Shown in pieces: positions 1 through 64,000 of a DNA stretch of 64,000 nt. A program made the position numbers and the translations under genes. A model generated the notes under the pieces. It was not told where the DNA came from, made no database searches, and worked only from the letters and a program-made list of their open reading frames with translations. The DNA is from Flavobacteriales bacterium (GTDB lineage: Bacteria > Bacteroidota > Bacteroidia > Flavobacteriales_D > Crocinitomicaceae), in the NCBI GenBank assembly GCA_947500875.1, contig CANMUN010000004.1, forward strand, positions 1-64,000, read 5' to 3'. The number at the start of each line of letters is the position of its first letter. Position 1 is the stretch's first letter.

Positions 1-154
1 GAAAGGAGCAGAATTGTTGAACCGCAGCATCGAAGTGAAGCCGGGAATCAACATGTTCAACGTAAGCGACTTGAACTTAGCACCAGGCGTGTACTACCTA
101 CAAATCGTGAACGGAGAGCGCACCACAGACGTGCTAAAAGAAGTGATTCGATAA
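1..154 (+). CDS. C-terminal end of a T9SS-secreted protein (partial)
   Basis: Frame 2 is open from the window edge to TAA at 152-154 and gives the last 50 residues of a protein. The end reads LAPGVYYLQIVNGERTTDVL followed by KEVIR, which is the typical final beta-strand pair of a type A T9SS C-terminal sorting domain (APGVYxLQI, then a short basic end). Such proteins cross the outer membrane through the type IX system and lose this domain on export. Nothing can be said about the mature part, which lies outside the window. A clear terminator follows 25 bases later. Confidence 0.8.
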   Translation, partial: KGAELLNRSIEVKPGINMFNVSDLNLAPGVYYLQIVNGERTTDVLKEVIR

Positions 155-178
155 TCAAATCGACAACGCATAAAGAGA

Positions 179-209
179 ATCCTTCGTTCGCAAGAACGGG
201 GGATTTTTG
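179..209 (+). terminator. Rho-independent terminator after the first T9SS gene
   Basis: An 11-bp stem (179-189 paired with 194-204, two G-U pairs) closes a GCAA tetraloop at 190-193 and is followed directly by TTTTGTTTT. It sits 25 bases after the stop of the first gene and points in the same direction. Confidence 0.85.
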
Positions 210-298
210 TTTTAGCCACTAGGCTTCGCAAAAGCGAAAGCGAGAACTATTCTTTCCCACTTTACCGTGGCGAAGAAGGGGGAAGGAAAAATTTGCTT

Positions 299-329
299 CC
301 CTCCTCGAGGAGGGATTGAGGGAGGTGAC
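299..329 (+). repeat. Palindromic intergenic repeat, copy A
   Basis: A perfect 16-bp palindrome (CCCTCCTCGAGGAGGG, 299-314) is followed by ATTGAGGGAGGTGAC (315-329). The 23 bases 307-329 match the reverse complement of 997-1019 at 19 of 23 positions, so copies A and C form an inverted pair around the DUF559 gene. The 17 bases upstream (287-303, AAAAATTTGCTTCCCTC) recur at 877-893. Confidence 0.7.
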
Positions 330-342
330 ACTCAAATGAATC

Positions 343-735
343 TTACTTCGTAATTGGTGACGACATATTCGCTTTACGACAACTCAAAGCGAAAATAATT
401 TTATCTCTGACACCCACAATATCATTTATAACCTCTTGTTCTCTAAACCGTAAAACGCAATATCCTAAATGCTCAAGATTTGTTTGCCGAATGATGTCTT
501 CCTCTCCTTTAAATTCATGTGAAGAACCATCTATTTCAACGATTAATTTGAATTTTGGAATAAAGAAATCAACGATGTATCGATCAATGGGTCTTTGTCG
601 TTTAATGTTTACCCCGAGTTGTTTACGAGAAAACACTTTTTTCCAGATTAACTTTTCGGCCTTTGAAATGGAATTATTCCGAAGGTTCCGTGCTGTTGGA
701 CGAAGTGCTTTGTTATAGTGATGGTTGGAATGCAA
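343..735 (-). CDS. DUF559 family endonuclease-like protein
   Basis: A 130-residue protein of the DUF559 family, a small restriction-endonuclease-like fold related to very-short-patch-repair (Vsr) nucleases. The typical features are visible: an N-terminal region with arginines and KAEKLIWKKV (about residues 25-35), FSRKQLGVNIKRQRPIDRYIVDFF with the R-x-x-P-I/V-x-x-Y-I-V-D-F-x core (about 35-58), and the acidic active-site strand LIVEIDGSSH (about 64-73). The C-terminal part, GYCVLRFREQEVINDI, is also family-typical. The biological role of DUF559 proteins is not established. The gene is monocistronic, transcribed against its neighbours, and lies between inverted intergenic repeats at 299-329 and 997-1059, a context I think is meaningful. 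Family assignment is fairly sure; nuclease activity is inferred. Confidence 0.85.
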   Translation of the reverse strand: MHSNHHYNKALRPTARNLRNNSISKAEKLIWKKVFSRKQLGVNIKRQRPIDRYIVDFFIPKFKLIVEIDGSSHEFKGEEDIIRQTNLEHLGYCVLRFREQEVINDIVGVRDKIIFALSCRKANMSSPITK

Positions 736-1108
736 CTAACTGAGCAATAAACACCGAAACGTACAACCACATATAATTATTTGAATGGCTTAAGAAATAG
801 AACAACCGTCATCCCCTCTGACGGAGTCTGATACTCGTCAGAGTCATCAGACCTCAGTCCCCCTTCGCAGGAGGAGAAAAATTTGCTTCCCTCTTCGCGG
901 GGAGAAGGGAGAAAATGAAAATCATAACATCCTGAAGTCCTAATATCCTGAAGTCCAATAAGACATCAAGACTGAAAGAGAATACAAGAATCCTATGTCA
1001 CCCCTCTCAATCTCCCCTCAGTGCCTTCGCTGAAGCTTCGGCGCAAGCGAAAGGGGAGAAGATGAAAATCTTAACATCCTAACATCCTGATCTCCTAAAA
1101 TCCTTTGA
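736..1108. repeat. Non-coding stretch made of imperfect intergenic repeats and hairpins
   Basis: No convincing ORF lies here. It holds (1) overlapping, mutually exclusive hairpins at 816-843 (8-bp stem) and 826-852 (7-bp stem); (2) copy B of the repeat at about 857-905, sharing AAAAATTTGCTTCCCTC with 287-303; (3) copy C at 997-1059, where TCTCCCCT (1011-1018) pairs with AGGGGAGA (1052-1059) around a second hairpin centred on GAAGCTTC; and (4) short direct repeats of the type AACATCCTGA and AATATCCTGA at about 926-955 and 1071-1102. Confidence 0.65.
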
Positions 1109-2602
1109 TCAATTCTTCACCGCCTTAACCGAAGTCTTTTTCTTTTTTTTGAGCTTGGATCCCTCTCTTAATATAGACCTTTCGAAATACCATGTATTTT
1201 TTGCTTCTTGTTCATTGAGTTCCACTACCATACATCCGTGGTTGCATAAATCAACGTAGTTCACATGTGGATTGAGAGACTTTTTACGCACCATGCGTTC
1301 GACCAAATGAGCTTTAAATGTTGAAATTCGTTCGTCGAGGTTCGCCGAGGTAATCGATGGGGTAACCCATTCTATTCCCAAGGTTCTACCGTCAAAACGC
1401 GTTTCAATTCCCATAGAAAAATGGGCGTCACCGGTTAGAATAACGACGTTGTTAATCTTGTTTTTAGCCCAATATTGAAGTAATTGCTTACGTTCTTCAG
1501 AATATCCGTCCCACATGTCGTTATTTTTTTTGGATTTCAGGGCTTTTACGACGGCCGGTGGAGATTGAACTGGGTTGAAAATCACCTGATTTCCCCAAAT
1601 TTTCCAGAGGGTGTTTGAGTCCTTGAGAACTTCGTTTGAAAACCATGTTCGTTGAGCATCGCCCAAAATCGATCGGTTGTTGTCGTCCTCACCTTTACCC
1701 TGCTCGGTGCGTGCTTCTAAGCGTTCATCCATCATGTACAAGGAAGCTAATTTACCAAAGGAAAACTTACGTTGAATAGATTGAGCCGGATTTTCGGTAA
1801 CGGGAAGCCATTCGAAATAAACTTTTCGTGCCGTATTTTTTCGTTCATTCCAAGCTCCTTCTTCTGCTTGATGATTCTGTGCGCCATCCTTGTAGGCGTC
1901 GTTCGCTATTTCATGGTCATCCCATACCGTAATAAAACTGTAAGCCGCGTGCAAATCTTGAAGGTTTGGGTCGAGCCGGTATTGAGCATAACGCGAACGA
2001 TAATCTTCTAAACGTACGATTTCTTTTCCAGGAAGGTGTTTTCTCGGTAGATCCTTATTCCCGTATACGCCAGGGCCATGTTCGTAGATATAATCTCCTA
2101 AATGAACGACAAAATCGATGTTTTCCATTCGAGCGATCCTGCCGTAGGCATTGAAATAACCCCATTCATAGTTGCTGCAACTTACCACAGCGAACAAAAC
2201 CGTTTTACAATCCTCACAGCTGGTTTTGGCTCGGCCCACCCGAGACGTGTCATTTCCATAAATAAATCGGTAATAATAGGTTTGTGCTTCCGCTAAGGAT
2301 CCGATATCAAATTTCAACGAATATCCGTTATCCGCCCCTGGGATTTGATTTTTTTGAGCTACAAGTTGAAGAAAGTTGGGGTCTTTGCTTACTTCGCATT
2401 TCACCAAATTACCGTTCATGATTTTGAAAGGGTTCAGTTGTGTAAGCACAATGAAAGAATGGGGCCGTGGGTCACCTGATGAAACGCCAAAAGGAAAGGT
2501 TCCCATCGAGGAAATTTGTTGGTTAATTTCATCGCAATAGATCGATTGTCCAAACATACGAGAAAAAAGACTCAGCGTTAAGAGCATTAAACGAAATTTC
2601 AT
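1109..2602 (-). CDS. PhoD-like alkaline phosphatase / metallophosphatase
   Basis: A 497-residue exported phosphoesterase of the PhoD family. Residues 1-19 form a signal peptide (hydrophobic core LMLLTLSLF, cleavage near GQ). An Ig-like PhoD N-terminal domain covers about 35-125. The binuclear metal site motifs then appear in order: VVSCSN (139-144), HLGDYIYE (167-174), WDDHEIANDAY (227-237) and LTGDAHFSMG (389-398). Family members hydrolyse phosphomonoesters or diesters, usually with Ca/Fe, outside the cytoplasm; the exact substrate is not readable. The C-terminus is lysine-rich and shows no T9SS sorting domain, so a periplasmic location is likely. The start at 2602 fits the signal peptide and lies 15 bases after a tandem -7 box. 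Confidence 0.88.
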   Translation of the reverse strand: MKFRLMLLTLSLFSRMFGQSIYCDEINQQISSMGTFPFGVSSGDPRPHSFIVLTQLNPFKIMNGNLVKCEVSKDPNFLQLVAQKNQIPGADNGYSLKFDIGSLAEAQTYYYRFIYGNDTSRVGRAKTSCEDCKTVLFAVVSCSNYEWGYFNAYGRIARMENIDFVVHLGDYIYEHGPGVYGNKDLPRKHLPGKEIVRLEDYRSRYAQYRLDPNLQDLHAAYSFITVWDDHEIANDAYKDGAQNHQAEEGAWNERKNTARKVYFEWLPVTENPAQSIQRKFSFGKLASLYMMDERLEARTEQGKGEDDNNRSILGDAQRTWFSNEVLKDSNTLWKIWGNQVIFNPVQSPPAVVKALKSKKNNDMWDGYSEERKQLLQYWAKNKINNVVILTGDAHFSMGIETRFDGRTLGIEWVTPSITSANLDERISTFKAHLVERMVRKKSLNPHVNYVDLCNHGCMVVELNEQEAKNTWYFERSILREGSKLKKKKKTSVKAVKN

Positions 2603-2617
2603 TGCTTCGGTTTTTCA

Positions 2618-2633
2618 CAAAGCTACAAAGCTA
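2618..2633 (-). promoter_or_regulatory. Tandem duplicated -7 boxes upstream of the PhoD gene
   Basis: On the minus strand two back-to-back copies of TAGCTTTG (2633-2626 and 2625-2618) each match the Bacteroidota -7 consensus TAnnTTTG. The nearer copy ends 15 bases before the ATG at 2602. The exact 8-bp duplication could give two start sites 8 bases apart. Confidence 0.55.
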
Positions 2634-2643
2634 TTTCGGTCGG

Positions 2644-2675
2644 TTTGTTTTCTTAAGGTTAACTTATTACCTTAG
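2644..2675 (+). promoter_or_regulatory. Candidate promoter for the secreted PKD gene pair
   Basis: TTTG at 2644-2647 and TACCTTAG at 2668-2675 (one mismatch to TAnnTTTG) are separated by 20 bp, the usual Bacteroidota spacing. The first ATG follows at 2699. Confidence 0.45.
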
Positions 2676-2698
2676 CAAAGAATTACAGCATCAACAAC

Positions 2699-3895
2699 AT
2701 GAAATCTTTTTTACCTATTCTGTCTTTGTTCTTTATGTCGTTTTCCTTTGCTCAGACGGTTGTTTGGCAAGATGATTTTGAAACTACAGCCAATTGGACT
2801 TTGAATGTCACTTCTGGTACAAACGGATTGGACGCGAATGTTTGGGTTATTTCTGATGCCGAAGGGGGAGTTGCTGCCGGAGGATGCGGAGTAGCTTCGA
2901 ATGGAAATAAAACCTTGCATGTAGGTTGCCAAGGAGCATGGTGCGTTGGTACCGGCGCCACCTACAATGCAGGTGATGGTGGATTGGGTTTTATTGATGC
3001 AGTTACCAACAAACGAGCACTTTTCGCATCCAATATCAACACCTTGAATACGCAAAACCTGTCCCTTGAGTTCGATTACATCGGCATTGGTCAGCAAGGT
3101 TTCGATTTCGGAACGGTTCTCTACAGCACAAATGGCGGGTCCACGTGGAATAACTTGCAAATAATTTCTCCTGCCCAAACTTGTGCCAGCGGTCAAGGGC
3201 TTTGGTCGCATGTTTCCTTTCCGCTTCCAGCTCAATGTGCCAACATCAACAACCTTCGAATCGGTTTTCAATGGCAAAATGATAACGACGGTGCTGGATC
3301 TGATCCATCATTGTCCATCAACAACGTTAAAATTACTTCCCCTGCTCAACCCTCGGTCACCGCTTCTTTTACGCTCAGCAGCGATGCACCTTGCATGGGA
3401 GATTGCATTTCTATTGCAAATACAAGTGCGGGAGCATCTACCTATGCCTGGAGTTTTGGTAATGGTCAGTCTTCGACCTTGCAAAATCCACCTCAAGTAT
3501 GTTATGCGGCGCCAGGAACCTACAATGTTCAATTAATTGCCTGCGATGCTAATACCTGCGATACGAGCACAACAGCAGTCACGGTTCAACCCCTCCTAAC
3601 CGGAACAGTGAATGTCACCAGTCAAGGTGCTTATACCTGGCCTTTCAATGGTATGGTTTACACCACCTCCGGCACCTTTATCGACACAGCTGCCAACGCG
3701 AATGCGTGCGATAGCGTAGTGACTCTGGTCTTAATTATCAATACAGGAAGTCTTAGCGAACTTATAACTTCAAACACCTCTGCTTTGCTGAAAATTACGG
3801 ATGTTTCAGGGCGTGAAATGGACCTAACGAAAGGTCAAGTTATATTGCTCTATTTTTCCGATGGCACCATTCAAAGAATTTATATCAAAGAATAA
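2699..3895 (+). CDS. Secreted PKD-domain protein, probable T9SS substrate
   Basis: A 398-residue exported protein. Residues 1-19 are a signal peptide ending SFAQ. The region after it (WQDDFETTANWTLN onward, to about 215) looks like the jelly-roll/MAM-like module common in Bacteroidota surface proteins, with several cysteines. A PKD domain follows (about 222-300), recognised by YAWSFGNG and PGTYNVQLIACD. The last 50 residues (LLKITDVSGREMDLTKGQVI onward to the end) resemble the final half of a type A T9SS sorting domain, but the usual NP-containing first strand is weak. The stop overlaps the next start (TAATG at 3893-3897), so the two genes are probably translationally coupled. Function is unknown; adhesion or surface-layer roles are guesses. 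Confidence 0.75.
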   Translation: MKSFLPILSLFFMSFSFAQTVVWQDDFETTANWTLNVTSGTNGLDANVWVISDAEGGVAAGGCGVASNGNKTLHVGCQGAWCVGTGATYNAGDGGLGFIDAVTNKRALFASNINTLNTQNLSLEFDYIGIGQQGFDFGTVLYSTNGGSTWNNLQIISPAQTCASGQGLWSHVSFPLPAQCANINNLRIGFQWQNDNDGAGSDPSLSINNVKITSPAQPSVTASFTLSSDAPCMGDCISIANTSAGASTYAWSFGNGQSSTLQNPPQVCYAAPGTYNVQLIACDANTCDTSTTAVTVQPLLTGTVNVTSQGAYTWPFNGMVYTTSGTFIDTAANANACDSVVTLVLIINTGSLSELITSNTSALLKITDVSGREMDLTKGQVILLYFSDGTIQRIYIKE

Positions 3896-5667
3896 TGGCT
3901 CAGTTATTTAAATTCCGGTTTTCTGTTTTTTTATGGCTTATGTTCATCGGATTTTTCTCCTTTGATGCCCGATCTACCCACATCCTTGGAGGTGAAATTT
4001 ACTATGATTCCTTGGGAAATGGATTTTATAAAGTAACGTTTGAAATCTACCGGGATTGCAACAGTGCCACGGCATACGATAACCCCTTGGTTTATACGGT
4101 TTTTTATGGGGATGGTACTTACTTCAACGAATTTGTTGTTGACTTAAACTCAAGTTCCATTCTTCCCATTGTTTACGATGACCCTTGCGTTACACCGCCG
4201 AACAACATTTGCGTGGAGAAGGGCATCTACATCGATACCATTCAATTATCTTTTAACCCTTCGGGATACCACATTTCTTATCAGCGCTGTTGTTGGGCGA
4301 ACAATGTAGACAACATCATAGATCCAGGAAATAATGGTATTACGTTGACCACTTTTGTTCCCGGTTCCGATTTAACAGGGATATACAATCAAGGAGCACG
4401 GTTTTTAAATTATCCTCCCTTGGTATTGTGCGCTCAGAACACCTTGAACTTTAACCACATCGCTTTCGACCCTGACGGAGATTCGTTGACGTATGAGTTA
4501 GCCGACCCTCTAGAAGGAGGAAGCATTGGTAACATTATTCCAAATCCTGAAAGCCCACCACCCTACAATGGAGTTCTTTGGAATCCTGGTTTTTCGACAT
4601 TCGTTCCTTTTGGGGCGGGTTCAAATATTACCATTAATCCTCAAACAGGGATGATGTCGTTTACCCCGAATAACATTGGGAATTTTGTGGCGGGTGTTAA
4701 GGTTAATGAATACCGCAACGGAATACTGATTAATTCAAAAATCAGAACCTTCTCGTTTCGAGTGGTGGTTTGTCAGGTGGATATTCCGATAAGCGTGAAT
4801 ATCACCGGCCCACCTCAGTTAATCGAGGATTGCGGTTATGCGGGATTCATCATTTCACGAACGGATACCACAGAAAACTTGGTGGTTCAAATTGGATTAG
4901 GAGGTACATCAACCAACGGAGTCGATTATCCATACATTCCGGATTCCTTGGTGATTCCTGTTGGAGTTAGTGCGGATACTATTAGCATTGAGGCTTTGAT
5001 GGATGCCCTGGTGGAGGACACGGAGACCGTTTTTTTCAGCGTGATTGTTCCTAATCCTTGCGATGGGACCTTCGATACAACTTCGATATCCTTGAATCTT
5101 GTTGATTACCAACCTTTGGAAATCGTTGGACCGGACTCCTTAAATGTTTGCATTTTAGGAGGCGAAGTTCCCTTTCTAACGTGCACGGTTTCCAACGGGG
5201 TATCGCCTTATCAATACAATTGGGAACCGGGGCCATTTTCCAACAGCGATTCGGTTTCGCTGGGCGGCTTCTCGCTTCAACCCAATGAAAACATCTTTTA
5301 TGTAGAAGTGCAAGACGTTTGTGGCAAAACCATTTCGTTGAATCCCATTTACGTATACAATCAGTGTCCTCTCGAAGCTCCCAATGTAATGACTGTGGAC
5401 GGCAATGGAGTCAACGATGTTTTCATCGTTCAGCATTTGGAAGATTACGATGCCGTTCAGCTTCGGATTTTTAACCGTTGGGGTAATTTGATCTATGAAA
5501 ATGAAGCCTATCAAAACGATTGGTCAGGGACAGACTTGTCGGGTAAAAAATTGGTGGATGGAGTTTATTTTTACACGGTAGTTCCTCAAAGTGCTAAGTA
5601 CACCTACGACGATCAAGAGAAAACACAATTCACGCTCCATGGATTCGTGCATGTGTTGAATAAGTAA
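3895..5667 (+). CDS. T9SS type B sorting domain protein (gliding motility-associated C-terminal domain)
   Basis: A 590-residue surface protein. After a hydrophobic signal segment (about 8-25) comes THILGGEIYYDSLGNGFYKV, a signature of the large exported Bacteroidota proteins that carry the CHU_C sorting domain. A Calx-beta-like stretch (ENLVVQIGLGGTSTNGVDY onward, to EDTETVFFSVIV) lies around 330-400. The last 90 residues hold the type B sorting domain: PNVMTVDGNGVNDVF, LRIFNRWGNLIYE, WSGTDLSGKKLVDGVYFYTV. Type B substrates leave through the T9SS and need a PorP/SprF-like partner; no such gene lies nearby. It overlaps the preceding gene by one base. Binding target unknown. Confidence 0.88.
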   Translation: MAQLFKFRFSVFLWLMFIGFFSFDARSTHILGGEIYYDSLGNGFYKVTFEIYRDCNSATAYDNPLVYTVFYGDGTYFNEFVVDLNSSSILPIVYDDPCVTPPNNICVEKGIYIDTIQLSFNPSGYHISYQRCCWANNVDNIIDPGNNGITLTTFVPGSDLTGIYNQGARFLNYPPLVLCAQNTLNFNHIAFDPDGDSLTYELADPLEGGSIGNIIPNPESPPPYNGVLWNPGFSTFVPFGAGSNITINPQTGMMSFTPNNIGNFVAGVKVNEYRNGILINSKIRTFSFRVVVCQVDIPISVNITGPPQLIEDCGYAGFIISRTDTTENLVVQIGLGGTSTNGVDYPYIPDSLVIPVGVSADTISIEALMDALVEDTETVFFSVIVPNPCDGTFDTTSISLNLVDYQPLEIVGPDSLNVCILGGEVPFLTCTVSNGVSPYQYNWEPGPFSNSDSVSLGGFSLQPNENIFYVEVQDVCGKTISLNPIYVYNQCPLEAPNVMTVDGNGVNDVFIVQHLEDYDAVQLRIFNRWGNLIYENEAYQNDWSGTDLSGKKLVDGVYFYTVVPQSAKYTYDDQEKTQFTLHGFVHVLNK

Positions 5668-5685
5668 TTTCATGCAACGGCCGGC

Positions 5686-6552
5686 ATGGCAAATCTCGGA
5701 CTGGGAGTTTTTAATTTAGCATCGAATGTTGTCCTAACATTACTTAAAGCTTTTGCGGGAGTTGTTGGAAATTCCAACGCATTGGTAGCGGACGCCATCG
5801 AGTCCCTTATGGACATATTTTCCTCGTTTTTTGTGGTAATTGGAATGCGGTACGCTGCCAAACCTGCCGACGAAAACCATCCCTACGGCCATGGTAAAAT
5901 CGAACTTTTGATTACTTTTTGCATCGTATTGATGTTGTTCATTTCAGCTACCGGGATTGCTTTTGACGCCATTTGGAACTTTTACGAACCTCAGGAAGCC
6001 CCTGCGTTATGGACCTTGTGGGTAACGCTTGGTATTATCGCATGGAAGGAATTGGTTTTTCGAGTGAATCTACATTATGCGAATCAACAGAACAACGCGA
6101 TGTTGAAGGCAGAGGCATGGCACCAACGAAGTGATGCAATTTCCTCGCTCGCAGCGTTGGTAGGGATTGGGGCGGCCGTTTTTTTGGGAAAAGGATTTGA
6201 AATTGCTGACGAGTGCGCAGCGCTTTTTGCCTCGGGTATTATACTTTTTAATGCCTGGAGAATCTTTAGGTCAGCGCTCGGAGATTTTATGGATGAACAA
6301 ATTCACGACGATATACTTCAACGAATTATGGAGGTGAGTCAAACCGTTGAAGGAGTTGAAAACCTGGAAAAATGCAGAATTCGCAAGGTTGGATCAACCT
6401 ATGTAGTAGACCTACACGCAAGAGTCGATGGAAGGTTAACCGTTACGAGGGGGCACGAAATTGCTCATCGTTTAAAGGATCAATTGTGCGGCAAGATTCC
6501 AGAGTTGCATTTGGTCAACATTCACGTTGAACCTTGTACGATCAACGCGTAG
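5686..6552 (+). CDS. Cation diffusion facilitator (CDF) family transporter
   Basis: A 288-residue divalent cation:proton antiporter of the inner membrane. The metal-site helix ADAIESLMD (35-43) has the A-D-x-x-E/H-S-x-x-D pattern, the loop HPYGHGKIE (65-73) is diagnostic, and HQRSDA (146-151) gives the second half of the transport site (H-x-x-x-D). A cytoplasmic dimerisation domain follows from about 205, including the end LHLVNIHVEP. The first position is alanine/aspartate/glutamate-based rather than histidine-based, as often seen in manganese or iron-type members, but the metal cannot be assigned safely. The N-terminus is short, yet the frame is closed upstream by the preceding stop and 5686 is the only ATG. 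The terminal gene before the ribosomal promoter. Confidence 0.9.
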   Translation: MANLGLGVFNLASNVVLTLLKAFAGVVGNSNALVADAIESLMDIFSSFFVVIGMRYAAKPADENHPYGHGKIELLITFCIVLMLFISATGIAFDAIWNFYEPQEAPALWTLWVTLGIIAWKELVFRVNLHYANQQNNAMLKAEAWHQRSDAISSLAALVGIGAAVFLGKGFEIADECAALFASGIILFNAWRIFRSALGDFMDEQIHDDILQRIMEVSQTVEGVENLEKCRIRKVGSTYVVDLHARVDGRLTVTRGHEIAHRLKDQLCGKIPELHLVNIHVEPCTINA

Positions 6553-6593
6553 AAGGAAAAACAAGATATTTTAAAAGTTTTTTCGCTTTTCGC

Positions 6594-6623
6594 TTGTACA
6601 ATAGTTTAAACCTCGTATCTTTG
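6594..6623 (+). promoter_or_regulatory. Promoter of the ribosomal protein cluster
   Basis: TTG at 6594-6596, 19 bp, then a perfect -7 box TATCTTTG at 6616-6623. The expected start is near 6627, leaving about 52 bases of leader before rpsL. No other equally good promoter was seen inside the cluster, so this probably drives most of it. Confidence 0.8.
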
Positions 6624-6627
6624 CACC

Positions 6628-6650
6628 CCTCAAAGAGCGTTTGAGGTTTT
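6628..6650 (+). promoter_or_regulatory. Leader hairpin at the 5' end of the rpsL transcript
   Basis: CCTCAAA (6628-6634) pairs perfectly with TTTGAGG (6640-6646) around GAGCG, followed by TTTT. It begins at the predicted first transcribed bases. It could stabilise the transcript, attenuate it, or bind a ribosomal protein; the short T-run makes a full terminator uncertain. Confidence 0.5.
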
Positions 6651-6679
6651 AATATATTGTTTAATTAAGAGTATTTTTT

Positions 6680-7063
6680 ATGCCAACTATACAACAATTA
6701 GTTCGCAAAGGAAGAACAGCGGTAGCGCACAAAAGTAAGTCTGCTGCACTTGATTCATGTCCTCAACGAAAAGGAGTTTGTGTTCGTGTTTATACGACCA
6801 CTCCAAAAAAACCAAATTCAGCCATGCGCAAGGTGGCAAGGGTTCGTTTGACCAACGGTCGCGAAGTCAATGCCTACATTGGAGGTGAAGGACATAACCT
6901 TCAGGAACACTCCTTGGTATTAGTACGTGGCGGAAGGGTAAAAGACCTACCAGGGGTTCGATATCACATTGTTCGCGGTGCAGAAGATACTGCCGGTGTT
7001 CAAGGCCGTTCACAAAGAAGAAGTAAGTACGGAACCAAGCGTCCGAAAGCTGCTAAAAAATAA
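6680..7063 (+). CDS. rpsL: 30S ribosomal protein S12
   Basis: 127 residues, full length. S12 lines the decoding centre of the small subunit. The decoding loop TPKKPNSA is at 41-48 with both lysines present, and [10 protein letters not shown] (87-96) holds the aspartate that is methylthiolated in some bacteria; both are the streptomycin-sensitive wild-type pattern. First gene of the cluster, 33 bases before rpsG. Confidence 0.98.
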
Positions 7064-7096
7064 TCTAACGATCAATTTGCGATAATATAAAGAGCG

Positions 7097-7567
7097 ATGA
7101 GAAGAAGAAAAGCTAAAAAAATTGCCATACTCCCAGATCCAAAATTTCAGGAGCAAGTGGTGACAAAATTCGTTAACAACTTGATGTATTCCGGTAAAAA
7201 GAGTCTTGCTTTCAAGATTTTTTACGATGCAATCGATTTGGTTGAAAAGAAAATTGAAGACAATTCCGGTTTGGACGTTTGGAAAAAAGCCATCGAGAAC
7301 GTTACACCAAGTGTAGAGGTTCGAAGCCGTCGTGTCGGTGGTGCAACGTTCCAAATTCCTACGCCAGTTCGTGAGGAGCGTAAGTCTTCCTTGGCCATGA
7401 AGTGGTTAATCGGATATGCAAGAAAGCGTAACGAAAAAACCATGTCTCAAAAATTAGCGGCTGAAATCATTGCTGCCTCGAAAGAGGAAGGTGCAGCTTT
7501 CAAAAAGAAAGAAGATACCATCAGAATGGCCGAAGCAAACAAAGCATTTTCACATTTCAGATTCTGA
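7097..7567 (+). CDS. rpsG: 30S ribosomal protein S7
   Basis: 156 residues, the usual bacterial length. S7 nucleates assembly of the 30S head by binding the 3' major domain of 16S rRNA. Recognised by the MRRRKAKK start, [14 protein letters not shown] and the central [19 protein letters not shown]. Ends four bases before fusA. In Escherichia coli S7 represses the str operon by binding between rpsL and rpsG; the 33-base gap here is short for such a site. Confidence 0.98.
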
Positions 7568-7571
7568 GACC

Positions 7572-9674
7572 ATGGCACGAGATTTAAAATATACACGAAA
7601 CATTGGTATTGCGGCCCACATTGATGCTGGAAAGACGACTACCACGGAACGTATCCTTTTCTACGGAGGTGTAAACCATAAAATTGGTGAAGTACACGAC
7701 GGAGCAGCAACCATGGACTGGATGGAGCAAGAGCAGGAGCGTGGTATTACCATAACCTCTGCAGCAACCACGCTGACTTGGAGTTACCGAGGTACGCCTT
7801 ACCATGTTAATATCATTGACACCCCAGGACACGTGGATTTTACCGTTGAGGTAAATCGGTCCCTTCGCGTATTAGATGGTTTAGTTTTCTTGTTTTCAGC
7901 GGTAGACGGTGTTGAACCGCAATCGGAGACAAACTGGAGATTGGCCAACAACTACAACGTTCCGAGAATTGGATTTGTTAACAAAATGGACCGTCAAGGG
8001 GCAGATTTCTTGAAGGTATGTAAACAAGTGAAAGATATGCTTGGAAGCCATGCTCTACCATTGCAAATTAACATTGGCGAAGAGGATAATTTCAAAGGTG
8101 TTGTTGACTTAATTAATTTTCGAGGTATCGTTTGGAACGAGGACGATTACGGAATGACCTTCAAGGAGGTTGAAATTCCAGCCGATATCATCGACGAAGC
8201 CCGTGAGTTAAGAGGGAATTTGTTAGAGGCGGTTGCAGAGTTCGATGAGACCTTGATGGAGAAGTATTTTGAAGATGAGAACTCCTTAACGGAGCGTGAA
8301 ATCCTGAATGCCTTGCGTCAAGCAACCATTTCCGGAAAAGTGGTTCCAATGATGTGCGGATCGTCTTTCAAGAATAAAGGCGTTCAGGCAATGTTGGATA
8401 TGGTGATGGAAATTTTACCTTCTCCACTTGATATCGAAGCGATAACAGGAATCAACCCTAAAACGGATGAAGAGGTGACGCGTAAGCCATCGTATGATGA
8501 GCCTTTTGCTGCACTAGCGTTTAAAATCGCTACCGATCCATTTGTGGGCAGGTTGTGTTTTACACGTGTTTATTCGGGAATGTTGCAAGGAGGATCTTAC
8601 ATTTTGAACACTCGTTCAGATAATAAAGAGCGTATTTCTCGAATTTTCCAAATGCACGCAAACAAGCAAAATCAAGTTCCACAACTTGGAGCAGGCGATA
8701 TCGGTGCCATTGTTGGATTTAAGGATATCCGAACCGGTGATACGCTATGTGCTGAGAATGCTCCTATCGTTCTTGAATCCATGGTATTCCCGGATCCGGT
8801 AATTGGATTGGCGATTGAGCCTAAAACCCAAGCAGATACCGATCGTTTGTCAACTGGTCTATCTAAACTTTCTGAGGAAGATCCAACGTTCCGAGTGAAT
8901 ACGGATCAAGATACAGGTCAAACCATTATCTCAGGAATGGGTGAGCTACACCTTGAGATCATTGTAGACCGCTTGAAGCGTGAATTTAAAGTTGAGGTAA
9001 ACCAAGGAGCTCCGCAGGTTGCATACCGTGAGGATATTTCCGGTGCCACAGAACACCGTGAAGTGTACAAGAAACAGACGGGTGGTCGTGGTAAATTTGC
9101 CGACATTTTGGTTAAAATTTCACCGCAGGATAATGCTGAGAAGAAAGGACTCGAATTCGTGAATAGCATTAAAGGTGGTAACATTCCACGTGAATTCATC
9201 CCTTCTGTTGAGAAAGGATTCAAGGAGTCGATGAAAAACGGTGTTTTGGCAGGATTCCCCTTGGAGGCAATGAAAGTTGAGTTGATTGACGGTTCATTCC
9301 ACGCGGTTGACTCGGATTCACTTTCTTTTGAATTGTGTGCGAAAATGGCTTACAGAGATGCAGTGAAGAAATGTTCACCGATTTTGTTGGAGCCGATCAT
9401 GAAAATTGAAATCGTTACACCGGAGGAGTACTTTGGAGACGTTCAGGGAGACCTTAACCGTCGACGTGGTATGCCAACTGGAATGGATGATCGCAATGGC
9501 GCAAAAGTGTTGAAAGCAGACGTACCTCTTTCAGAAATGTTTGGATATGTGACCCAGTTGCGTACCATTACATCGGGAAGAGCGACGTCATCCATGGAGT
9601 TTTCACACTACGCACCAGCGCCCAAGAACATCGCGGAAGACGTTATTAGTAAAAGTGGAAAAGTTTCAGCGTAA
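7572..9674 (+). CDS. fusA: Translation elongation factor G
   Basis: 700 residues. EF-G is the GTPase that drives translocation and, with RRF, ribosome recycling. The G motifs are intact: AHIDAGKTT (15-23), DTPGH (83-87) and NKMD (137-140). Domains II to V follow, ending with [18 protein letters not shown]. The frame is open further upstream to 7470 through rpsG, but ATG 7572 gives the family start [20 protein letters not shown] and lies four bases after the rpsG stop. tuf does not follow fusA here, unlike in the classical str operon. Confidence 0.98.
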
Positions 9675-9686
9675 TTAGAGAAGATT

Positions 9687-9992
9687 ATGAGCCAAAAAAT
9701 TAGAATAAAATTAAAGTCTTACGACCATAACTTGGTGGATAAATCTGCCGAGAAAATCGTAAAAACGGTAAAATCTACCGGTGCGGTAGTTAGCGGTCCT
9801 ATTCCACTTCCTACGCACAAAAGAATTTACACGGTATTGCGCTCTCCGCACGTGAATAAAAAAGCCCGTGAGCAGTTTGAACTTTGTTCGTACAAGCGGC
9901 TTTTGGACATTTACAGCAGTTCTTCAAAAACGGTTGATGCCCTTATGAAATTAGAGTTGCCGAGCGGTGTTGACGTTGAGATAAAAGTATAA
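9687..9992 (+). CDS. rpsJ: 30S ribosomal protein S10
   Basis: 101 residues. S10 is a 30S head protein and also the NusE antitermination factor. Recognised by [20 protein letters not shown] near the N-terminus and [20 protein letters not shown] in the middle. It directly follows fusA (12 bases), showing that the str and S10 clusters are joined. Confidence 0.98.
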
Positions 9993-10010
9993 TAATAGAA
10001 TAATTAAGTT

Positions 10011-10625
10011 ATGTCAGGAATAATTGGACGAAAAATCGGAATGACTAGCATCTACAGTGCCGAGGGTAAAATTTTACCATGCACGATTATTGAGGCTGGT
10101 CCCTGCGTAGTTACGCAAGTAAAAACGGTGGACAGAGATGGTTACGACGCAGTTCAGTTGGGTTATGGGAAGCGTAAAGACAAGAATACCCCAAATGCAT
10201 TGAAAGGCCACTTTAAAAAAGCCAACACAGAACCTAAAGCCAAATTGGTGGAATTTAAAGATTTCAACGAAGTGTCTTTAGGAGATGAAGTGAACGTGAG
10301 TGTATTTGAAGAGGGTGAGTTTGTAGATGTAGCCGGAACCACCAAAGGTAAAGGTTTTCAAGGGGTGGTTCGACGACACAACTTCGGCGGTGTTGGTCAG
10401 TCAACGCACGGTCAGCACAACCGTCTTCGTGCTCCAGGTTCAATTGGTGCATGTTCTTATCCTGCTCGCGTATTCAAAGGTATGCGAATGGCAGGTCAAA
10501 TGGGTAACAAGCGAAGAACGCAGAGCAACCTTGAAATTTTGAAGGTTTTGGTTGATAAAAACATGATAATCATCAAAGGATCTATCCCAGGAGCGAAAGG
10601 TTCTTTTGTAACAATTGAGAAGTAA
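10011..10625 (+). CDS. rplC: 50S ribosomal protein L3
   Basis: 204 residues. L3 reaches into the peptidyl transferase region and is an early assembly protein of the 50S subunit. The start [15 protein letters not shown] and the loop [17 protein letters not shown] are family hallmarks; the glutamine that is methylated in enterobacteria lies in [11 protein letters not shown]. The stop overlaps the rplD start by one base (TAATG). Confidence 0.98.
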
Positions 10626-11251
10626 TGGAGGCGAATTTATACAATGCAAACGGTAAGGTTGCTTCATCTAAAGTGACGCTTTCGGATGAGGTGTTTGGAA
10701 TCGAACCGAATAATCATGCAATCTATTTAGATGTTAAACAGCATTTAGCGAACCGTCGTCAGGGTACGCACAAATCAAAGGAGCGTAATGAAGTTTCCGG
10801 TTCAACCAAAAAATTAAAGAAGCAAAAAGGAACGGGAGGAGCTCGTGCCGGAAGTGTTAAATCAGGTACACGTGTAGGTGGTGGACGAATTTTTGGACCA
10901 AGACCTCGAAACTACCATTTCAAGTTAAACGTAAAATTGAAAAGACTGGCTCGTAAATCAGCTTTCTCTTACCAAGTGAAACAAGATGCATTGATGGTTT
11001 TGGAAGACGTTCAGTTCGATGCAATAAAGACCAAGGAATTTGTTGGTTTAGTTAATGCACTATCCCTGAACAACCAGAAGGTCCTTTTGATTTTAGGCGA
11101 AAAAACAGATTCTGTATACTTAGCATCTAGAAACCTAAAGAAGGTGAAGGTTGTGACTGCGGATTCTTTCAATACGTATGATGTGTTGAATGCTAGAAAA
11201 GTTTTGGTAACCCAAACAGCGGTGAGCCGTATTGAAGAAATTCTTAATTAA
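10625..11251 (+). CDS. rplD: 50S ribosomal protein L4
   Basis: 208 residues. L4 lines the polypeptide exit tunnel with its extended loop (KKLKKQKGTGGARAGSVKSG, near 60-80, followed by the conserved GGGRIFGPRPRNY). In E. coli L4 also represses the S10 operon by binding its leader; no comparable leader was seen before rpsJ. The start overlaps rplC by one base, suggesting coupled translation. Confidence 0.98.
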   Translation: MEANLYNANGKVASSKVTLSDEVFGIEPNNHAIYLDVKQHLANRRQGTHKSKERNEVSGSTKKLKKQKGTGGARAGSVKSGTRVGGGRIFGPRPRNYHFKLNVKLKRLARKSAFSYQVKQDALMVLEDVQFDAIKTKEFVGLVNALSLNNQKVLLILGEKTDSVYLASRNLKKVKVVTADSFNTYDVLNARKVLVTQTAVSRIEEILN

Positions 11252-11260
11252 GCGAAGATC

Positions 11261-11557
11261 ATGCAAGGAATAATTATCAAACCACTTATTACCGAGAAAG
11301 CGACTTTCGCTTCAGAGGGAAATAACGTTTTCACGTTTGAGGTAGACAGAAAAGCCAACAAGATTGAAATCAAAAAGGCGATTGAAAAGACCTACAGCGT
11401 ACACGTAACAGATGTTCGTACCATGAATTTCGGTGGCGGAAAATCTTCGAAGAAATATACCAATAAAGGAATTGTTGAACAGCGAAGCAAACAATGGAAA
11501 AAAGCCCTTGTGTCTGTCGCTACGGGCGAAACCATTGATTTGTTTAACAACTATTAA
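11261..11557 (+). CDS. rplW: 50S ribosomal protein L23
   Basis: 98 residues. L23 sits at the tunnel exit and is the docking site for trigger factor and SRP. IIIKPLITEKAT at the start and the F-E-V-D-R-K-A-N-K-I-E-I-K-K-A-I-E core are typical. Confidence 0.97.
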   Translation: MQGIIIKPLITEKATFASEGNNVFTFEVDRKANKIEIKKAIEKTYSVHVTDVRTMNFGGGKSSKKYTNKGIVEQRSKQWKKALVSVATGETIDLFNNY

Positions 11558-11564
11558 TTGAGCA

Positions 11565-12389
11565 ATGAGCGTAAGAAAGTTTAAACCAACCACTCCGGGA
11601 CAGCGTCACAAGGTAGCTTTGGACATGTCAGGAATCACCGCAGCGAAGCCCGAAAAGAGCTTGGTTAAAGGAGGAACAAAGTCTGGAGGTCGAAACAACG
11701 ACGGACGCATGACCATGCGTTACATCGGAGGAGGACACAAGCAAAAATACCGTATGGTAGATTTCAAGCGTAACCGTTTCGATATACCTGCCACCGTAAA
11801 GTCCATTGAATACGATCCGAACCGTACAGCAAATATTGCTTTATTATATTATGCCGATGGTGTGAAGAGTTATATTCTTGCTCCAAACGGATTGAAAGTG
11901 GGTGACACCGTCGTTTCAGGTAAAACGGCGACTCCAAATGTAGGAAATGCCATGTTTTTATCAGACGTTCCATTGGGAACCATGATTCACAACATCGAGT
12001 TAATGCCTGGAAAAGGCGGTTCGGTTGCGCGAGGCGCAGGAGTTTATGGACAGTTAGCGGCACGTGAAGGGAAATTTGCGGTAGTTAAAATGCCCTCTGG
12101 AGAAACTCGAATGATTTTGGTTACGTGTTTAGCTACAGTGGGTGTTGTATCCAATGGAGAACACAACTTAGAGCGGTCAGGTAAAGCGGGAAGATCTCGG
12201 TGGTTAGGTCGTCGTCCACGCGTTCGTGGGGTTGTGATGAATCCCGTTGATCACCCGATGGGTGGTGGTGAAGGGCGTAATGCCGGTGGACACCCAAGAT
12301 CTCGTAACGGTATGCCAGCAAAGGGATACAAAACCAGATCGAAAACCAAATATTCGAACAAGTTTATTATTGAAAGAAGAAAAAAATAA
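11565..12389 (+). CDS. rplB: 50S ribosomal protein L2
   Basis: 274 residues. L2 is needed for subunit association and peptidyl transfer. The near-invariant [20 protein letters not shown], which includes the conserved histidine near residue 229, is intact, followed by [20 protein letters not shown]. Follows rplW by seven bases. Confidence 0.98.
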
Positions 12390-12395
12390 CGTAGT

Positions 12396-12674
12396 ATGAG
12401 TCGTTCCTTAAAAAAACCGCCTTTTGTGCACTACAAGTTAATGAAACGTGTAGATGATGCTCAGGCTTCTAACAGTAAAGCCGTTATTAAGACTTGGTCG
12501 AGGGCTTCAACAATCACCCCTGATTTCGTTGGTTTAACGTTCGCTGTGCACAACGGTCACAAGTTTATCCCGGTTTTCGTAACCGAGAACATGGTGGGAC
12601 ATAAGCTAGGTGAATTTTCTCCAACTCGAATGTTTCGTGGTCATGGTGGAAACAAAAAAGATAAAAAACGATAA
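12396..12674 (+). CDS. rpsS: 30S ribosomal protein S19
   Basis: 92 residues. S19 contacts S13 in the 30S head near the subunit bridge. The start [15 protein letters not shown] and the end [18 protein letters not shown] are family-typical. Confidence 0.98.
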
Positions 12675-12691
12675 GATAATTATACAGAATC

Positions 12692-13090
12692 ATGGGCGCT
12701 AGAAAAAGAGTTAAAGCAGAGGAATTGAAAAGCGAAAAAAAGCAAATAGCGGTCGCTAAGTTGAACAATTCGACAATTTCTCCTCGTAAAATGCGAATGG
12801 TTGCGGATTTAATCCGTGGTGTTGAAGTCAATAAAGCTTTGAACATCCTCACCCACAATGCAAAGTTTGCATCGGTTGGTTTAGAGAAGCTACTGCGTTC
12901 GGCTATTTCCAACTGGGAACAAAAAAATGAAGGAAAGGATGTTAGCGAGCATGGCCTCGTAGTAAAATCCATTGAGGTTTCTGGAGGATCAATGCTTAAA
13001 AGAATCCAACCTGCTCCTCAAGGTAGAGCTCACAGAATTAGAAAACGATCAAATAATGTTACTATCATCGTTGATGGTGTAAATGCTTAA
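12692..13090 (+). CDS. rplV: 50S ribosomal protein L22
   Basis: 132 residues. L22 forms part of the exit tunnel constriction with its long beta-hairpin (about 80-105, [20 protein letters not shown]). The N-terminus carries a lysine-rich extension ([17 protein letters not shown]) before the usual [14 protein letters not shown], as in other Bacteroidota. Confidence 0.98.
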
Positions 13091-13095
13091 ATAAT

Positions 13096-13809
13096 ATGGG
13101 ACAAAAAACAAATCCAATTGGAAATCGCTTAGGGTACATTCACGGTTGGGAATCGAACTGGTACGGAGGCACAGATTATGGCGATAAAATCGTTGAAGAC
13201 GATAAAATCCGTAAGTATTTAAGTGCTCGTTTTGTTAAGGCAAGCATTGCTAAAATCATCATCGAACGAACCTTTAAATTGGTAACCGTTACCATTAACA
13301 CGGCTCGTCCAGGAGTTATCATCGGTAAAGGCGGACAGGAAGTTGACAAATTGAAAGAAGAGTTAAAGAAACTTACCGGAAAAGAAATTCAAATCAACAT
13401 TTTTGAGGTAAAGCGTCCAGAACTTGATGCTCGTTTAGTAGCAGATGCTGTTGCCCGTCAACTTGAGGCTCGTATTTCTTTTCGTCGTGCGATTAAAATG
13501 GCGATCGGTGGCACGATGCGTATGGGTGCAGAAGGCATTAAGATCAAAATCTCTGGCCGTTTGAATGGGGCAGAAATGGCGCGTTCTGAAATGTACAAAG
13601 ACGGAAGGACACCGCTTCACACATTCCGTGCAGACATTGATTACGCTGTGGCTGAGGCACACACAACGTATGGGCGACTTGGTATCAAAGTTTGGATTTG
13701 TAGAGGGGAAGTTTACGGTAAAAGAGATTTGGCTCCTAACGTGGGTCAATCAACCGCAGGACCTTCTTCGAACAATAACGCACCGGCACAGAGAAGAAAG
13801 AAAAAATAA
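13096..13809 (+). CDS. rpsC: 30S ribosomal protein S3
   Basis: 237 residues. S3 lines the mRNA entry channel and contributes to helicase activity of the ribosome. The start [15 protein letters not shown], a KH domain with [14 protein letters not shown] (about 74-87), and the second conserved block [20 protein letters not shown] are seen. The C-terminal tail is rich in asparagine, alanine and basic residues. Confidence 0.98.
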
Positions 13810-13830
13810 GACGGATAAATTCAAAGAGTC

Positions 13831-14256
13831 ATGTTACAACCAAAAAGAACGAAATTTAGAAGGGTACAGAAAGGTAGAAATCGTGGGCTTGCGCACAGTG
13901 GTTCTACGCTTGCTTTTGGATCCTTTGCTTTAAAAACCTTGGAGCCAGGTTGGATTACATCCCGGCAAATAGAAGCCTCAAGGATTGCGGTAACGCGTTA
14001 CATGAAGAGGGAAGGAAAGGTTTGGATTCGAATTTTCCCGGATAAACCAGTAACCGCGAAGCCGGCAGAGGTAAGGATGGGTAAAGGTAAAGGAGCACCA
14101 AGCCATTGGGTTGCTGTAGTAAAACCTGGACGTATTATGTTTGAAGCAGACGGCGTACCCTACGAGATAGCCAAAGAGGCTATGCGTTTAGCGGCTCAAA
14201 AACTTCCAGTAAAATGCAAGTTCGTGGTTAGAAATGATTTTGAAATTCCAGCATAA
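13831..14256 (+). CDS. rplP: 50S ribosomal protein L16
   Basis: 141 residues. L16 helps shape the A-site and P-site tRNA pocket of the 50S subunit. [19 protein letters not shown] at the start and [19 protein letters not shown] in the middle identify it. The arginine hydroxylated in E. coli corresponds to the RMGKGKG region. Confidence 0.98.
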
Positions 14257-14265
14257 AACGGTACA

Positions 14266-14463
14266 ATGAAAAAAATAGACCTATCAAATTTATCCGATCA
14301 AGAACTACAGCAAAAAGTAGTGGAGTTCAAAGGACAAATGGAGAGCTTGAGATTGAGCCATAAAATGTCTCCAATCGAAAACCCCATGAGAATAGCGAAA
14401 CTTCGTAAGACGATTGCACGTTATTGTACAGAATTAACTAAAAGACAACACGCGGCAGCTTAG
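14266..14463 (+). CDS. rpmC: 50S ribosomal protein L29
   Basis: 65 residues. Two-helix protein next to L23 at the tunnel exit. LSDQELQQKVVEFKGQMESL and NPMRIAKLRKTIARYCTEL match the family. It lies between rplP and rpsQ as in nearly all bacteria. Confidence 0.96.
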   Translation: MKKIDLSNLSDQELQQKVVEFKGQMESLRLSHKMSPIENPMRIAKLRKTIARYCTELTKRQHAAA

Positions 14464-14484
14464 CCGATAAATTAAATGCTTACT

Positions 14485-14742
14485 ATGGAAAAGCGAAACT
14501 TAAGAAAAGAACGAATTGGAACGGTTACTAGCGATAAAATGGACAAATCCATTGTTGTTGCAGTAGAGCGTAAAAAGAAACACCCGAAGTACGGAAAGTT
14601 TGTTAAAACGACCACCAAGTTTGTTGCCCACGACGAAAAGAACGAAAGCAATATTGGTGACACCGTGAAAATTATGGAAACTCGCCCCTTGAGTAAAACC
14701 AAGAATTGGCGGATGGTAGAAATTGTTGAAAGAGCGAAATAA
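14485..14742 (+). CDS. rpsQ: 30S ribosomal protein S17
   Basis: 85 residues. S17 is a primary 16S rRNA-binding OB-fold protein. [20 protein letters not shown] and [19 protein letters not shown] are typical. The frame contains an earlier ATG at 14476, but [12 protein letters not shown] at 14485 is the usual Bacteroidota start, so I chose it. Confidence 0.95.
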
Positions 14743-14750
14743 CCTGAGAA

Positions 14751-15119
14751 ATGATACAAGTAGAGTCAAGATTATCTGTTGCAGACAATTCCGGAGCGAA
14801 GGAAGTGCTTTGCATTCGTGTCCTAGGAGGCACCAGAAGAAGATATGCGTCCATAGGTGATAAAATCGTGGTAGCTGTGAAAAGCGCCATGCCAACTGGA
14901 GCAGTTAAGAAAGGAGCTGTTGCTACAGCCGTAGTGGTGCGCACGAAGAAAGAAATTCGAAGAGCAGATGGATCCTACATCCGTTTTGATGACAATGCTT
15001 GTGTTATTTTAAATCAGGCAGGGGAGATGCGAGGCACTCGGATTTTTGGACCAGTTGCTCGTGAGTTACGAGAAAACAATTACATGAAAATTGTTTCACT
15101 AGCACCGGAGGTGTTGTAA
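14751..15119 (+). CDS. rplN: 50S ribosomal protein L14
   Basis: 122 residues, the invariant bacterial length. L14 forms an intersubunit bridge and is the binding site of the silencing factor Rsf[20 protein letters not shown] and [19 protein letters not shown] are diagnostic. Confidence 0.98.
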
Positions 15120-15131
15120 AATTGACGTTGT

Positions 15132-15449
15132 ATGCAAACGAAATTAAAAATAAAAGTTGGGGACCTCGTTAAGGTAATTAGCGGTGAGTCAAAAGGCCAA
15201 GAAGGCAAAATCATTTCCATCAACCGCACCAAAATGCGTGCATCGGTTGAAGGAGTGAACATGGTGAAACGCCATACGAAGCCAAGTGCTTCCAATCCAC
15301 AAGGTGAAATCGTTGAAAAAGAAGGAACGATTCACGTTTCAAACCTAATGGTAGTGGTTGGTGGTCAAGCTACGCGTGTTGGCCGAAAACCAAACGATGC
15401 AGGTAAATTAGTACGTTTTTCAAAGAAATCAGGGGAGGTGATTAAATAA
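15132..15449 (+). CDS. rplX: 50S ribosomal protein L24
   Basis: 105 residues. An assembly initiator of the 50S subunit with a KOW motif: [20 protein letters not shown] (about 7-26). The stop overlaps the rplE start by one base (TAATG). Confidence 0.97.
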
Positions 15450-16000
15450 TGAGCTATACACCACGACTTAAAGAGAAATACAGCGCCGAAATCATTGGCG
15501 GATTAACCGAAAAGTTCGGTTATAAATCATCTATGCGTGTTCCTAAACTCACAAAAATTGTGTTGAGCCAGGGAATGGGTGATGCGGTTGCTGACAAGAA
15601 AATGATTGAAAGCGCGGCAGCAGATTTGTCAAGAATTGCAGGCCAAAAAGCAATCACTACCAATTCTAAGAAAGATATCTCGAATTTCAAACTGAGAAAA
15701 GGAATGCCTATCGGTACAAAAGTTACGCTTCGTGGCGATCGTATGTACGATTTTCTAGACCGTTTTCTTTCGGTTTCTTTACCGAGAACACGAGATTTTA
15801 GAGGAATTAATCCAAAAGGATTCGATGGAAGAGGCAATTTCAATATGGGAATCAAGGAACACATCATCTTCCCAGAGATTGATATCGATAAAGTGAATAA
15901 AATCCTGGGAATGGATATCACCTTCGTAACCACAGCAGGGAGCGATGAAGAAGCAAAAGCATTGTTAGACGCATTTGGGTTTCCATTTGCAAAAAAATAA
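15449..16000 (+). CDS. rplE: 50S ribosomal protein L5
   Basis: 183 residues. L5 binds 5S rRNA and contacts P-site tRNA. Conserved blocks [20 protein letters not shown] and [20 protein letters not shown] are present. Starts one base inside the rplX stop, suggesting coupling. Confidence 0.98.
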
Positions 16001-16005
16001 GAGAA

Positions 16006-16320
16006 ATGGCAAAAGAATCAATGAAAGCGCGGGAGCGCAAACGCGAAAGAATGGTAGCTCGCTTTGCTAAAAAGCGTAAAGAACTAACGCAAGTTTTGAA
16101 ATCTACTTCCAGCGATGAGAATGTAGTGAATCAAAAATGGGATGCGATGATGGCCCTTCAAAAAATGCCGGCTAATTCCTCGAAAATCCGTTTGCATAAC
16201 CGATGTGGATTAACCGGAAGACCCCGAGGTTACATGCGTCATTTTGGAATTTCAAGGGTAACGTTTCGGGAAATGGCACTTGCTGGGAAAATCCCAGGAG
16301 TGAGAAAAGCGAGTTGGTAA
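16006..16320 (+). CDS. rpsN: 30S ribosomal protein S14, zinc-free long form
   Basis: 104 residues. [20 protein letters not shown] at the start and [20 protein letters not shown] near the C-terminus identify S14. Only one cysteine of the C-x-x-C pairs of zinc-binding S14 remains (RCGLTGRP), so this is the longer C-minus form that needs no zinc. Confidence 0.96.
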
Positions 16321-16344
16321 TTAACGATAAAGAACTAGAGAAAC

Positions 16345-16743
16345 ATGACAACAGATCCAATAGCAGATTTTTTAACCCGAATTCGAAACGCAAGTTCCGT
16401 AGGGCTTAAAACCGTGGAAATTCCCGCTTCGAATACAAAACGAGCTATGACTCAAATTTTGTTTGATCAGGGCTATATTTTGAACTATAAAGTGGAAGAG
16501 GATAACAAGCAAGGAATCATCAAAATTGCCTTGAAATACAATCTTACTACCCGTGTTCCAGCCATTACAAAACTTGAGCGCATTTCTAAACCGGGACTCC
16601 GAAAGTATGCAGGTGGTGATGAGCTTCCACGCGTGTTGAACGGTCTCGGAATTGCGATTGTTTCAACTTCAAAAGGAGTTATTACGGACAAAGAAGCGCG
16701 AAAATTGAACGTGGGTGGAGAGGTTTTGTGTTACGTTTATTAA
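16345..16743 (+). CDS. rpsH: 30S ribosomal protein S8
   Basis: 132 residues. S8 organises the 16S central domain and in E. coli represses the spc operon by binding within rpl[19 protein letters not shown] at the start and [20 protein letters not shown] near the end are typical. Confidence 0.98.
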
Positions 16744-16753
16744 AATTTAAGCA

Positions 16754-17311
16754 ATGTCAAGAATTGGAAAAATGCCCATTACCATTCCTGCCGGTGTCGA
16801 ATATCGACTCGATGGAAATGTGGTAACTGTAAAAGGCAAAAAAGGAGAGTTAAAGCAAGAAATTGACTTGAACGGGATTTCGTTGAACTTGGAGGGTAAT
16901 GTGCTTACGTTATCTCGTGCTACAGATGCTCCGGATCATCGTTCAAAGCATGGCCTATACCGCGCATTGATTCAAAACATGATTGTAGGAGTTTCCGAAG
17001 GTTTTTCGAAAGAAATGGAGGTTGTTGGTGTGGGTTACCGTGCAAATGCTACAGGTCAAATGTTAGAGTTGGCACTTGGTTTTTCACATCAAATAGTTTT
17101 CGAAATTCCGAAAGAAGTACAGTGTACAACAGTAACCGAAAAAGGTAAGGCTCCGATTGTGAAATTAGAATCGCATGACAAGCAACTTTTAGGTGCAGTT
17201 GCAGCTAAAATCAGAAGCCTAAGAAAACCTGAACCGTACAAAGGAAAAGGTATCAAGTTCGTTGGAGAAGTATTAAGAAGAAAAGCCGGTAAATCTGCTG
17301 GTAAGAAATAA
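16754..17311 (+). CDS. rplF: 50S ribosomal protein L6
   Basis: 185 residues. L6 lies close to the sarcin-ricin loop and factor-binding site. [16 protein letters not shown] at the start and [20 protein letters not shown] at the end are characteristic. Confidence 0.98.
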
Positions 17312-17322
17312 AAGTTAAGGAA

Positions 17323-17676
17323 ATGGCACTAAAGAAAACATTGCGCAGAGCAAAAATTAAACGAAGAATTCGTAAGAAAGTGTTCGGTACTACCGCCGTT
17401 CCAAGGTTATCCGTTTTTCGCAGCAACAAACAAATCTATGCCCAAATTATCGATGATACTACGGGTAAAACATTGGCATCCGCTGGCTCTTTGAAAAACG
17501 ATGCCGCTAACGGAGTTGCGAAAAAAGAACAAGCAACCTTGGTGGGTAAAATGATTGCTGAAAATGCCGTTAAGGCAGGAATTCAACAGGTAGTTTTTGA
17601 CCGTAATGGATATTTATACCACGGTCGTGTTAAATGTTTGGCTGACTCAGCTCGTGAGGCCGGACTTAAATTCTAA
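17323..17676 (+). CDS. rplR: 50S ribosomal protein L18
   Basis: 117 residues. L18 binds 5S rRNA together with L5. [20 protein letters not shown] and the end [20 protein letters not shown] are diagnostic. Confidence 0.98.
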
Positions 17677-17690
17677 TACCATTAAAGAAC

Positions 17691-18194
17691 ATGAATAAAG
17701 TTAAAACATCTGAAATTGAATTGAAGGATAAATTGGTTGCCGTAAACCGTGTTACCAAAGTAACCAAAGGTGGTCGAACCTTCAGCTTCTCAGCGATTGT
17801 GGTAGTAGGAGACGAAAACGGTGTCGTGGGTCAAGGTCTAGGAAAAGCCAAAGAAGTTACAGAGGCCATTACTAAAGGTATCGATGACGCGAAGAAGAAT
17901 TTGATTCGAGTTCCAATTCGCAAAGGAACGGTTCCGCATTCACAGAAGGGTAAATACGGAGGTGCAGAGGTGTTATTGAAGCCGGCAACCGACGGAACGG
18001 GTGTTATTGCAGGTGGTGCGATGCGAGCGGTTCTGGAGAGCGTAGGGGTACACAACGTACTTGCTAAGTCTCAAGGATCCTCCAATCCGCACAATGTTGT
18101 AAAAGCCACGATGGATGCCCTTTCGAAAATGAGGGACGCATCAGCAGTAGCTCGTCAAAGAGGCATTGATTTAGAGAAAGTATTTAACGGATAA
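17691..18194 (+). CDS. rpsE: 30S ribosomal protein S5
   Basis: 167 residues. S5 takes part in decoding fidelity; spectinomycin resistance maps to its early loop, here [20 protein letters not shown] (about 22-41). [16 protein letters not shown] near the end is typical. Confidence 0.98.
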
Positions 18195-18204
18195 TATTGC
18201 AGCG

Positions 18205-18381
18205 ATGAGCATCATTAAAATTAAACAAGTTAGAAGCGCCATTAAAAGGCCAGCGGACCAAAAGGCGACCATTAAAGCCCTGGGCTTTAGAAAACTGAAC
18301 CATGTACTTGAAAAGGAAAATACTCCTCAGGTGCAAGGGATGATTAATAAAGTAAAGCATTTAGTTCAAATTATTGACTAA
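18205..18381 (+). CDS. rpmD: 50S ribosomal protein L30
   Basis: 58 residues, start ATG 18205, stop TAA 18379-18381. Reads MSIIKIKQVRSAIKRPADQK then ATIKALGFRKLNHV, the usual L30 pattern of K-x-S-x-I-x-R-P-x-x-Q-K-x-T-L-x-x-L-G-L-R-K. It fills the gap between rpsE and rplO, where rpmD is expected. Confidence 0.96.
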   Translation: MSIIKIKQVRSAIKRPADQKATIKALGFRKLNHVLEKENTPQVQGMINKVKHLVQIID

Positions 18382-18398
18382 TTCAAAATACGATAAAA

Positions 18399-18845
18399 AT
18401 GAGTTTAAGTAAATTATCACCGGCTAAAGGTTCGGTACACAGTGAAAAGAGAATCGGACGTGGTCACGGTTCAGGAGGTGGTGGTACCGCTACACGTGGT
18501 CACAAAGGAGCCAAATCCCGTTCAGGATACTCCAAGAAAATTGGTTTTGAGGGAGGTCAAATGCCCTTACAGCGACGAGTACCTAAGTTTGGCTTCAAGA
18601 ATATTAACCGTGTTGAATACAAGGCAATTAACCTTGATTCATTGCAGATGTTGGCTGAAACAAAAGGCATCACGGAATTTAACTTGGACACCTTTTTGGC
18701 GAATGGGTTGATTTCCGGTACCAAATTGGTTAAAATTTTGGGTCGTGGTGAGCTTAAAGCTTCCGTGAAAGTGGAGGCGCATCACTTTTCTGCTAAGGCG
18801 GTAAGTGCTATCGAGGCAGCCGGTGGTTCCATCGCTAAAATTTAA
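18399..18845 (+). CDS. rplO: 50S ribosomal protein L15
   Basis: 148 residues. Late-assembly protein of the 50S subunit. GRGHGSGGGGTATRGHKGAK (about 22-41) is the glycine-rich N-terminal arm, followed by GFEGGQMPLQRRVPKFGFKN. Followed five bases later by secY. Confidence 0.97.
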   Translation: MSLSKLSPAKGSVHSEKRIGRGHGSGGGGTATRGHKGAKSRSGYSKKIGFEGGQMPLQRRVPKFGFKNINRVEYKAINLDSLQMLAETKGITEFNLDTFLANGLISGTKLVKILGRGELKASVKVEAHHFSAKAVSAIEAAGGSIAKI

Positions 18846-18850
18846 TTCCG

Positions 18851-20209
18851 ATGAAAAGACTTATAACCAATCTTAAAAACATTTGGAGCGTTGAAGAACT
18901 TCGGCAGCGAATTCTGTTAACCCTAGGGTTGGTTCTTGCTTATCGAGTGGGGTCCTTTGTGATATTGCCAGGAATCAATTACGCTGCACTTGAGGGGGCA
19001 GCAGCAGGAAGTTCAGACGCTCAGAAAGGCATCGAAAACCTACTTTCTTTGTTTTCGGGAGGCGGTTTCACCAATGCATCGGTCATGGCACTTGGAATCA
19101 TGCCGTACATCTCTGCCTCTATAATCATGCAGCTTTTGGGTATGGCAGTTCCTGCGGTTCAAAAACTTCAAAACGAAGGGGAATCAGGGCGAAAGATCAT
19201 CAACAATTATACGCGCATCCTTACCATTGTGATTTGTGCTTTGCAAGCTCCCTCGTACCTGAAAATGTACGTAGAGCAGAAAGGAGCCCTTCCAGACGAT
19301 CCGACGATGTTCTGGTGGATTCAAACCATATTGATTTTGGTTTCGGGGTCCATGTTTGCTGTTTGGTTAGGAGAAAGGATTACCGAAAAAGGCATTGGAA
19401 ACGGGATTTCACTCCTCATAGCCGTCGGAATTTTATCCCGACTTCCTGGGGCCTTCATTGCTGAAATTGGTAAATCCTTTGAGGCAGGTAACTTGATTAA
19501 GTTGGTGTTAGAGTTGATTATTTTTGCATTGATTATTCTAAGTGTTATCCTCATTGTGCAGGGAGTGAGAAGGATTCCACTCAATACTGCCAAAGGTGTA
19601 GTAGGTAACCGTTCAGTTGTGGCTCAGCAAACGAGAAACTATCTGCCATTGAAGGTTAACGCAAGTGGGGTAATGCCGATCATTTTTGCTCAAGCCATTC
19701 TTACGATTCCCATGACCATTTTCTTGAGCGCTACAGATCCTAAAAATCAGGGCGGCATAATTCAACGCATTTTGAGCGACCCTTATGGTTTATGGTACAA
19801 CGTTATTTTAGTGGTAATGATCGTTGTGTTTACCTACTTCTATACGGCCATCATGATCAATCCTCGAAAGATTTCCGAGGATTTAAAGAAGAGCGGTGGT
19901 TTTATTCCGGGGGTTAAACCCGGCGAGGATACCGCGAACTATATCGATAACCTTATTACACGAATCACTTTTCCTGGATCCTTGTTTTTGGCGGCTATTG
20001 CCATTATTCCGGCAATCGCTAAAATCGCGGGAGTCAACGATTCGTTTGCGATGTTTTTTGGAGGCACTTCCTTGTTGATCATGGTTGGGGTGGTGTTGGA
20101 TACGGTACAGCAGATTGAAACGTATCTCCTTAACCGCCAAATGGACGGTTTGATGGATGGCACCAGGGTTCGTGGAAGAAGAGGAGCAAATGAATTATCC
20201 GGATTTTAA
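18851..20209 (+). CDS. secY: Preprotein translocase subunit SecY
   Basis: 452 residues with ten predicted membrane segments. SecY forms the protein-conducting channel of the inner membrane, exporting among others the signal-peptide proteins found elsewhere in this window. Typical signatures: [17 protein letters not shown] (about 77-93), [13 protein letters not shown], and the cytoplasmic loop [20 protein letters not shown]. Sits in the spc region as usual. Confidence 0.98.
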
Positions 20210-20211
20210 CC

Positions 20212-20430
20212 ATGGCTAAACAAACCTCCATAGAACAAGACGGAACGATTTTGGAAGCACTTCCAAATGCAATGTTTCGAGTGGAATTGCAAAATGGGCA
20301 TGTAATAACGGCACATATTTCTGGAAAAATGCGGATGTTTTACATTCGAATTCTTCCAGGAGATAAAGTAAAAGTGGAGATGTCTCCATACGATTTAACC
20401 AAAGGACGTATTTCGTTCAGATATAAGTAA
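20212..20430 (+). CDS. infA: Translation initiation factor IF-1
   Basis: 72 residues, the standard length. S1/OB-fold protein that binds the 30S A site. Reads [20 protein letters not shown] and [20 protein letters not shown]. Located between secY and rpmJ, the common order in Gram-positive and Bacteroidota genomes. Confidence 0.98.
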
Positions 20431-20440
20431 ATAAAACAAA

Positions 20441-20557
20441 ATGAAAGTAAGAGCATCCGTTAAGAAAAGAACTGTAGATTGCAAAATCGTTAAGCGCAAG
20501 GGAAAGGTTTATGTGATCAATAAGAAGAATCCTAAATTAAAACAACGACAAGGTTAA
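20441..20557 (+). CDS. rpmJ: 50S ribosomal protein L36, zinc-free form
   Basis: 38 residues, start ATG 20441, stop TAA 20555-20557: [20 protein letters not shown] then [18 protein letters not shown]. Of the four zinc ligands of classical L36 only one cysteine (residue 14) remains, which is the C-minus variant usual in Bacteroidota. Confidence 0.97.
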
Positions 20558-20567
20558 AAATTAAAAT

Positions 20568-20942
20568 ATGGCACGTATTGCAGGTATAGATTTACCCAAA
20601 AATAAGCGAGGAGTTATTGGTTTAACGTACATCTACGGAATAGGTAGAAGTACATCCAAAAAAATCCTTACATCAAACGGAATCGATGAAAACGTCAAAG
20701 TTCAAGATTGGAACGATGATCAACTTTCAGCCATTCGTAATTCTGTGAATGAAATAAAGACCGAAGGCCAGCTTCGTTCGGAAATTCAGTTGAATATCAA
20801 GCGTTTGATGGATATCGGTTGCTATCGCGGCATTCGCCATAGATCAGGACTGCCTTTGCGTGGACAGCATACGAAGAATAATTCAAGAACTAGAAAAGGA
20901 AAAAGAAAAACAGTTGCCAACAAGAAAAAGGTAACTAAATAA
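20568..20942 (+). CDS. rpsM: 30S ribosomal protein S13
   Basis: 124 residues. S13 forms head-to-50S bridges. [20 protein letters not shown] and the C-terminal [20 protein letters not shown] are typical. First gene of the alpha part of the cluster, 10 bases after rpmJ. Confidence 0.98.
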
Positions 20943-20952
20943 TACGTAGAAC

Positions 20953-21339
20953 ATGGCAAAATCGAATCAAAAGAAAAAGAAGAATGTAAAGGTAGAGGCA
21001 GCCGGAGAAGCTCACATCCAGGCTACTTTCAATAACTTAATCATTTCACTAACCAATAACGCTGGTCAGGTAATTTCTTGGTCTTCCGCAGGTAAAATGG
21101 GGTTCAAAGGCTCTAAGAAAAATACCCCGTATGCAGCACAATTAGCCGCAGAAGATGCTGCAAAAGAAGCACACGATTTTGGCCTTCGCCGTGTTCGTGT
21201 ATACGTTAAAGGTCCAGGAGCTGGCCGAGAATCTGCCATTCGTTCCTTGCACAATGCAGGAATTGAAGTTACCGAAATTGTGGACGTTACTCCACTACCG
21301 CACAACGGTTGCAGGCCTCCGAAAAGAAGAAGAGTATAA
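20953..21339 (+). CDS. rpsK: 30S ribosomal protein S11
   Basis: 128 residues. S11 shapes the mRNA exit channel with S7. [20 protein letters not shown] and the end [17 protein letters not shown] are diagnostic; the asparagine in PHNGC is isomerised to isoaspartate in E. coli. A 60-base gap, the largest inside the cluster, follows before rpsD. Confidence 0.98.
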
Positions 21340-21354
21340 TTAGTAATATAAACC

Positions 21355-21385
21355 AGTCATCGAAGGAATGCCTTAATTCATGACT
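21355..21385 (+). promoter_or_regulatory. Hairpin in the rpsK-rpsD gap, candidate S4 autoregulatory site
   Basis: AGTCAT (21355-21360) pairs with ATGACT (21380-21385); a bulged C is followed by GAA (21362-21364) pairing with TTC (21377-21379), and GG with CC around AATG. It ends 14 bases before the rpsD ATG. S4 is a known repressor of its own synthesis in other bacteria, so this leader is a reasonable candidate site; this is inference from position and structure only. Confidence 0.45.
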
Positions 21386-21399
21386 TAATCTAAAATAGA

Positions 21400-22008
21400 A
21401 TGGCAAGATATAGAGGACCAAAAACAAAAATTGCTCGACGCTTCAGAGATCCAATCTTTGGACCTGATAAAGCGCTGGAGAGAAGAAACTACGGACCAGG
21501 ACAACATGGTCCAGCAAAAAGGAGGGGCGGAAAACAATCGGAGTACGCCATTCAGTTGGGTGAAAAACAAAAAGCAAAATATACGTACGGTATTTTGGAA
21601 AGACAGTTCGCCAATATGTTCGAGAAAGCATCTCGAATGAAAGGAATCACGGGTGAAAATCTATTGCAGCTTTGCGAAACCCGATTGGATAATACCGTGT
21701 ATCGTTTAGGAATTGCGCCTTCGCGCAGAGCTGCACGTCAATTGGTAACGCACCGCCACATTGTGGTAAACGGGGAGGTAGTCAACATTCCCTCGTATCA
21801 GTTGCGCCCAGGTGATTCTGTGGGGGTAAGGGAAAAATCCAAATCCTTAGAAACCATTGTTTTATCCTTGAATGCATCTCCAAACCGTTTTGAATGGTTG
21901 GATTGGGATAACGCAACCTTTTCAGGTAAATTAATCAACCTTCCTGCTCGAGAGTTGATTCCAGAAAACATCAGGGAGCAGTTGATTGTCGAATTGTATT
22001 CTAAATAA
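21400..22008 (+). CDS. rpsD: 30S ribosomal protein S4
   Basis: 202 residues. S4 nucleates 16S assembly and affects fidelity. [20 protein letters not shown] at the start and the S4 RNA-binding domain [20 protein letters not shown] (about 90-109) are clear. The zinc-binding cysteines of some S4 proteins are missing, as in many bacteria. Confidence 0.98.
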
Positions 22009-22019
22009 TTTGTAAAGTA

Positions 22020-23012
22020 ATGGCTATATTAAATTTTCAAAGACCAGACAAAGTAGTAATGCTCCATTCGGATGCATTCAATGGAGAGTTTGAGTTCCGT
22101 CCCCTAGAGCCTGGCTATGGAATTACTATTGGTAACTCATTAAGAAGAATCCTGTTGTCTTCGCTTGAGGGATATGCAATTGCTTCCATCCGTATTGAAG
22201 GTGTGGACCATGAGTTCAGTACCATGAAAGGGGTGGTTGAAGACATCACCGAAATTATCCTAAACCTAAAGCAAGTTCGTTTCAAGCAACAAATTGATTC
22301 CGTCGATAGCGAGAAGGTGTTTCTTTCGGTTCAAGGACAAACAACCCTAACCGCAGGGGATATCGGTAAATTTACCAACGGGTTTCAAGTCTTAAATCCA
22401 GACCTGTTGATTTGCAACATGGATACTTCCGTTAAATTTGAAATGGAACTGAACATTGTCAAAGGAAGAGGTTATTACCCGGCAGAAGAGAACAAAACCG
22501 AAGATGCTCCATTTGGAACCATTTTTATTGATTCCATTTTTACTCCCATCAAAAACGTTCAATATGCTGTTGAGAATTACCGCGTTGAACAAAAGACGGA
22601 TTATGAAAAATTGGTTTTCAACATTACTACCGATGGTTCGGTTCATCCCAAAGACGCGTTGAAGGAATCAGCAAAGATTTTAATTCAACACTTCATGTTG
22701 TTCTCCGATGAGCGAATGACGCTGGACACCGAAGTACGTCAAGAAGTAGAAGAATTTGATGAAAGCTCTTTGCACATGCGCCAATTGCTTAAAACGAAAT
22801 TGGTGGATATGGACCTTTCCGTTAGAGCCTTGAATTGCTTGAAGGCGGCTGAAGTTGAAACCTTGGGTGAATTGGTTTCGTTTTCGAAATCGGATCTTTT
22901 GAAATTTAGAAATTTTGGAAAAAAATCCTTAACTGAATTAGAAGATTTGGTCGACAGTAAGAACCTTACCTTCGGAATGAACGTAGCAAAGTATAAACTT
23001 GACAAAGACTAG
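22020..23012 (+). CDS. rpoA: DNA-directed RNA polymerase subunit alpha
   Basis: 330 residues. The N-terminal domain (about 1-230) dimerises and scaffolds RNA polymerase; [20 protein letters not shown] is diagnostic. The C-terminal domain (about 255-320) has the helix-hairpin-helix DNA-contact region [20 protein letters not shown] and [16 protein letters not shown]. Confidence 0.98.
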
Positions 23013-23031
23013 TCGTTTAAAGACTTAAGAC

Positions 23032-23793
23032 ATGAGACACGGTAATAAATTAAACCACTTAGGTAGGAAATCAGCTCATAGAAAAGCGATGATTTCTAAC
23101 ATGGCCTGTTCGCTAATAGAACACAAGCGAATCACTACAACGGTAGCAAAAGCAAAAGCACTTCGGGTGTTTGTTGAACCGATTTTGACCAAATCAAAAA
23201 CCGATTCTACGCATTCGCGAAGGGTTGTTTTCTCGTATTTGCAAAACAAGGACATCGTTTCGGAATTGTTCCGCGAAGTTGCTCCTAAAATTGCCAATCG
23301 AAATGGAGGATATACCCGAATCATTCGTACGGGTTTTCGTTTGGGAGACAATGCCGAAACATGCATGATTGAATTGGTTGATTTTAACACCCTTTATACG
23401 AAAGAAGATACCAAGAAGACAACACGTCGCTCAAGAAGAGGCGGAGGCGCTAAAGCTAACCCGGCTGTTGAGTCAAATGCTGAACCCATTGAAGATGCAG
23501 TTGTGGTAGATACTGCAGAGGAAACTGCGGCATCAGCGGATGAAGTGGTGGCCGTTGCTGAGGATTCATCAGCAGCAGAAGAAACCGTTGCCGTTGAGGA
23601 AACTCCGGTAGCAGAAGAAGTAGTTGAAGAAGCTCCAGCAGAAGCTGAGGTTGTTGAGGAAACTCCGGTAGTAGAAGAAACGCCAGCCGTTGACGATTCG
23701 TCAACAACGGAAGGAACAGCGGAAGCTGAGAATTCAGATGCTAACGAAGCAGCATCGGATACCTCAGAAGAAGATCCTTCAAAAGAAGCATAA
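23032..23793 (+). CDS. rplQ: 50S ribosomal protein L17 with a long acidic C-terminal tail
   Basis: 253 residues, about twice the usual bacterial L17 length. The core (1-120) is normal: [20 protein letters not shown], then [16 protein letters not shown]. After a basic linker ([13 protein letters not shown], 127-139) comes a 113-residue low-complexity tail of alanine, valine, glutamate and aspartate with imperfect repeats of [11 protein letters not shown] type; I count about 37 acidic and 2 basic residues in it. The tail is probably disordered. Bacteroidota L17 often carries some extension, but its role is unknown. Last gene of the cluster, followed by a terminator. Confidence 0.95.
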
Positions 23794-23810
23794 TAATTCC
23801 TATTGTTGAT

Positions 23811-23842
23811 AAAAAAGACGGCCTTTGGTCGTCTTTTTTTTG
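23811..23842 (+). terminator. Terminator of the ribosomal protein cluster
   Basis: AAAAAAGACGGCC pairs with GGTCGTCTTTTTTT around TTTG and runs into an eight-base T-run. It lies 18 bases after the rplQ stop. Confidence 0.88.
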
Positions 23843-23872
23843 TTTATAGCAATCTTGAACGGATGAAGCATG

Positions 23873-23880
23873 TAACTTTG
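23873..23880 (+). promoter_or_regulatory. -7 box for carA-eno
   Basis: TAACTTTG matches TAnnTTTG and ends 12 bases before the carA ATG. A TTG at 23855-23857 is only 15 bp upstream, shorter than usual, so the -33 element is uncertain. Confidence 0.5.
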
Positions 23881-23892
23881 TGAAAAGAAGTT

Positions 23893-26727
<2,835 letters not shown>

Positions 26728-26780
26728 ACTTCGTATTGGTTTAGTCACTAATTTTAGGAAATTTTTAAAATTGACTTTAT

Positions 26781-27059
26781 ATGATACCGAAATCTGATCA
26801 AGAGTTTTTGTTCGAAGTAGGACAGCAAATCCGTAAGTTTCGTAAAAAAAGAGGCATGGCCCTGAAAGATCTTGCGGTGGTTGTTGGAATGGAGGCCTCC
26901 AATCTTTCTGTTATTGAAAACGGAAAATCTAATCCTCAGTTGTTGACGTACATTAAGATCGCAGCCGCTTTGGAATTACCCGCGAGGGATTTGTTTGATT
27001 TTCCTTTTAATTTCAAAGAATATACGCAAGTTTATACTCCAAGGAAGCACAAATCTTAA
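26781..27059 (+). CDS. Small XRE-family helix-turn-helix regulator
   Basis: 92 residues, a single HTH domain: IRKFRKKRGMALKDLAVVVG (17-36) then MEASNLSVIENGKSNPQLLT (37-56), the classical Cro/C1 helix-turn-helix. There is no extra sensor domain, only a short basic tail. It could be an autoregulated switch or a control protein. The stop overlaps the convergent stop of the dehydrogenase gene. No toxin or restriction partner is adjacent. Confidence 0.85.
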   Translation: MIPKSDQEFLFEVGQQIRKFRKKRGMALKDLAVVVGMEASNLSVIENGKSNPQLLTYIKIAAALELPARDLFDFPFNFKEYTQVYTPRKHKS

Positions 27060-27946
27060 GGCTTGAAATTAGGGGAAATAACGAGTTCCTTGGTTCCGTG
27101 GGCCCAAGTATAGAACCCTTCCCCTGATTTTACCCCTTTTTTACCGGCCATTACCATGTTTACTAACAGGGGGCACGGAGCGTATTTTGGATTACCGAAA
27201 CCGTCATGAAGCACCTTTAAGATAGCAAGGCAAACATCCAAACCGATAAAGTCGGCTAGCTGTAAGGGCCCCATGGGATGAGCCATGCCTAACTTCATAA
27301 CGGTGTCTATTTCTTCTACTCCAGCGACCCCTTCGTACAAGGTGTAAATGGCCTCGTTGATCATAGGCATCAATATACGGTTTGCAACGAAACCGGGATA
27401 ATCGTTTACCTCAACAGGTACTTTTCCAAGCTTTGCAGAAGTTTCCATGATGCGGCTGGTTACTTCATCGGAGGTAGAGTAGCCTCTGATAATTTCTACC
27501 AATTTCATGACAGGGACAGGATTCATAAAGTGCATGCCAATTACTTGGTCGGGACGGTTGGTAGCAGCGGCAATTTGTGTAATCGAAATGGAAGAAGTAT
27601 TGGTGGCTAAAATGACTGAGGAATCAGTGTAAGCATCCAAATCTCGGAATATCTTAAGTTTTAAGTCGATGTTTTCGGTAGCCGCTTCGACGACTAAATC
27701 TACTCCTTGTACTCCTGTTTTTAAGTCTGTATGGGTGCTTAAATTCGCAAGAGTGGCTGTTTTTTCTGCATCCGTTAAGCTGCCTTTTGCGACTTGACGA
27801 TCCAAGTTCTTCCCAATGTTAGCAATCGCCTTATCCAGCGCAGGTTGAGAAATATCGATGAGTTTAACTGAGTAACCGTGTTGAGCAAAAACGTGAGCAA
27901 TACCATTTCCCATGGTACCAGCTCCGATAACAGCAATGTTTTTCAT
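27056..27946 (-). CDS. 3-hydroxybutyryl-CoA dehydrogenase (3-hydroxyacyl-CoA dehydrogenase family)
   Basis: 296 residues. NAD(P)-dependent oxidation of 3-hydroxyacyl-CoA to 3-ketoacyl-CoA, used in fatty acid or butyrate-type metabolism. N-terminal Rossmann fold: KNIAVIGAGTMGNGIAHVFA (2-21). The active-site region HFMNPVPVMKLVEIIRG and the C-terminal helical domain (YPGFVANRILMPMINEAIYT onward) are typical of the Hbd/PaaH type. The frame is open to 28018, but the Rossmann start at 27946 is chosen because a perfect -7 box lies 20 bases upstream, inside the longer frame. Convergent with the XRE gene, sharing four bases. Confidence 0.93.
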   Translation of the reverse strand: MKNIAVIGAGTMGNGIAHVFAQHGYSVKLIDISQPALDKAIANIGKNLDRQVAKGSLTDAEKTATLANLSTHTDLKTGVQGVDLVVEAATENIDLKLKIFRDLDAYTDSSVILATNTSSISITQIAAATNRPDQVIGMHFMNPVPVMKLVEIIRGYSTSDEVTSRIMETSAKLGKVPVEVNDYPGFVANRILMPMINEAIYTLYEGVAGVEEIDTVMKLGMAHPMGPLQLADFIGLDVCLAILKVLHDGFGNPKYAPCPLLVNMVMAGKKGVKSGEGFYTWAHGTKELVISPNFKP

Positions 27947-27966
27947 GTGGGCTTTAATTAGTAAGG

Positions 27967-27974
27967 CAAATATA
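27967..27974 (-). promoter_or_regulatory. -7 box for the hydroxyacyl-CoA dehydrogenase gene
   Basis: Minus-strand TATATTTG (27974-27967) is a perfect TAnnTTTG match 20 bases before the ATG at 27946. It lies back to back with the plus-strand box at 27982-27989, only seven bases away. Confidence 0.6.
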
Positions 27975-27981
27975 ATCATAC

Positions 27982-27989
27982 TATCTTTG
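27982..27989 (+). promoter_or_regulatory. -7 box directly upstream of the flippase ATG
   Basis: TATCTTTG, a perfect match, ends five bases before the ATG at 27995. The start of transcription is expected at or within a few bases of that ATG, so the mRNA is probably leaderless. No clear -33 element is seen. Confidence 0.55.
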
Positions 27990-27994
27990 CGAGG

Positions 27995-29290
27995 ATGCCC
28001 CTTCAGCGAATTAAGCACTTTGCCAAAAGCGATGTTTTCAAGTCCTTCACGGTTTTGTTTTCAGGAACTTTGGCTGCTCAGGCCATCGGTTATGCAATTG
28101 CGCCTATCCTCACCCGTCTTTATTCCACAGCGGAGATGGGAGAAATGCTGTACTATATGCGTTTGGTTTCGTTCATTGCTTCCATGGCAACCTTGCGATA
28201 CGAAGCGGCTTTACCCCTTCCTAAGCGTGAAGACCATTCGTTTTTGCTATTCCGCTTCATTTACTTCCTCTCTTTTTGGATGCTGGTGTTTACTGCGAGC
28301 GTGCTTGTTCTTCTTACATGGATGTTTAATCTAATTCATTTTGAACCCTGGTTTTTAGGTTGCGTAATAGCGGGCACGGCTTCCATGATAATCATCAACG
28401 TAGGCACCAGCTGGGCTGTAAGGACGGGTTCTTATGGCTTGATTTCCCGACAAAAAATCATCAATTCATTGGTATCCAATGCTTTGAAGTGGGGGTTCTT
28501 TTTTCTAGCTTGGAGTTCGTTTGGTTTAATTTTAGCCACCATGCTCGGGTTTGTTCTTTCTGCCGCAGAGTTCGTTTGGGATTATCGCAAAACACATCGT
28601 CATTACCGTTCCATTTTTTCGCGAAAGAAAACTCGAGCAATACTACGGCAACACAGGAAATTTCCGTTGTTGAATTTACCCCATGTCCTGTTGGATAACG
28701 GCAGGGACATGCTTTTGGCAACCTTTATTTTGAGTTCTTTCGATGCTTCTGTCTTTGGCGCATACGGACATGCGTATCAAATGCTACGCATCCCCTTAAT
28801 GTTGATTGGAATTTCGATTGGGCAATTGTTCTATAGCCGTTCTTCTGAAGCCATGCATCAAGGTAAACCGCTTCTACCCATCTTAACCAAAACGGTTTTC
28901 ACCCTTTCCCTTATTTCGATGGTTCCGTTCACCGTACTATTCTTTTTTGGGACAGAAATCTTTGCCTTGGTATTTGGGGAACGATGGGCTGTTTCAGGAA
29001 GCTATGCCGAAACGATGTCGTTTTGGTTGATGATCAACTTTGTGTTATCGCCTATTACGGCCTTACCCTTGCTATTAAACCGTCAAAAAGAAGCGTTGAT
29101 GGTTGGCTTTGTAAGTGCGGTGCTTCAAATCGTACCTTTTTGGTTGTTCCCTCAATGGTATGGTCATTCCAAGGAAACCTTCATGCTATGTTTGCAAGTT
29201 GTTTCTTATGCTCAGGCGCTTTGGTTGATTTTTGTACTCTACTTATATTACCGCTATACCTTAGCGGCCGACCGAAAAATAGCCTCGTAA
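27995..29290 (+). CDS. Polysaccharide flippase (Wzx-like, MATE/MOP superfamily)
   Basis: 431 residues with about 11-12 hydrophobic segments. Such proteins flip lipid-linked glycan units across the inner membrane. The N-terminus SFTVLFSGTLAAQAIGYAIA and PILTRLYSTAEMGEMLYYMR is a clear signature of the Wzx-like family (start of TM1 and the loop before TM2). It begins the surface glycan locus and overlaps the convergent glycosyltransferase gene by 37 bases at its 3' end. The repeating unit cannot be inferred. Confidence 0.88.
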   Translation: MPLQRIKHFAKSDVFKSFTVLFSGTLAAQAIGYAIAPILTRLYSTAEMGEMLYYMRLVSFIASMATLRYEAALPLPKREDHSFLLFRFIYFLSFWMLVFTASVLVLLTWMFNLIHFEPWFLGCVIAGTASMIIINVGTSWAVRTGSYGLISRQKIINSLVSNALKWGFFFLAWSSFGLILATMLGFVLSAAEFVWDYRKTHRHYRSIFSRKKTRAILRQHRKFPLLNLPHVLLDNGRDMLLATFILSSFDASVFGAYGHAYQMLRIPLMLIGISIGQLFYSRSSEAMHQGKPLLPILTKTVFTLSLISMVPFTVLFFFGTEIFALVFGERWAVSGSYAETMSFWLMINFVLSPITALPLLLNRQKEALMVGFVSAVLQIVPFWLFPQWYGHSKETFMLCLQVVSYAQALWLIFVLYLYYRYTLAADRKIAS

Positions 29291-30303
29291 ATTGACGTAA
29301 ATTTATCGGCATTTACGCTTTTGGTCGCTTTTGAAACGATGATTTCACGGTTCTTTTTTATTACTTCAGGCACCGGAAGTTCTAGCCCGCGCTGAACCGC
29401 ACTGCTGAGTGTTTCGCCTTCCTGACATATGATTCCATTCACGTTGTCTTCAATCCATTCTCGGTTGGAGGGTAAATTGGATACGATCGGAATGCATCCA
29501 TAGGCCATGGCTTCGAGGAGCGATATAGACGTTCCGTCACTTACGGGAATGGAAAGAAAAAAGCGGCTTCCCAAATAAAATGCTTGATTTTGTAGTGCAT
29601 CAATATATCCCACAAAGCGCACGCGATGGGCAATTCCAAGGGTATGCACTTTTTCCTGAAGTACTTTTGTCATGCTGCCTTTTCCCGCGATGATTAATTC
29701 ACCATCACCGGATTGGAGGTATTCTGCCATACCCTCTATGATTGTTTCTATTCGATATAAGGGTTCATGCATTCGATTGGAATAGAATACCATGGGACGT
29801 TCGCTGGTTGGCGTAGCACTCAAATCTAAGTCCACCCCAAAATTCGCCTGAACGACTTCCGTTTTTATACCTAGCTTACGGATGGCATCCACCATTTCCG
29901 CAGAATCGGCGGTAAGCACTTGTGCACTTTGAAGGCTTTTTCGCACCAACCAACGGTGGAAGGGAGATTTGTTGGGGAGCATCAAAACATCGCTTCCCCA
30001 AGCGGTGAGCACCAATGGAACTTTGGAAACATTTGCCATTCCCGCGATAAAAGCATAACTGTTCGCTTGATGCACATGGATGATGCTCGGTTGATAGTCA
30101 CGAATGATGTGTTTCAGTTGGCGAATGGATCTCAAGACTTGAAAAGGGTTTTTCAAGGAAAACGAAACACGATCATAGGAAGCGAAGTCCACCGCATGGT
30201 CGCTCACCACAAGCACTTGATCGAAATAATTTCGAACCAAGTCCAAGTAATTCCTTAAATGTGCATTGCCAGCATTACTGCCGATCAAGAGCAGTTTTTT
30301 CAT
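29254..30303 (-). CDS. Glycosyltransferase, GT4 family
   Basis: 349 residues, GT-B fold. The N-terminal part has IIHVHQANSYAFIAGMA and VLTAWGSDVLMLP, typical of GT4 acceptor domains; the C-terminal donor domain has LIIAGKGSM and SDGTSISLLEAMAYGCIPIV (about 285-304), the region that binds the nucleotide-sugar. It probably adds one sugar to the lipid-linked glycan on the cytoplasmic face. It overlaps the upstream polymerase gene by 29 bases, so the three minus-strand genes form one operon. Confidence 0.9.
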   Translation of the reverse strand: MKKLLLIGSNAGNAHLRNYLDLVRNYFDQVLVVSDHAVDFASYDRVSFSLKNPFQVLRSIRQLKHIIRDYQPSIIHVHQANSYAFIAGMANVSKVPLVLTAWGSDVLMLPNKSPFHRWLVRKSLQSAQVLTADSAEMVDAIRKLGIKTEVVQANFGVDLDLSATPTSERPMVFYSNRMHEPLYRIETIIEGMAEYLQSGDGELIIAGKGSMTKVLQEKVHTLGIAHRVRFVGYIDALQNQAFYLGSRFFLSIPVSDGTSISLLEAMAYGCIPIVSNLPSNREWIEDNVNGIICQEGETLSSAVQRGLELPVPEVIKKNREIIVSKATKSVNADKFTSIYEAIFRSAAKV

Positions 30304-31504
30304 GTGTGTTCAGTTTTCGCATTCCAAAGGCTACAAAAAATACAAAGAGAATTCCAATGGACCGCTCGGTAAGCGGGTTGTTCGTTAAGGCAGCCGTGAG
30401 GACGATCAAGGAAAATAAGATCATTCTTCGTTGGTGGATACCCTGAAACTTATCGAACAGCGATTTCAATGGAATCAGTAGTATCCCCAGGTAAAAAAAC
30501 AATCCAAATAAACCGTAGCGCCACCACATTAACAGGTATTCATTTTCAGAATAAAGCCGATGTCGCACAAAGTAAGATTTATATGGACCATAACCAAACC
30601 AGGGTTTTGCTTGAATCATTTCCCAAAGCACTCCCCAAGTTTCCCAGCGGCTTCTCAAGGAATTCGATTGCATGGCCGAACCGTCAAGTAAACTGTCGCT
30701 GTACCCGTTGTATTGAAAGCACGAAGTGGACAACATCAAACCCATCCAATATACCGCTGCAGTGATTAAGGGGATTTGCCATAGAGAAGCTCGGTTTCCT
30801 TCCTTGTAATAAACGAAAAGCAGGTAAGCGATGGCCGCCCCACAGGCCAACAAGGACGTTCGAGATTGGCACAGAAAAACCATCAATAAGGCACTAAAAA
30901 ACCATGCTTTTGCTTTCCAAGAATTATCTTGAGGGATGAAAAATACCGCAAAAAATAAAAACAATAGTGCGTTGCTGTTCGGATTTCCTAAGGTCCCCAG
31001 CATGCGCTTAACAGCAGGATTCCCCATGGAATCCTTACCAAAAAAGATCCAATGTTCGCTGCTGCCGTATACTTCCTGCAGCCAATGGTTGAAATTCAGA
31101 ACGTCGAAAAAATGCATTAGGTTTATCGCTACGAGGCCAATAAAACTTGCTCGAATGAATCCGGTGAAATCCAGGGTTGAGGCATAGGAGAACAGTAAAA
31201 AAAGACCGCCGAATTTTACGATTTTATACATTTCAAACCAGTCGTTCATTGCTCCCAACCGTCCGTTTACCGCGATGGGAACCAACATGTAGATTGCGAA
31301 CAATCCGAGCCACATAAACCATCGATTTTTGGCCAGTTTTTTCAGTTGTGGTGCGATAAGTACGACGCCAAAGGGCCATAAAAAATCGGTGATTTGAAAG
31401 GCTGGAAGTTGTTTACTGAAGCGCAAATCGGGAATGACAAAGGCATCTAACAACACCAGGACTGCCAAGAAAAAGACCATCCTATGTTGAAGTCCAGGAT
31501 TCAT
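30275..31504 (-). CDS. O-antigen polymerase/ligase-like membrane protein
   Basis: About 409 residues, roughly 10-11 membrane segments. A long periplasmic loop contains WETWGVLWEMIQAKPWFGYG and a following region with ENEYLLMWWRYGLFGLFFYL, matching the Wzy_C-type pattern (large loop with arginine/histidine-bearing segments, then G-x-x-G-L). The frame opens to 31591, but MNPGLQHRMV at 31504 or the ATG at 31480 (one base after the upstream stop) are the likely starts. Ligase and polymerase cannot be told apart by eye. Confidence 0.82.
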   Translation of the reverse strand: MNPGLQHRMVFFLAVLVLLDAFVIPDLRFSKQLPAFQITDFLWPFGVVLIAPQLKKLAKNRWFMWLGLFAIYMLVPIAVNGRLGAMNDWFEMYKIVKFGGLFLLFSYASTLDFTGFIRASFIGLVAINLMHFFDVLNFNHWLQEVYGSSEHWIFFGKDSMGNPAVKRMLGTLGNPNSNALLFLFFAVFFIPQDNSWKAKAWFFSALLMVFLCQSRTSLLACGAAIAYLLFVYYKEGNRASLWQIPLITAAVYWMGLMLSTSCFQYNGYSDSLLDGSAMQSNSLRSRWETWGVLWEMIQAKPWFGYGPYKSYFVRHRLYSENEYLLMWWRYGLFGLFFYLGILLIPLKSLFDKFQGIHQRRMILFSLIVLTAALTNNPLTERSIGILFVFFVAFGMRKLNTHEKTALDRQ

Positions 31505-32057
31505 AATGGAGTTTAAGTTCTGGATGTTGTGAAAGGAATTTCTCGTCGAGTTCCCGTGTGTCTCCGATGATTTTTGCGGGATTTCCACCAATTATTGCAT
31601 AATCAGGAAATTCGCCCTTAAGATAACTGTAAGCCTGCACCAAGCACCCCTTTCCCAGTTTCGTACCTGGCATTAGGGTACTGTGAGGTCCTATAAACGA
31701 GTACCTTCCGATGTGAATGGAACCCGTTACATAACCTATCATTTCTTTTCCAGCATAGGAAGGTCCATACAGGCGTATGGATTGATGGCTTGAATGGGAA
31801 GTAATGACGCAATGAGTTGTTATTTGTGTTCCCTCCCCAATTTCAATGCCGTGGCTTGCTTCTATTACGTTAAAATGACCGATGTAGACGTATTTACCAA
31901 GGGTCAGTTGTTCAGGATGATCAATGAACGTGTGGGAAGATATACGCGTGCCTTTTATTCGTGCACCTCTTGCATCTCGAATGCCGTAGCGTATGGTGGG
32001 GGTCATATCCACAAGGCGACGTAAAACACGATGAAATAACGAGTTGCTTGACTTCAT
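31482..32057 (-). CDS. Hexapeptide-repeat acyltransferase (LbH family)
   Basis: 191 residues. Left-handed beta-helix turns are visible from about 45 to 165 (YVYIGHFNVIEASHGIEIGE, ITTHCVITSHSSH, SIHIGRYSFIGPHSTLMPGT, YLKGEFPDYAIIGGNPAKII). The catalytic histidine is probably in ITSHSSH. The end matches WcaF/sugar O-acetyltransferases that decorate surface glycans using acetyl-CoA. The open frame reaches 32327, but its first 90 codons do not look like protein, and a -7-like box at 32071-32064 fits ATG 32057. Confidence 0.87.
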   Translation of the reverse strand: MKSSNSLFHRVLRRLVDMTPTIRYGIRDARGARIKGTRISSHTFIDHPEQLTLGKYVYIGHFNVIEASHGIEIGEGTQITTHCVITSHSSHQSIRLYGPSYAGKEMIGYVTGSIHIGRYSFIGPHSTLMPGTKLGKGCLVQAYSYLKGEFPDYAIIGGNPAKIIGDTRELDEKFLSQHPELKLHYESWTST

Positions 32058-32063
32058 TTTGTG

Positions 32064-32071
32064 TAAAGATA
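32064..32071 (-). promoter_or_regulatory. -7-like box upstream of the acyltransferase operon
   Basis: Minus-strand TATCTTTA (one mismatch to TAnnTTTG) ends six bases before the ATG at 32057. Together with the plus-strand box at 32145 it defines a short divergent promoter region. Confidence 0.4.
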
Positions 32072-32144
32072 CTAAATGCGCCTTATTCAAAACCTCGTAT
32101 GGAAAACTCCTGAAGCTCACCTCAGGGGTTGATGAGGATTCTTG

Positions 32145-32152
32145 TACTTTTG
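32145..32152 (+). promoter_or_regulatory. -7 box that sets the start of the next glycosyltransferase
   Basis: TACTTTTG is a perfect TAnnTTTG match. Transcription would start near 32157, which rules out a start at 32142 and supports ATG 32172 (or 32157). Confidence 0.5.
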
Positions 32153-32171
32153 TTACATGCCCGATGCCCCG

Positions 32172-33266
32172 ATGAAGATAGTTCACCTTAGCAGCGCCCA
32201 TCCCGACCGTGATGTTCGAATTTTCTTGAAGGAATGCTGTTCTTTGGCATCTCGATTTCCCGAAGCCGAAGTGCATTTGGTGTTGTCGGGTGTCGAAGAG
32301 CGAAAAGAGGCCAACGTTTACATACATTCCGTTCCTGCCAAAACGGGAAGCCGCCTCCGAAGAATGTGGTATACCGTTAATCAGGTTTATCGAAAGGGTT
32401 TAGAATTGGACGGTGACCTGTACCATTTGCACGACCCAGAATTGCTTCGAATAGCGCTCAAACTGAAAAAACGGGGTAAAAAGGTGATTTATGACGCCCA
32501 CGAAGATTTACCCAGGCAATTGTTGGGAAAAAGCTATCTGCCCTTCAAGAAAGTACTGTCAAGGTTTTTTGAACGGTACGAAAACTGGGTGGTCCGCAAT
32601 CTCGATGCGGTGATTACAGCGACTCCCTTTATTCGCGATCGATTTCTCAAGGTGCATTCGAATACTGTGGATGTCAATAACTATCCCTTGCTTTCGGAAA
32701 TGTCCTTTGAGTCCTCCCAAAAGGAACGAAGCCACATATGCTACATAGGAGGTATAAGCAGCATACGGGGAATTTCTCAATTAGTTGACGCCATGCAATT
32801 CACCCAAACCACCCTTGAGTTAGCGGGAGAACTCTCGGAAAATTACCGGTTGGAATTATGCCAATCCCAAGGTTGGCAAAAGGTAATTCCACGAGGTCAT
32901 ATTACCCGAGAAATGGCCACAGAAATAAAAAATAGTGCTTTTGCGGGCATTGTTACTTTTCTTCCTTTTCCCAATCATGTGAATGCTCAACCGAATAAAA
33001 TTTTTGAATATTTGGCTTCCGGCATTCCCGTAATTGGTTCCAATTTTCCGATGTGGAGGATTCTTCTTGAGGACCAAAATATTGGGTTGTGCGTTGAACC
33101 TGAAAATCCTAAGTCCATCGCTGAAGCCATTGAGTATCTGCGAATCAACCCAGCAATTGCCCGAGAGATGGGCGAACGGGGTAGGCAAATGGTACTGGAA
33201 AAATTCAATTGGTCAGTAGAAGAGGAGAAATTGGTGCGTTGTTACAAATCATTAATGGGGATATGA
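32172..33266 (+). CDS. Glycosyltransferase, GT4 family
   Basis: 364 residues. The start MKIVHLSSAHPDRDVRIFLK is characteristic of a GT4 subgroup. LYHLHDPELLRIALKLKKRG and VIYDAHEDLPRQLL belong to the acceptor domain; KIFEYLASGIPVIGSNFPMW (about 275-294) is the donor-binding E-x7-E-type region. First gene of a plus-strand run of seven coupled genes ending at 38440. The next start overlaps its stop (ATGA). Confidence 0.9.
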   Translation: MKIVHLSSAHPDRDVRIFLKECCSLASRFPEAEVHLVLSGVEERKEANVYIHSVPAKTGSRLRRMWYTVNQVYRKGLELDGDLYHLHDPELLRIALKLKKRGKKVIYDAHEDLPRQLLGKSYLPFKKVLSRFFERYENWVVRNLDAVITATPFIRDRFLKVHSNTVDVNNYPLLSEMSFESSQKERSHICYIGGISSIRGISQLVDAMQFTQTTLELAGELSENYRLELCQSQGWQKVIPRGHITREMATEIKNSAFAGIVTFLPFPNHVNAQPNKIFEYLASGIPVIGSNFPMWRILLEDQNIGLCVEPENPKSIAEAIEYLRINPAIAREMGERGRQMVLEKFNWSVEEEKLVRCYKSLMGI

Positions 33267-34507
33267 GGTTGAATTTTCCAAGAGTCTATGAAATTGCCTT
33301 GATGTTACTGGTTTCCATTTGGATGATCCTTCCGGGGCTCACCGGTTTGTTAGGCATGCTGTTTTTATGCTTGGTGATTTTTGGGGCAATCCGAAAGGAA
33401 TTAGTGTTTGAACGAAACGGGTGGTTATGGGCAATTTTTCTATTCTTTCCTTTTTATGCCTTGTATGCGTTGAATTCCGTCGATTCACATCCCGCTATGT
33501 TTGGTTTGGAGAAAAAACTATCTTTTCTGTTATTTCCTTTGGTATTTTCGTTTGTGCCGACCTTTTCGCTTAACAAACGAAGGATAGAAAACGGGTTTTT
33601 GTTCGCCTTGTTTTTGATGTTAATTCTGTGTTATTTGGGTGCATTTTTCAATTATGAGGAGCACAATTACAATACAGCTTATTTGTTCTCGTCTCATTTC
33701 TCAGGATTGTTTCATCACCCTACGTATGTTTCTGTTTTTTGTGCCTTGGGGATTTACCTCCTTTTTCAACGTTGGCAATACCCACATTCCTTAAGAGAAC
33801 ACCTGTTAGCGGCCCTTGGCATCCTCTTTCTATGCTACACCCATGTACATTTGGAAAGTTTGTCTGGATTGATATTCGCCGCACTACTCATGGCCATGCT
33901 GCTGGGATATTGGTTGTTAAAAAAACAGGGTTGGGCCTTGCTTATTGGCGTTTTTACCGTTGGTATATTCGTTTTCTACCTGGGAATTTATTTCATACCT
34001 TCCTTACGAAGCAATGTGTCAGATTCCCTTAATTTCGCGATGAATTATTGCAAGGATCCTTACGGTTATACCCACCTGCCACGAGGTGAAATCCGGGGCA
34101 ACGATGCGCGTTTAATCTTGTGGACCGCTTCCGCCGATATTCTGAGCGAACATCCCAACGGGGTGGGAGTAGGAAATTTACCCACTGCCATGGAAGCAAA
34201 ACTCTTGCAATACGGCCAAGTTAACTTGGCAAAAGAGCACTTGAACTCGCACAACCAATTTTTTCATACGGCCATTGAAACGGGTTGGATAGGTCTTGTT
34301 TGGTTTGTTTTTTTGGTGCTTGGACTGATCATTTGGGGCCTCAGAAATGCCTGGGGAATTCTTGTGCTGGTAACGGCAAGTTTCGCTTTTAATGGCCTAT
34401 TTGAGTCCATGCTGGAACGTCAATCAGGCATCGTTTTCTGGTTGCTATGGTCTTGTTTATGCCTAGGACTTCACCGCTCATTCAAATCAGCAAATCATGA
34501 TTCCTGA
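33263..34507 (+). CDS. O-antigen ligase/polymerase family membrane protein
   Basis: 414 residues with about 11 membrane segments. The region from about 270 to 345 forms the long periplasmic loop; it contains GNDARLILWTASADILSEHP and HLNSHNQFFHTAIETGWIGL, whose R and H residues and S-H-N-x-F pattern are the hallmark of Wzy_C/WaaL proteins. The ATG at 33263 shares ATGA with the preceding stop, which decides the start over an earlier in-frame codon at 33209. This is the second protein of this type in the locus; one may polymerise and the other ligate. Confidence 0.86.
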   Translation: MRLNFPRVYEIALMLLVSIWMILPGLTGLLGMLFLCLVIFGAIRKELVFERNGWLWAIFLFFPFYALYALNSVDSHPAMFGLEKKLSFLLFPLVFSFVPTFSLNKRRIENGFLFALFLMLILCYLGAFFNYEEHNYNTAYLFSSHFSGLFHHPTYVSVFCALGIYLLFQRWQYPHSLREHLLAALGILFLCYTHVHLESLSGLIFAALLMAMLLGYWLLKKQGWALLIGVFTVGIFVFYLGIYFIPSLRSNVSDSLNFAMNYCKDPYGYTHLPRGEIRGNDARLILWTASADILSEHPNGVGVGNLPTAMEAKLLQYGQVNLAKEHLNSHNQFFHTAIETGWIGLVWFVFLVLGLIIWGLRNAWGILVLVTASFAFNGLFESMLERQSGIVFWLLWSCLCLGLHRSFKSANHDS

Positions 34508-35501
34508 AGTTTCGGTGGTTATCCCCTGTTTGAACGAAGCACGATACATCGATAATTGCGTGCTTTCCTTGCTTTCCAACGGTTTTCCGCAGGAAAGCAT
34601 GGAGGTTTTAGTGGTCGATGGGGGTTCTTTAGACGGTACCTTATCCGTACTTCAACAGCTTTCTGAGAATCACCCTCAAGTAGGTGTTTTACACAACCCA
34701 GAACGCATTACACCTGTTTCACTTAACTTGGGAATTGCCGCCGCAGCGGGAAAGTACATTCTGATTTCAAGCGCTCACGCTGCCTTCGAGCAGGGTTATA
34801 TTAGTCATTTGTTAGGGGCTTTGAAAAGCCATCCTGAAGCCATTGCTGTGGGCGGTATCATGGAAACCAAGGTTAAGAACAGTACGCCTGTTTCAGAGTC
34901 CATTCGAACCGTGCTCATGCATCCTTTGGGGGTTGGGAATTCCAAATTCAGAACCGGTGTCGACAAAATGACCTCGGTGGATACCGTTCCTTTTGGGCTT
35001 TACCGCGCTGCGCTGTTAAAAGCCTCGGGGGGGTATGACGAACGGCTCATACGCAATCACGACATGGAACTCTCCAAAAGGCTTTTAGCCCAAGGAGGAA
35101 AAATTTACCTTCTCCCTGAGGCAAAATGCACTTATTTTGCTCGCGAATCTTTGGGGGCCATGGCTAAAAACAATTTTAAGAACGGAAAGTGGAATCTAAA
35201 AACCGTTTGGATTACACGAACGTTTTCCTCGTTGAGCTTAAGGCATTTTATTCCTTTACTCTTTTTAGGATCATGGTCCTTGCCACTTTTGCTAGCATTG
35301 GCAGATGTTCGTTGGTTTTTTGCGGCACTTGGAATCATCACCTTCTATCAAACGGTGCTGGCAGTTTTTGCATGGAAGGCCCGAAATGGATTAAACCGCT
35401 TTATTTGGATGCTAGTAGCCTTTAATGCCTTGCATTTTTCCTACGGACTTGGTTCCATGACGGGTTTATTCAGTTTACCTTTTACCTCCCGAAAACCATG
35501 A
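34497..35501 (+). CDS. Glycosyltransferase, GT2 family (ExoA-like)
   Basis: 334 residues. The GT-A domain starts EVSVVIPCLNEARYIDNCVL (4-23) and has VVDGGSLDGT (38-47), in which the first aspartate of the UDP-sugar site is present. The HDMELSKRL motif near 185 is the acceptor/catalytic base region. Two to three hydrophobic segments after residue 245 anchor it to the membrane, similar to succinoglycan-type ExoA. Overlaps the previous gene by 11 bases and the next by four. Confidence 0.9.
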   Translation: MIPEVSVVIPCLNEARYIDNCVLSLLSNGFPQESMEVLVVDGGSLDGTLSVLQQLSENHPQVGVLHNPERITPVSLNLGIAAAAGKYILISSAHAAFEQGYISHLLGALKSHPEAIAVGGIMETKVKNSTPVSESIRTVLMHPLGVGNSKFRTGVDKMTSVDTVPFGLYRAALLKASGGYDERLIRNHDMELSKRLLAQGGKIYLLPEAKCTYFARESLGAMAKNNFKNGKWNLKTVWITRTFSSLSLRHFIPLLFLGSWSLPLLLALADVRWFFAALGIITFYQTVLAVFAWKARNGLNRFIWMLVAFNALHFSYGLGSMTGLFSLPFTSRKP

Positions 35502-36643
35502 GTGCTCAAGACCATTACCGAATCGACCTTGCCCGTTTTTTGGACATCCATTACGATCAAATTTCCTTGTATTGGAAGGGAAGGGTTGGTTTGTTTGCCG
35601 TGTTGAAAGCCATGGGAGTTGGGCCGGGTGATGAGGTAATTCTTCCGGCATTTACGTGCGTAGTGGTTCCAAACGCCATTCTCTACACAGGGGCAACTCC
35701 TGTTTATGCAGACATCAATCCAAGCAGTCTGTGCTGCGATGTTCAAAGCATCGAAAAAGCCATTACACCCAAGACCAAGGTCCTCCTCATTCAGAACATG
35801 TTGGGCCTGAGTTACAAGGTCCATGAGCTCGTAGCCTTGGCAAAGGCACACGGTATTTATACCATCGAGGATTGCACGCACGGTTTTGGTGGAAAATACC
35901 AGGGACAATTCAATGGTCTCATCAGCGATGCTGCTTTTTTCTCCAGCCAATGGAATAAGCCATTTTCCACCGGAATAGGGGGGATGTTGGTCGTCAATAA
36001 CCCAGCATTAAAGGAACCCCTTCAAAAGATCAATGCGACGTTATTGCCCCCAGGTTTCAAAGACCGCACTGTTTTATCAGCCTTGATTTGGGCGAGGACC
36101 TACCTCCTGAAAGGTTACACCTATTGGACTTTGCTACGGTGCTACCGATGGCTGAGTAAAAAAGGATGGGTCATTGGCTCTTCGAGCACCGAAGAATTAT
36201 CAGGAACCACCATGCCTGAGGGGTATTTTAAAAACATGAGCCAAGTGCAATGCCGCATTGGAAAAATAGCCTTAAAATCCCTAACCGATGCAATGATCAT
36301 TCGAAAAACGAATGCCTTAAAAGTGCACGAATGGTTGGTTAAACATGACAAAACGTGCGTTCCTGAATCCCACATCGAAGACCACGCTTTCCTGAAATAT
36401 CCTTTATTGGTCCAAGACCGTGGAGCCTTCCTTGAAAAGGCAGAAAAGGCACGGTTACCCTTGGGAGATTGGTTCGTTTCGCCACTGCATCCTGTTAAAT
36501 CTTCCTTGATCCCGTGGGGTCTTAACATCGATGAATACCCCCATGCTTGTTACATTAGTGAACACATTGTCAACCTTCCCTTGGAGGGAGATTTATCAAG
36601 ATTGATTAATTTTCTCGAACTTTACCAAAACGAAATCCTATAG
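35498..36643 (+). CDS. DegT/DnrJ/EryC1/StrS family aminotransferase (first copy)
   Basis: 381 residues. PLP enzymes of this family make amino sugars from nucleotide-bound keto sugars. GPGDEVILPAFTCVVVPNAI (42-61) is the substrate/cofactor entry segment, IEDCTHGFG (123-131) holds the PLP-ring aspartate, and the Schiff-base lysine is K154 in SSQWNKPFSTGIGGM. The tryptophan-asparagine before the lysine is unlike the usual FSF-x-x-x-K, so this is a divergent member. It starts inside the stop of the GT2 gene (ATGA). Confidence 0.88.
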   Translation: MSAQDHYRIDLARFLDIHYDQISLYWKGRVGLFAVLKAMGVGPGDEVILPAFTCVVVPNAILYTGATPVYADINPSSLCCDVQSIEKAITPKTKVLLIQNMLGLSYKVHELVALAKAHGIYTIEDCTHGFGGKYQGQFNGLISDAAFFSSQWNKPFSTGIGGMLVVNNPALKEPLQKINATLLPPGFKDRTVLSALIWARTYLLKGYTYWTLLRCYRWLSKKGWVIGSSSTEELSGTTMPEGYFKNMSQVQCRIGKIALKSLTDAMIIRKTNALKVHEWLVKHDKTCVPESHIEDHAFLKYPLLVQDRGAFLEKAEKARLPLGDWFVSPLHPVKSSLIPWGLNIDEYPHACYISEHIVNLPLEGDLSRLINFLELYQNEIL

Positions 36644-36644
36644 T

Positions 36645-37850
36645 ATGCTTCCTTTTTCTCCACCCCGAATCGACCAAAAAACCATCGACGAAGTTATTGA
36701 TACGTTGAAAAGCGGTTGGATTTCAACAGGACCCAAAACCAAATTATTTGAAAAGAAAGTAACGGAGTACGTGGGGTGTAAAACAACCGTTGCCGTAAGC
36801 GCTTGGACCACGGGAATGGAAGTCGCGTTGCGTTGGTGGGGCATCGGACCCGGAGATGAGGTCATCATCCCTGTGTATACCTATTGCGCAAGTGCGAACG
36901 TGGTGTTGCATACCGGCGCGAAAGTGGTCATGGTTGATATCAATCCCGACGATTTTAACATCAGCATTGAATCCATTCGTAAGGCCATTACTCCCAATAC
37001 GAAAGCCATCATGCCAGTGGATATTGCGGGATTGCCCTGCGATTTTGATGCCATCAAGCAACTTGTGGAAGAGGCGAAACCCTTGTTTACTCCATCAAAC
37101 GAAGAGCAGCGAAAATTAGGTAGGATATTGATTGCCTCAGACGCGGCCCATAGTTTTGGCGCCACCTATAAAGGAATTCAAATGGGCGCAGTAGCGGACA
37201 TTACCTGTTTTTCTTTTCATGCGGTAAAGAATTTGACCACTGCGGAAGGAGGAGCCATTTGCTTTAACTTACCGGATGCCTTCGACCACGATGAATTGTA
37301 CAAGTTGTTCTGCATTAAAATCTTACACGGCCAATCCAAAGATGCCCTGGCGAAAATGCAAAAGGGGGCTTGGCGTTACGACGTCATTGAGCCCGGATAT
37401 AAGTGCAATATGACCGACCTACAAGCCGCAATTGGCCTGGTGGAACTGTCGCGTTACGATGAAACGTTAACCCGCAGAAGGGAAATTTTCGAGCAGTATG
37501 CCACGTCTTTTGCAGGCTTAGATTGGGCTGAAAATCCGGTGCGAGAAGACGCTGAGAGGGTTTCTTGCTGCCATTTATACCAGTTGAACATCAAAGGAAT
37601 TACGGAGGCACAACGCGACGCCATCATGCACGAAATTTTTGAGCAAGATATTTCAGTGAATGTCCATTTTCAGCCTTTGGCCTTGCTCACGGCGTACAAG
37701 AATTTAGGGTATAATATTTCGGATTATCCGGTGGCCTATGATAAATATTCCCGCGAAATTTCTTTGCCGATTTATTACAACCTGACCAACGAACAAGTTG
37801 ATAGCGTTATTCACGCGGTAAAAGTAGCATACCTTAAGGTTATGGGATGA
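36645..37850 (+). CDS. DegT/DnrJ/EryC1/StrS family aminotransferase (second copy)
   Basis: 401 residues. IGPGDEVIIPVYTYCASANV (67-86), the PLP aspartate in SDAAHSFGA (165-173) and the lysine K195 in FSFHAVKNLTTAEGGAI are all canonical. It is more typical than its upstream neighbour and the two share only family-level similarity, so they are not a recent duplication. Two aminotransferases suggest either two amino sugars or one amino sugar and a special branch. Confidence 0.92.
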   Translation: MLPFSPPRIDQKTIDEVIDTLKSGWISTGPKTKLFEKKVTEYVGCKTTVAVSAWTTGMEVALRWWGIGPGDEVIIPVYTYCASANVVLHTGAKVVMVDINPDDFNISIESIRKAITPNTKAIMPVDIAGLPCDFDAIKQLVEEAKPLFTPSNEEQRKLGRILIASDAAHSFGATYKGIQMGAVADITCFSFHAVKNLTTAEGGAICFNLPDAFDHDELYKLFCIKILHGQSKDALAKMQKGAWRYDVIEPGYKCNMTDLQAAIGLVELSRYDETLTRRREIFEQYATSFAGLDWAENPVREDAERVSCCHLYQLNIKGITEAQRDAIMHEIFEQDISVNVHFQPLALLTAYKNLGYNISDYPVAYDKYSREISLPIYYNLTNEQVDSVIHAVKVAYLKVMG

Positions 37851-38440
37851 AGCGGTTAATGGACCTTTTCATGTCGTTGGTTATTCTTGCCCTGTTTTTT
37901 CCGGTTGGATTGCTGCTGTCACTGTGCATTGTGTTGGAATCCAAGGGTGGGGTTTTTTACCGGCAAGAACGAATAGGAAGGAAGGGAAAACCCTTTAAAT
38001 TAATTAAGTTTCGTTCTATGCGTCCCAATGCCGAACGAGAAGGAAAGCTTACCGTTGGAGAGCGCGATCCTAGGGTAACGCGTATGGGGACCTTCATCCG
38101 AAAATACAAGTTGGATGAGTTCCCTCAATTCATCAACGTGCTGAAAGGGGAAATGAGTGTGGTGGGTCCACGTCCTGAGGTGTTGGAGTATGTGGCAAAA
38201 TACAGCGATGAACAGCGAAGGGTTTTGGATTTTAAGCCAGGAATTACTGATTTGGCCTCTATTACCTATTTTGAGGAAAATAAATTGTTAGCGAACGCCG
38301 TGGATCCTCAACAGACCTATATTGAGGAAATCATGCCGGCGAAAATTCGCATTAACTTGGCCTATCAAGCCAACGCTACCGTTTGGAGTGATTTAGGCGT
38401 GGTTTGGAAAACGGCTCTAAGAATGGTTTGGAAGCCATAA
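37847..38440 (+). CDS. Sugar-phosphate transferase initiating glycan synthesis (PglC/WcaJ catalytic type)
   Basis: 197 residues: one N-terminal membrane hairpin (about 5-30) followed by the bacterial sugar transferase domain. KPFKLIKFRSMRPNAEREGK, the RYK-LDEFPQFINVLKGEMS block and VVGPRPEVLEY are invariant family features. Such enzymes move a sugar-1-phosphate from UDP onto undecaprenyl phosphate and start each repeat unit. The short form resembles PglC (often a diacetamido sugar), which fits the two DegT genes upstream. ATGA overlap with the preceding gene. Confidence 0.92.
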   Translation: MKRLMDLFMSLVILALFFPVGLLLSLCIVLESKGGVFYRQERIGRKGKPFKLIKFRSMRPNAEREGKLTVGERDPRVTRMGTFIRKYKLDEFPQFINVLKGEMSVVGPRPEVLEYVAKYSDEQRRVLDFKPGITDLASITYFEENKLLANAVDPQQTYIEEIMPAKIRINLAYQANATVWSDLGVVWKTALRMVWKP

Positions 38441-38455
38441 TAATCATGACACTAT

Positions 38456-39304
38456 TTAGTGTAATTCCAACGAATAAGAGAATGCTCGTTGCTGCAACGG
38501 GGCTAAACGCACGATTCCCACTTTTTGTTCTAAGGTTCCGTCGGAGTCCATGGAATCTGCCCAACCCCACCACGGTTCGATGCAGAAAAACGGAGCGCCC
38601 GGTTTGGTCCATAAGCCTACAGCGCTCCAATCCTCGCAGTACAGGGTGAGCAATCGAGTACCGTCGTTTTTGCCAAATCCGATGGATTGAAAGGGAGGGG
38701 ATTTGACTACGATCGCATCCGAAGCGAATAGCTCGTCGCTTAGTTTGAACCTTCGATTTAATGAAAGATCCCGGGTTGCACCGTTGTAGTAGTTGCCTGA
38801 GATGAGGTGCTGCTTTACGTTGTATTCGCCTCCAAAATCCAGCCAAAATTCGTCCAAGGTACCTTCCAGGTGAAATCCAGGGTGTCCGCCAAGGCTAAAC
38901 AGCAATTCTTCGCGTCCAGGATTGAAGACACCATGCTTTATTTCAAGACTGTGGTCGGTTAAAGTATAGGTGACGTGTAATTCAAATGCTAACGGATACT
39001 GCGCTCGAGTAACTTCGTTGTCCGTAAGGCATAAGGTAATCGAGGTTGGGCTTTGGTCAACCAGTTGAAAATTTTGGTCGCGGGCGAAACCGTGTTGGCG
39101 CATCGCGTATGCTTTTCCATTATACGTGTACTCGTCTTTCAACAACCTTCCAACTATGGGAAATAAGATAGGGCAGAAGCGGTTCCAAATTTGTTCGTCT
39201 TTTCGCCAAATCAGGTTTTCTTGACCCCTGACGCACAATTCCTGAAGTTCCGCTCCGTGAGGCGAAACAGTGGCCTCTATCAATCCATTGGAAATATGAA
39301 ACAT
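38456..39304 (-). CDS. Aldose 1-epimerase family protein (LacX-like)
   Basis: 282 residues, beta-sandwich mutarotase superfamily. The start FHISNGLIEATVSPHGAELQ, the substrate-site motifs MRQHGFARDQNF (about 68-79) and SLGGHPGF (about 136-143), and CIEPWWGWADS near 241-251 are typical of the LacX-like group. It probably interconverts anomers of a hexose or a phosphorylated sugar in the cytoplasm. No signal peptide. Convergent with the sugar transferase gene, 15 bases apart. Confidence 0.88.
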   Translation of the reverse strand: MFHISNGLIEATVSPHGAELQELCVRGQENLIWRKDEQIWNRFCPILFPIVGRLLKDEYTYNGKAYAMRQHGFARDQNFQLVDQSPTSITLCLTDNEVTRAQYPLAFELHVTYTLTDHSLEIKHGVFNPGREELLFSLGGHPGFHLEGTLDEFWLDFGGEYNVKQHLISGNYYNGATRDLSLNRRFKLSDELFASDAIVVKSPPFQSIGFGKNDGTRLLTLYCEDWSAVGLWTKPGAPFFCIEPWWGWADSMDSDGTLEQKVGIVRLAPLQQRAFSYSLELH

Positions 39305-39306
39305 CG

Positions 39307-39939
39307 CTACAGCTTGATGAAGGGCGCTTGTTCGTAGGATGATGGAACGTAAAAAAAGTACGTGCCTGCAGGAAGAAAATTCAAAGGCAAGGAGAGTTGT
39401 TTGCCGTTAACGGTACCATGAGCCACGGTTTTTCCTTCCATGCTTCGAATCTCATAAGGTAAATGGAAATAGGTTTGCTGGAATTCTATGGATAAAAAAT
39501 CACGGGCAGGATTCGGTGCAATCGAAAAGGATGCTTGGGCGGATAGGCGGTTAATTTCAGCGCTGCCGTAACTAAAATAGCAGGTATCATTGACCAATAA
39601 TTCATTGCCATAGATGAATTCAAACGTGAGTGGCTCGCACCACAAGGCTCCCGTTAGTTCTATCGGATAGTCTTGGGAAGTTTGACCGAGTTGTCCGAAA
39701 TAAAACATGGTGCCCGTGGCTAAGGTGTCGCCTTGACAATTAAAAACAGTGCTAACATAAGGGTAATTTATGAGGGTGTTTTGGCTTCCGTTGAATTGTA
39801 TGCTGGCCCAATAGGCATTGGGCTGCAAGCTATCCGGGTATACTCCTGTGAGGCTAAGATTGGCACAGCCTACTTGAGCTTGACAGCAAATATTGAAAAA
39901 CAACAGGCAGGAAAATAAGAACCTTTGAACTGATGACAT
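39307..39939 (-). CDS. Small secreted protein with T9SS type A sorting domain
   Basis: 210 residues. Signal peptide 1-22 (SVQRFLFSCLLFFNICCQAQ). The mature part (about 23-135) is a single beta-rich domain with several cysteines and no recognised family. The last 75 residues are a type A sorting domain: FSIAPNPARDFLSIEFQ, EIRSMEGKTVAHGTV, LPLNFLPAGTYFFYV. The stop lies two bases before the epimerase start, so they share a transcript. A -7-like box TATCTTCG is at 39959-39952 on the minus strand. Confidence 0.82.
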   Translation of the reverse strand: MSSVQRFLFSCLLFFNICCQAQVGCANLSLTGVYPDSLQPNAYWASIQFNGSQNTLINYPYVSTVFNCQGDTLATGTMFYFGQLGQTSQDYPIELTGALWCEPLTFEFIYGNELLVNDTCYFSYGSAEINRLSAQASFSIAPNPARDFLSIEFQQTYFHLPYEIRSMEGKTVAHGTVNGKQLSLPLNFLPAGTYFFYVPSSYEQAPFIKL

Positions 39940-39995
39940 TGGATTTTTAAACGAAGATAAGAAATGATTTCAGTTTAATGTATGGGCATTTAAAG

Positions 39996-40010
39996 TTGTA
40001 AATTTTACAA
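39996..40010. promoter_or_regulatory. 15-base palindrome, candidate operator
   Basis: TTGTAAA (39996-40002) and TTTACAA (40004-40010) are perfect inverted arms around one T. It lies between divergent genes, 53 bases upstream of the plus-strand -7 box, and resembles binding sites of dimeric regulators such as CRP/FNR-type proteins. The regulator cannot be named. Confidence 0.4.
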
Positions 40011-40042
40011 TTAACGGAGTATTTTGTTGCATTTTCAGCCTC

Positions 40043-40070
40043 TTTGATCTTGAGCCATTGCATATTTTTG
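40043..40070 (+). promoter_or_regulatory. Promoter of the fatty acid hydroxylase gene
   Basis: TTTG at 40043-40046, 16 bp, then a perfect -7 box TATTTTTG at 40063-40070. The ATG is at 40095, giving a leader of about 20 bases. Confidence 0.5.
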
Positions 40071-40094
40071 GTGTGTTCCACTTAAGGTAAATTC

Positions 40095-40739
40095 ATGATG
40101 CAACCTAAGAATAACGGACGAGCAACCTTGTTTTCAAATCCCTATTTGGAGTGGCTTACCAAGTCGCATCCGCTCATCATTTGGGGATTTTACCTTCCGG
40201 TCATAGCCTATTGCCTATACGTGGCATCTTTAATATGGCCTTTTTGGGTTCTTGTGGCGGTATTTTTTTTCGCGGTACTAACTTGGACCTTGTTTGAATA
40301 CCTTGCGCACCGCTTTTTATTTCATTGGGTGAGCAATCGGGTTCGCTCAAAAAAGTTCATATATATCATTCACGGTAACCACCATGAATTTCCGAGGGAT
40401 AGGCAGCGGCTTTTTATGCCCTTAGTCCCGAGCTTAGTGATTTCTTCTTCGTTGTTTGGCGTACAATTCTTGGTATTGGGAAAAGTTGCTTATGCCTTTT
40501 TTCCAGGTTTCATGTTGGGTTATTTGTTGTACGCATCTACCCATTATGCCATCCACGCTTGGGATCCTCCCTTCGCGTTCATGCGGCCTTTGTGGAGAAA
40601 CCACTTGATGCACCATTACCAAGACGAGCATTTGGGTTTTGGTGTGAGCAATTCCTTTTGGGACCGCGTATTTAAAACAGGTTTTGATAAGCATCGATTT
40701 AAAGAAGATCGCGAAAAGGAAAAACTGCTGAAATTTTAA
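40095..40739 (+). CDS. Fatty acid hydroxylase / sterol desaturase superfamily protein
   Basis: 214 residues, about four membrane segments. The histidine boxes that bind the di-iron centre are present: HRFLFH (72-77), HGNHH (93-97), STHYAIH (148-154) and HLMHHYQDEH (170-179). The pattern is that of FA2H-like 2-hydroxylases, so hydroxylation of acyl chains of sphingolipids or other lipids is plausible; Bacteroidota do contain sphingolipids and capnoids. Substrate unproven. Two adjacent ATG codons exist; the first is given. Confidence 0.85.
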   Translation: MMQPKNNGRATLFSNPYLEWLTKSHPLIIWGFYLPVIAYCLYVASLIWPFWVLVAVFFFAVLTWTLFEYLAHRFLFHWVSNRVRSKKFIYIIHGNHHEFPRDRQRLFMPLVPSLVISSSLFGVQFLVLGKVAYAFFPGFMLGYLLYASTHYAIHAWDPPFAFMRPLWRNHLMHHYQDEHLGFGVSNSFWDRVFKTGFDKHRFKEDREKEKLLKF

Positions 40740-40817
40740 GCGAAACTTGATGCGGTTAGTCAATCTTCTACTTGATTTTTCTTAATTTTACGGCAATTCC
40801 ATGGTTGTGACCATCGT

Positions 40818-40848
40818 TTTGGTTAAACTTATGGAATGCATACCTTTA
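40818..40848 (+). promoter_or_regulatory. Promoter of the DUF6580 gene
   Basis: TTTG (40818-40821), 19 bp, TACCTTTA (40841-40848; last base differs from consensus). The ATG follows 11 bases later. There is no riboswitch between this promoter and the gene. Confidence 0.5.
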
Positions 40849-40858
40849 ACGACATAAG

Positions 40859-41425
40859 ATGAAACAAACATTTACGCTACGGTTTGGTATTATTGCAGCG
40901 CTGATTTTCATTGCTGCCCTGAGCAGAGTGCTTCCGCATCCGTACAATTTCACCCCATTAATGGCAATTTCATTGTTCGGTGCAGCCCACTTCACTCGTA
41001 AATGGCAAGCGATTGTTATCCCTTTGGTTGCTACGTGGTTAAGCGATCTTTTCATTAACAACGTGCTTTACCAATCTTCGGATTTCGTTTGGATTTATCA
41101 AGGGTTTTATTGGCAGTACAGCACCTACTTGTTAACCGCTATTCTTGGTTTATTCATGCTCCGAAAGGTCAACGTTTTCAGGGTGCTTGGTAGCAGTTTA
41201 ATGGCAGCATTGTTGTTTTTTGCCGTTTCAAATTTCGGCGTTTGGGTTGGTTCAATGTCCTATCCCCACACCTTGAATGGGCTTTTGACCTGTTATGCGG
41301 CAGGGATTCCATTTTTGGGCGGCACCGTGCTCGGAAATGTGTTCTATGGCGCAGCGTTGTTTGGCCTATTTCACATCTTGCAACACCGTTGGGATGCAAT
41401 AAAGTTACCCCTTCAGTCCAACTAG
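40859..41425 (+). CDS. DUF6580-like putative membrane transport protein
   Basis: 188 residues, about five to six membrane segments. LSRVLPHPYNFTPLMAISLF, ARHFxRKW-type loop and VPLVATWLSDLFINN match the DUF6580 family pattern I remember (F-x-P-x-A-A/I-x-L-F-G-G-A, then P-L-x-A-x-x-x-S-D-L). Its shape resembles the substrate-binding S component of ECF transporters. The gene ends 30 bases before the start of a cobalamin riboswitch transcript, so it may take part in corrinoid or cobalt uptake; this link is from position. It has its own promoter. Confidence 0.7.
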   Translation: MKQTFTLRFGIIAALIFIAALSRVLPHPYNFTPLMAISLFGAAHFTRKWQAIVIPLVATWLSDLFINNVLYQSSDFVWIYQGFYWQYSTYLLTAILGLFMLRKVNVFRVLGSSLMAALLFFAVSNFGVWVGSMSYPHTLNGLLTCYAAGIPFLGGTVLGNVFYGAALFGLFHILQHRWDAIKLPLQSN

Positions 41426-41438
41426 TCATTATTATACC

Positions 41439-41446
41439 TATCTTTA
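41439..41446 (+). promoter_or_regulatory. -7 box upstream of the cobalamin riboswitch
   Basis: TATCTTTA (one mismatch to consensus). Transcription would begin near 41450, just before the riboswitch. Confidence 0.45.
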
Positions 41447-41451
41447 CAGCG

Positions 41452-41612
41452 TTCTTTGGTTTCCGTTCATTCGGAATTAAAAAGGAATCCGGTGGAATTC
41501 CGGAGCTGTGTCTGCAGCTGTAAAGGGTTTAAAAGTGCTCATCATTACCACTGCTAACGCGGGAAGGGATGGCAAACTGACCCTGAGCCAGAAGACTTGC
41601 CCTTGAACAGAG
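41452..41612 (+). ncRNA. Cobalamin (adenosylcobalamin-type) riboswitch
   Basis: The B12 box AGCCAGAAGACTTGCC is at 41586-41601 (consensus AGYCAGRANACCYGCC, two differences). Upstream elements of the conserved core are also readable: AATCCGGTGGAATTCCGG (41487-41504), then GCTGTGTCTGCAGCTGTAA (41505-41523), and GCGGGAAGGGATGGC (41559-41573) before the box. A downstream region (41631-41700) contains TGGG...CCCA pairing that could serve as expression platform, probably acting on translation since no T-run terminator is seen. It controls the T9SS beta-propeller gene at 41724. Confidence 0.9.
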
Positions 41613-41723
41613 AGAAGACTTCAGATTAAAGTTGGACTCGACCCTGGGTAAATTATGCCCAATTGTCGCGTTCTTGCTGATGTTCTTCCTGCAACAGTTT
41701 ATTAACCGTTTAAAAATAGTACC

Positions 41724-42968
41724 ATGAAAAAAGTTCTACTCGTTATTGCATTTAGCCTTTCGCTCGTATCTTTTGGACAAAACTACGTGCATCAGGTTTT
41801 GGTCCTGAATGAAGGATATTACGACTATCAAACAGGAATTCAAGGAGTTCCAGTAACCGTTGGCAGCTTCAATCCTTCCACCCAAACGTATCAAGAAGTA
41901 AACACCATCAACGGTATGCGTTTTTCCTCGGATTTGGTCATCGATGGAGCGGTTTATTATATCGCCGCGGACAGCAAAATTCTTAAATACGACCTCAATA
42001 CCCACGCTCAACTGGCGGAAGTAAACTGTCCAGGCGTAAGAAACTTGGGCGTTTATCAGGGTAAATTGGTGGCAACAAGGGGCGAATACTTAACCACCTA
42101 CAATTCCTATTTGCACGTGTACGATGCGAACACCTTGTCGCTCATTGCAGCCATTGATACGGTTGTGGGTCCGAAATGGGCCGCACAAAACGTGGTGTTG
42201 GACGGAGCAAAAGCCTACATTGCGGTCAACAACGGATACGAATGGGGCAATGAAAAGGGCATTATCGGAGTGTTGGATTTGAATACCTTAACGTATGGTA
42301 ATGAAATCGACCTAGGTCCCGACGGGAAAAACCCGGATAACCTCGTGAAGTACGGAAACTTCCTTTACACGGTCAATAACAAAGATTGGTCTGGTTCTTC
42401 GATTTCCAAAGTTGCATTCGACGGGTCCGTGAACACAACCACCAATCTTGCTGCGGCAACGGGCTGCGGTACTTCGTCGCTGCGCAATGATCAAATCGTT
42501 TATCAAATTTCCATGCAATCCGATCTCAATGCCTTTGATTTAAATGTTATGAATAACATAGGTCCAGTAGTAGGACATCAAACCAATTATTACGAATTAG
42601 CACAAGAGCCGGTTTCCGGGAATTTTTATTGCACTGAAACCGATTACTTAACCTATGGAAAGGTGAATATTTTCGATGCGAACAACCAAGAAATTGCTGA
42701 GTTCAATGCGGGAGTTGCGCCAGGAACGGTCGTGTTCGATGTTCGTTCTTCCGCCAACCTCAATGAAATCTCGGAGGATTTGAAGGTGTTCCCCAATCCT
42801 TGTAAAGACCAATTAACGTTTAACCTTTCAGGGGTAAAACGCCTTATCGACATGCAAGGTAAAACCTTATTCGTTTCTGAGGATTATACGATGGACGTAT
42901 CAGGTTTATCCCCCGGAATTTACGGACTAGACTGCCAAGGGGTGGTTGTGAAAATCGTAAAACAGTAA
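41724..42968 (+). CDS. T9SS-exported beta-propeller protein under B12 riboswitch control (BtuG-like candidate)
   Basis: 414 residues. Signal peptide 1-19 (SLSLVSFGQ). Residues 25-340 show repeated YncE/DUF5074-type blades: VLVLNEGYYDYQTGIQG, AADSKILKYDLNTHAQLAEV, NSYLHVYDANTLSLIAAIDT, GIIGVLDLNTLTYGNEIDLG, GSSISKVAFDGSVNTTTNLA, YGKVNIFDANNQEIAEFNAG. The last 70 residues are a type A T9SS sorting domain (DLKVFPNPCKDQLTFNLSG ... LSPGIYGLDCQG). In Bacteroides the surface beta-propeller BtuG captures cobalamin with very high affinity and hands it to BtuB. Control by a cobalamin riboswitch makes a similar role likely here. No btuB is nearby. Confidence 0.8.
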   Translation: MKKVLLVIAFSLSLVSFGQNYVHQVLVLNEGYYDYQTGIQGVPVTVGSFNPSTQTYQEVNTINGMRFSSDLVIDGAVYYIAADSKILKYDLNTHAQLAEVNCPGVRNLGVYQGKLVATRGEYLTTYNSYLHVYDANTLSLIAAIDTVVGPKWAAQNVVLDGAKAYIAVNNGYEWGNEKGIIGVLDLNTLTYGNEIDLGPDGKNPDNLVKYGNFLYTVNNKDWSGSSISKVAFDGSVNTTTNLAAATGCGTSSLRNDQIVYQISMQSDLNAFDLNVMNNIGPVVGHQTNYYELAQEPVSGNFYCTETDYLTYGKVNIFDANNQEIAEFNAGVAPGTVVFDVRSSANLNEISEDLKVFPNPCKDQLTFNLSGVKRLIDMQGKTLFVSEDYTMDVSGLSPGIYGLDCQGVVVKIVKQ

Positions 42969-42975
42969 CGAGAAT

Positions 42976-43001
42976 AGAGTGGGGCTTTCAGGAGCCCTCT
43001 T
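42976..43001. terminator. Terminator hairpin between convergent genes
   Basis: GGGCT (42982-42986) pairs with AGCCC (42993-42997) around TTCAGG and is followed by TCTTTC. It lies eight bases after the beta-propeller stop, between it and folB. Confidence 0.6.
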
Positions 43002-43355
43002 TCATCCCTCAATCACAATCGAAACCTCTCGGGTATCGCCGTCGATTGGGGGGGAAAGTTTGTGTATTTCTACGCGAAGTTGTTGTATGCCACTAAGTTC
43101 TTGGTATATTCTGGAGAAGATGCGTTGACCCACATGCTCAATCAACTTGGATCGAATGGCCATTTCTTCTTCTACAATTCTTTGAACGGCGCAATAATCC
43201 ACCGTTTCGGATAGTTCATCGCTTACAGCGGCTTTCGAGAAATCGGTGTCAATGCCTACATCTACTACATAATGTCCACCAATACGCGCCTCTTCTTCCA
43301 TGCATCCATGAAAGGCATAACAGCGAATACCCTGAACGTAAATTTTATGCTTCAT
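43002..43355 (-). CDS. folB: Dihydroneopterin aldolase
   Basis: 117 residues, the usual size of the octameric FolB. It splits dihydroneopterin to hydroxymethyl-dihydropterin in folate synthesis. The start IYVQGIRCYAFHGCMEEEAR, the active-site glutamate in FHGCMEEE, the tyrosine in ETVDYCAV and the lysine in VEIHKLSPPI are present. Starts 11 bases inside the gltX end. Confidence 0.92.
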   Translation of the reverse strand: MKHKIYVQGIRCYAFHGCMEEEARIGGHYVVDVGIDTDFSKAAVSDELSETVDYCAVQRIVEEEMAIRSKLIEHVGQRIFSRIYQELSGIQQLRVEIHKLSPPIDGDTREVSIVIEG

Positions 43356-44874
43356 GAAGAATATCAGCGATTTTGGGGAGGTTCTGTTTCATTCGGCTCA
43401 ATACTTCCTCTTTTCCGAGAAACGCACTCACATCAAACATCCCCGGACCGGCGCCAACACCAGTAACGGACAAGCGATACGGGAGCAACACCGCCCCAAT
43501 GCCCAATCCTTTTTCCTCCAAATATTTTTTAAAGGCGGATTCAATAGTTACGGAATTGAACTCAGCAATTCCTTCCAAACGATCCATCCATTCATGCAAA
43601 TAGCCTGTTGTTTCAGCTTTCCATTTTTTACGAATCGTTTCTTGATCAAATTCCCTTGGATTGCCTAAAAAATAAGCACCATCGATTAAGATGTCTTCCG
43701 CAAAAGTGGCCCGTTCTTTCATTAATCCAACTAAGGTTTCCAAGTCCTTGTCCGAAAGGCTCATGGAAGGGTTTGTTGCTTTTAAGCCTCTTGCAAGCTC
43801 TGCATCGGTTTGCATTCGCAACCAACTTTGTTGAAACCACTTCGTTTTTTCCGGATCGAATTTCGCACCTGATTTGGAAACGCGTTCTAAGGAAAAGGCT
43901 TCCACTAACTCATCCAAGGTGAAAATCTCTTGAGGCGTTCCTGGATTCCAGCCCAACAAAGCCAGCATGTTGATAAATGCTTCAGGCAAGTATCCTTTTT
44001 CGCGGTATCCGGAATACAATTCTCCTTCGGCAGTAGTCCAATTGGTCGGAAACACAGGAAAACCTAAGCGGTCACCATCGCGTTTGGAAAGCTTTCCATT
44101 ACCATCCGGCCTAAGCAATAACGGTAGGTGGGCAAATTCAGGGGCATCCCATCCAAAGGCTTGGTAAAGTAGTACATGCAAGGGGGCGGAAGGAAGCCAT
44201 TCTTCCCCGCGAATCACGTGGGAAATATTCATGGTAAAGTCATCCACTACGTTGGCCAAATGGTAGGTGGGCATTCCGTCGCTTTTGAACAATACTTTGT
44301 CATCCAAGTTATTGGTATTCACGACCACCCATCCACGGATGAGGTCATGAAAGCGCACGTCTTCGTTGCGCGGCATTTTCATGCGAATCACATAGGGATC
44401 GCCCTTTGCAAGACGTTCTTCCACCTCGGTTTGGGGTAAGGTCAAGGAATTTTTCATGGAAGTTCGGGTCACGCTGTTGTACTGCCAGTTGGGCATGCCC
44501 ATTTGTTTGGCTTGCTCCCGAATTTGTTCCAATTCTTCAGCAGTATCAAAGGCATAATAAGCTTTTTCATTCGCCACCAGTTCTTCGGCATAGGGACGAT
44601 ACATGGCTTTTCGCTCTGATTGCACATAAGGTCCGAAATCTCCGCCCAATCCAGGTCCTTCACTGGGCATGATGCCACACCAAGAAAGCGCATCCATAAT
44701 GTAATCTTGTGCACCAGGAACAAAACGCGTTTGATCCGTATCTTCTATTCGAATTAAAAAGGTTCCGTTATGTTTTTTGGCAAAGAGGTAATTATAGAGT
44801 GCAGTTCTTACACCTCCCATGTGCAAGGGGCCGGTAGGTGAAGGGGCAAAGCGAACGCGTACGGGTTTTGACAT
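43345..44874 (-). CDS. gltX: Glutamyl-tRNA synthetase
   Basis: 509 residues, class I synthetase charging tRNA-Glu. The HIGH-type motif is APSPTGPLHMGGVRTALYNY (10-29) and the KMSKS-type motif is KLSKRDG (about 262-268). The C-terminal anticodon-binding domain (about 330-505) ends LPYRLSVTGVGAGPGMFDVS, DVLSRM-type. Overlaps folB, forming a two-gene operon. Confidence 0.96.
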   Translation of the reverse strand: MSKPVRVRFAPSPTGPLHMGGVRTALYNYLFAKKHNGTFLIRIEDTDQTRFVPGAQDYIMDALSWCGIMPSEGPGLGGDFGPYVQSERKAMYRPYAEELVANEKAYYAFDTAEELEQIREQAKQMGMPNWQYNSVTRTSMKNSLTLPQTEVEERLAKGDPYVIRMKMPRNEDVRFHDLIRGWVVVNTNNLDDKVLFKSDGMPTYHLANVVDDFTMNISHVIRGEEWLPSAPLHVLLYQAFGWDAPEFAHLPLLLRPDGNGKLSKRDGDRLGFPVFPTNWTTAEGELYSGYREKGYLPEAFINMLALLGWNPGTPQEIFTLDELVEAFSLERVSKSGAKFDPEKTKWFQQSWLRMQTDAELARGLKATNPSMSLSDKDLETLVGLMKERATFAEDILIDGAYFLGNPREFDQETIRKKWKAETTGYLHEWMDRLEGIAEFNSVTIESAFKKYLEEKGLGIGAVLLPYRLSVTGVGAGPGMFDVSAFLGKEEVLSRMKQNLPKIADILHEA

Positions 44875-44888
44875 GGAATAAATTTGGG

Positions 44889-44896
44889 CAAAGTTA
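44889..44896 (-). promoter_or_regulatory. -7 box of gltX-folB
   Basis: Minus-strand TAACTTTG (44896-44889), a perfect match, ends 14 bases before the gltX ATG at 44874. Confidence 0.55.
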
Positions 44897-44941
44897 AGGA
44901 TTCTTAAAAGTTATTTTAGAAAAGTGCTATGGCTATTTTTG

Positions 44942-44973
44942 TTTGATGCAATGCACTACGTTCACTATTTTTG
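44942..44973 (+). promoter_or_regulatory. Promoter abutting the lipoprotein ATG
   Basis: TTTG (44942-44945), 20 bp, TATTTTTG (44966-44973), both perfect. The ATG at 44978 begins four bases after the -7 box, so the mRNA should start at or next to the ATG. It also excludes the earlier ATG codons at 44924 and 44951. Confidence 0.65.
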
Positions 44974-44977
44974 TTCC

Positions 44978-45643
44978 ATGAAGTGGCTCGTTTTATTTGT
45001 TGTACTTCTGGTATTAAATGCCTGCGTAACGGTTGATTATGTGAAGAACATCATACCGATTACCCAAAAACATCATACCATGGCCGTTTTGCCACCAAGA
45101 ACCACCATTGAACGAAAGATTTGGATGACCGACGACCGTTTCGATGAGTTAACCTGGTTAAAACAAGCGCAGTTGCAAGATCAACTTATTCGGTCTTTTA
45201 ACCGCAGAATCAACGAAGGAAAGTGCTTTATTGAGGTTATAGATATCAATACTACAAACGACGTGGCGCTCCCGGCCGGCTATCATGAAGGTAGAATTTC
45301 ATCGAAAGAACTGTGCAAATTACTCAAAGTTGATGCGGTTTTTGAATCCCAAGTTCAAATTCTTGAACCCGTTTCAGAAGCAACAGCCCTGTTCTTTCAA
45401 CAGGCCACCGGGACCACATTAATAACCAATTCCTTGGTGCTCAACGCATCATTGATCGATTCATTAAGCAATGCTCCCCTCTGGACCTTGAATGCTTCGA
45501 AATTTGGGACTCTCGGTTCAATTAAAGCCATCATGTTGAATAAAGTCATTCGAAGAACCACAAGAAATACGCCTTATAATATCAAAAAGAATCCATACCG
45601 AAAATTGTATAAAGCGTATTTAATGCCTGATGATACTCAATAA
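44978..45643 (+). CDS. Putative lipoprotein of unknown function
   Basis: 221 residues. A lipoprotein signal is present: basic start MKW, hydrophobic VLFVVLLVLNAC with the lipobox L-N-A-C (C16), so it is probably lipid-anchored. The body includes HTMAVLPPRTTIERKIW and ELCKLLKVDAVFESQVQILE, resembling proteins that assemble near the outer membrane (a TolB-N/GNA1162-like alpha-beta domain with AVLPP and LL-x-VDAV is possible). Conserved function is not known to me. Start chosen from the promoter position and lipobox. Confidence 0.72.
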   Translation: MKWLVLFVVLLVLNACVTVDYVKNIIPITQKHHTMAVLPPRTTIERKIWMTDDRFDELTWLKQAQLQDQLIRSFNRRINEGKCFIEVIDINTTNDVALPAGYHEGRISSKELCKLLKVDAVFESQVQILEPVSEATALFFQQATGTTLITNSLVLNASLIDSLSNAPLWTLNASKFGTLGSIKAIMLNKVIRRTTRNTPYNIKKNPYRKLYKAYLMPDDTQ

Positions 45644-45679
45644 ATTATTTTTTCGTTGATGATTGTGATCTAGTTATTA

Positions 45680-46627
45680 TCAATTTCCTCTAAACATTTC
45701 CGCTAAAAACCGCCCCTTTCCCGTTGGAAATCCAAGATGCATCATCTTGGCAATGGTTACAGGAATGTCAATCATTTCCGCCTCGGTGCTTATTTCCTTT
45801 TTCTTAGGAATGTCTGGGCCCAAGACCAATAAAGAAATATGACGGCAGCCATCACACCCATCCCCGTGGTTAACAAATCCATTTTTGTGGCCCTCCGTGT
45901 GCCGCCCGTGGTCGTTGGTGATGAACAACGTCGTTTTGTCTTTCAACCGAGGGTTTGCTTGGATGGTATTCCAAATTTCTAAGGCATAGGCATCCGTGTA
46001 TTTAATATTGTCTAGGTATTTTTTCCAATCATTCCCATGACCATTCACATCCACCCCAAGAAGATTAACCAGCATCAAATGAGGAGGTTCCGTGCCGGAT
46101 AATGTTTCCTTTACCTTCACCATCGTTTCACGGTCAGGACCATAACTCAACCCGTTGCCATTGGGTCCGCAGTAGGAATATGGTCGAAATTTATTTTTCC
46201 ACTGCCGGTCTTTTGTATTGGATAATACATTCAATTTTCCTTTACTAGCAATGATTTGAGCATCGGTATTTAAGGCGTGACGTTCCTTGATATAGTATTG
46301 AAACAAGGATGGATTTCTGGGCAATCCTGCACCTACATTTGAGATTCGTTGGTAAATTCCCGTCATCAAGGCGGTATGTCCAGGTACAGTAAAGGTAGGG
46401 CCGTTGTTCCGAAAGTTAGAAAAGAAGGTGCCTTGAGGCATTAAGGTATTACACAGGTTGGGTATGTAGGTACAGGCTGTGTCCCCATACGTTTCGGTAT
46501 ATCTTGGACCATCAATCACCAAAATCACAAAATACTCCGATTGGTACTGAAGCTGCTTTTCTTGAGAAAGCCCTGTAAAAGTTACCCCCGTCATCAGGAG
46601 ATAAAAACCGATGGTAAACCTTGTCAT
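45680..46627 (-). CDS. Secreted alkaline phosphatase-superfamily phosphodiesterase
   Basis: 315 residues. Signal peptide 1-22. The alkaline phosphatase superfamily fold is shown by [17 protein letters not shown] (about 33-49) with the first metal aspartate, [15 protein letters not shown] (about 76-90) with the nucleophile threonine, [20 protein letters not shown] (D and H metal ligands), and [12 protein letters not shown] with the second D-H pair. This is closest to nucleotide pyrophosphatase/phosphodiesterase and sulfatase-like enzymes. Substrate unknown; probably periplasmic. ATG at 46627 is four bases from a perfect -7 box. Confidence 0.85.
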
Positions 46628-46631
46628 GGGG

Positions 46632-46663
46632 CAAAGGTAAGCAAACCGCCTATTGCAGCACAA
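46632..46663 (-). promoter_or_regulatory. Promoter abutting the phosphodiesterase ATG
   Basis: On the minus strand TTG (46663-46661), 21 bp, TACCTTTG (46639-46632), with the ATG at 46627 four bases on. The mRNA is predicted to be leaderless. Confidence 0.6.
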
Positions 46664-46692
46664 CACTTTTATGGATTGGTTGTTTTGAACCT

Positions 46693-48153
46693 ATGAAAGT
46701 GAATGTACTTTGGTTTAAAAGGGATTTAAGGATTAACGATCACCTTCCCTTAAAGCGTGCCATAGATCAGGGCTTTCCCATCGTACTCCTATACATTTTC
46801 GAGCCGGAACTTATGGCTGCCGACGACTCCGATGTCCGGCATTGGCGTTTCATTCATGAATCGTTGCTCCAATTGCGAAAGTGTTTACCCAATCACACCC
46901 TTACCATTGCTCATTCCAGTGCCGACGAAGTATTTCAGCAGCTCATGGATTTATTTGAAGTTCAGGGCGTTTATTCCTATCAAGAGACTGGAAATTGGCT
47001 TTCATACAAGAGGGATCAACGGATTTCATCTTTTTTAAAATCTCAAAATACACCTTGGTTTGAATTTCAAGCCAACGGTGTGATACGGGGATTAAAGAAC
47101 CGTCAATCGTGGGATAAAGCATGGCACAACTTCATGCATTCCCCAATGGATGAACCCTCAATCGAACAGTTAACATCTCAACCGGTGCATTGCTCAATTC
47201 CTGACGAGACCTCCCTTCCCGATGAAATTCGCAGCCCACACCCCCATTTTCAACCCGGTGGAATCCTCAATGCACAGCGCTACGCAAAGTCCTTTTTCGA
47301 CCTTCGACATCGTACGTATTCACTGCATATTTCGAAACCCGAGGAAGCGCGAAAATCCTGCAGCCGCTTTTCACCTTATTTAGCCTACGGCAATTTCTCG
47401 ATACGCCAAGTTTACCAATGGGCGCTTCATGCCAAAAAGCAGGGAGGTAATGCCCGAACGTTGGCCAATTTTATCTCCCGCCTTCATTGGCATTGCCATT
47501 TCATTCAAAAGTTTGAAACCGAATGCCGCATGGAGTTTTTTTCCGTGAATTCTGCGTTCGAAAATCTGGGTAAGGTTAAAAATGAAACCTTAATTAAAGC
47601 ATGGCAAGAAGGTAATACTGGCGTTCCTTTAGTGGATGCTTGTATGCGTTGCGTTGTTGCAACCGGCTATTTGAATTTCAGAATGCGTGCCATGGTGGTA
47701 TCATTTTTTGTATACAACCTATGGCAAGACTGGCGGGATCTGCATTTCTTAGCACGGCAGTTTCTCGACTATGAACCTGGAATCCATTACCCGCAAATTC
47801 AAATGCAGGCCGGTTTAACCGGGGTTAATACTTTGCGCATTTATAACCCCATTAAAAACTCCGAAACGCACGATCCTGGAGGAGTTTTTATTAAAAAATG
47901 GATTCCTGAGTTAAAAGAGGTTCCCCTTACCTTCATCCATGAACCGTGGAAAATGAGTGAAATGGACCAGGTCTTCTGTCATTGCCGTATAGGCATTGAT
48001 TATCCCTTTCCACTAGTAGATATTGAAACCTCACGTAAGCATGCTTCTGATATTATGTATGGCATTAAAAAGTCACCCAAGTCAAGAACACTAGGTAAAA
48101 AGGTCTTGGCCAAGCACGTTTCACCCAACCGAGTTCAGCATGAAAAACGTTAA
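46693..48153 (+). CDS. Cryptochrome/photolyase family FAD protein (DUF2256-associated group)
   Basis: 486 residues. N-terminal photolyase domain: [20 protein letters not shown] (2-21). The C-terminal FAD-binding helical domain holds [76 protein letters not shown] and the FAD/DNA block [20 protein letters not shown]. The usual WD.D.GD near FAD is altered to [11 protein letters not shown], as in one cryptochrome-like group. DNA repair versus photoreceptor function cannot be decided. First gene of a four-gene light operon; overlaps the DUF2256 start by 14 bases. The start 46693 replaces an upstream TTG at 46621. Confidence 0.88.
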
Positions 48154-48283
48154 AAAGTCGAACCTTCCTGAAAAAATTTGTCCGGTGTGTAAGCGGCCCT
48201 TTACCTGGCGTAAAAAATGGGAACGCGTTTGGAACGAAGTTATCTATTGCAGCGATCGATGCAGAACCCATAAAAACCCATGA
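48140..48283 (+). CDS. DUF2256 small zinc-ribbon protein
   Basis: 47 residues, ATG 48140 to TGA 48281-48283: [20 protein letters not shown] then [20 protein letters not shown] and CRTHKNP. Four cysteines (C14, C17, C37, C41) in a C-x2-C...C-x3-C arrangement, with FTWRKKW, define DUF2256. These genes are often next to cryptochrome/photolyase genes, and here it lies between two of them, overlapping both (14 and 4 bases). Function unknown. Confidence 0.9.
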
Positions 48284-49806
48284 GACTAAACGAAATACGC
48301 CTGATCCTAGGAGATCAATTAAACATCAATCATTCGTGGTTCGAATCGGTCGACCCCACCGTTTTGTATGTACTGATGGAGGTGAAATCCGAATCGGAGT
48401 ACGTTACCCATCACGTTCAAAAAGTCGTGGGAATTTTTGCAGCCATGAGGGCTTTCGCTCAAGAACTCCAAACGCTCGGTCATAGGGTACGCTATATTCG
48501 CATCAACGATTCGGAGAACCAACACGGCTTTTTAAACAACTTGGAAGTTCTTTGCAAGGAGTTTGATATTGCTACCGTACGCTATCAGCTGCCGGATGAA
48601 TACCGTTTAGATCAATATTTTAAGAACTCCAAGGTTCCTTTAATTGCCGTTGATTCAGAACATTTTCTAACCAAAAAGGACGAGGTTGCTGCCCTGTTTG
48701 TCGGAAAGAAAACCTTCCTTATGGAGACCTTCTATCGTTCCATGCGAAAGAAATATGCAGTTCTGATGGAAGGCGGTCAACCGGTGGGCGGACAGTGGAA
48801 TTTTGACCACGATAACCGTAAAAAATTACCGGCTAATACCATCTTGTTGACCACCCAACTTGAGGTAACGGACCAAACCGAAGTGTATCAGGATATACAA
48901 CGTGCGCAACTTAAAACTATCGGTGAAATCAACCCCACGGAATTTTCTTGGACCATAACAAGAACGTCTGCAGTGAAATTACTTCATGAATTTATTGAAC
49001 AGGCCTTGCCTTTATTCGGCACCTACCAAGATGCCATGACAACCCAGCATTGGTACGTGTACCATTCGCGATTGTCGTTTGCCCTCAATGTAAAATTGAT
49101 AGGACCTTTGGAAGTGATTAGTGCGGTTGAACAAGCGTATTTTACGCATCCGGAGACCTACGAATTGAATCAAGTTGAAGGATTTATTCGTCAGATCCTC
49201 GGTTGGAGGGAATACATGCGAGGGATCTATTGGGCAAAAATGCCCGAGTTCTCCGAACTGAATTATTTTGGAAATGAAGCGCAGCTGCCCTCGTGGTATT
49301 GGACGGGTAAAACGAAGATGAATTGCTTGCATCATGCCATCAAGCAATCCTTAGATCATGCCTATGCGCACCACATTCAACGCCTGATGGTTACGGGTAA
49401 TTTTGCTTCCTTGCTTGGCGTGCATCCCGATGAGGTGGATCGCTGGTATTTGGGGATTTACATTGATGCCTTCGAATGGGTAGAAATTACGAATACCCGG
49501 GGAATGAGTCAATTCGCCGATGGCGGGATTGTAGGCTCAAAACCCTATGTTTCTTCGGCGGCTTACATCCAGAAAATGGGCAATTATTGTGACGGGTGTT
49601 ATTACAATTACAAAGATAAATTCGGAGAGAAGGCTTGTCCATTCAATACCCTTTATTGGGATTTTTATGACAGAAATCGCTCCTTATTGGAGCGCAATCC
49701 AAGAATAGGCATGATGTACAAGGTGTGGGATAAAATGGAGGCCGCACAAAAGCAATTAATTTTGGAAAAAGCGCAAGAAATCAAACAAAATATAGATCAT
49801 TTATGA
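48280..49806 (+). CDS. Iron-sulfur bacterial photolyase (PhrB-type, probable (6-4) photolyase)
   Basis: 508 residues. The family start [15 protein letters not shown] (7-21) belongs to the deoxyribodipyrimidine photolyase-related (FeS-BCP) group. Four cysteines C349, C437, C440 and C453 (NCLHH, YCDGCY, ACPF) match the [4Fe-4S] ligand spacing of Agrobacterium Phr[12 protein letters not shown] and [18 protein letters not shown] are conserved. Members repair (6-4) photoproducts or act as cryptochromes, using FAD and 6,7-dimethyl-8-ribityllumazine. It starts inside the DUF2256 stop (ATGA) and overlaps the next start. Confidence 0.94.
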
Positions 49807-51071
49807 AACGAGGCTTGGTGTGGTTTACGGAGGATTTAAGGGTGGATGATAATGAAACCTTGCTTAAAGCCATTGAAGAAAACGATGAAATCGTCCCTGT
49901 TTTTTTCTTAAAATCGTTCGCCGATCAACCGCAATTTTCGATCCTGCGAAGAGGCCTGGCTCGCGAAAAATTCATCCGGGATTCCCTGTTGAATTTGCAG
50001 AAGAAGTTCATCGACCGTGGAGGAACCTTGTTGGTGGTAGATGGAGTTCCCCAAGCCGAATTACCTAGGTTGTGCGTCGAATACCAAATCCGCAAGGTTT
50101 ACACCAAGAAACAAGTAGGAAGCGAAGAGAAAATGCTCCAAACGGAAATTAAACAACAGCTGTTAAAACTTGGGGTTGATTTTCAAACCTATTCAACCAG
50201 TACTTTATACCACCCCGATGATTTGCCATTCAGCGTACGGGATATTCCCATGCTTTTCACCAAGTTTCGAAAATTAGCCGAAAAGGAATCCAAGGTACGC
50301 GCTCCTTTTGACGCACCTCAGCGCATTGTTACCCCTCAACTTGAAGTCTTGCCTCTGGAAGTGGAGGAATGCTCAACACCCGAATGGATGATCGGAGGGG
50401 AGGATGCTGCCCTGGAACGCCTTAACGAGTTCGTTTGGGAAACACAATCCATTCGTACCTACAAAGCAACACGGGATCAATTGACTGGGTTGAATTTTTC
50501 ATCGAAACTCTCGGCATGGTTAAGCCAAGGGTGTATATCCCCAAGACGCATTTATAGCGAAATTAAGCGGTATGAACTCGAGTTCGTTTCCAATGAATCC
50601 ACCTATTGGGTCATTTTTGAATTATTGTGGCGCGATTTTTTTCGCTTCAGTTTCAAGAAGCATCCTAAAGCCTATTTCCTATTAAACGGCCTTGGACAAC
50701 AGGCGCTTTACACGCAATTTGATCCAAGCAAATTTGAAGCATGGACCCAAGGTAAAACGAGTGAATCCTTGATTAATGCAGGAATGAATGAACTTCGAGT
50801 AAGCGGTTTCGTTTCAAACCGCATGCGACAGATTTTGGCCAGTTATTGGGTGTTTGGTTTACAACAAGATTGGCGCTACGGCGCGGCGTGGTTTGAACAT
50901 TGTTTGGTAGACTATGACGTAGCTTCGAATTGGGGGAATTGGGCCTATATTGCTGGGGTGGGAAACGACAACCGAGGAGGACGAGAATTCAACATCGAAA
51001 AGCAAACGCAGTTGTTCGATAAGGATGGGGAGTACCGCAGGACTTGGGGAGAGTTTTCTAAGGGAGTGTAA
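49803..51071 (+). CDS. DASH family cryptochrome
   Basis: 422 residues. N-terminal [20 protein letters not shown] (2-21) and the VRDIPMLFTKFRKLAE segment are hallmarks of CRY-DASH, as are GCISPRRIYSEI, ELLWRDFFRFSFKKH, NAGMNELRVSGFVSNRMRQI, and the FAD region DWRYGAAWFEHCLVDYDVAS with NWGNWAYIAGVGND. CRY-DASH repairs cyclobutane dimers in single-stranded DNA and may act in signalling. The protein is somewhat shorter than the usual 430-500 residues. Last gene of the operon; ATGA overlap. Confidence 0.94.
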   Translation: MKRGLVWFTEDLRVDDNETLLKAIEENDEIVPVFFLKSFADQPQFSILRRGLAREKFIRDSLLNLQKKFIDRGGTLLVVDGVPQAELPRLCVEYQIRKVYTKKQVGSEEKMLQTEIKQQLLKLGVDFQTYSTSTLYHPDDLPFSVRDIPMLFTKFRKLAEKESKVRAPFDAPQRIVTPQLEVLPLEVEECSTPEWMIGGEDAALERLNEFVWETQSIRTYKATRDQLTGLNFSSKLSAWLSQGCISPRRIYSEIKRYELEFVSNESTYWVIFELLWRDFFRFSFKKHPKAYFLLNGLGQQALYTQFDPSKFEAWTQGKTSESLINAGMNELRVSGFVSNRMRQILASYWVFGLQQDWRYGAAWFEHCLVDYDVASNWGNWAYIAGVGNDNRGGREFNIEKQTQLFDKDGEYRRTWGEFSKGV

Positions 51072-51110
51072 CCAATTTGCACTTGAGGATTACCTTGATA
51101 AATCTACCTC

Positions 51111-51701
51111 ATGCGTTTCTTTTTGTTTGCTCTTAGCGTCTCTCTAATGCACTGCACAATAGCTCAAATGTACCTGCGCAAAAAACAGAACATTGGCTTC
51201 TACACCGGCGGAACGTTTAAAGACGCTCAGTTCAACACGCTTTCCGTGGGTATAACGCGCTCCATGCTGCGGTATTTTGAGCCGGAAATTGGCCTGCGCG
51301 CCACCCTTCCTCTCAAAGCGCCTTCCAATAACACCGAATTGCACAACGTGTACCTCTCCGCTGGTCTTAACCTGCGTAAATCACTTTTTAAGATCAATGA
51401 GCGAAAAGTAGGGCGGTCTTGTCGTGGGGAAATCATTGAGATCTTCGCTGCGCCGGAATACCATCTACTGGTAAAAAGCCAAACGGACCGTTACGATGTT
51501 GGGCAATTTTCCCTCCGAGCAGGCCTTGGTTTGTTCCATTATCAAACTGGTAACTCCAAGCGAAGCGCTTCATGGAATATGAAGGCTCAATTCTATTACC
51601 GCTACGTTCCGGGACCAATTACGAATACTATGTCAATTAAAAACGAATTTGGAATACAATTGCGAATTTTCAAATTCAAAACCTATGATTTTGTAAAGTA
51701 A
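51111..51701 (+). CDS. Small outer membrane beta-barrel-like protein
   Basis: 196 residues. A signal peptide (about 1-18, FFLFALSVSLMHCTIAQ) and then alternating strands ending in aromatic residues, such as IGFYTGGTFKDAQFNTLSVG, FSLRAGLGLFHYQTG and AQFYYRYVPGPI, suggest an 8-stranded outer membrane barrel. The last residues (LRIFKFKTYDFVK) are unlike a T9SS domain. No family can be named. Meets the convergent SIMPL gene with zero bases between. Confidence 0.65.
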   Translation: MRFFLFALSVSLMHCTIAQMYLRKKQNIGFYTGGTFKDAQFNTLSVGITRSMLRYFEPEIGLRATLPLKAPSNNTELHNVYLSAGLNLRKSLFKINERKVGRSCRGEIIEIFAAPEYHLLVKSQTDRYDVGQFSLRAGLGLFHYQTGNSKRSASWNMKAQFYYRYVPGPITNTMSIKNEFGIQLRIFKFKTYDFVK

Positions 51702-52442
51702 TCAATCCACCTCGTACTCCAACCGAATGGTGATGTGGGCGGTTTTTCTGCGAGATGAGGTGTTAAAACTGCCTCCCCAAGCGTAATCTTCAGAACTGTT
51801 CTCCGCGGTAATTTGAAACACTCCCATATCGGCTTGTTGCAAATCTCCCAAACTTCCGCCTCCATTCTCTGCGATTTTTTCCGCCCTCTTGCGAGCATCA
51901 CTCGTGGCCTTTTCAATCATTTTTAACTTTAAATCGGCCATCTTTGTGTAATAATATTCAGGAGCCTGAGAATTCAGTTCAATGCCTGCATTGATCAATT
52001 CGGACACTTGCCGCGAAACGCGGTCCACCAAATCAACATTTTTAGACTGCACTTTGATGTTCTGCGTAATGCTGTAACCGTTGAAATTGGTAGAAATTAA
52101 ATTTCCTTGGTCGTCGTAATCGTAGCTGTACTGCTTTTCAATGTTCGCTGCCTCGATGATGATGTCTTTTTCGGCGACGCCCTTTGTTTTGAGGTAATTT
52201 TTTAAGGCTTTTAAATCTTGGTTTAACGAAGTATACGCCGATTTTAACTCATAATCGTTCCGGCTGAATGAAGCATTCCAAACGATGAGGTCGGAATCAA
52301 AACTTTCTTCGCCCATACCAACCACCTTAATTTTTGGATCGGCTTTGCCTTTGGAAAGATACGACCTTCCTAATACCATTCCTGTTGCAATAACCGCGAT
52401 GCAAATCATAATGATACCTGCATTTTTCTTTAAAAATTCCAT
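51702..52442 (-). CDS. SIMPL domain-containing protein (DUF541)
   Basis: 246 residues. An N-terminal membrane anchor or signal (about 8-28: IIMICIAVIATGMVLGRSYL) is followed by the SIMPL/DUF541 domain: KVVGMGEESFDSDLIVWNAS, SYDYDDQGNLISTNFNGYSI, then the conserved C-terminal helix KLKMIEKATSDARKRAEKIA. Related proteins include the oxidative stress defence protein YggE and BP26. Precise role unclear. A perfect -7 box TAAGTTTG lies at 52460-52453 on the minus strand, 10 bases before the ATG. Confidence 0.85.
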   Translation of the reverse strand: MEFLKKNAGIIMICIAVIATGMVLGRSYLSKGKADPKIKVVGMGEESFDSDLIVWNASFSRNDYELKSAYTSLNQDLKALKNYLKTKGVAEKDIIIEAANIEKQYSYDYDDQGNLISTNFNGYSITQNIKVQSKNVDLVDRVSRQVSELINAGIELNSQAPEYYYTKMADLKLKMIEKATSDARKRAEKIAENGGGSLGDLQQADMGVFQITAENSSEDYAWGGSFNTSSRRKTAHITIRLEYEVD

Positions 52443-52452
52443 GTTTTTTTTC

Positions 52453-52460
52453 CAAACTTA
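52453..52460 (-). promoter_or_regulatory. -7 box of the SIMPL gene
   Basis: Minus-strand TAAGTTTG, perfect TAnnTTTG match, 10 bases before the ATG at 52442 and just after the stop of the large T9SS gene upstream. Confidence 0.5.
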
Positions 52461-52467
52461 TCGATTT

Positions 52468-55263
52468 TTAACGAATAACTACGATGTGTCCTGTTACACG
52501 TTCTTTTTTCGCAGTGGACTTATAACCGAAAGTTACTTCGTAAATGTAAACATCGTCTTGTACAGGCATCCCTTGACTTCCAAAGGTTCCGTCCCACCCT
52601 ACTTGCGGGTTATAGCTTTCCCAGATGATTTCTCCCCATCGGTTATAGATGATTGCACGATAGTTTTGCGGGTCGTTGACATCGCTGAATACCGGTTTCC
52701 AAACATTGTTGAACTGGTTGCCATCAGGAGTAAAGGCATTGGGGATGTAGTAAGCCAATTCATCGCTTACTTCGATTTCTTGAAATGCCGTGTCAGAGCA
52801 TCCATAAGCATTCGTGGCGATTAAGCTAATAACGTAATTGCCACCTTCTATCATTGGGAATTCATGGTATGGTTGCTCCTCGTTGGACAACGAGCTTCCA
52901 TCGCCAAAGTCCCATACATAACTGTTCGCACCTTGGCTTTGATTCGAAAAAGTAGCGCCGTTGTATACGGTGGTAAGGTTCTGACCGAGAATGTTAAATG
53001 TTGCTACTGGTAATGGAAAGGTGCAAACAGCATTTGCTTGCGACATGCTGTAGGTACACCCCAGAGAGGTCATAACGGTAAATTGTGCATCGTAACAACC
53101 TACGTGATTAAACCAAACTACGCTTGAATCTCCGTTGGCCATTGCTCCGTTGCTGAAGTTCCAGGTGTAATCAACGAACGCATTCCCTGTGGCTTGGCTA
53201 ATCAGTTGCACTTCGAGTGGAGCGCATCCGCTGGAGGGCAAAATATCAAACGAAAGGTGCGGTATAGAATCAATACCGATATGCAGGCTGTCGCTTTGTT
53301 GACACCCGTTGTTGTCGGTTCCAATGACCAACAAGTCCAAATTATTATGAATAGTTAGCTGGCTATTATTCGCACTAAGGTTGGACCATTGATAAGAAGA
53401 AGCTCCTGTGGCATGTAAATAAACCGAATTTCCAGAACAGACCACGGTATCATTTCCTGCATTTACCGCGGGTAGTGCAAATACAGTTAGGATCAATGTA
53501 TCCGTGGAAGTACAACCGTTTTGGTCAGCCCCATGCACCACGTAAACAGTATTTCCAACATTCGGACTGACCCATTGTCCGGTTTGTAGGCCGTTTTCCC
53601 ACCAAACTCCCGCAAAGGCATAGGCCTGAAGCGCAACGCTATCGCCGAAACAAAAGGATTCGTTGGCCATCGCTTGAACCGAGTCTATCGTGAAAATACC
53701 CAAGTACAAACTGTCGCTTGCAATGCAATTCAAGCTGTCGGTGCCCACAACCGTAAGCCATTGATTGCTTAAAGGTTGATAGCTTTGTTGTTGGGAAAGG
53801 CCATTTTCCCATTGGTAATTAATTCCTCCAGTGGCAAGAAGTATCGCTGAATTACCTGGGCATAAGTTTGTATCGTTTCCTGCGTTTATGGAGGGCAATG
53901 GGTAAATGGTTAGGGGGCTTATGAGCGTATCTGAACAACCGTTATTGCCAACTTCGATTAATGTTACTGAATAAGTTCCCGGTAAAGCATAGGTGTGGGT
54001 TACGGTCATGCCCCCAAGGCTCGGCGTACCATCGCCGAAATTCCAAGTAGCTCCTTGAATACCCGAAGCTGAGGATAAACCAAAGATGGTTTGTTGATGA
54101 ATGCACGGAGCGTCAAAAATGGGGGCCAAATGGGGAGCTGCTAAAACGGATACCGTTTGAATACTTGTATCGATGCAACCATTCGAGCTTTGAGAAATCA
54201 TCATTACTTGGTGATTGCCGGGACCATTGAATTGCACCAAAGCTTGGGATGGGTTTTGTGATACCACATTTCCTGTCGTCAAATGCCATGTATTGCTTAT
54301 ACTTACGCCTGGATTTGCCGAAGTTATGGTCGCAGTGGATTGTAAAGCAATTAAAGCGTTTTCACATCCCGCGCCGTAAGTGAAACTGGATTGAACAAGG
54401 GTCGGAGTGGCCGTTACATTCAATTCCACCGTACAAGAACCCTGGTTAGAAAAAGTGGTCATGGAGCAAGTGTAGACTTGGTTTACATTCGGGTTTGCAA
54501 TGCTCACTTGTTGACCGGTTAAATTTCCTGGATGCCAAACATAGGATTGAAACCCGCTCGGTGCAGTTAATACAAGCGGCTGATTACCACCGCAATAGTT
54601 GACGTTAATAGCCATGGCCATGCATTCAGCGGCTAAATAAGCGTACCCGAAATGAGCACCTTGAGCACAATCCCAAGTTGTAAACTCTATTTGAATGTTT
54701 TGACCCATATACGGCGATAAATCAACGCCCACTGTAGTCCAAGGAAGCCAGGTTTTTCCTGCACAGGTTTGAAAATTCTGCCCGGGTTGCCCTCCATATA
54801 CGGTGTAGGTGCCGCATCCGCCTCCAACCGGTAGGCCCAAGGCGTTCAGTATTTTTGCTTGAAATTTCGGTTGTTGGGCGGGAACATGTCCTGGATTTTC
54901 TAGTATCACCGCGTATTTATAAACGAACAAATCGCTTTGCGGTGTTACGTTAATGCTGTACACGATTTTCTCCGCTTGAGCTCCCGTTTGTGGGTTACCG
55001 AGTTTAATGGATTTCGAGTGTCCGGGAGGGATTAAGGGAAGTTGGTTACAGGTGTAAGGATCCGTTCCTTGCTGCGAAATAATGGTGTGTCGACCATTGA
55101 CGATGCCGAAGTTTGCCCCAGGAGCAGCGTAAGTGCCTGTGTATCCTGTCCAATTGGAAAACGTGTTCAAGGATAAATCAACGTTAGGACAACCGTTGTT
55201 TTGGGAGAAAAAGACAAAACGTAACAGTAACGCCAATAGGGCGAAAAGAGATTTGTAGCTCAT
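52468..55263 (-). CDS. Large PKD-repeat surface protein with T9SS type B sorting domain
   Basis: 931 residues. Signal peptide about 1-22. An N-terminal lectin/jelly-roll-like region (about 25-220) with VDLSPYMGQNIQIEFTTWDC is followed by several Ig-like/PKD modules; clear ones carry WNFGDGTPSLGG (about 405), YTWNFSNG (about 700) and YVWDFGDGSS (about 785). Repeated segments of the form AGNDTxxCxGNSxxLxATG occur at least twice. The end has the type B sorting domain YYIPNAFTPDGNQFNNVWKP, IYNRWGEIIWES, GWDGTFGSQGMPVQDDVYIY. Likely a surface adhesin or part of extracellular material. Low-complexity repeats may hide finer duplications. Confidence 0.9.
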   Translation of the reverse strand: MSYKSLFALLALLLRFVFFSQNNGCPNVDLSLNTFSNWTGYTGTYAAPGANFGIVNGRHTIISQQGTDPYTCNQLPLIPPGHSKSIKLGNPQTGAQAEKIVYSINVTPQSDLFVYKYAVILENPGHVPAQQPKFQAKILNALGLPVGGGCGTYTVYGGQPGQNFQTCAGKTWLPWTTVGVDLSPYMGQNIQIEFTTWDCAQGAHFGYAYLAAECMAMAINVNYCGGNQPLVLTAPSGFQSYVWHPGNLTGQQVSIANPNVNQVYTCSMTTFSNQGSCTVELNVTATPTLVQSSFTYGAGCENALIALQSTATITSANPGVSISNTWHLTTGNVVSQNPSQALVQFNGPGNHQVMMISQSSNGCIDTSIQTVSVLAAPHLAPIFDAPCIHQQTIFGLSSASGIQGATWNFGDGTPSLGGMTVTHTYALPGTYSVTLIEVGNNGCSDTLISPLTIYPLPSINAGNDTNLCPGNSAILLATGGINYQWENGLSQQQSYQPLSNQWLTVVGTDSLNCIASDSLYLGIFTIDSVQAMANESFCFGDSVALQAYAFAGVWWENGLQTGQWVSPNVGNTVYVVHGADQNGCTSTDTLILTVFALPAVNAGNDTVVCSGNSVYLHATGASSYQWSNLSANNSQLTIHNNLDLLVIGTDNNGCQQSDSLHIGIDSIPHLSFDILPSSGCAPLEVQLISQATGNAFVDYTWNFSNGAMANGDSSVVWFNHVGCYDAQFTVMTSLGCTYSMSQANAVCTFPLPVATFNILGQNLTTVYNGATFSNQSQGANSYVWDFGDGSSLSNEEQPYHEFPMIEGGNYVISLIATNAYGCSDTAFQEIEVSDELAYYIPNAFTPDGNQFNNVWKPVFSDVNDPQNYRAIIYNRWGEIIWESYNPQVGWDGTFGSQGMPVQDDVYIYEVTFGYKSTAKKERVTGHIVVIR

Positions 55264-55326
55264 AAATGTCAGGGTTAAGGTGTGATGTGGTCCAAAACGA
55301 TCAGCCTCCTACGTTTCGTATAAGCC

Positions 55327-55349
55327 GTTGAAAAGTTCATGATTTCAAC
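55327..55349. other. Inverted repeat between divergent genes
   Basis: GTTGAAA (55327-55333) and TTTCAAC (55343-55349) are perfect 7-bp arms with a 9-base spacer, in the 183-base gap between the divergent large PKD gene and the small secreted protein gene. Possibly an operator; no regulator is known. Confidence 0.3.
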
Positions 55350-55446
55350 TATTGGAATCAATAAAAACGAGATTGGGCAACCCAAACGACCAATCGTGCG
55401 TTTTGTGAACAAAATTTCTTATTTTCGAACAATAATTACAAGCAAC

Positions 55447-55812
55447 ATGAAAAAAGTATTCTTTTCGTTTTTATTCATCATGGCGTTCTCTGCAGGAGTC
55501 AATGCACAAGTTTATGCGGTTGCCGCCTCCAAAACGGAGTATGCTACTCAAAAGGCCAACGGTGTAATAACCTTTCGATTTGGGGCTGATGTTTTGCCAG
55601 AAACAATCATTGCTAGTGGCGAGAATTTTACCGAGAATTTTACGACATCCTTTGATGCTACAACCTATGTTGGCACTTTCACCATGAAAGAAAACACCGA
55701 ATTGAACCGCCTTATGTTGGGGCGTTTGTTGATCATGTGTGGGGTTGAAGTCGTTGAGTTTGAAGGAAACCAACTTCCGGTTTATCAGTTTTCCAACGAA
55801 CAATTAAAGTAA
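55447..55812 (+). CDS. Small exported protein of unknown function
   Basis: 121 residues. Signal peptide 1-20 (KKVFFSFLFIMAFSAGVNAQ). The mature part is a small alpha-beta domain, possibly ferredoxin-like (DATTYVGTFTMKENTELNRL, then GRLLIMCGVEVVEFEGNQLP). No family is recognised. The frame opens at 55339, but the signal peptide begins at 55447. A -7-like TATTTTCG lies at 55420-55427. It ends 19 bases before the adenosine deaminase fusion, so both may share a transcript. Confidence 0.72.
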   Translation: MKKVFFSFLFIMAFSAGVNAQVYAVAASKTEYATQKANGVITFRFGADVLPETIIASGENFTENFTTSFDATTYVGTFTMKENTELNRLMLGRLLIMCGVEVVEFEGNQLPVYQFSNEQLK

Positions 55813-55831
55813 GCGAAAGCCGGATCGGCGC

Positions 55832-57340
55832 ATGATAAATTTTACGTTTCCGAAGGTGGAGCTTCACCTTCACATTGATTGCTCGCTCAGTTTTAATTTT
55901 GTTTCCAAAGTACTTCCTAGAATTTCTCGCGAAGAATACGAGCGCGTTTATAATACACCCGTTGATTGCTGTTCCCTCAACGATTATTTGGCTTGTGCGA
56001 AGGCAGCAATAGCCTTGATGCAAACCCGAGAGCAAATTTTCGATGCAACGTTGGATGTTATTCATCAGTTGGAACAAGACCATGTCATCTATGGCGAATT
56101 GAGATTCGCTCCGCTTCAACATCTTGAAAACGGATTAACCCCAGAGGAAGTGGTGGAAGCCAGCATTGACGCAGTGAAATCCTACCAAGGGCCCGTCAAG
56201 GTAAATTTAATTCTATGTACCCTTCGACATTTTACCCGCGAACAAAGCGATTTAACCGCAGATTTAGTCATTAAATACCACCAGCAAGGAGTAGTTGCCC
56301 TCGATTTAGCCGCGGATGAAGTGGGTTTTAATCTGGAAAATCATGCTGCTGCGTTTGAAAAAGTACGCCAGCATAAAATTCCTTGTACCGCGCATGCTGG
56401 AGAAGCCCGAGGGGCAGAATCTGTGATAGAAACCCTTTCCTTACTACAAACCAAACGCATTGGCCATGGCATTCGCAGCGTTGAAGATCCTGCGTTGATG
56501 GAAAGGTTGAAAAGCGACCGAATACATTTGGAAATTTGTCCTACTAGCAACCATATAACGCAAGTTTATCCGAAGGGAGAAAATTACCCTATTGAAAAGC
56601 TTAAGCAGGCGAATGTTTCATTCGGTATCAATACCGACGGTCGAGCCATATCCAATGTAACACTCGCCGACGAGTACGCTTGGTTGGTTCAAAACAAGGC
56701 TTGGACCATTGATGACATGTTTCAAGCAAACGTAGACGCCTTAAATGCTGCGTTTATTAGTGATGAAGAGCGAAGTGCCATGATGAATAAACTGCTTATG
56801 GGATTTCAATTCGCAGGACTTGGTCCCGAAACAAGGATTAATATCTATGCAGGTAATCGAGAGTTTATTGAACTAAGCAATTTTGCGAAACGACCATTTG
56901 ACTATACGGGTGATGGCGAACCTGATTTTGATAGGGAAAAGTTTGGAGGGTTTTTTGAAACCGTTGAAGGGGCTTTTCAGGCACAAAAAGTGCGCTTTTT
57001 GGACCCTAATCTTTTCACGGAATCACCAAGGCATGATGCCGCTATGAGTCATATAAGAAGGTTAAGGACCGCTACAGGTAGCCAAGCCAAAATTTGGGGG
57101 CAAGAAATTGAAGGACTCAATCGGGATGCTTGGAATGCTCATTCTTCACGAATTATGATGTCTTTACTGATGCAATCTTTCCAACAAAATCCATATGCTT
57201 GCCGATTATTGCTTGCAACGGGTAATGCAACGCTTACCCATCATCAAAGAAATGAGGATGCTTGGAGTGTAAAATTCCCAAAACTACTCATGAAAGTGCG
57301 TGAAGAACTTCGGAGAACTCAAGATAATATTCAAAGTTAA
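55832..57340 (+). CDS. Adenosine deaminase fused to a C-terminal NADAR (YbiA-like) domain
   Basis: 502 residues, about 160 longer than ordinary adenosine deaminases. Residues 1-330 are an ADA: zinc ligands in ELHLHIDCSL (10-19), TAHAGEARGAES (186-197) with the catalytic H188 and E191, RIGHGI (209-214), EICPTSN (234-240) and SFGINTDGRA (263-272) with zinc ligand D269. The second aspartate of the NTDD motif is glycine, as in the NTD-N/G-R subgroup. Residues 335-495 match the NADAR/YbiA fold: INIYAGNREFIELSNF (336-351), VEGAFQAQK (378-386), RDAWNAHSSRIMMSLLMQSF (431-450), LLLATGNATL (459-468) and EDAW (475-478). YbiA-type enzymes cleave N-glycosidic bonds and NADAR proteins remove ADP-ribose from guanine bases. 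Chain is uninterrupted in one frame. No signal peptide, so cytoplasmic. Confidence 0.88.
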   Translation: MINFTFPKVELHLHIDCSLSFNFVSKVLPRISREEYERVYNTPVDCCSLNDYLACAKAAIALMQTREQIFDATLDVIHQLEQDHVIYGELRFAPLQHLENGLTPEEVVEASIDAVKSYQGPVKVNLILCTLRHFTREQSDLTADLVIKYHQQGVVALDLAADEVGFNLENHAAAFEKVRQHKIPCTAHAGEARGAESVIETLSLLQTKRIGHGIRSVEDPALMERLKSDRIHLEICPTSNHITQVYPKGENYPIEKLKQANVSFGINTDGRAISNVTLADEYAWLVQNKAWTIDDMFQANVDALNAAFISDEERSAMMNKLLMGFQFAGLGPETRINIYAGNREFIELSNFAKRPFDYTGDGEPDFDREKFGGFFETVEGAFQAQKVRFLDPNLFTESPRHDAAMSHIRRLRTATGSQAKIWGQEIEGLNRDAWNAHSSRIMMSLLMQSFQQNPYACRLLLATGNATLTHHQRNEDAWSVKFPKLLMKVREELRRTQDNIQS

Positions 57341-57357
57341 AATCTGAAGTTAAACAA

Positions 57358-58236
57358 TCACCGTCGCTTTAGGTTGAAGATCAACGATACCCCCAAACGG
57401 TAGTACGTATCTTTTTGATTCAGGTCTCCGCGCCGGCTACCGGGTGGAAAAAGTTCGGGACTTTTACTCGGATTCGAAAGGTAAAGGGCGGCAGGGTCCG
57501 TTAACACGCCTGCTTCAGGATAGAAGGTGGACACGTCGTCCATGTAATCTGTAAAAGTTTTAAAACAAGTAGCCTCAATGCCTATTCGAATTTGCTTCGT
57601 TAGTCCGAACCGCATTCCAAACCCCAAAGGCATAATAAAGGTGGCTTTTCCATATTCTTGACCTTCCGTTTTAAGGGGTCTAAGTGCAACAAGGGTTCCG
57701 TTGTAATTAGCTTTTGGGTTGTAGGTGGCAAAACCCATACCCCCAAAAGTGTACAATTGAAAATTCGAACCTTTTTGTCGGCTTCGGGAGGTGAGGCGGT
57801 AAAATTGACCGTTGAATTCTTGTGCCAGAAAAATAAACTCGAGGCGCTGGCTGAATTCAAAGTTGTACGATTGAAAATACAAGTTTCGTGCATTGCGCCT
57901 CGGATTATCGGTGTAAGCGTCGCTGCCTTTCAGCTCAAAATAACTCACCTCGGTTTTGGTAGCAAAATACCGATTGAAACGAAACTTAAAAGCCGCTTGG
58001 ACACCTTTTCCAGTAGCCTGCTTGTTCATGTCCTTAGTAGAATAATCCTTACCTTGTCCCGAAGCACCTCCGAGGTCACCGGTAAACTGGGTTGCACAAA
58101 AACCTACCTGCGCCTCTAATCGATTACTACTCCAATTCGCTCGATTGTTGAAATTTTCCCATTTGAGACGTTGGGAAGCAATAGGGAGAGAAATAACCAG
58201 TAAAAAACAAAGTGCGACGCTTTTGTTTTGAAACAT
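57358..58236 (-). CDS. Outer membrane beta-barrel protein (DUF6089-like)
   Basis: 292 residues. A signal peptide (about 1-22) is followed by alternating beta-strands typical of small outer membrane barrels: LEAQVGFCATQFTGDLGG, FRFNRYFATKTEVSYFELKG, FQLYTFGGMGFATYNPKANY, IMPLGFGMRFGLTKQIRIGI, and the last strand YYRLGVSLIFNLK. The GDLGG and PLGFGMRFG pieces resemble the DUF6089 family found in Bacteroidota. Role unknown. Ten bases follow the stop of a small membrane protein on the same strand. Confidence 0.78.
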   Translation of the reverse strand: MFQNKSVALCFLLVISLPIASQRLKWENFNNRANWSSNRLEAQVGFCATQFTGDLGGASGQGKDYSTKDMNKQATGKGVQAAFKFRFNRYFATKTEVSYFELKGSDAYTDNPRRNARNLYFQSYNFEFSQRLEFIFLAQEFNGQFYRLTSRSRQKGSNFQLYTFGGMGFATYNPKANYNGTLVALRPLKTEGQEYGKATFIMPLGFGMRFGLTKQIRIGIEATCFKTFTDYMDDVSTFYPEAGVLTDPAALYLSNPSKSPELFPPGSRRGDLNQKDTYYRLGVSLIFNLKRR

Positions 58237-58246
58237 AAGAAACAGG

Positions 58247-58444
58247 TTATTGAGGACTTCTTAAACTCACAAGGACTTGCGACAATAAACCGCCGACTGC
58301 CGCGCCAATAATCACCGGGATGAACATGCTCATTTTGCCGCCGGAACAACCAGCGATACACGGAGTGAGTTGATGATATAACGCACCTCCCATTCCTCCA
58401 ATGATCCATCCAATAATTAACCAAAATTCGTTCGCCAATTTCAT
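58247..58444 (-). CDS. Small two-TM membrane protein
   Basis: 65 residues with two glycine-rich membrane helices (about 6-24 and 40-58) and a short loop with two cysteines, HQLTPCIAGCSGGKMS. Resembles glycine-zipper-type small proteins but no family is recognised. A competing longer frame on the same strand (58116-58424) overlaps it and looks like non-coding. Probably part of the barrel-protein operon (ten-base gap). Confidence 0.6.
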   Translation of the reverse strand: MKLANEFWLIIGWIIGGMGGALYHQLTPCIAGCSGGKMSMFIPVIIGAAVGGLLSQVLVSLRSPQ

Positions 58445-58474
58445 TAAGCTAATTTATCCAAAATTAGTGAATAA

Positions 58475-58630
58475 TTAAGGGCATTCAGCGGGTATTCCTG
58501 AAATGTAGATATCAACTTGAGCTTCAGGGTTAAAAAATCGATGTTGTGAAAATTTGATGAGCAAAACTGGATTACTTCGTGAACCAAAAAAAGTTTTTTC
58601 GCTATACAAACCAAAACCTGACGGCTTCAC
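58475..58630 (-). CDS. Possible short gene or gene remnant (51 codons)
   Basis: Minus-strand frame from GTG (58630-58628) to TAA (58477-58475): MKPSGFGLYSEKTFFGSRSN, then PVLLIKFSQHRFFNPEAQVD and IYISGIPAECP. The composition looks protein-like, with hydrophobic and polar residues mixed as in a beta-rich segment, but there is no family match by eye, no strong start and no promoter. A stop lies two codons upstream. It overlaps the hairpin at 58613-58644. Could be a remnant of an older gene next to the tRNA. Confidence 0.3.
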   Translation of the reverse strand: MKPSGFGLYSEKTFFGSRSNPVLLIKFSQHRFFNPEAQVDIYISGIPAECP

Positions 58631-58644
58631 CGTTCAGGTCTTTT
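58613..58644. terminator. Hairpin with T-rich flanks between tRNA-Leu and the small membrane protein gene
   Basis: ACCTGA-CGG (58616-58624) pairs with CCG-T-TCAGGT (58630-58639, one bulged T), then CTTTT follows on the plus strand and TTTTGG on the minus strand. It may act as a bidirectional terminator or as a second stop for transcripts passing the tRNA terminator. Confidence 0.45.
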
Positions 58645-58677
58645 ACCATTGAACCTTTTCATGCAACCGATTAAAAT

Positions 58678-58707
58678 GAAAAAAGCCCCGCATTGCATGC
58701 CAGGCTT
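58678..58707 (-). terminator. Terminator of tRNA-Leu
   Basis: On the minus strand AAAGCC (58707-58702) pairs with GGCTTT (58687-58682) with an inner CAUGCAAUGC-type loop, followed by TTTC. It lies just after the tRNA 3' end. Confidence 0.65.
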
Positions 58708-58712
58708 TGGTT

Positions 58713-58797
58713 TGGTGCCCACGACTGGATTCGAACCAGCACACCTATTGGCACCACCCCCTCAAGATGGCGTGTCTACCAATTTCACCACGTGGGC
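58713..58797 (-). tRNA. tRNA-Leu, anticodon GAG
   Basis: The 85-base minus-strand gene starts GCCCACGTGGTGAAATTGG and ends GTGGGCACCA, with the seven-base acceptor stem GCCCACG/CGTGGGC and an encoded CCA. The anticodon loop CTTGAGG gives GAG (58763-58761). A leucine-type long variable arm (GGTGCCAATAGGTGTG region) and the T-arm GGTTCGAATCC are present. It reads CUC and CUU. Confidence 0.93.
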
Positions 58798-58826
58798 AAT
58801 GAGCGACAAAGGTACATTAATCATGG

Positions 58827-60119
58827 TTATGAAACAAGATGATCTTCGTGGTAATTTAAATCTTTCGAAAAGGTTTCTTTTAGATGATAAATGCCCCAAA
58901 AAGCACAAGAAATGCAAAGAATTCCAACAACCAATGCAGCTAAAGCTGTAGATATCAAGGACGAGGTTAACATGAAAAGGGAAACAATAATAAAGACACT
59001 TCCTCTCACAAAATTCGGAATGGTATTCGCCGCTGTGGAACGAATATTCGTTCCGAATTGCTCTGCAGCAATCGTAACAAATATTGCCCAATAACCGGTG
59101 GATCCACCTAATAAAAAGCAAAAGAAATAGTACAATTCTAAGCTCATCTGTTGCTTTCCAAAAAGAAAGGCCAGGGTAATTACCAAGGTTAAGGTGAGGA
59201 AAATGAATACCACTTTTTTCCGACTTTTGAGCCATTGACTTAACAGCCCAGTTATTAAGTCTCCGAAGGATAATCCAATGTAGGCATACATAACGGCATA
59301 TCCGTTATGTACGGTTTTAAGGCCGTGCAACGGTCCAAAATCGTCTTTGGAGTTCATGATCAATAAGCCCACTACAAACCAAATGGGAATTCCAACCATG
59401 ATGCAATGAAGGTATTTTTTTAGGTTGGCACGATTTCCAAAAATGAGCCTTAGGTCCCCTCGGCGAATTCCCTCTTGGTGCATCGAGTGGAACATTTCCG
59501 ATTCAAGGGTGCGCATCCTAAGCAGTAAGAGCAACAAACCTAAAGCTCCTCCTACCAAATAGGCAATCTGCCATGCGTGAAATGCGCTTCCGAAAACCCC
59601 TTCAATCCAATGAGCCAACACTTCACCCTGCGTTCCAATGACGGTTGCAAAAACCGCCCCCATGGCACCAAAACACACAATAATCATGGTGCCGTAACCT
59701 CGTTTTTCTTTGGGCATCAGTTCAGAAACTAAGGTAATACCTGCGCCTAACTCACCGGCCAATCCCACACCGGCTATGAAACGAATGACGCTGTAACTCG
59801 GAATGTTCGTAACAAAGGCATTGGCAAGGTTGGCAATTGAGTACAATAAGATGGAACCAAACAAAACCTTAATCCTCCCCTTTTTATCTCCTAAAATACC
59901 CCACAAAAGCCCCCCTACAAACATCCCAATCATTTGAAGGTTAAACAACATTTTGCCGGTGGAAGCCCTCAGGCTGTCGGTAGCATCGGGCATTATGGTG
60001 GCTAAACTCTCGGCCTTCACAACCCCGAAAAGCACTAAGTCATAGATATCCACAAAATAACCAAGCGAGGCAATAACCACCAAAATCATGGACTTTTTAT
60101 TAAAGGCCGCAGGTTTCAT
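58827..60119 (-). CDS. MFS transporter (sugar/organic acid symporter type)
   Basis: 430 residues, 12 membrane segments. The MFS signature between TM2 and TM3 is GGLLWGILGDKKGRIKVLFG (about 69-88), and TM4-5 carries IRFIAGVGLAGELGAGITLV, like the aromatic acid or metabolite:H+ symporter families. The substrate is unknown. It is divergent from the dicarboxylate symporter gene, which might handle related compounds. Confidence 0.87.
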   Translation of the reverse strand: MKPAAFNKKSMILVVIASLGYFVDIYDLVLFGVVKAESLATIMPDATDSLRASTGKMLFNLQMIGMFVGGLLWGILGDKKGRIKVLFGSILLYSIANLANAFVTNIPSYSVIRFIAGVGLAGELGAGITLVSELMPKEKRGYGTMIIVCFGAMGAVFATVIGTQGEVLAHWIEGVFGSAFHAWQIAYLVGGALGLLLLLLRMRTLESEMFHSMHQEGIRRGDLRLIFGNRANLKKYLHCIMVGIPIWFVVGLLIMNSKDDFGPLHGLKTVHNGYAVMYAYIGLSFGDLITGLLSQWLKSRKKVVFIFLTLTLVITLAFLFGKQQMSLELYYFFCFLLGGSTGYWAIFVTIAAEQFGTNIRSTAANTIPNFVRGSVFIIVSLFMLTSSLISTALAALVVGILCISCAFWGIYHLKETFSKDLNYHEDHLVS

Positions 60120-60217
60120 AGTTTCCGAAGTTAGGTAAATTTAAGTTGCTTTTGCTTTTCTGCAAGAAGCAATCAAAAAGATTGCTTATTTTGCAGGAAA
60201 CGCTAAGTTACACTTTC

Positions 60218-61495
60218 ATGGAAATTAACACAACGGAACAAAATCAGCCCAAAAAACCTTGGTATAGGTTGCTTTATGTGCAGGTAATTTTTGCCATCAT
60301 TCTTGGAGTTTTACTCGGTAAATTCTGGCCAGAACCTTCTATTGGTCTTAAAGTACTCGGTGATGGTTTCATTGCTTTAGTCAAAATGATCATTGCTCCG
60401 GTGATTTTTATTACCGTTTCAACAGGTTTGGCATCCATGAACAACCTGAGCGCTGTGGGGCGTGTTACGGGAAAGGCCATGCTTTATTTTATCACATTTT
60501 CCTCGTTAGCCCTGGTAGTGGGTATGGTCGTGGCCAACCTCGTTCAACCCGGCCATGGTATGAACATCGATCCCAGTACTTTGGATCCAAAATCGATTCA
60601 GGATTATGTAGATGCCTCCAAAGAACACTCGTTAACGGCCTTTATTTTAGGAATCATTCCTACTTCCCTCATGAGTTCATTAACGGGCGATAGCATTCTT
60701 CAGGTACTTTTTGTTGCCATCATGTTCGGTCTTGGATTGTCCATGACCCAAGATAAAAGCAAACCGGTTATTGACTTTTTAAATGCGTTAGCACATCCCA
60801 TTTTTAAAATCGTTGAACTGCTCATGAAATTAGCGCCAATCGGTGCTTTTGGTGCAATGGCTTTTACCGTCGGGAAATATGGACTCGATGTCCTTTGGAA
60901 CCTTATTGGTTTAGTTGGTACGTTTTACCTTACTGCGGCTATGTTTGTTGTCGTGATTTTAGGGGGGGTATCTTGGTACAATAAGTTCAATATCTTTAAA
61001 TTGCTCCGATATATCAAAGAGGAATTGGTCCTGGTTTTAGCCACCAGTTCTTCGGAGTCCGCGCTCCCTAATTTGATGAAAAAACTCGAACGATTAGGAT
61101 GCTCTAAACAGGTTGTAGGACTCGTGGTTCCTACGGGCTATTCTTTCAATTTAGACGGCACCAATATCTACATGACGCTTGCAGCGCTTTTCATCGCTCA
61201 AGCCTGTAATTTTCCCCTGACTTTTAACGAACAAGTGCTTCTATTGCTCATTGCCATGTTAAGTTCCAAAGGTTCCGCTGGCGTGACAGGTGCAGGTTTC
61301 ATCACTTTAGCGGCCACCCTTGCGGTAGTTAAAGGTTTTCCAGTGGCGGGAATTGCCCTAATTTTAGGAGTGGATAAATTCATGTCTGAGTGTAGGGCCC
61401 TCACGAATTTTATTGGTAATGCAGTGGCAACCATAGTGGTTGCGCGCTGGGACCAACAATTAGATGAAGAAGTTTTGAAGCGCGAATTGCGCTGA
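60218..61495 (+). CDS. Dicarboxylate/amino acid:cation symporter (DAACS, DctA/GltP family)
   Basis: 425 residues, eight membrane segments plus two re-entrant loops. The serine-rich HP1 loop [20 protein letters not shown] (about 275-294), the TM7 motif [18 protein letters not shown] (with N-M-D-G-T here N-L-D-G-T) and the HP2 loop [17 protein letters not shown] are intact; these bind substrate and sodium. Likely substrates are C4-dicarboxylates or glutamate/aspartate. The conserved aspartate in TM8 is in [20 protein letters not shown]. Start [10 protein letters not shown] chosen over the upstream codon at 60146. Confidence 0.93.
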
Positions 61496-61520
61496 ACACC
61501 CGATTTTCATTAGAAACTCT

Positions 61521-61528
61521 TACCTTCG
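61521..61528 (+). promoter_or_regulatory. -7-like box upstream of upp
   Basis: TACCTTCG (one mismatch to TAnnTTTG) ends 15 bases before the upp ATG at 61544. Confidence 0.4.
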
Positions 61529-61543
61529 TAAAAACGATAAAGT

Positions 61544-62191
61544 ATGGTACATAATCTATCCGGGGCCAATTCCCTCATTGGAAATTATATGGCGGAAATG
61601 CGAAGCGTTGATATTCAGCACGATCCTGTTCGTTTTCGTTTAAATATGGAGAGAATTGCTGAGATAATGGGGTATGAGATATCTAAATCACTGCCTTACC
61701 ATACCATCAACGTGGAAACGCCCCTCGGGATTTCGAAGGATACGGTTTTAGCCGAACAACCCATACTCATTACTATATTACGGGCAGGTCTGGCCATGCA
61801 TACCGGCTTAATGCGATGTTACGATCGAGCCGAAAGCGCTTTCGTTTCGGCATACCGTAAACACCTTACCCCTGAAGAATTTGAAATTTATGTGGAATAC
61901 CTGGCAGCGCCTAATTTAGACGGCAGAATATGGATTATTAGTGACCCGATGCTTGCGACCGGTAATTCTATGAACACGGTGTACGACGCGTTAATCAAAG
62001 CGGGGGTTCCTAAAAAAATCTTCATTGCAACAGCCTTGTCAACCCAACAAGCCATCGATCGGGTTCGACACCATTTCCCCCCCAATACTGTAATTTATAC
62101 TGCAGCAATTGATGCTGAATTAACCGCACAATCGTACATCGTACCTGGCTTGGGAGATGCAGGTGATTTGGCCTTTGGAGTAAAAGTATAA
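61544..62191 (+). CDS. upp: Uracil phosphoribosyltransferase
   Basis: 215 residues. Makes UMP from uracil and PRPP (pyrimidine salvage). The PRPP loop is ISDPMLATGNSMNTVYDALI (about 136-155), ILRAGLAMHTGLM (about 77-89) is the conserved dimer/active-site strand, and IDAELTAQSYIVPGLGDAGD near the end is the uracil-binding flexible loop. First gene of a small pyrimidine-related operon with the membrane protein and YjjG-like genes downstream. Confidence 0.94.
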   Translation: MVHNLSGANSLIGNYMAEMRSVDIQHDPVRFRLNMERIAEIMGYEISKSLPYHTINVETPLGISKDTVLAEQPILITILRAGLAMHTGLMRCYDRAESAFVSAYRKHLTPEEFEIYVEYLAAPNLDGRIWIISDPMLATGNSMNTVYDALIKAGVPKKIFIATALSTQQAIDRVRHHFPPNTVIYTAAIDAELTAQSYIVPGLGDAGDLAFGVKV

Positions 62192-62193
62192 GG

Positions 62194-62637
62194 ATGTCCG
62201 GCAGCTATGAAGTTCTCTGGAGCATGTTTCTTTTGGGAACGTTTAAGTTCCTTTTTGCAGCGGCACCCGGAGCAGGTCTTGCCGTGCCTTTTTTCGAAAC
62301 AGTAGCGATTACCTCGTTCGGTGCCATCTTAAGTGCAATGCTGTTTTTTTATGCCGGTTCCTTCATATTTCAGCGAATACAGCAACGTAACAGGCTAAAA
62401 CCTCACCGATTTAATCCGCGTAGGGTTGCTAGAAATCGTAAGATTGTAAAAATCAAGCGTCGCATTGGATTTGTTGCCTTTTGCTATGTGTCCTCAGTGC
62501 TCTTTCCCGTTCCGTTGGGTGCTGTAATTTGTTCGCGATTTTACCGCCACCGTAAATGGGCTTTTCCATTGATGGCTTTGGGTATTGTGATTAACGCTCA
62601 TCTGCTTGCACTGATATGGTATGGGATACTCGGATAA
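62194..62637 (+). CDS. Small membrane protein of unknown function
   Basis: 147 residues with three to four hydrophobic segments (about 6-28, 33-55, 90-112, 122-143) and a basic loop between the second and third (RIQQRNRLKPHRFNPRRVAR), placing that loop in the cytoplasm. No family recognised. It starts two bases after upp and overlaps the following gene by 17 bases, so it is part of the operon. Confidence 0.72.
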   Translation: MSGSYEVLWSMFLLGTFKFLFAAAPGAGLAVPFFETVAITSFGAILSAMLFFYAGSFIFQRIQQRNRLKPHRFNPRRVARNRKIVKIKRRIGFVAFCYVSSVLFPVPLGAVICSRFYRHRKWAFPLMALGIVINAHLLALIWYGILG

Positions 62638-63331
62638 ACATGTGTTTTTCGATTTAGATCGAACCTTGTGGGACTTTGAGGCAAACTCTGAGCGTGCTTT
62701 ACGAACCTTGCATCAAGGAACTGGCTTAGTGGAGTATATTCCTTTGTTCGATAAATTCCATAAAGCCTATCTTAAAAACAACAAGCACTTGTGGCACAAA
62801 TATTCTTCCGGTAAATTGAGTAAGGAAGAACTGCGTTACGAGCGTTTTCGTGCTACACTTCGTAATTTTAATGTGGTAAACGAAAACTTGACCGTTCAAC
62901 TTGGAGACGGATACGTGGAGCTATCCCCAAAACAGACTGCATTAATCCCACATGCCGAGAGGGTTTTGGAGGACTTGAAGGAAATGGGATTTAACCTTCA
63001 TATCATAACCAACGGTTTTTTAGAGGTTCAACATGTTAAACTAAAATATGCCAACATTCATCAGCATTTTCAAGTAATACTTTGCAGCGAAGAGGTGGGT
63101 TTTAATAAACCGCATCCAACCATATTTTCCCAAGCCTTACAACAGGCCAATGCTGCCGCCAAAAATAGCTTGATGGTAGGGGACGATTACCGTGCGGATG
63201 TTCTCGGATCAATAAAAGCCGGTATGCAGGCGGTTTGGTATCAAAAAGACCGTTCCAATAAATCGAAATACGAATACAAGATTGATTGCCTCTCCAAGCT
63301 TCCGCTGCTTACCGCTCAACTGCTGAAGTAG
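62621..63331 (+). CDS. yjjG: YjjG-family HAD nucleotidase (noncanonical pyrimidine nucleotidase)
   Basis: 236 residues. HAD phosphatase with motif I FFDLDRTLWDFE (9-20), motif II ITNG (about 126-129), motif III lysine in GFNKPHP (about 161-167) and motif IV MVGDDYRADVLGSIKAG (about 187-203). The DxDxTLWDFExN start and VGDxxxxDVxGAxxAG end are typical of YjjG, which removes damaged pyrimidine monophosphates such as 5-halo-dUMP. Its place after upp fits pyrimidine housekeeping. Meets the convergent rlmB-like gene without a gap. Confidence 0.9.
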   Translation: MGYSDKHVFFDLDRTLWDFEANSERALRTLHQGTGLVEYIPLFDKFHKAYLKNNKHLWHKYSSGKLSKEELRYERFRATLRNFNVVNENLTVQLGDGYVELSPKQTALIPHAERVLEDLKEMGFNLHIITNGFLEVQHVKLKYANIHQHFQVILCSEEVGFNKPHPTIFSQALQQANAAAKNSLMVGDDYRADVLGSIKAGMQAVWYQKDRSNKSKYEYKIDCLSKLPLLTAQLLK

Positions 63332-64000
63332 TTATCGATTTCGTTCTTGACGAGATTTTTCAAACATCGCAACGCCAGCAGCAACACCAACATTTAAAGA
63401 ACTCGTTGCGCCGTCCATCGGAATAGTAACCCGTAAGTCAGCCATGTTGAGCAAATCTTGGGTAATTCCATCTTCTTCTGAACCTAAAATCAAGACAATG
63501 GCTCCACGTAAATTGGCACCGTCGATGGACACTTTCGTTTTTTCAGTAACTGCTGCAATTCGAATTCCTATTTGCTGGAGGTGAAATAACGTGTTTTTAA
63601 AATGATCTGTTTTACATACAGCAATTCGGTTAAGAGCACCGGAAGATGCTTTAACGGCATCTGCCGTAACCAAGGCTGAACCTTTGGAAGGAATTAAAAT
63701 GCCATGAACCCCCATGCACTCGGCGGTTCTTGCTATAGCACCAAAATTCCGAACGTCCGTAACCCGATCCAATGCTAAAATGAACGGTTTGACTCCCTGC
63801 TCCAACCACTGTTCCGCAAGGGTTTCCATGTTTTGGTAAACAATGGGAGAAACGTAGGCCACTATTCCTTGGTGATTGCCAGAGGTGAGTTGGTTGAGCT
63901 TTTGAATAGGAACGTATTGAACCACGTAGTCGTTACCCGTCAGAAATGTCCGTATTTCTTCAAATCCTTCTTTAGAAATGCCTTTTTGAATCAGGATTTT
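63332..64000 (-). CDS. rlmB: TrmH/SpoU family 23S rRNA methyltransferase, RlmB-like (5' end outside window)
   Basis: 222 codons are visible, open to the window edge: KILIQKGISKEGFEEIRTFL (the substrate-binding N-terminal domain), then the SPOUT domain with ILALDRVTDVRNFGAIARTA, LIPSKGSALVTADAVKASSG, ILGSEEDGITQDLL and IPMDGATSSLNVGVAAGVAM. The AdoMet knot motifs are intact. RlmB methylates G2251 of 23S rRNA (2'-O); other TrmH-type specificities are possible. A GTG at 63925 could be mistaken for a start but lies inside the protein. Confidence 0.9.
   Translation of the reverse strand, partial: KILIQKGISKEGFEEIRTFLTGNDYVVQYVPIQKLNQLTSGNHQGIVAYVSPIVYQNMETLAEQWLEQGVKPFILALDRVTDVRNFGAIARTAECMGVHGILIPSKGSALVTADAVKASSGALNRIAVCKTDHFKNTLFHLQQIGIRIAAVTEKTKVSIDGANLRGAIVLILGSEEDGITQDLLNMADLRVTIPMDGATSSLNVGVAAGVAMFEKSRQERNR

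Follow-up and report, generated by a model that had tools for sequence, protein, structure and literature searches.

We confirmed that the window (the whole stretch of 64,000 nucleotides analyzed here) encodes a fusion of an adenosine deaminase (ADA) with a NADAR domain, and we found that this NADAR, judged by its kinship, is of a phage type. We think it somewhat probable that the domain was captured from a phage and that it likely works as an ADP-ribosyl N-glycosidase independent of the ordinary ADA beside it. According to this proposal, a chromosomal housekeeping-type ADA gene would have gained an in-frame 3' segment of ~510 bp encoding a NADAR of the kind present on giant virion-polymerase-like proteins of crAss-like phages. 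We predict that the ADA half acts as a deaminase on adenosine or deoxyadenosine and that ADP-ribosyl N-glycosidic bonds (guanine-ADP-ribose in nucleic acid, or small conjugates) are hydrolyzed by the NADAR half; the two halves would most likely be independent enzymes, and the fusion would give the phage domain a resident gene for its expression. What the sequences show is the fusion itself, its absence in relatives, the grouping of its NADAR with those of phages, the conserved core and the fold prediction; the direction of transfer, the two enzymatic activities and a possible advantage for the cell are our inference. If the proposal is true, it describes a capture that can be traced: relatives show the empty site, and a phage domain otherwise found on virion-polymerase-like proteins would have joined a housekeeping enzyme of a bacterium.

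The fusion lies at 55832-57340 on the plus strand, where both the ORF list and the translation give a single uninterrupted ATG frame of 502 aa, with the stop codon (57338-57340, +) counted in the coordinates. The ADA part (residues 1-326; 55832-56809, +) was delimited by Pfam, NCBIfam, motifs and orthology to unfused ADAs. The rest of the frame (residues 327-502; 56810-57337, +) holds a linker and the NADAR, assigned to the phage type from Pfam, the tree and AlphaFold2, and has no counterpart in the unfused orthologs. In Pfam, the adenosine deaminase profile PF00962 matched residues 7-321 with 243.9 bits (cut-off 27) and the NADAR profile PF08719 matched residues 344-482 with 53.8 bits (gathering cut-off 35.1); the junction falls within residues 324-334 (GFQFAGLGPET). 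Towards the C-terminus the PF08719 match is incomplete, covering profile positions 9-133 of 163; the WGDGG...GKN loop of YbiA is missing from NADARs of the phage type.

A second copy of the fusion is present in another species, on contig VGMY01000030.1 of a Bacteroidetes metagenome-assembled genome (G238; loci L004/L006). This copy is 92% identical to the window protein over its full length and also has both domains in one frame, and thus an assembly error is unlikely. The sequence-only reading had proposed that one frame joins an ADA to a NADAR, and the 502-aa frame, the two profile matches above their cut-offs and the agreement of the second genome bear this out. We did consider that the fusion might be an artefact of assembly or binning, as both carriers are draft genomes (102 contigs for the window's own and about 50 for the second, each about 93% complete) and the second is metagenome-assembled, or that a deletion had joined a chromosomal bacterial NADAR to the ADA. 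Either origin appears extremely unlikely: the junction is identical in the two species, those bacterial NADARs from the phylum sample that we read belong to different types, and the window has the usual neighbors of this ADA on both sides, while the second genome has the usual upstream neighbor and its contig ends in the downstream one.

These neighbors are a small protein of 121 aa (55447-55812, +), which has a signal-peptide-like start by eye, ends 19 bp before the fusion and is 157 aa long if read from an earlier ATG in the ORF list, and a convergent protein of 292 aa (57358-58236, -), which looks outer-membrane-like by eye. We found that the same two neighbors flank an unfused ADA of 332 or 328 aa in eight of the nine loci inspected (L007-L014), and that the ninth (L015) has the upstream neighbor only; this inspection covered L007-L015. 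In all nine, 121-aa proteins occupy the upstream place, with kinship judged by eye for L013-L015, and relatives of the convergent protein lie downstream in L007-L014 and are absent there in L015. Moreover, the nine closest unfused ADAs (L007-L012 and L035-L037) end eight residues past a GF that aligns with the GF of the junction. Thus, ~510 bp were added at the 3' end of the gene, with its last few codons replaced. A single tRNA gene was detected in the whole window, for tRNA-Leu(gag) (58713-58797, -), ~1.4 kb from the fusion.

The fusion is rare, being present in two of 86 genomes of the genus, the window's own (G000) and the metagenome-assembled one. ADA itself is patchy in the genus, in which 21 of the 86 genomes have any match: two fusions, 14 unfused orthologs (L007-L015 and L035-L039; 50-74% identity), one fragment of 85 residues where a contig breaks off and four remote ADAs (23-27% identity), the last being the only matches in their genomes. 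When we scanned 299 genomes of the order with the fusion protein, 110 had a match, and both parts were covered in the same two genomes only. PF08719 gave 40 matches in 34 of 335 genomes of the phylum, of which only that of the window came from a frame exceeding 324 aa. No match covered 80% of the fusion query in phage and plasmid records, no viral contig matched the full fusion protein in the viral contig scan, and a contig search for the fusion protein found VGMY01000030.1 alone. Looking for the two domains in one chain and mapping the neighbors, as the sequence-only reading had proposed, thus brought one further species and otherwise none in these samples; since the searches were of genome samples or were scans for close relatives, a distant ADA-NADAR fusion elsewhere could escape them. 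Among the matches listed in the open-access literature, there was no report of an ADA-NADAR fusion.

The ADA half has unfused orthologs of 328-336 aa (50-74% identity) and scores 257.4 bits against the adenosine deaminase equivalog TIGR01430 of NCBIfam (cut-off 216.55). In mouse ADA, the zinc and catalytic motifs are HxH, H-A-G-E, G-H-G and T-D, and a second aspartate follows, giving NTDD. The window protein has HLH at 12-14, HAGE at 188-191, IGHG at 210-213 and NTDGR at 267-271, so that it resembles bacterial ADAs in being above the equivalog cut-off and in keeping HxH, HAGE, IGHG and NTD, but differs from them in having NTDG for NTDD as well as a C-terminal NADAR. With glycine at residue 270 in place of the second aspartate, the ADA assignment is one of family kinship rather than of a proven substrate. 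The NTDG motif (267-270), although correctly read from the sequence, had been taken as a hint of an altered substrate tied to the fusion, and this does not hold: TDGR is present in all 14 unfused genus orthologs that were fetched and also in L016 from outside the genus, and thus NTDG predates the fusion. PADLOC assigned residues 60-320 to CARF5--CARF_ADA, a match that arises from the shared ADA family; in contrast to CRISPR-associated CARF-ADA, the window frame has no CARF part in Pfam.

The relatives of the NADAR half are found largely among phages, a kinship that the earlier reading did not mention. The annotated phage records that match it are all crAss-like: cr126_1 (48% identity, two records), cr130_1 (35%) and cr131_1 (33%). 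Even its nearest relatives in phages reach no more than about 50-55% identity. In PHROGs, it matched phrog_1017 (E 3.5e-16) and phrog_652 (8e-14), both families of unknown function. As a single-sequence query, the window NADAR matched in three of 395 phylum genomes including its own (the others at 1e-4), in four crAss-like phage records (two of them the same phage) and in four ybiA records of E. coli; in viral contigs the single sequence found nothing, and the alignment-based scans alone gave loci, 45 in one (L046-L090) and 65 in a second with many contigs in common. The strong results for the NADAR thus depend on the alignments A1, A2 or A5, and the 45 loci, which include near-identical contigs, are not 45 independent cases. 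Alignment A2 holds 31 of the 45 viral loci, three crAss phages and the two fusions; 14 loci that were near-copies, recoded or frame-broken were left out (L048, L055, L059-L062, L066, L070, L072, L082-L085 and L088).

Profile searches set the two fusions apart from other bacterial NADARs. With the A2 profile, four of 86 genus genomes matched, the two fusions at ~1e-55 and two others only at 1e-6. Among 395 phylum genomes, 30 matched, led by the window at 1.2e-55 and followed by G626 at 1.7e-18, with the rest at 1.5e-10 or weaker; the G626 protein (L110), the next best, has the YbiA-type glutamate and reads as YbiA-type. With A1, a smaller profile, matches came from 13 of the 299 genomes of the order, and only the two fusions went beyond 1e-8. 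We also built a tree of 56 rows (L118, with an extracted frame of 6 aa, was left out), in which 34 phage rows and the two fusions share one side of a split with 92/87 support and L050 is the sister of the two fusions at 97/87. The split that holds phages and fusions together has a bootstrap of 92%, although resolution among the phage rows is poor and some branches are flagged as long; the fusion NADARs are separated from the nearest phage row by a long branch (1.04 changes per column). This distribution of the NADAR, among phages as opposed to the genomes of the genus, order and phylum, is why we propose that the transfer went from phage to host.

The predicted structure of the NADAR half is complete rather than degenerate; with the PF08719 match above its cut-off, neither outcome named in the sequence-only reading as speaking against it was obtained. 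AlphaFold2 modeled this part alone with a pLDDT of 90.1 and a pTM of 0.88 (34 rows), and the full-length protein with 50.3 and 0.42 from an alignment (A6) that held two ADA rows. Foldseek gave just two PDB matches at E 0.001 or better, YbiA (2b3w) and the ADP-ribose-bound NADAR 8bau, and VIA-align gave Z scores of 16.4 to 8bau, 14.8 to 2b3w and 8.3 to 8bat (the G. lovleyi NADAR). The core residues are kept: E379, K386 and H470 match E43, K50 and E125 of 8bau, with the numbering matched to that in passages of PMC11543638, and all 36 aligned rows (34 phage rows and the two fusions) have E, K and H without exception. Passages of the same source report that phage NADARs have histidine in place of E125; the window NADAR has this phage-subfamily histidine, H470, and not the glutamate of the YbiA subfamily. 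Several ADP-ribose contacts of 8bau are changed in the window NADAR (R79 to Q, Y84 to L and R93 to S), and the phage rows have L at the Y84 position in 29 of 34 cases and S at the R93 position in 31 of 34; D130, whose placement is unreliable, was left out of this comparison. The motif EGAFQAQK (within 377-386), again correctly read, had been considered unusual and suggestive of altered specificity, but G is the commonest residue after the core glutamate in phage-type NADARs (18 of 34). Thus, of the sequence-only reading, the in-frame fusion and the core residues stand, the hints of altered specificity do not, and the joint pathway is unsupported.

Comparison with described NADARs places the domain nearest to those of the crAss-like giant proteins, such as cr126_1 gp003 (YP_010111697.1). 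These fall on the same side of the tree and have the invariant E, K and H, and several have similar linkers, with GPET before and TQ after the domain. The difference is in the partner, a virion-polymerase-like protein there and a bacterial ADA here; the polymerase region is absent from the 502-aa frame, in which Pfam finds ADA and NADAR only. RB49 gp30.3, which is T4-like, also has histidine at the E125 position and shares the stretches IYAG, LSNF, RPF and LLATGN, but it is a stand-alone gene with ~27% identity and arginine at the K50 position, and lies outside the phage clade, on a long branch on the opposite side of the 92/87 split. YbiA shares the fold, but the window NADAR has histidine for its glutamate, lacks its loop and scores 36.4 bits against the riboflavin N-glycosidase model TIGR02464, below the cut-off of 73.7. 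The DarT1-linked NADAR antitoxins share the core E and K and a lysine matching K115 (PMC11543638, in passages), whereas their catalytic D171 corresponds to H in the window NADAR, and we found no DarT (PF14487) match in the window's own genome (0 of 1, about 93% complete). For the phage side, excerpts of PMC11125620 report that an E. coli phage NADAR hydrolyzes guanosine-ADP-ribose in vitro and that the same protein does not rescue cells from DarT1.

The physical linkage of both domains in one chain raised the idea, put forward in the sequence-only reading, of a joint pathway in which a nucleoside released or prepared by the NADAR would go on to be deaminated by the ADA. We consider such coupling improbable. 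The ADA is unfused in all 14 other genus orthologs fetched, which is thus its usual state, and has the same motif in them without the fusion; the NADAR appears to have a separate origin, and no sign of a shared substrate emerged. Moreover, the products that the known NADAR reactions yield are not known to be substrates of ADA. The joint pathway is thus unsupported, though not disproved, and two independent activities appear to be the better account of the fusion.

Comparison of the two fusion genomes revealed a very different pattern of change in the two halves. Residues 2-279 of the ADA have 29 nonsynonymous to 92 synonymous differences (N:S), and the NADAR has 13:6 (Fisher p 2e-4), with a dN/dS of 0.43-0.58 in the NADAR; dS amounts to 0.60-0.67 for the ADA and to 0.06-0.07 for the NADAR. 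The low dS belongs to a stretch of raised DNA identity (56671-57489, unstranded, from the DNA comparison) that takes in the 3' end of the ADA, the NADAR and the end of the neighbor, and whose right limit is set by the end of the other contig. The low dS of the NADAR could reflect a recent exchange of the fusion between species. This is one explanation among others, since identity to L004 across 50401-57489 is a mosaic, varying from 57% to 98% in 100-bp steps (part of the comparison near 51000-51700 may be misaligned), with further steps at 95% or more along the locus. In a second stretch of 95% identity, in a neighboring gene, N:S is 0:14, and thus recency alone need not explain the excess in the NADAR. 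The ADA 3' end within the low-divergence stretch has an N:S of 4:1, and thus some of the excess may be a property of this stretch rather than of the NADAR. Overall, the NADAR appears to be either weakly constrained or too young to tell.

This weak constraint is the main support for a different account, in which the NADAR is a functionless phage fragment tolerated at the end of the ADA and harmless to it. We regard this as possible, if doubtful. A tolerated fragment fits the N:S contrast between the halves, which the 0:14 of the other stretch shows need not follow from recency, the presence in only two of 86 genus genomes, and the long branch to the nearest phage row; it fits less well with a frame that is still open, with E, K and H that are the same in both species and with the confident fold of the window copy, and the 4:1 of the ADA tail suggests that the excess may in part not be peculiar to the NADAR. 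Apart from the weak constraint, the points that count against a captured, active NADAR are the changed 8bau contacts, the lack of a DarT match in the same genome, the failure of the tested phage NADAR to rescue cells from DarT1, the two carrier genomes only, the distance of the phage relatives, the poor resolution of the phage part of the tree and the empty single-sequence scan of viral contigs. We nevertheless favor the captured domain as an independent enzyme.

We also examined the phage frames that carry this NADAR. Of the 45, 33 match crAss001 gp50, a virion RNA polymerase (E 1e-5 or better), and 33 have DFDxD, which we take to be a polymerase motif; 35 have either feature, 31 have both and 10 have neither, the last including short or recoded frames. 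The NADAR comes after DFDxD in 32 of the 33 contig frames having this motif, and is near the N-terminus in cr126_1 gp003, a gp50 homolog; by BLAST, crAss001 gp50 itself has no NADAR. A terminase related to that of cr126_1 was found in 19 of the 45 contigs, often weakly, and a relative of its capsid protein in six, counts that are to be read knowing that many of the contigs are fragments. Excerpts of PMC10172136 report that gp47, gp49 and gp50 of crAss001 were detected in virions by mass spectrometry and propose their ejection, which suggests that the NADAR-bearing gp50 homologs are also packaged. NADARs are described as frequently packaged in virions, particularly those of contractile-tailed phages, in passages of PMC9503650, in which the word crAss does not occur. 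No report of a NADAR on crAss-like polymerases appeared among the matches listed in the open-access literature, and the fusion thus draws attention to a NADAR family on these polymerases and makes testable what the abundant crAss-like phages remove on entry.

The phage NADAR appears to move as a cassette, because in two pairs of loci the NADAR is the one highly similar DNA segment, with no further blastn match at E 1e-3: L046/L048 over 471 bp at 97.5%, and L071/L074 over 447 bp at 92.6%. Three more pairs (L049/L056, L053/L069 and L080/L087) also share the NADAR alone, at 77-83%, and L063/L080 share several long DNA stretches. In a comparison of flanks at 39 of the 45 loci (L059, L075, L082, L083, L084 and L088 were left out), the NADARs formed one BLAST group and their upstream flanks 13. 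We rejected the reading of these 13 groups as unrelated contexts, as most of the flanks are diverged polymerase-like proteins.

A more speculative extension, which we offer tentatively, is that the NADAR is a mobile counter-defense cassette on the injected crAss-like polymerase that would strip ADP-ribose marks or signals at the onset of infection, and that it was domesticated here, keeping de-ADP-ribosylation either to counter ADP-ribosylating toxins or to restrain the cell's own ADP-ribose-based immunity. The host might instead retain the NADAR, catalytic or not, as a decoy or competitor for whatever the phage polymerase-NADAR protein binds or acts on. Such a decoy role in defense seems to us quite unlikely: it would accord with a NADAR type that otherwise occurs on phage proteins and with the packaging of the crAss001 homolog in virions (PMC10172136, in excerpts), but PADLOC has no model for the ADA-NADAR architecture, and its matches were CARF-ADA for the ADA half and PDC-M42C (E 2e-5) for the NADAR half. 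Separately, we note that a tandem pair of stand-alone NADAR genes, different in type, is present in the window's own genome on contig C81 (562-1681; L002).
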